Shown: positions 1 through 33,058 of the stretch, piece by piece
How positions within the stretch are numbered: position 1 is the stretch's first letter
How the letters are laid out: every line of letters begins with the position of its first letter
Position numbers and translations under genes: made by a program
Assembly: GCA_014191755.1 (NCBI GenBank)
Contig: BJHE01000015.1
Coordinates: 1 to 33,058, forward strand
From: Cyanobium sp.
GTDB taxonomy: Bacteria > Cyanobacteriota > Cyanobacteriia > PCC-6307 > Cyanobiaceae
Length of the DNA stretch: 33,058 nt
Direction: 5' to 3'
Notes under the pieces: generated by a model
Told to the model about the DNA's origin: nothing
The model's input: the letters and a program-made list of their open reading frames with translations, nothing else
Database searches by the model: none

Positions 1-2
1 CC

Positions 3-200
3 CCCACCACGATCGTGGCGGCGGCCGTTGATCGGGTGGTGCCCACACGCCACGCCGTGGCCCTGCACCGCGCCTTCCAGCCCGGCGTGGCAGAGCTGGT
101 TCTGGTGCCCGACCTCGACCACAACTCCCCGATCCTCAGCTCGGCGGTCTTCCGCGCTGCCCTGCAAGACCAGGAACCTGGCCGTCCCCACAGCCGCTAG
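3..200 (+). CDS. alpha/beta-hydrolase fold protein, C-terminal fragment
   Basis: Partial gene cut by the window edge; the frame is open from base 3 to the TAG at 198-200. The translation has a PTTIVAAAVDRVVPTRHA segment followed about 25 residues later by DLDHNSP. This is the usual end of an alpha/beta-hydrolase: a beta strand leading to the acid residue (D in DRVVP), then the catalytic histidine (H in LDHN). The nucleophile elbow lies outside the window, so substrate and enzyme class cannot be named. A start inside the fragment (GTG at 15) is possible on paper, but the fold needs the upstream part. The family call is inference from the Asp/His spacing; the frame itself is seen directly. Confidence 0.55.
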   Translation, partial: PTTIVAAAVDRVVPTRHAVALHRAFQPGVAELVLVPDLDHNSPILSSAVFRAALQDQEPGRPHSR

Positions 201-619
201 CAGGGGCTGCTGGAGGCGCAGGGCGTCAGACTCGATGAGACCGCGGCAACGGAAAAGGCAGAGGTAGCCGCAGCCTGAGCCATGCCACCAAGATGTAGTT
301 CAACGGCAACCTGATGGTGGGCAAGGTCCATAACCGCCCAGCTGAGCCTGGAGCCCGGCGCCGCCTCTGGCGCTTTTCGCCCTGCAGGCTGGTGTGCCAG
401 TGGCCCCGACGCCGTCGCCTGGGGTGAGCGGCGCACCCTGGCGATGCCGCTGTAGGGCTGCTGGCCAATTGCAGCATTCCGGCAAACGCCTGCATCGCCG
501 CAATACTGGCCGACCCCCTAGTATCAAAGGATCCACACCCTGCAGCGGCCACTTCTGAGCCCTGAAATCTCCATCCCAGACTTGTTTCAATTCTGGGTAA
601 CTGATGGGTCCTGGCTTAT
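201..619. other. intergenic stretch with no supportable gene
   Basis: About 420 bases between the hydrolase end and the DUF1611 gene. Several overlapping reading frames of 60-130 codons exist on the minus strand, but none shows a recognisable motif. In the hydrolase frame a further 25 codons are open after the TAG at 198-200, and could be remnant coding sequence. The last 100 bases (about 530-620) are less GC-rich and probably carry the promoter for the downstream pair, although I cannot point to a clean -35/-10 set. Confidence 0.4.
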
Positions 620-1762
620 TTGACATTTCTAAACCAGGTCGATGACCTGACCACTTCATCTGCATCGCATCATGTTGCGGAGCAGACTGCTGCAATCGTC
701 TACTGCGAGGCGAACTTCGCCGGGCTTGATGGCAAAACGGCCCATGGCCTAGTGCGCTTCTGCGAGGCCTTTAAAATCAGAGCAATTATTGATAGCCAAT
801 CGGCTGGACTAGATGCAGGCCTGCTATTGGACGGTATTAGCAATGGCATACCTATCGTGGCCGATCTCAGCAAAGCCCTTGCCTTGCCAGGACCCCGCGC
901 AACAACCTTCATCTACGGCATGGCGCCTGCAGATGGCCTTTATGGCAAAGACGATCGCCGCGTTCTGATGCTGGCCATCGAAGCTGGTTTGAATCTGGTC
1001 AGCGGCATGCGCGAATTCCTTAATGACGACAGTGAATTTGCCCTGGCGGCCGCACGGCATGCCGTCTCAATCCGGGATGTGCGTCGTCCACCCGCTTTGA
1101 AGGATCTTCGCCTGTTCAGTGGTTCGATCGCTAAGGCACGCTGCATTCGAATCGCCGTGCTTGGTACCGATGGCGCCATCGGTAAGCGCACCACGGCGAC
1201 GCTTCTGGTTCAGGCCCTAAACGCCAGCGGCATTCACGCCGTTTTGGTGAGCACGGGGCAAACTGGTCTGATTCAAGGGGGGCGCTATGGCATTCCTCTT
1301 GATGCCATTCCGTCGCAGTTTTGCTCAGGGGAGGTGGAGGCCGCTGTGGTCGAGGCCTACTGCACGGAAAAACCTGCGGTGATCGTGATTGAGGGCCAAG
1401 GGGCCCTCAGCCATCCTGCCTACCTCTCCTCCAGCTTCATCCTGCGGGGCAGCCAGCCCCAGGCGGTGGTGTTGCAGCACGCGCCGGCGCGCCGGCAGCT
1501 CAGCGACTTTCCGTTTGTGCCGATGCCCACTCCAGCCAGCGAAATACGCCTGATTGAATCCTTCGCGCCAACGCGGGTCATCGGCCTAACCCTGAACCAC
1601 GAGGGCATGAATGACGCCGAGCTAAGTGCTGCAATCGCCCTCTATTCTGCCGATCTCGGCATTCCTGTCACCGATGCGGTCAGTCGTGCTCCCTCTGCCC
1701 TCGTGGCCATGGTGCTGCGGGCTTTTCCCGAGTTGTGTGTATCCATTGACGGCCAGCTTTGA
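620..1762 (+). CDS. DUF1611 family P-loop protein (DgcN-like)
   Basis: A 380-residue protein with the two-part build of the DUF1611 family. The N-terminal Rossmann-like half (roughly residues 25-145) holds KTAHGLVRF and IIDSQSAGLDAG. The P-loop half begins at GTDGAIGKRTTA (about residues 182-193), followed by STGQTGLIQGGRYG and VIEGQGALSHPAY. Some family members (DgcN) have been described as N-acetyltransferases in bacterial D-glutamate use; the role here is inferred only from family. TTG at 620 is the only usable start after the in-frame stop at 602-604, so the N-terminus is not firm. The stop overlaps the start of the racemase gene (TTGA), which indicates an operon and coupled translation. 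Its base composition is somewhat less GC-rich than the core genes. Confidence 0.8.
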   Translation: MTFLNQVDDLTTSSASHHVAEQTAAIVYCEANFAGLDGKTAHGLVRFCEAFKIRAIIDSQSAGLDAGLLLDGISNGIPIVADLSKALALPGPRATTFIYGMAPADGLYGKDDRRVLMLAIEAGLNLVSGMREFLNDDSEFALAAARHAVSIRDVRRPPALKDLRLFSGSIAKARCIRIAVLGTDGAIGKRTTATLLVQALNASGIHAVLVSTGQTGLIQGGRYGIPLDAIPSQFCSGEVEAAVVEAYCTEKPAVIVIEGQGALSHPAYLSSSFILRGSQPQAVVLQHAPARRQLSDFPFVPMPTPASEIRLIESFAPTRVIGLTLNHEGMNDAELSAAIALYSADLGIPVTDAVSRAPSALVAMVLRAFPELCVSIDGQL

Positions 1763-2838
1763 GCGCACCGCGGCTGGAGATTCATCTCGAGCATCTGCAG
1801 CACAACGCCACCACGATGGTCAATCGGCTTGCCCACCAAGGAATCAAGGTGACCGGGGTCAGCAAGGCAACCCTGGGACTGCCGGAAATTGTGCGCACCT
1901 GGGTGGCGGCGGGGGTGCATTCCATCGGCGAATCGCGAATCGAATCCATCGAATCGCTGAGCCGCTGTGAACTCGGTGTGCCTCTGCTGCTGATTCGCTC
2001 ACCGATGCTCAGCCAGGTGGATCGGGTCGTGGCCCATGCGGCGATCAGCTGCAATAGCGAGGCGGTGGTGCTGAGGGCTCTGGCGGCAGCTGCGCATTGC
2101 CAGGGGGTGCGCCACGGGGTACTGCTCATGGTGGAGCTAGGGGATCTGCGCGAGGGCATTCTCGCGGCAGACCTCGAGGCGATGGTGTTGCTTACCCTGG
2201 CCCTACCAAGCCTGCTGCTGGTAGGGATCGGCACCAATCTGGGCTGTCAGAACGGCGTAGCCCCAGACAATTCGAATATGAGCGAGCTATCGCGTCTGAT
2301 CGAAGCCCTGGAAGGCCGTTTTGGCATCAGGCTCGAGTGGTGCTCCGGAGGCAATTCGGCCAATCTTCCTTGGCTGGCTGGTGGCGGTGATCCCGGCCGT
2401 ATCAATCACCTGCGCCTCGGCGAGTCCCTACTGCTGGGCCGAGAGCCGCTCACCCGTACGGCGATACCAGGGCTGTACACCAATGCCATCACCCTGGTGG
2501 CCGAGGTGATCGAGTCCAAGCACAAGCCGACCCGTGCATGGGGAACGCGCCACTGCACCAGTTTTGCCAAAGGGCCAGCCGCTCCCCAACGGCAACCAGA
2601 CCAGCCCATGGCCATGCGAGCGCTCCTTGCCTTGGGCGAACAGGATGCCGATCCGGCCGGCCTTAGTTCCCCTGGGATCAGCATCGAGGGCGCATCCAGC
2701 GACCACTTGGTGGTGAGCGGTGCGGAATCGGCGTTGGCGGTGGGCGATGAACAGCGCTTTCAGCTCAGCTACAGCAGCCTGCTGCGGGCGATGACATCTC
2801 CATTCGTAAGCCGTTGTTTCATTGAAGGACCTGCCTAG
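1759..2838 (+). CDS. alanine/ornithine-racemase-like PLP enzyme (fold type III)
   Basis: A 359-residue protein that begins like an alanine racemase N-terminal domain (PRLEIHLEHLQHNA) and carries the PLP lysine in VTGVSKATLG (K36). GESRIESI, MVELGDLREG, IGTNLGCQNG and the phosphate-binding region WCSGGNSANL follow in the order expected for YhfX/ornithine-racemase relatives. The reaction is probably interconversion of L and D forms of an amino acid; the substrate cannot be read from sequence. The start is TTG inside the TTGA overlap with the DUF1611 gene, and it places the first strand at the usual distance from the lysine. The pairing of a racemase with a DUF1611 protein suggests one D-amino-acid pathway, which is inference. 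Confidence 0.8.
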   Translation: MSAPRLEIHLEHLQHNATTMVNRLAHQGIKVTGVSKATLGLPEIVRTWVAAGVHSIGESRIESIESLSRCELGVPLLLIRSPMLSQVDRVVAHAAISCNSEAVVLRALAAAAHCQGVRHGVLLMVELGDLREGILAADLEAMVLLTLALPSLLLVGIGTNLGCQNGVAPDNSNMSELSRLIEALEGRFGIRLEWCSGGNSANLPWLAGGGDPGRINHLRLGESLLLGREPLTRTAIPGLYTNAITLVAEVIESKHKPTRAWGTRHCTSFAKGPAAPQRQPDQPMAMRALLALGEQDADPAGLSSPGISIEGASSDHLVVSGAESALAVGDEQRFQLSYSSLLRAMTSPFVSRCFIEGPA

Positions 2839-2968
2839 CTCTAGGACCACAGGCGGCAGGCCGCTGATGCAATGGAGTTCGTTGCACTGCCGCCAATAGC
2901 TCAGAGCAACGACCGATCCCCCGGTGCGGACCTTGGTTTTTCGAGTGCTGAAGTGGGAGCTCAAGCAA

Positions 2969-3039
<71 letters not shown>

Positions 3040-3064
3040 ATCAGGGGCAAACTAGCATTCGCCC

Positions 3065-3331
3065 ATGGCTCCCCAATCAAGTCCGCGCCAGCCCCTTGAC
3101 CCGGAACTGCGGCGCCGGCTACTCCTTGAGGCCCGCACCCCCTGGCGGGGCTTGCGGCGGGCTCTCTGGTTCGCCCTTGTGGCCTCAGCGGCCCTTGGGC
3201 TGGCCACCATGGCGATGCGTTCCTCCGCAGGCGGCGAGGTGGCCTCAACCGATCTCCTGATCCAGGGTGGGGCTCTGCTGCTCTTCGGTGGGCTCCTCTG
3301 GTTCGATCGCAATCGCAGCAGCGATAGCTGA
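3065..3331 (+). CDS. DUF3493 family small membrane protein
   Basis: An 88-residue protein with the signature of the cyanobacterial and plastid DUF3493 family: LDPELRRRLLLEARTPWRG near the N-terminus, then two hydrophobic helices (about residues 33-50 and 60-78), the second ending in WFDRNR. I recall the Pfam family being linked to LPA1/Rep27, a factor for photosystem II assembly, so a thylakoid-linked role is possible; this is family knowledge, not something seen here. ATG at 3065 puts the conserved block at residue 11. The last 87 bases overlap the end of the convergent membrane-protein gene, so both proteins are encoded on opposite strands there. Confidence 0.8.
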   Translation: MAPQSSPRQPLDPELRRRLLLEARTPWRGLRRALWFALVASAALGLATMAMRSSAGGEVASTDLLIQGGALLLFGGLLWFDRNRSSDS

Positions 3332-4074
3332 AGGGCTGGCGAAGCCTTCCGGTGGGTCTTCGGGGGCTGGAGCGGAAGGGGCGGTCTCGGGGGCCGCTGG
3401 ATCCATGGCCGCTGATGGCGGGGTGGAGAAGGGAGCCGTTGAAGGGATGGAGACTGAAGCGAGGGATTCGCGCAGGGGTGGCAGCAGCAACAGCGGCAGT
3501 CCTGGGCTGAGCCGCTCCCGCTCCAACGCAGTCGCCGACAGCGGGGACGCAGCCGCAACCTCCTGGGGCGAACGGCTCAGCAGCCAAAGGGCCTGAACCA
3601 CCTGCTGCCCCTGCCACTGGAGCAACGCGAGCACGGCTGCGGCCAGCAGCAGACCCACCAGCCTGGGGTTATCCGCCACGGGCGAGAAGGCGCTGGCGAA
3701 GGCGGCATGGTTGTCACACCACCAGAGCAGCACCAGGCTGAGGATGGAGAAGCCCACCAGGCTGCCAAGCCGCAGCACCGCGGGCGGCTGCAGGGCAGAG
3801 AGGCGTTGCTGGATCTCCCGGCGGCCCCTCTGGGGCACCTGCGCCACCAGCAGCGACCAGGGGTCGACGGGTAGGCGCCAGAGCAGCGCGGCGGGAGCTA
3901 GAACCCCGATCGCCCAGCAGAGCAAGCGTTCCAGGAGCGGTAGGGAACCTGGATCGCTGGCTCCCAGCAGCAGGAGCAGCAACAGGGCCTCAAGCGGCAG
4001 TAGGCCGAGGGCCAGGAGCTGCAACCAGAGCAGCGGCTCGCTACGAGGGGACGGCGCGGCCACGCTCACGGCCA

Positions 4075-4075
<1 letters not shown>
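3245..4075 (-). CDS. membrane protein with low-complexity C-terminal tail
   Basis: A 276-residue protein. The N-terminal two thirds has about four hydrophobic segments (near residues 15-40, 50-68, 100-118 and 140-160), and the last 90 residues are a Pro/Ala/Glu/Ser-rich tail with no fold visible. This matches the cyanobacterial family often called 'low-complexity tail membrane protein'; its function is unknown. The ATG at 4075-4073 shares one base with the infB TGA (TGATG), so it is the last gene of the rimP-nusA-infB unit and is probably translated by re-initiation. Its 3' end runs 87 bases into the convergent DUF3493 gene. The tail could tolerate this overlap because it is under weak constraint. 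Confidence 0.72.
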
Positions 4076-7587
<3,512 letters not shown>

Positions 7588-7669
7588 TCAGGTCTCCGAA
7601 GGGAGGGGCCCATGGGGCCGCCGTGGGGGCAGGGGTGCCACCGGGCCGTACAAACTCCACGGCCACGGT

Positions 7670-7951
7670 TCATCTTGCCTCAGGGCTCGCGATCCCGGCG
7701 GTCGGGAGACGAGCCGCAAGCGTGGCAAAGATGGAATCCGATACCTGACAGCGCAGTGCCCTTTGGAGGCGCTTGCGTCGCCTGGCCTCATCCAGACAAG
7801 TAGGACTCGGACAGAGATAGGCCGAACGGCCCATACCCCTATCCAGTCCTAGTCCCCCGTCTGCCAGGCGGATCACCCGCCAGAGCTGGAGTCGATCCAC
7901 CAGCATCCGGCACGAGACACAGCGCCGAAGCACGGGGCGAGGGGGGTTCAC
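7670..7951 (-). CDS. ylxR: YlxR family RNA-binding protein (DUF448)
   Basis: A 93-residue protein with the YlxR pattern RRCVSCR, then LWRVIRLADGG, GRSAYLCPSPTC and a basic RRRKRLQRALR helix. YlxR is found between nusA and infB in many bacteria and is thought to act as a small RNA- or nucleoid-binding protein. The start is GTG at 7951-7949 inside a GTGA overlap with the nusA stop, which indicates coupled translation. No ATG lies upstream of the conserved RRCVSCR block, so GTG is the best choice. The last 20 or so residues are not conserved in pattern. Confidence 0.85.
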   Translation of the reverse strand: MNPPRPVLRRCVSCRMLVDRLQLWRVIRLADGGLGLDRGMGRSAYLCPSPTCLDEARRRKRLQRALRCQVSDSIFATLAARLPTAGIASPEAR

Positions 7952-9402
7952 CGGACCGGATCCTCGCCCGTACCGTCATCGCTGGACGCCTCGGGAACTT
8001 CACTCGCCTGAACCTCGGCTCCATCATCTTCGGCAGCATCCTCGGCAGGTTCGTCGCTTGCGAGTTCCTCACCAGCGGTGGTTTCGGCCCCGTAGTCCAG
8101 CTCCTCGTTGTCCTCCGGCAGGGGATACAGCTCCCGCAGACGGGCATCCTCCTCGGCCCTGGCCGCTTGCTCGACGGCCAGGCGGGCCTCCGCCTCGGCC
8201 TGGAGGGCCTCCTCCTCCTGGCGCTGGGCAATCAGACCGGCCACCACCAGATCCTCGGCAGCCTGGTCGTACTCCGCCGCATTCTTGATGTCGATCTTCC
8301 AACCGGTGAGCCGCGCCGCCAGACGCACGTTCTGACCTTCCCGGCCGATCGCCAGACTGAGCTGGTCGTGGGGTACGAGCACATGGGCATGGTGCCCCTC
8401 GGGATCCACCAGGCGCACCATCTCCACCCGGGCTGGACTGAGGGAATTGGCGATGTACTGGCCGGGGTCGGGCGACCAGCGGATCACGTCGATCTTCTCG
8501 CCCCGCAGCTCATTCACCACCTGCTGGATGCGGGAGCCGCGGGCGCCGATGCAGGCCCCCACCGGATCCACCTCCCGCTCCACACTGTCGACGGCCACCT
8601 TGGTGCGGGGACCCACCGAGCGAGAGGGGGGGTTGGCTTCCCGGGCCACGGCCACAATCCGCACCGAGCCTTCCTGAATCTCCGGCACCTCGTTCTCGAA
8701 GAGATACACCACCAGACCGGCATTGGCGCGGCTCACGAACAGCTGGGGACCCCTCCGCGGCACCTCGCTCACCTCCTTGAGGAACACCTTGAAGGTGGCG
8801 TTGGCACGGTAGTTGTCGTTGGGTAGCTGGTCGCGGCGGGGCAGCTCGGCCTCGACCTCGGGCCGGCCCAGGCCGCTGCTCACGGCCATAATCACGCTCT
8901 GGCGCTCGAAGCGGATCACGCGGGCGGTGAGCACCGGATCCTCCAGATCGGCGAACTCCTCCTGAATCATGCGCCGCTGCTGATCCCGCAGTTTTTGGGC
9001 GAGAACCTGCTTGGTGGTGGCGGCGGCCATGCGGCCGAAGTCATCCTTCTCGGGTGTGACATCAAGAACCACGGTGTCGCCGATCTGAGCATCTTCGGCG
9101 ACCTGCCGCACCTCATCGATGGAGATCTGGTGGTCATCGCTCTCCACCTCCTCCACGATGATCTTGCTGGCCAGCACGCGGTAACCCTCCTCCTCCAGAT
9201 CAAGAGCCACATCGAAATTGGAGAAATAGTCCTCCTCGAAAGGGTCCTCACTGATGCCCAGATAGAGGGTGCGGCGGTAGCGCTCATAGCCCTTCAGCAG
9301 GGCTTCGCGCAGGGCCGCCTCCACCACCTGAGGTGAGAGTTTCTTCTCGTCGCTGATGTCCTCGATCAGGTTGTTCAGACCGGGGAGAAGGACCAGAGCC
9401 AT
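7948..9402 (-). CDS. nusA: transcription termination/antitermination factor NusA
   Basis: A 484-residue protein that binds RNA polymerase and controls pausing, termination and antitermination. The N-terminal polymerase-binding domain covers about residues 1-130, with NNLIEDISDEKKLSPQVVEA at the start. An S1 domain follows, then two KH domains marked by GARGSRIQQVV and GREGQNVRLAARLTGWKI. The last 90 residues form an acidic Glu/Asp/Ala tail in place of the acidic repeats of the E. coli protein, as is common in cyanobacteria. The ATG at 9402 is 73 bases after rimP, and the TGA overlaps ylxR (GTGA). The order rimP-nusA-ylxR-infB is the classic bacterial nus operon. Confidence 0.96.
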   Translation of the reverse strand: MALVLLPGLNNLIEDISDEKKLSPQVVEAALREALLKGYERYRRTLYLGISEDPFEEDYFSNFDVALDLEEEGYRVLASKIIVEEVESDDHQISIDEVRQVAEDAQIGDTVVLDVTPEKDDFGRMAAATTKQVLAQKLRDQQRRMIQEEFADLEDPVLTARVIRFERQSVIMAVSSGLGRPEVEAELPRRDQLPNDNYRANATFKVFLKEVSEVPRRGPQLFVSRANAGLVVYLFENEVPEIQEGSVRIVAVAREANPPSRSVGPRTKVAVDSVEREVDPVGACIGARGSRIQQVVNELRGEKIDVIRWSPDPGQYIANSLSPARVEMVRLVDPEGHHAHVLVPHDQLSLAIGREGQNVRLAARLTGWKIDIKNAAEYDQAAEDLVVAGLIAQRQEEEALQAEAEARLAVEQAARAEEDARLRELYPLPEDNEELDYGAETTAGEELASDEPAEDAAEDDGAEVQASEVPEASSDDGTGEDPVR

Positions 9403-9475
9403 GGCGATGCGTTGGGGAGTCGGAAGAGCGGAGCGGCCGCGAAGCCGTTAACAGGGTGCGGAGAGCAGGAAGCGA

Positions 9476-10039
9476 TCAGGGGCCGTCGCGGGGGCTGACC
9501 AGCCGCACCCGCACCACCTCCTGGCGAGGCACCTTCACGGTTCGACCGCGCACATTGAGCCGCACGGCCTCGGCGTCGCGCTCCAGCAACAGACCCTCCT
9601 GAATGGTTTCGGATCCAACGCCTGCCTGGCGATGCACCGCCACCGGGAAGCTCCGGAAGCTGATGAAATCACGGTCCGTGCTGAGCTCCTCACCGATGCC
9701 GGGGCTGCTTACCTCCAGCACGTAGGGAGCCTCCAGCAGGGCGGCCGCCTCCAGGGCCTCTCCAAGAGGAGAGCTGAAGGCCGCGCAGTCGTCGAGGTTC
9801 ACATCGGAGCCATCGGCCCGCCGCACCAGCACCTGCACCGTCATCGGAATCCGGTGGGTGTGCAGATGAAGACCCTCAAGCCTCAGGGCGGCGGCAGCGG
9901 CCAGCGGGCTGACCAGCCGTTCAAGGTCCGTAACGAGGGAATCGGGCAAGGCGGTGCAGCGGGGCGGACGGTTCGAGGGAACCGCATCCGGTGGCGGGGC
10001 AGCCGCCGCGGCCGCAGTTGATAGAACTGCCCCAATCAC
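9476..10039 (-). CDS. rimP: ribosome maturation factor RimP
   Basis: RimP is needed for maturation of the 30S subunit. The key motif YVLEVSSPGIGEEL is present near the middle, preceded by the alpha/beta N-domain with VQVLVRRADGSDVNLDDCAAFS. A C-terminal SH3-like part ends in VKVPRQEVVRVRLVSP. The open frame starts at GTG 10039, but the first 30 residues (Ala/Pro-rich) are unlike the family. A TTG at 9949-9947, just before PDSLVTDLERLV, would give about 157 residues, close to the usual length, so the true start may be there. It lies 59 bases after the small Cys-rich gene and 73 bases before nusA. Confidence 0.92.
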   Translation of the reverse strand: MIGAVLSTAAAAAAPPPDAVPSNRPPRCTALPDSLVTDLERLVSPLAAAAALRLEGLHLHTHRIPMTVQVLVRRADGSDVNLDDCAAFSSPLGEALEAAALLEAPYVLEVSSPGIGEELSTDRDFISFRSFPVAVHRQAGVGSETIQEGLLLERDAEAVRLNVRGRTVKVPRQEVVRVRLVSPRDGP

Positions 10040-10098
10040 GAACCTGTACCCCTCGGGGGCTCCGGTTCATGGCTGAGTGCTGCCCGGCGGGCATGCGA

Positions 10099-10383
10099 TC
10101 ACCCTAGGGGATCGGCTGGCGGGATCACCCCCAGGTCCAGCAGGGGCGCCTCGGCGTAATAGTCGTTGCTGGTCACGGTGCCCCGCAGCGACGCTTCCTG
10201 ATTGAGACAGCGGGCGCATTGCTCGGGGCTGCGCAGGTACTGGCAGACCCTGGCCCACAGCTTCGCCCGGGTGCCCGGCGCACCCATGCTGAAGTGCACC
10301 AGATCGGCCCCCCCTGCCATCGCCTGAATCTCCACCTGGCAGAGCTCACAGCGCTGACGGGTGCTGGGCGGGATGGAGGGCAT
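10099..10383 (-). CDS. small Cys-rich protein, possible zinc ribbon
   Basis: A 94-residue protein of unknown function. It has two CxxC pairs (C12/C15 in RCELCQ and C56/C59 in QCARCLN) plus C47, an arrangement that could hold one zinc ion. No membrane segment or signal peptide is visible. It is the first gene of the minus-strand rimP-nusA-infB unit, 59 bases upstream of rimP, which suggests co-transcription and perhaps a role near RNA or ribosomes; this is inference from position. ATG at 10383 is the first good start and lies 97 bases from the divergent phosphoesterase start. Conservation was not tested. Confidence 0.62.
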   Translation of the reverse strand: MPSIPPSTRQRCELCQVEIQAMAGGADLVHFSMGAPGTRAKLWARVCQYLRSPEQCARCLNQEASLRGTVTSNDYYAEAPLLDLGVIPPADPLG

Positions 10384-10480
10384 GGCACGCAGCCTTCACG
10401 GCGGGCAACTTAAAGGGATCCTCCTGGAATCGGCCCGCCTCCGCCCCCGGGTGCGGCGTACTCGTCAAGACTTGTTGGGA

Positions 10481-12636
<2,156 letters not shown>

Positions 12637-12660
12637 GCCCCCGGCCAGGGTGGCGTCACT

Positions 12661-12689
12661 GCCCAGGCACCCCCCTCAGGTGCCTGGGC
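12661..12689 (+). terminator. stem-loop between htrA-type gene and rpiA
   Basis: A perfect 11-bp inverted repeat, GCCCAGGCACC (12661-12671) and GGTGCCTGGGC (12679-12689), with a 7-base loop. It lies 24 bases after the protease stop. Only a weak pyrimidine run follows (gcttccct), so it may be an imperfect intrinsic terminator or an mRNA-stabilising hairpin. Confidence 0.55.
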
Positions 12690-12729
12690 GCTTCCCTGCT
12701 ACGGTCTGGCGCCTCAGCCAGCGCCAGCG

Positions 12730-13443
12730 ATGTCGGATCTTCAGGACCAGATGAAGCAGGCGGTCGCCGCGGCGGCCGTGGAACAGATCCGCGACGGCAT
12801 GGTGCTGGGGCTGGGTTCCGGCTCCACCGCCGCCCTGATGATCCAGGGCCTGGGCGAGAAACTCCGCCGCGGTGAGCTGCGCGACATCGTGGGGGTGACC
12901 ACCTCTTTCCAGGGGGAGGTGCTGGCCGCCGAGCTCGGCATTCCGCTACAGAGCCTCAACGCCGTGGATCGCATTGATCTGGCCATCGACGGCGCCGATG
13001 AGGTGGATCCCTTCTTCCAGCTGATCAAGGGCGGCGGCGCCTGCCATGTGCAGGAAAAGCTGGTGGCGGTTCGCGCCAAGCGCTTCGTGGTGGTGGTGGA
13101 CAGCACCAAGTTGGTGGACACCCTCAACCTGGGCTTTCTGTTGCCGGTGGAGGTGCTCCCGGGGGCCTGGCGCCAGGTGAAGGGCCAGCTGGGCGAGATG
13201 GGCGGTGATGCCCAGCTGCGCATGGCCGTGCGCAAGGCGGGCCCGGTGGTGACCGACCAGGGCAACCTCGTGCTGGATGTGAAGTTCGCCGGCGGGATCA
13301 GCGATCCCCAGACTCTGGAGAAGGCGATCAACAACTTGCCGGGGGTGCTGGAGAACGGCCTGTTTGTGAACCTCACCGATCAGGTGCTGGTGGGCGAGAT
13401 CGCGGCTGGGGTGCCGGGTGTGCGGGATCTGGTGAAACGCTGA
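12730..13443 (+). CDS. rpiA: ribose-5-phosphate isomerase A
   Basis: Interconverts ribose-5-phosphate and ribulose-5-phosphate in the Calvin cycle and pentose phosphate pathway, in the cytoplasm. At 237 residues it has the normal family length and all hallmark motifs: [12 protein letters not shown] (phosphate site), [19 protein letters not shown], and the C-terminal [19 protein letters not shown] and ENGLF. ATG at 12730 is the natural start. It is the last gene of a plus-strand run and faces the convergent lytic transglycosylase gene 24 bases away. A strong hairpin upstream suggests that it has its own promoter, though none is obvious. Confidence 0.97.
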
Positions 13444-13456
13444 TCCCGGCGGGATC
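13442..13456. terminator. small hairpin between convergent rpiA and transglycosylase genes
   Basis: GATCCC (13442-13447) and GGGATC (13451-13456) form a 6-bp stem with a 3-base loop across the rpiA stop codon, in the 24-base gap between convergent genes. It could end transcription from either side. It is short and has no good T run, so support is modest. Confidence 0.3.
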
Positions 13457-13467
13457 TTCCCCAGATC

Positions 13468-14577
13468 TCAGTAGCCCGAACTTCCCGGCGGCGGCGCCCC
13501 CACCGGCGTGGTCTGGAGCCAGGTTCTGGCCGGCAGCGGCCGGGCCTCCAGATAACCCACCGGTAGCCACAGATCACCGGCGGCGGAAGCGAAGTGAATT
13601 TCCCAGTGGTAGAAACCCGTGTAAGCACGGGGATCCTCCTTGAGCAGGGCGGCGTACTCCAGCACCGCCTGGCCGTAGTAATCGCTGTTGTTGTAGCCCC
13701 AAAGCCCCTTGCGGATGTCCTTGAGGCCGCCGCGGCGCACCAGGTAGCGGGCGGCGGCGTTGATGGCCGTGCGGGGATCGCGGATGTTGCCTCCATTGCC
13801 GATGCCCGGCTCAGCCCAAGTGCTGGGGAGAAATTGCATGGGACCTTGGGCGTCAGCCACTGACACCCCATCGATCCTCCCCATGCCGCTCTCCACCAGG
13901 TTCACCGCGGCCAACACCTCCCAGGGGATGCCCGTGGCGGCGGCGGCCTCGCGGTAGTAGCGCAGCAGGTTGGCTGCGGGTTCCGGTGGAACGATCCGCC
14001 AGGCGGGCAGGTTGGCCGGCCGCCGGCGCGGATCGTGCATGGCAATGAATTCCCGCCGGGCCCGGATGTGTCGATCGAACACCGGACGCCAGCGCTCGGG
14101 CAGGGCGGCTCGCACCCGATCGGTCTGCTCAGGCTGGTAAGCAAGCACGCGGTAGATCACCTGCTGCTGGTGGCCCAGAGCCGGCAGGTCCGTCGCGGGG
14201 GTGGCCGCCGACCGCAGGGCCTCCTCCACCTGGGCGAGCAGGCTGGCAGTGGCAGCAGGATCCGCTGGCACCAGGGGGTAATGGCGGCCGTCGGGAGCGG
14301 TGGGCAGACCGGCCCGGGTGGGCAGCGGCGGGCCGGCCGCTGGCGCCGCTGAAGGCCCGGGCGCTGCTGGGGGTCCGGGCTCAAGGGGCGGCTTGGGCGG
14401 AGCCGGCACGGTAACCGCAGGGGCTCCAGGGCTCGCCTGCACGGGTGGGGAGAGGGGCGGCATGGCAGCCCCCGGGGAAGGGTTCGCGGCCGAGGGAAGG
14501 CGCAGCAGCAGGGAGGCCCCCAGCAGTCCAGTGGCAGCCACGGCGAGCGGCAGGGCACGGAGCGCAGGGGAGGCCAT
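13468..14577 (-). CDS. lytic transglycosylase (SLT domain), exported
   Basis: A 369-residue protein that cleaves the glycan strands of peptidoglycan outside the cytoplasmic membrane. It starts with a signal-like segment (LPLAVAATGLLGASLLL), followed by a Pro/Ala-rich linker to about residue 95 and a helical part. The Slt-type catalytic domain begins near residue 210. The catalytic glutamate is E229 in NLVESGMG. Supporting family motifs are GPMQFLPSTW, NIRDPRTAINAAARYL and LWGYNNSDYYGQAVLEYA. ATG at 14577 gives a sensible signal peptide. It lies 148 bases downstream of hisD on the same strand, but no functional link is evident. Confidence 0.9.
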   Translation of the reverse strand: MASPALRALPLAVAATGLLGASLLLRLPSAANPSPGAAMPPLSPPVQASPGAPAVTVPAPPKPPLEPGPPAAPGPSAAPAAGPPLPTRAGLPTAPDGRHYPLVPADPAATASLLAQVEEALRSAATPATDLPALGHQQQVIYRVLAYQPEQTDRVRAALPERWRPVFDRHIRARREFIAMHDPRRRPANLPAWRIVPPEPAANLLRYYREAAAATGIPWEVLAAVNLVESGMGRIDGVSVADAQGPMQFLPSTWAEPGIGNGGNIRDPRTAINAAARYLVRRGGLKDIRKGLWGYNNSDYYGQAVLEYAALLKEDPRAYTGFYHWEIHFASAAGDLWLPVGYLEARPLPARTWLQTTPVGAPPPGSSGY

Positions 14578-14725
14578 GGGGAAGCGCTGTATTCGGTCAC
14601 GCTATCGGCCGCCGCCGCCGCTGCAGGGCCATCCGCGTGGAATCAGGGCCAGAGCAGCTCGGTGGTGGCCAGGGCTTCAAGGCCGACCCGTTGGGCATGA
14701 CCGGCTGCGAGGCGGAGCGCGGCCT

Positions 14726-16111
14726 TCAAACGAGCCGGCGCCGCACCGATTCAGCGTGGCTGTGGAGCCCCTCGCTCTCGGCGAGCTCGATCACGGCCGC
14801 GCCGGTGGCCTCCAGGGCCTCCCGGTTGAACTGGATCAGGGAGGTGTGGCGCAGGAACGTTTCCACGCTCAGGGCTCCGGCGAAGCGGGCCGTGCCACTG
14901 GTGGGCAGGGTGTGGTTCGGACCGGCCAGGTAGTCGCCCACCGCCTCGGGCGTATGGGAGCCGAGGAAGATGGCGCCGGCGTGCTGGATCCGCTCCGCAA
15001 GTGCCTCCGGATTCTCCACCAACAGCTCCAGGTGCTCCGGCGCGAACCGATCACTGAGGCCGGCCGCCTCCACCAAGTCTGCGCACACCACGATCAGGCC
15101 CCAGTCAGCCAGGGCCTGGCGCACGATCGCCGCCCGGGGGTGCCGGGCGAGCTGGGCCGCCACCGCCGCCGGCACCGCTGCCGCCAGCTCTTCGCTGGTG
15201 GTGATCAAAATAGCCGCCGCCAGCGGGTCGTGCTCCGCCTGGGCCATCAGGTCGGCGGCCACCTGGTCGGCCCGGGCGGTGTGGTCGGCGATCACCAGCA
15301 CCTCGCTGGGGCCCGCCAGGGAATCGATCCCCACCTGGCCGTACACAGCCTTCTTGGCCAGAGTCACCCAGAGGTTGCCCGGCCCGCTGATCACATCCAC
15401 CCGGGGAATGGAGGCGGTGCCGTAGGCCAGAGCGGCGATCGCCTGGGCCCCGCCGACCCGATACACCTCCCGCACCCCGGCGAGATGGGCGGCCGCCAGC
15501 ACCGTGGGGTTGGGCTCCCCATCCGGGCCAGGTGGCGTGACCATCACGATCCGCGCCACGCCGGCCACACGGGCTGGCACGGCGTTCATCAACACCGTGC
15601 TCGGATACGAAGCCCGACCGCCGGGCACGTAGAGGCCCGCCCGTGCCACGGGCCGCCAGCGGCGCCCAAGCCGCTCGCCATGGGGTCCGCTCACCACCAG
15701 GTCGGCGGGAAGCTGGTGACGATGAAAGGCCGTGATCCTGTCGTGGGCCAGCTCCAGGGCGGCGCGCAGGGAGGGAGCCGTGGCCTCCCAGGCCTGGGCC
15801 AAGCGCTCGGGCGGAATGGCGAGGGAATCGGGCCGCACCCCGTCGAAACGCTGGGTGAGATCAAACAGAGCCTCGTCCCCCTCGTGTCGCACCCGCTCCA
15901 GGATCGAGGCCACGCGCTCCTGCTGCTCTGCCATCGCACTCCCCTCGGTCCGTTGGGCGATGGCCGCCAACCTGGCGCCAGCCAGCTCCGGATCCCGCAG
16001 GCAGGCCAGAGCCAGGGGAGGGTCGAGGGCCTGCAGGCCAGCCCCCTGCTGCGATGGGTCCACTTCGTTCACAAACGAATTCAGCAATGGATTCAGCAAT
16101 GGATTCAGCAA
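14726..16111 (-). CDS. hisD: histidinol dehydrogenase
   Basis: Catalyses the last two oxidations of histidine synthesis, histidinol to histidine, using NAD and zinc. Family blocks are complete: GLYVPGGRASYPSTVLMN, VYRVGGAQAIAALAYGT, ISGPGNLWVTLAKK, GIDSLAGPSEVLV, AQAEHDP, and the catalytic FAPEHLEL near the end with GPNHTLPTSGTARF. The start is ambiguous. The longest frame begins at TTG 16111 inside a 12-bp tandem repeat, which gives a repeated LNPL N-terminus; two further in-phase TTGs (16099, 16087) and a GTG (16072) are possible. No ATG is available near the true domain start, so the reported start is only an upper bound. Confidence 0.95.
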   Translation of the reverse strand: MLNPLLNPLLNSFVNEVDPSQQGAGLQALDPPLALACLRDPELAGARLAAIAQRTEGSAMAEQQERVASILERVRHEGDEALFDLTQRFDGVRPDSLAIPPERLAQAWEATAPSLRAALELAHDRITAFHRHQLPADLVVSGPHGERLGRRWRPVARAGLYVPGGRASYPSTVLMNAVPARVAGVARIVMVTPPGPDGEPNPTVLAAAHLAGVREVYRVGGAQAIAALAYGTASIPRVDVISGPGNLWVTLAKKAVYGQVGIDSLAGPSEVLVIADHTARADQVAADLMAQAEHDPLAAAILITTSEELAAAVPAAVAAQLARHPRAAIVRQALADWGLIVVCADLVEAAGLSDRFAPEHLELLVENPEALAERIQHAGAIFLGSHTPEAVGDYLAGPNHTLPTSGTARFAGALSVETFLRHTSLIQFNREALEATGAAVIELAESEGLHSHAESVRRRLV

Positions 16112-16114
16112 CGG
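16079..16114 (-). repeat. three 12-bp tandem repeats over the hisD start
   Basis: Three head-to-tail copies of a 12-base unit (plus-strand ATTCAGCAATGG); the third has one change. Read on the minus strand, each copy supplies a TTG and encodes L-L-N-P in the hisD frame. Because 12 is a multiple of three, gain or loss of copies would keep the frame while changing the number of candidate starts. Confidence 0.9.
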
Positions 16115-16220
16115 TTCCCCGGCGGATCCAGGAACCTGATCCAGGCTGGGGACTGAACGTACTTAAGGCTAGGGCTGGCTGGACCCCCCGCCGCCGGGCC
16201 GGCCCCGCACCGGTGGTTGA

Positions 16221-16577
<357 letters not shown>

Positions 16578-16633
16578 GCATCCCCGACCAGATGAGGGCA
16601 TGCCTCCCCGATCCCTGCGTTGGGGCCTGATCA

Positions 16634-17563
16634 ATGGCCCTCCTGTCCGGTGACATCACATCCGGAAACATCACAATGGTGAGCCCGTTTCCACTGCCGC
16701 CGGCCGCCCCGATGTCGATGGCCACCGCCACGGGTGATGGCGCCGAAGGCTTGATCGATGGCCCGCCGCCGGCAATCGCCTTGGTCGATTCCCATTGCCA
16801 CATCGTCTTCCGCAATTTCGACGCGGACCTCGACGAAGTGGCGGCCCGCTGGCGTGAGGCCGGTGTCAGCGCCTTGGTGCACGCCTGTGTGGAGCCCGCC
16901 GAAATCCCGGCCATCCGCGCCCTGGCCGACCGTTTTCCGGAACTCAGCTACGCGGTGGGGGTCCATCCATTGGATACCCAGCACTGGCAGGAGCACACCG
17001 CCCGCGACCTACGAATCGCCGCCCAAGCCGACAGCCGGGTGGTGGCGATCGGAGAACTCGGGCTGGACCTCTACCGGGAGACGAACCTGGAGCGCCAGTT
17101 GGCCGTGCTGGAGCCCCAGCTAGATCTGGCTGTGGAGCTGGATCTGCCGGTGATCATCCATTGCCGCGACGCCGCCGCGGCGATGCTGGAGCTGTTCGTC
17201 TCTCGGGCACGCCAAGGTGGCATCCCACGCGGGGTGATGCACTGCTGGGGGGGCACACCTGCGGAAATGGAGGCTTTCCTGGCCCACGGCCTGTACATCA
17301 GTTTCAGCGGCACCGTCACCTTCCCAAAGGCCGAAGCCACCCACCAATGCGCCCGCCAAGTGCCGCCCCACCGCTATCTGGTGGAGACCGACTGCCCCTT
17401 CCTGGCCCCGGTGCCTCGACGAGGCAAGCGCAACGAACCGGCCTTCGTCGCGACGGTGGCTGCTCGGGTGGCGGAGCTGCGGGGCGAGACCCTCGAGCAA
17501 GTTGCTTCTACCAGCACCGAGAATGCGGCACGACTTTTCAACCTGTCGCTTCATAGTGTATGA
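16634..17563 (+). CDS. tatD: TatD family metal-dependent hydrolase
   Basis: TatD proteins are TIM-barrel metal enzymes with 3'-5' DNase activity. The metal ligands are seen in DSHCH (residues 52-56 from this start), AIGELGLDLYRE, VIIHCRDAAAAML, GVMHCWGG and LVETDCPFLAPVPRRGKRNEP. The C-terminal ASTSTENAARLFNL is also typical. About 50 residues precede DSHCH, longer than usual; ATGs at 16676, 16712 and 16718 are alternatives, and the last two would give a more normal N-terminus. It is 56 bases from rpsT. The end of the gene overlaps a plausible -10 box for rpoB. Confidence 0.93.
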   Translation: MALLSGDITSGNITMVSPFPLPPAAPMSMATATGDGAEGLIDGPPPAIALVDSHCHIVFRNFDADLDEVAARWREAGVSALVHACVEPAEIPAIRALADRFPELSYAVGVHPLDTQHWQEHTARDLRIAAQADSRVVAIGELGLDLYRETNLERQLAVLEPQLDLAVELDLPVIIHCRDAAAAMLELFVSRARQGGIPRGVMHCWGGTPAEMEAFLAHGLYISFSGTVTFPKAEATHQCARQVPPHRYLVETDCPFLAPVPRRGKRNEPAFVATVAARVAELRGETLEQVASTSTENAARLFNLSLHSV

Positions 17564-17564
17564 T
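17535..17564 (+). promoter_or_regulatory. candidate sigma-70 type promoter for the rpoB operon
   Basis: TATGAT at 17559-17564 overlaps the tatD stop codon and resembles a -10 box, with TG directly in front. TTTTCA at 17535-17540 could serve as a weak -35 with an 18-base spacer. If used, it would give a leader of about 285 bases before the rpoB ATG. Confidence 0.4.
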
Positions 17565-17712
17565 GTTCCATTGGTCTGGTAGCGGAAGCGCTTCTTTGTC
17601 CACCCTTCGGCTCACCCCCCGGATCACCACAGCGCCTGGGTTCTCCACCAGGCCCCAGGCGGCATCCATCCCCTCCCCGGCCTTGAGGGAGGCACGGTAG
17701 GGGGCTTCGCCT

Positions 17713-17746
17713 GAACAGCCGTTCCTGGTTGCCGGAACGGCTGTTC
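17713..17746 (+). promoter_or_regulatory. strong stem-loop 1 in the rpoB leader
   Basis: A perfect 13-bp inverted repeat, GAACAGCCGTTCC (17713-17725) and GGAACGGCTGTTC (17734-17746), with an 8-base loop. No T run follows, so it does not look like a standard intrinsic terminator. An RNase processing site, attenuator or protein-binding hairpin are options. Confidence 0.75.
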
Positions 17747-17778
17747 GTGTCGACACCGCCGACCCACCGCCGTGCCCG

Positions 17779-17807
17779 CCGGTTGTTGACCCCACGTCAA
17801 CCACCGG
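17779..17807 (+). promoter_or_regulatory. stem-loop 2 in the rpoB leader
   Basis: CCGGTTGTTGAC (17779-17790) pairs with GTCAACCACCGG (17796-17807) in 11 of 12 positions, with a 5-base loop. It ends 51 bases before the rpoB ATG, close enough to affect ribosome access or early elongation. Confidence 0.65.
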
Positions 17808-17858
17808 TTCCATCTCCAGACCGATTCCCTTATCCATCCGTTCCTGCAGGTTCACCGC

Positions 17859-21149
<3,291 letters not shown>

Positions 21150-21168
21150 TCGCTGATCGCCCCCGGCG

Positions 21169-21188
21169 CCGCCCCACCCTGGGGGCGG
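21169..21188 (+). other. hairpin in the rpoB-rpoC1 gap
   Basis: CCGCCCC (21169-21175) and GGGGCGG (21182-21188) form a 7-bp GC stem with a 6-base loop, 20 bases after the rpoB stop and 55 before the rpoC1 ATG. No T tract follows. It may be an mRNA processing or stability element within the operon. Confidence 0.4.
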
Positions 21189-21242
21189 TTGCACGGGACT
21201 CCGATACCCCCCGCCTTCCTCCCTCTCCGCGCGTCAGCCGCC

Positions 21243-23147
21243 ATGTCCAACAGCAACCTCCGGACCGAGAACCACTTCGACTACGTGAAGATCACGCTCG
21301 CCTCCCCCGAGCGGATCATGCAGTGGGGTCAGCGCACCCTGCCCAACGGCCAGGTGGTGGGCGAGGTGACTAAGCCGGAAACGATCAACTACCGCACCCT
21401 CAAGCCCGAGATGGACGGGCTGTTCTGCGAGAAGATCTTCGGCCCCTCCAAGGATTGGGAATGCCATTGCGGCAAATACAAGCGCGTGCGGCACCGCGGC
21501 ATCGTCTGCGAGCGCTGCGGGGTGGAGGTCACGGAAAGCCGGGTGAGGCGCCATCGCATGGGCTTCATCAAGCTGGCGGCGCCCGTCTCGCATGTGTGGT
21601 ATCTGAAGGGCATTCCCAGCTATGTGGCGATCTTGCTCGACATGCCCCTGCGCGATGTGGAGCAGATCGTTTACTTCAACTGCTACGTGGTGCTCGATCC
21701 GGGCGACCATAAGGATCTCACCTACAAGCAACTGCTTACCGAAGACGAGTGGCTGGAGATCGAGGATCAGATCTTCGCCGAAGACTCCGAGATTGAGAAT
21801 GAACCCGTTGTCGGCATCGGTGCCGAAGCCCTGAAGCAATTGCTTGAAGACCTCGATCTCAACGAGATCGGCGATCAACTGCGTGAAGACATCAACGCCA
21901 GCAAGGGGCAGAAGCGGGCCAAGCTGATCAAGCGCCTGCGGGTCATCGATAACTTCATCGCCACCAATGCTCGTCCGGAGTGGATGGTGCTCGATGTGAT
22001 CCCGGTGATCCCACCGGATCTGCGGCCCATGGTGCAGCTCGATGGCGGCCGTTTCGCCACCAGCGACCTCAACGACCTCTACCGGCGGGTGATCAATCGC
22101 AATAATCGCCTGGCGAGGCTTCAGGAAATTTTGGCCCCCGAGATTATCGTGCGCAACGAAAAGCGCATGCTGCAGGAGGCCGTCGATGCCCTGATCGACA
22201 ACGGCCGCCGCGGTCGCACCGTGGTGGGAGCCAACAACCGGGCGCTTAAATCCCTCAGCGACATCATCGAGGGTAAGCAGGGGCGTTTCCGCCAGAACCT
22301 GCTCGGCAAACGGGTCGATTACTCCGGCCGTTCCGTGATCGTGGTGGGTCCCAAGCTGAAGATGCATCAGTGCGGCCTGCCCAAGGAGATGGCGATCGAG
22401 CTGTTCCAGCCTTTCGTGATCCATCGCCTGATCCGCCAGAACATCGTAAACAACATCAAGGCGGCCAAGAAGTTGATTCAGCGCGCCGACGATGAGGTCA
22501 TGCAGGTGCTGCAGGAGGTGATCGAGGGGCACCCGATCCTGCTCAACCGGGCCCCGACCCTGCACCGTCTAGGGATCCAGGCCTTCGAGCCGAAACTGGT
22601 GGATGGACGTGCCATCCAGTTGCATCCCTTGGTCTGCCCCGCCTTCAACGCCGACTTCGACGGCGACCAAATGGCCGTGCATGTCCCCTTGGCGATCGAG
22701 GCCCAGACCGAGGCCCGGATGCTGATGCTCGCCAGCAACAACATTCTCTCGCCTGCCACCGGCGAGCCGATCATCACACCCTCTCAGGACATGGTGCTGG
22801 GCGCTTACTACCTCACCGCCGAGCAGCCCGGTGCCGCCAGGCCTGCCTTTGGCGACCGTTCCCTCACCTTCGCGGGCCTTGAGGACGTGATCCATGCCTT
22901 CGAGGAGAAGCACCTCCACCTCCACGACTGGATCTGGGTGCGCTTCAACGGTGAGGTTGAGAGCGACGACGAGGACCGGGAGCCCCAGTCGAGCGAGACC
23001 CTCAGCGATGGCACTCGCGTGGAGCAGTGGAAGTACCGCCGCGACCGCTTCGACGAGGACGGCGCTCTGATCAGCCGCTACCTGCTGACCACCGTGGGCC
23101 GGGTCGTGATCAACCACACGATCATCGCCGCTGTGGCCGCCGCCTGA
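21243..23147 (+). CDS. rpoC1: RNA polymerase subunit gamma (beta' N-terminal part)
   Basis: Cyanobacteria split beta' into two chains; this 634-residue chain is the N-terminal one. It has the zinc site C74/C76/C89/C92 (CHCG and CERCG). It also has the lid/rudder regions with [21 protein letters not shown], the bridge to the active site [16 protein letters not shown], and the absolutely conserved [12 protein letters not shown] (about residue 468), which holds the catalytic magnesium. The frame is open back to 21189, but ATG at 21243 directly before [16 protein letters not shown] is the family start. It is co-transcribed with rpoB and rpoC2. Confidence 0.98.
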
Positions 23148-27593
<4,446 letters not shown>

Positions 27594-27594
<1 letters not shown>

Positions 27595-28892
27595 TGGCCG
27601 CCACGGAGGCGGGAGCCAGCCCTGAGGATTCGTCCAGTGCGTCTGCTTCAGGGTCCGTGACCAGCTCCGAATTGCGCGCAAACCCGGAACCCGCCGCTGT
27701 GACATCCACCGATCTGCGGCCTCAGGCGGTGGCGCTGACCCCCCTATTGGGACTGGGGGTGGCGGAGCTGGAAGCCTGGGCCCAGTCCCAGGGACAGCCC
27801 GCCTTCCGTGGCCGCCAACTGCACGACTGGTTGTACAACCGCGGAGCCCGCAGCCTCGATGCAATCTCGGTACTTCCCAAGGCCTGGCGTCAGCGACTGC
27901 AGGAGCTGCCGGTGCTCCCGGCCGGGTCAAGGACCACTGGGCCCGAGGCTGATGTCCTTTGGCCACCAGCGCAAGGGAGTCCAGAGCGCCCCAGAGAGCA
28001 ACGGATCACCCCAGGGGAGAGCGAACCCGGCCAGTCCCTGCTGGGCCGCTCCAGGGTGCTGCACCGCAGTGACGCCCGCGACGGTACCTGCAAGCTGCTG
28101 CTCGGCACCGTTGATGGCCTGAGCATCGAAACCGTGGGGATTCCCAGCGGTGAGCGGCTCACCGTGTGCGTGAGTAGCCAGGTGGGCTGTCCGATGGCCT
28201 GCCGCTTCTGCGCCACGGGCAAGGGAGGGCTGCAGCGCTCCCTTGCCGTGCACGAGATCGTCGACCAGGTACTGAGCGTGCGCGAGGCCATGGGCCGCCG
28301 CCCCAGCCATGTGGTGTTCATGGGTATGGGCGAACCCCTTCTCAACAGCGAGGTGGTGCTTGCCGCGATCGACTGTCTCTGCCGCGACCTGGGCATGGCC
28401 CAGCGCCAGATCACGGTGAGCACCGTGGGCGTGGCGAGAACCCTGCCCACCCTGGCCGAGCGGGCCCTCGATCGGCTGGGCCGCGCCCAATTCACCCTGG
28501 CGGTGAGCCTCCATGCCCCGGATCAGCGGCTGCGGGAGGAGCTGATCCCCACCGCCCACACCTATCCGATCGAGGAGCTGCTGGAGGATTGCCGCCGCTA
28601 CGTGACGATCACGGGCCGGAGGGTGAGCTTTGAATACATCCTGCTCGGGGGGCTCAACGACCAGCCGCGCCATGCAGCGGCACTGGCCGCCTTGCTGCGG
28701 GGCTTCCAGAGCCACGTGAACCTCATCCCCTACAACCCCATCGAGGAGGAGGAGTTCCAGCGCCCTTCGCCCGCCGCGGTGGAAGCCTTCCGCACGGCCC
28801 TGGCCCGCCGCCACACCGCGGTGAGCGTGCGCGCCAGTCGCGGTCTGGACCAGGACGCTGCCTGCGGCCAGCTGCGGCGCCGGCTGGGCTGA
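27594..28892 (+). CDS. rlmN: dual-specificity 23S rRNA/tRNA adenine-C2 methyltransferase
   Basis: A radical-SAM enzyme that methylates C2 of A2503 in 23S rRNA and A37 in some tRNAs. The iron-sulfur site is C199/C203/C206 ([16 protein letters not shown]). Other hallmarks are [68 protein letters not shown] and [13 protein letters not shown]. At 432 residues it exceeds the common 350-380. The N-terminal 45 residues are Ser/Ala/Pro-rich, and residues about 108-153 are a Pro/Gly/Glu-rich insertion ahead of the core. The frame is open further upstream, but ATG 27594 overlapping the hli TGA fits best. Confidence 0.95.
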
Positions 28893-28914
28893 GCCGGGGT
28901 GATTCACGCGGCCG

Positions 28915-28936
28915 CAGGCGCGGAGCTTCGCCTGTT
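28915..28936 (+). terminator. possible terminator after rlmN
   Basis: CAGGCG (28915-28920) and CGCCTG (28929-28934) form a 6-bp stem with an 8-base loop and TT after it, 22 bases after the rlmN stop. The weak T run makes this tentative. It is the best candidate to end the long rpo operon. Confidence 0.35.
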
Positions 28937-29008
28937 GCGTCATCGCGGGTTCCCACTCCCCTCATCATCCCCTCATCGTTTGGAGAGGCTTCGACCCCCG
29001 TGGCTGCC

Positions 29009-29117
29009 ATGACCGATCCCTCTCCCGGCGCGGCTCTTGTGCCAGAGCCAACGATCCGGGGGGAATCCAGCGGTCCACGCCCCCGCTGGGTGCGCTGCGG
29101 CAGTTCCAGCAACCCCC
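29009..29117 (+). other. probable true N-terminal coding part of the FIST gene
   Basis: The frame from ATG 29009 (or GTG 29000) encodes about 36 residues ending in PRWVRCGSSSN, a pattern that fits the family start better than the in-frame upstream residues of the main FIST frame. A GGAGAG at 28983-28988 lies upstream. The frame change falls at the five-C run 29113-29117. Confidence 0.55.
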
Positions 29118-30248
29118 GATCCGGCCGGGGCGATCGCCGAAGCGATGACCGCCCTCTTTCCGGAGGGCCTCGCCGCGGTCGAGGCACCAGCCCTGGTGAT
29201 CGCTTTTCTCTCCCCGGCCTACCCGATGGACTCGATGGCCGGGGAGCTCCAGGCCGCCCTGGGATCCGTTCCCCTGATCGGCTGCAGCACCTCCGGTGAA
29301 CTCACCGACGGCCGCTTCCTGCGCCACAGCCTCGTGCTCTGGGCCCTGGGCGGTGCCGGCTTCTCCGTGCGGGTGGGTATGGGGCAGGGGGAATTGGGCA
29401 GCCTGCGGGTGGCTTCCCGCCGGGTGGCCCGCTGCCTCGATGGCCTTCCCTCCCATCCCCACCGCGTCCTGGTGCTCCTGGCCGATGGCCTCTGTGGCGA
29501 CCTGATGGAGGTGGTGCGCGGGGCCTACGAAGTGACCGGAGCCTCAGTACCGCTGGAGGGGGGATGCGCGGGCGGTGACATGGCCATGCGCTCCACCTCC
29601 CAGATCTTCGGAGCCAGAGTGCTGAACCAGGCCTTGGTGGCCGCCGCCATCGGATCCGACAGCCCGATCGGCATCGGTGTCTCCCACAGCTTGCTTCCGG
29701 TGGGAGAGCCGATGCTGCTCACCTCCAGCTCGGGGGTGAGCGTGAAGAGCCTGGATGACCGTCCAGCCCTCGACGTCTACCTGGAAACCCTGAAGGCGCC
29801 TCAGGCGAGCGCCAGCCGGGAAGCCTTCGCCGCCTTTGCAGCCACCCATCCCCTAGGCATACCAAGGCGCGATCGCATCGAGATCCGCTACTTGGCCGGC
29901 GCCGATCTGGAGACCCGCAGCCTCACCTGCATCGCCGGCCTTCCCCAGGGTGGGATGACGATGTTCATGCAGGGCGACAGCGTGTCGGTGCTGGGAGACG
30001 CCGAATATGCCTGCCGGGAGGCCTGCTCTGGGCTGGCCGGCGCCGCGCCGATCGGCATGCTCCTCTTCGACTGTGTGGCGCTCCGCTCGGTGCTGGAGAG
30101 CGCCTCAGCCGACGGGGATTTCGAGTGTATGCAGGAGCGGCTGGGCCCCTTGCCGGTAGCCGGTTTTTACACCTACGGCGAAATTGCCCGCCCCCATGGT
30201 GCCGGTGGATTCCACAACCAGACCCTGGTGGCCCTGGCCATGGCCTGA
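29037..30248 (+). CDS. FIST domain sensory protein (5' end probably frameshifted)
   Basis: A FIST N/FIST C protein, a family thought to sense small ligands. The main body from about residue 28 fits well: PDPAGAIAEAMTALFPEG, LIGCSTSGELTDG, EGGCAGGDM, IGIGVSHSL and the C-terminal GFYTYGEIARP. The uninterrupted frame starts at a poor TTG (29037), with ATG 29145 as a later option. A better N-terminus lies in another frame: ATG 29009 gives MTDPSPGAALVPEP and later RPRWVRCGSSSN, which would join directly to PDPAGAI if one C of the CCCCC run at 29113-29117 were absent. So the native gene is probably 29009-30248 with a one-base shift. The neighbours give no pathway link. Confidence 0.8.
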   Translation: MCQSQRSGGNPAVHAPAGCAAAVPATPDPAGAIAEAMTALFPEGLAAVEAPALVIAFLSPAYPMDSMAGELQAALGSVPLIGCSTSGELTDGRFLRHSLVLWALGGAGFSVRVGMGQGELGSLRVASRRVARCLDGLPSHPHRVLVLLADGLCGDLMEVVRGAYEVTGASVPLEGGCAGGDMAMRSTSQIFGARVLNQALVAAAIGSDSPIGIGVSHSLLPVGEPMLLTSSSGVSVKSLDDRPALDVYLETLKAPQASASREAFAAFAATHPLGIPRRDRIEIRYLAGADLETRSLTCIAGLPQGGMTMFMQGDSVSVLGDAEYACREACSGLAGAAPIGMLLFDCVALRSVLESASADGDFECMQERLGPLPVAGFYTYGEIARPHGAGGFHNQTLVALAMA

Positions 30249-30299
30249 AGCGCTTCAGGTGCAGCTGCGCAGGAGGGAGGCGGGGGAGAAGAGCGCCGC

Positions 30300-31610
30300 T
30301 CAGGTTGGATCCCGCAGGGGATCGAAAGCCCCCTGCACCCCATCGCCTCGCCAGGGGGTGAGCCGGGTCATCAGCAGGAAGGCTGGCAGGGAGGCGGCTG
30401 CCGAGAGCATGAAGAAGCTGTCCCAGCCCACACCCTCCGCCAGGAAGCCCGCCGGGCCGGAGAGCACCGAGCGGCTGAGCGCGTAGACGCCGGAGAGCAG
30501 GGCGTACTGGGTTGCGGAGAAGCGGGGGTTGCAGAGGCTCATCAGTAGTGCCACGAAGGCGGCCCCCACCAGGCCGCTGCCCAGGTTTTCCAGGCCCACC
30601 GCCGCCAGCAGGCCGGCCATGCCGCCGCCGAAGCGGGCCAGCGCCGCGTAGCTGAGGTTGCCGGCGGCGCCGACGAGGGCGAACAGCCAGAGAGAGCGGT
30701 TCATCCCGAGCCGGCCGAACAGCAGGCCCCCCACAACCGTGCCGACGATGGTGGCGGCGATGCCCCAGCCCGCGAGCACCGAACCCACCACCTCTGGGCT
30801 AAAGCCAATTTGGAGTAGGAAGGGAATCGCCATCACCCCGAGCAGGCCATCGGGCCAGCGGTAGAGCAGCACCAGGGCCAGCAGCATCGCTGCCCGGGGG
30901 CCGCCGGTGCGGCGCAGGAATTCCCTCGCCGGGCCCACCACCGCTTGGCGCAGGCTGGTGACCTGGTGGGCGAGCGGAGGCAGCGGCGGGGCGGTGAGGG
31001 TGAAGGGCAGCACCGCCAGCATCAGGGCGGCGGCGGCGGCGAAGGCCAGGGGCCAGCCGGCGCGGCCGGCCAGGATGAAGCCGCCGGCGCCGATCGCCAG
31101 CATCGCGGCGCGGTAGCCGAGGTTGGTGGCGGCGGCCCCGGCGCCCCGCTCACCCTCCGGCAGCAGATCGGTGCGGTAGGCGTCGATGACGATGTCCTGG
31201 GTGGCGCTGACCACCGCTAGGAGCACGGCCATCAGGCCGATCGCCAGCAGGCTGGCTTGGCTGCGGCCAGGCCTTAGCAGGGCCATGGCACCGATCACCG
31301 CCACGAGCAGGATCTGGAGGAGCAGCAACCAGCCGCGGCGGCGGTCGGGCCAGGGGATCGGCCAGCGGTCGAGCAGCGGCGCCCAGACCATCTTGAGGGT
31401 GTACGGCAGCTCGGCGTATGCGAGCAGGCCGATCAGGCCGAGGGGGATGCCGCTGGTGGTTAGCCAGCCCTGCAGGAGCTTGGTGCCCACCACGTAGGGG
31501 CTGCCGCTGGCCACCCCCAGGGCCGCCACCGCCGCCAGCCGCCGCCAGGTGGGCACGGGTTTCAGCCCGGCGCCGTCGGCTGGCGCGGAGGGAGGCAGGT
31601 GGGAGGCCAT
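30300..31610 (-). CDS. AmpG-like MFS permease
   Basis: A 436-residue integral membrane protein with about 12 hydrophobic segments. The N-terminal part has SGSPYVVGTKLLQGWL, GLIGLLAYAELPYTLKMVWAPLLDR and DRRRGWLLLLQ. It is followed by SATQDIVIDAYRTDLLP and ERGAGAAATNLGYR, which are marks of the AmpG/PAT subgroup of the major facilitator superfamily. AmpG imports anhydro-muropeptides for cell-wall recycling in enterobacteria; cyanobacterial members are not proven to share this substrate. The nearby lytic transglycosylase is 16 kb away in another unit, so there is no real context support. ATG at 31610 is a clean start. It converges on the FIST gene with a 51-base gap. Confidence 0.82.
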   Translation of the reverse strand: MASHLPPSAPADGAGLKPVPTWRRLAAVAALGVASGSPYVVGTKLLQGWLTTSGIPLGLIGLLAYAELPYTLKMVWAPLLDRWPIPWPDRRRGWLLLLQILLVAVIGAMALLRPGRSQASLLAIGLMAVLLAVVSATQDIVIDAYRTDLLPEGERGAGAAATNLGYRAAMLAIGAGGFILAGRAGWPLAFAAAAALMLAVLPFTLTAPPLPPLAHQVTSLRQAVVGPAREFLRRTGGPRAAMLLALVLLYRWPDGLLGVMAIPFLLQIGFSPEVVGSVLAGWGIAATIVGTVVGGLLFGRLGMNRSLWLFALVGAAGNLSYAALARFGGGMAGLLAAVGLENLGSGLVGAAFVALLMSLCNPRFSATQYALLSGVYALSRSVLSGPAGFLAEGVGWDSFFMLSAAASLPAFLLMTRLTPWRGDGVQGAFDPLRDPT

Positions 31611-31713
31611 CGGCCGGGGGCGAATCGCGGCAACCCTAGGTGGGGCCTGATCGCCGGCCCGCTGTATTGGCTGCGGCGCACTGTGGAGGGCTAGCCGGCA
31701 ACGCCCGCAGAGG

Positions 31714-31740
31714 TTGGGGCTCCGACGGTTCTCCTATAAA
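31714..31740 (+). promoter_or_regulatory. candidate promoter for the small membrane peptide gene
   Basis: TATAAA at 31735-31740 is a good -10 candidate. TTGGGG at 31714-31719 could be a -35, with a short 15-base spacer. It lies in the gap after the divergent AmpG-like gene and 26 bases before the GTG start. Confidence 0.4.
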
Positions 31741-31765
31741 AGGGGGAAACCCGCCCTCCAGCTCC

Positions 31766-31891
31766 GTGTCTTTCTTTCGCTCAAAGCTGCTGCCCGCCGC
31801 CATCGTGCTGCTGTTCGCCCTGGCCCTACTGTCAGTCAGCGCTCGCATCTGGCTGCCGGGCGACATGGCTGCCCCGGCGCCAGGGGGGTGA
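31766..31891 (+). CDS. 41-residue single-helix membrane peptide
   Basis: A short frame from GTG 31766 encodes SFFRSKLLPAAIVLLFALAL followed by LSVSARIWLPGDMAAPAPGG. It has a basic start, one strong hydrophobic helix (about residues 8-27) and a Pro/Gly tail. The reading frame is open back to 31640, but the upstream part lacks features and the TATAAA box lies within it, so the short form is preferred. I recall similar short hypothetical proteins in Synechococcus-type genomes, but I cannot test this. The function is unknown. It is the last GC-rich coding stretch before the AT-rich region. Confidence 0.5.
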   Translation: MSFFRSKLLPAAIVLLFALALLSVSARIWLPGDMAAPAPGG

Positions 31892-32003
31892 CCACATCAA
31901 GACAAAGCAAAGAAGCAACCCCCCATATTACCCATCTCATTTGTGTCTCTACACTAGATTAACATTTGTGTAGGCTTGGGGTGCTGTGTGTGCATTCTTT
32001 AGC

Positions 32004-32025
32004 TGATGCACCTTTGCATGCATCA
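32004..32025 (+). promoter_or_regulatory. inverted repeat upstream of the secreted-protein gene
   Basis: TGATGCA (32004-32010) and TGCATCA (32019-32025) form a perfect 7-bp inverted repeat with an 8-base spacer, 30 bases before the ATG. It could be an operator or a 5' mRNA hairpin. No clear -10 box was found near it. Confidence 0.35.
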
Positions 32026-32055
32026 TGCTGTAAGTTGTCATACGTAGATTTGAGC

Positions 32056-32898
32056 ATGACACACTCCAATACATGCTTCCACGCTCGTGTAAGTGGAGTG
32101 CTTGTCGCACTTTTCGGAGTAAGTGTAGCAGTAGCGCAGTCTGCTCCATCCTATGCTGCGACGATCACATTCAACCTTTTTTCAAATTCCCCTGAAGCGA
32201 TTGTACCTACAGGAGTTACGGATCCGATTTTTGGCGGGGGAACGCCTAGCTCAATATTTCATTCAGACTATATAGGTACATCTCTTTTATTTGAGAAAGG
32301 AGGTGTCAAGCTCACCATCGCCAATCCTTCATCGGCTTCTGGTGTTTCTGTGTCTCGATCCAATCAAACGCTCGGCAGCTGTCTGGGTGGTAATCGCCCA
32401 AACAGCATTGTTACATGCGGCAACGCGGGCACCAACCCTGCCCCCCAAATCTCCTCAATCAAGCTCAAATTTGATAAATCCGTTAAGTTGATCAGCACCA
32501 GTGGTATCTTGCGTAGCTTCTTCGCCGAAATTGGTACCATAAATCCTCAGGTTACTTCGACTTGGACCTCTCAAACTTTGACCAATGACTTCACGTATGA
32601 AAATACGATTCCTACGTCACCCTCTGCCATATTTTTCACTAGCTCCTATGCTTCCACATTTAGTAATAACTTCACTGTTCCCGCCGATACTGATATTATC
32701 GTATCAAGCACTTTTGCGGGACAATTAGCGGGACATGTTGATTACTGGGCACAAACTCTTGAAGTCGAGCCTGTCTCTGCACCTGCACCTCCTGTACCTG
32801 GACCTTTGCCACTCTTTGGCGCAGCTACGGCATTTGGTTGGTCGCGGAAAATTCGTAAGCAGATCAAGCAGTCCCAAACCTTAGAATACTTAGAATAA
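32056..32898 (+). CDS. secreted protein with PEP-CTERM-like C-terminal sorting signal
   Basis: A 280-residue protein. ATG 32056 gives a signal peptide (FHARVSGVLVALFGVSVAVA, then a likely cut after SYA). The middle is Ser/Thr/Asn-rich and probably beta-structured, with no named domain. The C-terminus has a Pro-rich VSAPAPPVPGPLPLFGAATA segment, a short hydrophobic run and a basic SRKIRKQIK cluster. This resembles the cyanobacterial variant of the PEP-CTERM signal used by exosortase for surface delivery; the canonical VPEP is replaced by VPGP. The frame is open back to 31966, but those codons would place extra sequence before the signal peptide. The DNA is visibly AT-richer with different codon use, a sign of transfer or relaxed selection. 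Confidence 0.75.
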   Translation: MTHSNTCFHARVSGVLVALFGVSVAVAQSAPSYAATITFNLFSNSPEAIVPTGVTDPIFGGGTPSSIFHSDYIGTSLLFEKGGVKLTIANPSSASGVSVSRSNQTLGSCLGGNRPNSIVTCGNAGTNPAPQISSIKLKFDKSVKLISTSGILRSFFAEIGTINPQVTSTWTSQTLTNDFTYENTIPTSPSAIFFTSSYASTFSNNFTVPADTDIIVSSTFAGQLAGHVDYWAQTLEVEPVSAPAPPVPGPLPLFGAATAFGWSRKIRKQIKQSQTLEYLE

Positions 32899-33000
32899 AT
32901 TTTCGGTCAATTGAAGCATACAATGCGTATGCTAATTTTTGCGTAAACTAGTTTTAGTATTATCAATCCACAGGCCATCATACTGTTATTCATGTTTGTG

Positions 33001-33035
33001 CGCCCACAGGCTTATTCTGGTGTGCGTAGTTTTTT
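33001..33035 (+). terminator. likely intrinsic terminator after the secreted-protein gene
   Basis: CGCCCACAG and CTGGTGTGCG pair imperfectly around a GCTTATT loop, and a run of six T follows at 33030-33035. It lies about 100 bases after the stop codon. The stem contains a mismatch and a bulge, which lowers certainty. Confidence 0.5.
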
Positions 33036-33058
33036 GCAATAGATAGGTTTTCGAATCT

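Follow-up and report, generated by a model that had tools for sequence, protein, structure and literature searches.

A putative structured leader of the rpoB-rpoC1-rpoC2 mRNA in Cyanobium and related picocyanobacteria

Folded leaders can place the machinery of gene expression under autogenous control, as in the leaders of ribosomal-protein operons (for example, the L10 leader). Lacto-rpoB RNA, whose function is unknown, is a conserved RNA structure that is tied to bacterial rpoB, like the leader that we describe here. In E. coli, an attenuator and a processing site in rplJL-rpoBC were reportedly described by Barry in 1980 and by Steward and Linn in 1992. There, too, structured RNA stands before rpoB, and it is said to lower and tune the synthesis of polymerase subunits. 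However, the E. coli element is part of a ribosomal-protein operon, where it separates rplL from rpoB, and it includes a terminator, whereas the leader in the window (the 33,058-nucleotide stretch of Cyanobium sp. DNA that we analyzed) is apparently a promoter-proximal 5' leader that follows tatD and has no terminator-like site. Lacto-rpoB also differs from the present leader: the passages that list it in Weinberg et al. 2010 (PMC2864571) give Lactobacillales only, and its covariance model (RF01709) had no match in the window stretch or in 11 further loci. More broadly, ten leader loci had no match to Rfam release 15 at the gathering score, and the sub-threshold matches in the window and four loci were chance-like. 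No family of ribosomal-protein leaders in Rfam matched the leaders scanned.

A screen of 20 years ago very probably picked up this element already, in two marine strains: Axmann et al. 2005 (PMC1242208) give a cluster 245, "rpoBC operon leader", from Prochlorococcus MIT 9313 and Synechococcus WH 8102, with no member from MED4 or SS120. It was a structured candidate (alignment length 259; Z of -3.7 forward and -4.53 reverse), but it appears as a table row with "-" in the Exp column, and the authors did not take it further, since they considered a novel ncRNA less likely there. Cluster 245 and the present leader belong to the same gene and are similar in length (the comparison covers gene and alignment length). 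Unlike our results, the passages on cluster 245 contain no structure, no long-range helix of the kind that we call P1, no covariation, and no freshwater members. As far as we searched the literature, the structure, P1, the covariation, the rpoB-only distribution, the freshwater members, and the gain and loss are new here. Among the papers that our searches listed, we also recognized none on the control of RNA polymerase levels in cyanobacteria, judging mostly from the listings.

The window carries tatD (TIGR00010; 16634-17563, + strand), rpoB (TIGR02013; 17859-21149, + strand), rpoC1, and rpoC2, in that order. The gap between tatD and rpoB (17564-17858, 295 nt) holds two inverted repeats and one TATGAT promoter-like site, and it would be the leader of rpoB. 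A sequence-only reading had described a perfect 13-bp repeat and an 11-of-12 repeat downstream of a promoter-like TATGAT, with no T run after either stem. All of this was borne out: the repeats are at 17713-17725/17734-17746 (loop of 8) and 17779-17790/17796-17807 (loop of 5), the TATGAT is upstream of both at 17559-17564, and there are 0 terminator-like sites in 17400-17960. With a folding energy of -122.6 kcal/mol, the 295-nt leader is more stable than shuffled sequences (mean of -104.1; z = -3.6; 0 of 200 shuffles reach it). As a separate observation, 25-26 nt from within rpoB (17939-17964) recur at a second place, at 96-100% identity, in 19 genomes of the genus.

To compare leaders, we collected rpoB loci from the genus (40 of 42 genomes with a match to the query) and from the family (140 of 151 genomes with RpoB). 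From the genomes tabulated, we fetched the loci of a subset, which gave a set of 121 tatD-rpoB gaps, each from a different genome, for comparison (for L038, the start codon is an extrapolated one); tatD precedes rpoB in all 121. Among the relatives that carry a name in the genome collection are Cyanobium, Synechococcus, and Prochlorococcus. From these names, and from the size and composition of the compared genomes, we assigned the family name Cyanobiaceae and the labels "marine" and "high-light Prochlorococcus". We used four alignments. A1 covers the long central hairpin (P3) alone in 33 leaders, A2 covers 22 hand-chosen marine-type leaders, and A4 covers the window group (17 of 20 prepared leaders, with L071, L081, and L082 left out); each of these was aligned by MAFFT from sequence only. 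Each row of A1 was cut around a hairpin, which was located by folding in 28 leaders and by a motif in 5; L039, from an initial 34, was left out. A structure model (R1) was built from the 22 leaders of A2 and run on 67 chosen sources; A3 consists of its 57 matches at E ≤ 0.001 and, having been fitted to R1, is biased in favor of that model. A second model (R2) was built from the window group.

The promoter-like site is TTTTCA, 18 nt, TATGAT (17535-17564, + strand). It lies in the 3' end of tatD, with its -10 (17559-17564) overlapping the stop codon, and it is the sole sigma-70-like site in 17400-17960 (9 of 12 positions match; 0.1 such sites expected). The -10 region is conserved: TGTA..AT is invariant in all 22 leaders of A2, and GTA.GAT in all 17 of A4. 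In each of the 108 leaders (of 121) that match the motif, the gap from the -10 hexamer to ATTG is 5 nt, and yet these 5 nt, between the -10 and the 5' strand of P1, have 47 different sequences. A gap of constant length and variable sequence looks like a promoter discriminator, which would put the start of the RNA within about one base of P1. From the -10 spacing, we infer a transcription start at about 17570 (17570-17571, + strand).

Three blocks recur among the leaders listed: a 5' block that immediately follows the -10 and consists of ATTGGCCTGG and a hairpin, a long hairpin in mid-leader, and a block just before the ATG. In the window, P1 is a predicted long-range helix whose 5' strand (ATTGGTCTGG; 17570-17579, + strand), at the predicted 5' end of the RNA, pairs at 10 of 10 positions with CCAGACCGAT (17816-17825, + strand), which lies 33 nt before the start codon and just above a comparatively open ribosome site. 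P2 is the hairpin AGCG-GAAG-CGCT (17581-17592, + strand), and P3 is the long central hairpin (17701-17761, + strand), with the perfect 13-bp repeat as its core. The 11-of-12 repeat forms a small hairpin (17779-17807, + strand) that is lineage-specific and outside the conserved family: among the 17 leaders of A4, only the window and its 95%-identical sister (L003) have it. So the earlier picture of two stem-loops in series does not hold for the family; besides the rarity of the second stem, it missed P1 and P2. Just before the ATG is a pyrimidine-rich, putative ribosome-binding block (CCGTTCCTGCAGGTTCACCGC; 17838-17858, + strand) with a Shine-Dalgarno-like AGG at 17848-17850, and most of its columns are invariant across all 17 leaders of A4. 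Across the 121 leaders, the pyrimidine fraction of the ribosome region is 0.74, versus 0.56, and the last 28 nt before the ATG are predicted to be more open than the upstream leader in 118.

Two other features of these leaders are worth recording. In the marine-type leaders, the linker between P2 and P3 (GAAGCGTCCATT..CTTCCGGTGCATTGTCGACGTCAGCTGTTCTGACC; columns 55-115 of A2) is highly conserved, more so than the stem of P3, and it is a candidate site for a protein or ligand. In one leader (L045), the 3' part between P3 and rpoB (approximately 1356-1500) carries a run of five small hairpin units, most of which are CTGGCTTCGGCCAAAAAA. These have a terminator-like look, and we did not notice such a run in the other leaders that we read.

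Compensatory changes point to a kept structure. The stem of P3 differs widely in sequence between relatives (for example, GGCAGCCATTCCC...GGGAATGGCTGC in L094 and GGCAGCAGCTCC...GGGAGCTGCTGC in L098). A1 has 30 double-changed cells, against 14 in shuffles (0 of 500 shuffles reach 30), and these are spread over 7 of the 16 pairs of P3; its score is 0.318, versus at most 0.153 if the partners are slid. The number of double-changed pairs in A1 (7) is not above shuffles (104 of 500 reach it), and neither are the pair types (60 of 500). Given A2, RNAalifold found P1, P2, a small hairpin in the linker, and P3 without prompting, and 12 of the 24 pairs are double-changed, although none of these is in P1 across the 22 leaders.

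In A3, P1 is again part of the consensus fold, 89.4% of cells are paired, and 18 of 24 pairs are double-changed, with some in each of the six helices (and in all 4 pairs of P2). The score is 0.402, versus at most 0.116 for slid partners, and 0 of 500 shuffles reach any of the five measures. Counted on this model-fitted alignment, there are 199 GU or UG cells and just 21 AC or CA cells, which indicates an RNA on the sense strand of rpoB. For A4, we named P1, P2, and P3 by hand. There, 86.3% of cells are paired, 6 of 28 pairs are double-changed (12 of 500 shuffles reach that), and the score is 0.191, versus 0.101 for slid partners; the pair types are not above shuffles (141 of 500 reach them). 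P1 is the weak part of A4 (73.9% paired), and P2 is 91.2% paired with no double changes.

Pairing is thus kept by compensatory change in A1, A3, and A4, as judged by tree-independent controls (shuffles and slid partners). The sequence-only reading had proposed that compensatory changes in both of its stems would support a functional RNA; P3 shows such changes, and the small hairpin is confined to the window and L003 among the leaders of A4. Its suggestion of a functional RNA outside the known classes is supported by the covariation and by the lack of Rfam matches at thresholds. Considered one by one, the leaders are less striking. In the window's leader (L002), the strongest single hairpin is reached by 1 of 60 shuffles, and across the 121 leaders, the best hairpin is reached by 0 of 60 shuffles in 55 cases, by 3 or fewer in 79, and by more in 42, so the hairpin of an individual leader is not always exceptional. 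The support for the structure is its recurrence and covariation, not the stability of any single leader.

We analyzed P1 separately, in the 108 of 121 leaders whose 5' block could be placed by motif, with the partner segment taken from 20-52 nt before the ATG. P1 has at least 6 contiguous pairs in 78 of the 108 leaders, versus 20.0% of shuffles, and at least 7 in 65, versus 7.5%. Compensated variants include GTCTTGGG/CCCAAGAT (L114), TTGTCTTGGG/CCCAAGATAA (L093), and GGTCTGG/CCAGACC. The window's P1 is perfect; most relatives have GGCCTGG instead (73 of 111), and its partner is often similar to CCAGGCC or CCAGGTC. Counting against P1, it is broken in the closest relative (L003), which has 5 contiguous pairs and no matching change on the 5' side. 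When we permuted P1 across the whole group, the leaders' own value was -12.50, compared to a permuted mean of -12.02 (sd 0.15) and a best of -12.54 in 2000 permutations. This test is weak because most of the 5' blocks are identical.

How widespread is the leader? In 61 family genomes, R1 found 42 matches, one per genome, and all 42 are at most 50 nt upstream of rpoB (compared by eye with the table of RpoB matches). There was no match to R1 in the other 19 genomes, including the window's own; some of these lack a match for RpoB, and others have diverged leaders. R1 sees the window's leader weakly (E = 0.076), it misses 10 of the 34 family genomes with a completeness of 90% or more and a contamination of 5% or less, and at E ≤ 0.001 it finds 32 of the 56 family sources that were not used to train it. 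R2 finds the tatD-rpoB gap in 37 of 42 genomes of the genus (its training sequences match by construction), as well as 15 of 18 marine-type loci that were not used in its making (E ≤ 0.001). Besides the 37 leaders, R2 gave 17 other rows in the genus. Three of these are P3 on the opposite strand, and of the remaining 14, we read 4 as sequence and none resembles a full leader.

In a collection of named genomes, 13 of 30 loci (from 80) match R1 or R2 at E ≤ 0.01 (L188-L200). These come from uncultured cyanobacteria, Cyanobium, Synechococcus, and three Prochlorococcus single cells. Neither model matches the remaining 17 loci at that threshold, even though rpoB is present in all 30; these 17 include Prochlorococcus MIT 9401, MIT 9302, and HNLC1, as well as Planktothrix, Synechocystis, Microcoleus, Tychonema, and Aphanocapsa feldmannii. 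Similarly, in 13 family leaders that we take to be from high-light Prochlorococcus, the fold is absent, and we found weak AT-rich hairpins only and no ATTGGCCTGG. It appears that the fold was lost in this branch. The same leaders (L169-L179, L119, and L120) share a conserved AT-rich stretch similar to GGAATTACTGGAAATTTTTCTTAATTTTTAG, without the fold.

Outside the family, we examined 25 loci of other cyanobacteria (from 60 genomes of the class, five of which proved to be family members). tatD is also in the locus in these 25. R1 had no matches at E ≤ 1, and R2 had one, with E = 0.15. Instead, GAGGAG lies within 18 nt of the start codon in 22 of the 25 outside loci, versus 0 of 121 family leaders, and 16 of the 25 have a TTGAC-N16..20-TAnnnT promoter-like site within the final 110 nt, versus 0 of 121. 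Because the outside loci lack matches at E ≤ 0.1 and most have a close promoter-like site or GAGGAG, the long leader looks like an innovation of the family, one that accompanied the loss of a nearby promoter and of a strong Shine-Dalgarno site. In many of the outside loci (L136-L160), the TTGAC-like, TAnnnT-like, and near-start GAGGAG elements form a compact promoter-leader that is conserved as a unit.

Overall, the leader looks like a folded RNA whose shape is kept across many picocyanobacteria while the sequence of its stem is hardly kept. Our preferred reading, with a probability of roughly 0.55, is that it forms a structured 5' UTR of the rpoB-rpoC1-rpoC2 mRNA, that is, a single-copy, cis-acting RNA that tunes the operon's output post-transcriptionally. 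The 5' end of the RNA, starting at about 17570, would be locked into P1 by pairing with the segment that lies 33 nt upstream of the start codon, and the domain that P1 closes would contain P2 and P3. This closed domain would act once transcription has started and would set how much the RNA polymerase operon yields, via the lifetime of the mRNA and the access of ribosomes: the sealed 5' end would resist decay that depends on the 5' end, and opening or binding of P1 or P3 would alter access. The likeliest input would be feedback from RNA polymerase or from the growth state. This is the least certain step, and it is suggested by the gene served and by analogy to other bacteria.

The best rival is that P3 is a processing site for RNase III, which would separate the rpoB mRNA from the 5' domain or from tatD read-through, without any regulation. 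P3-like hairpins are long, nearly perfect double strands (median of 22 bp, and at least 16 bp in 113 of 121 leaders; the hairpins were picked by folding, and we judged 6 of the 34 listed not to be the homologous one), a nuclease that recognizes double strands would allow the stem's sequence to vary while the pairing is kept, and the E. coli rplJL-rpoBC RNA offers an analogy, as it is reported to be both attenuated and processed (Barry 1980, cited in PMC1242208 and PMC5371410). But such a site would leave P1, P2, and the linker hairpin unexplained, and they are also kept (A3). We consider this unlikely as a full account, although processing could be one step of the mechanism that we prefer.

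Alternatively, the folded domain might be a passive stabilizer whose only roles are to shield a long mRNA and to prevent closure of the ribosome site, without any input signal. The E. coli ompA leader is an example of a passive 5' stabilizer, and the rpoB leader would work in a similar way: P1 is at the predicted 5' terminus, and the ribosome region is comparatively open and pyrimidine-rich. We doubt this explanation, since the size of the leader and its multi-helix architecture arguably exceed what protection would need, and since the conserved linker in A2 suggests a binding site.

Three ways of coupling the leader to termination or initiation are each disfavored because T runs are rare, there is no consistent open reading frame, and pairing of the arm is at the level of chance. 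In a transcription attenuator, P3 or an alternative hairpin would stop transcription, perhaps by a non-canonical cyanobacterial termination, unless prevented. Table 1 of Axmann et al. 2005 (PMC1242208) draws the parallel to the E. coli attenuator before rpoBC. We think attenuation quite improbable here, and in its simple form, as the sequence-only reading had entertained, it is not supported: besides the lack of terminator-like sites in 17400-17960, the 9 nt after the stem include at least 6 T in just 2 of 121 leaders and at least 5 T in 8 of 121. (For this and for the arm test below, we picked the most stable hairpin 55-150 nt before the ATG, which we judged not to be homologous to P3 in 6 of the 34 leaders listed.)

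A leader-peptide attenuator was rejected: closed ATG reading frames of at least 8 codons occur in 41 of the 112 leaders with a -10 match (GTG and TTG starts were not counted), but their positions vary in the rows listed, L002-L005 have none, and no ATG frame is consistent. Even less probable than attenuation is a ribosome-site switch, in which the 3' arm of P3 (GGAACGG) would pair with CCGTTCC of the ribosome block. The window does have this pairing (14 nt, 86%; -17.6 kcal/mol), but across 121 leaders the duplexes of arm and tail are no better than with shuffled tails (-12.9 versus -13.3). Finally, chance structure in GC-rich DNA, or a conserved DNA element such as a protein-binding palindrome, is barely credible: 42 of 121 leaders do not stand out clearly from shuffles, but the pair-keeping double changes, the GU bias on one strand, and the single copy beside rpoB largely contradict it.

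We also considered pairing in trans. In three genomes of the genus (G004, G011, and G015), a second site is perfectly complementary to the ribosome block (17838-17856) over 19 nt. In G004 this site is in the gene for ribosomal protein L28 (PF00830), and the sequence in G015 looks alike. In the window's own genome, the sole second site has 2 mismatches, so we set aside pairing with the L28 mRNA; the complement is probably a codon-driven coincidence.

Returning to the structured 5' UTR, a bolder and rather doubtful extension is that this is a new class of autoregulatory RNA, which picocyanobacteria acquired as the nearby strong promoter and the Shine-Dalgarno site of rpoB were lost. RNA polymerase (or a subunit or an elongation factor) would bind P3 or the linker, open or close P1, and so meter its own synthesis, and the RNA would later have been lost in the streamlined high-light Prochlorococcus.

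More broadly, from the sequence comparisons, the leader probably helps picocyanobacteria to set the amount of RNA polymerase. A leader of rpoB that is single-copy, widely kept, and covarying is a defined and testable element, and the most abundant photosynthetic bacteria belong to the family that carries it. Natural contrasts are available, since the leader is present in one family and apparently lost in one branch, and the structure model allows the leader family to be added to RNA databases and to be tested in culturable Cyanobium or Synechococcus.
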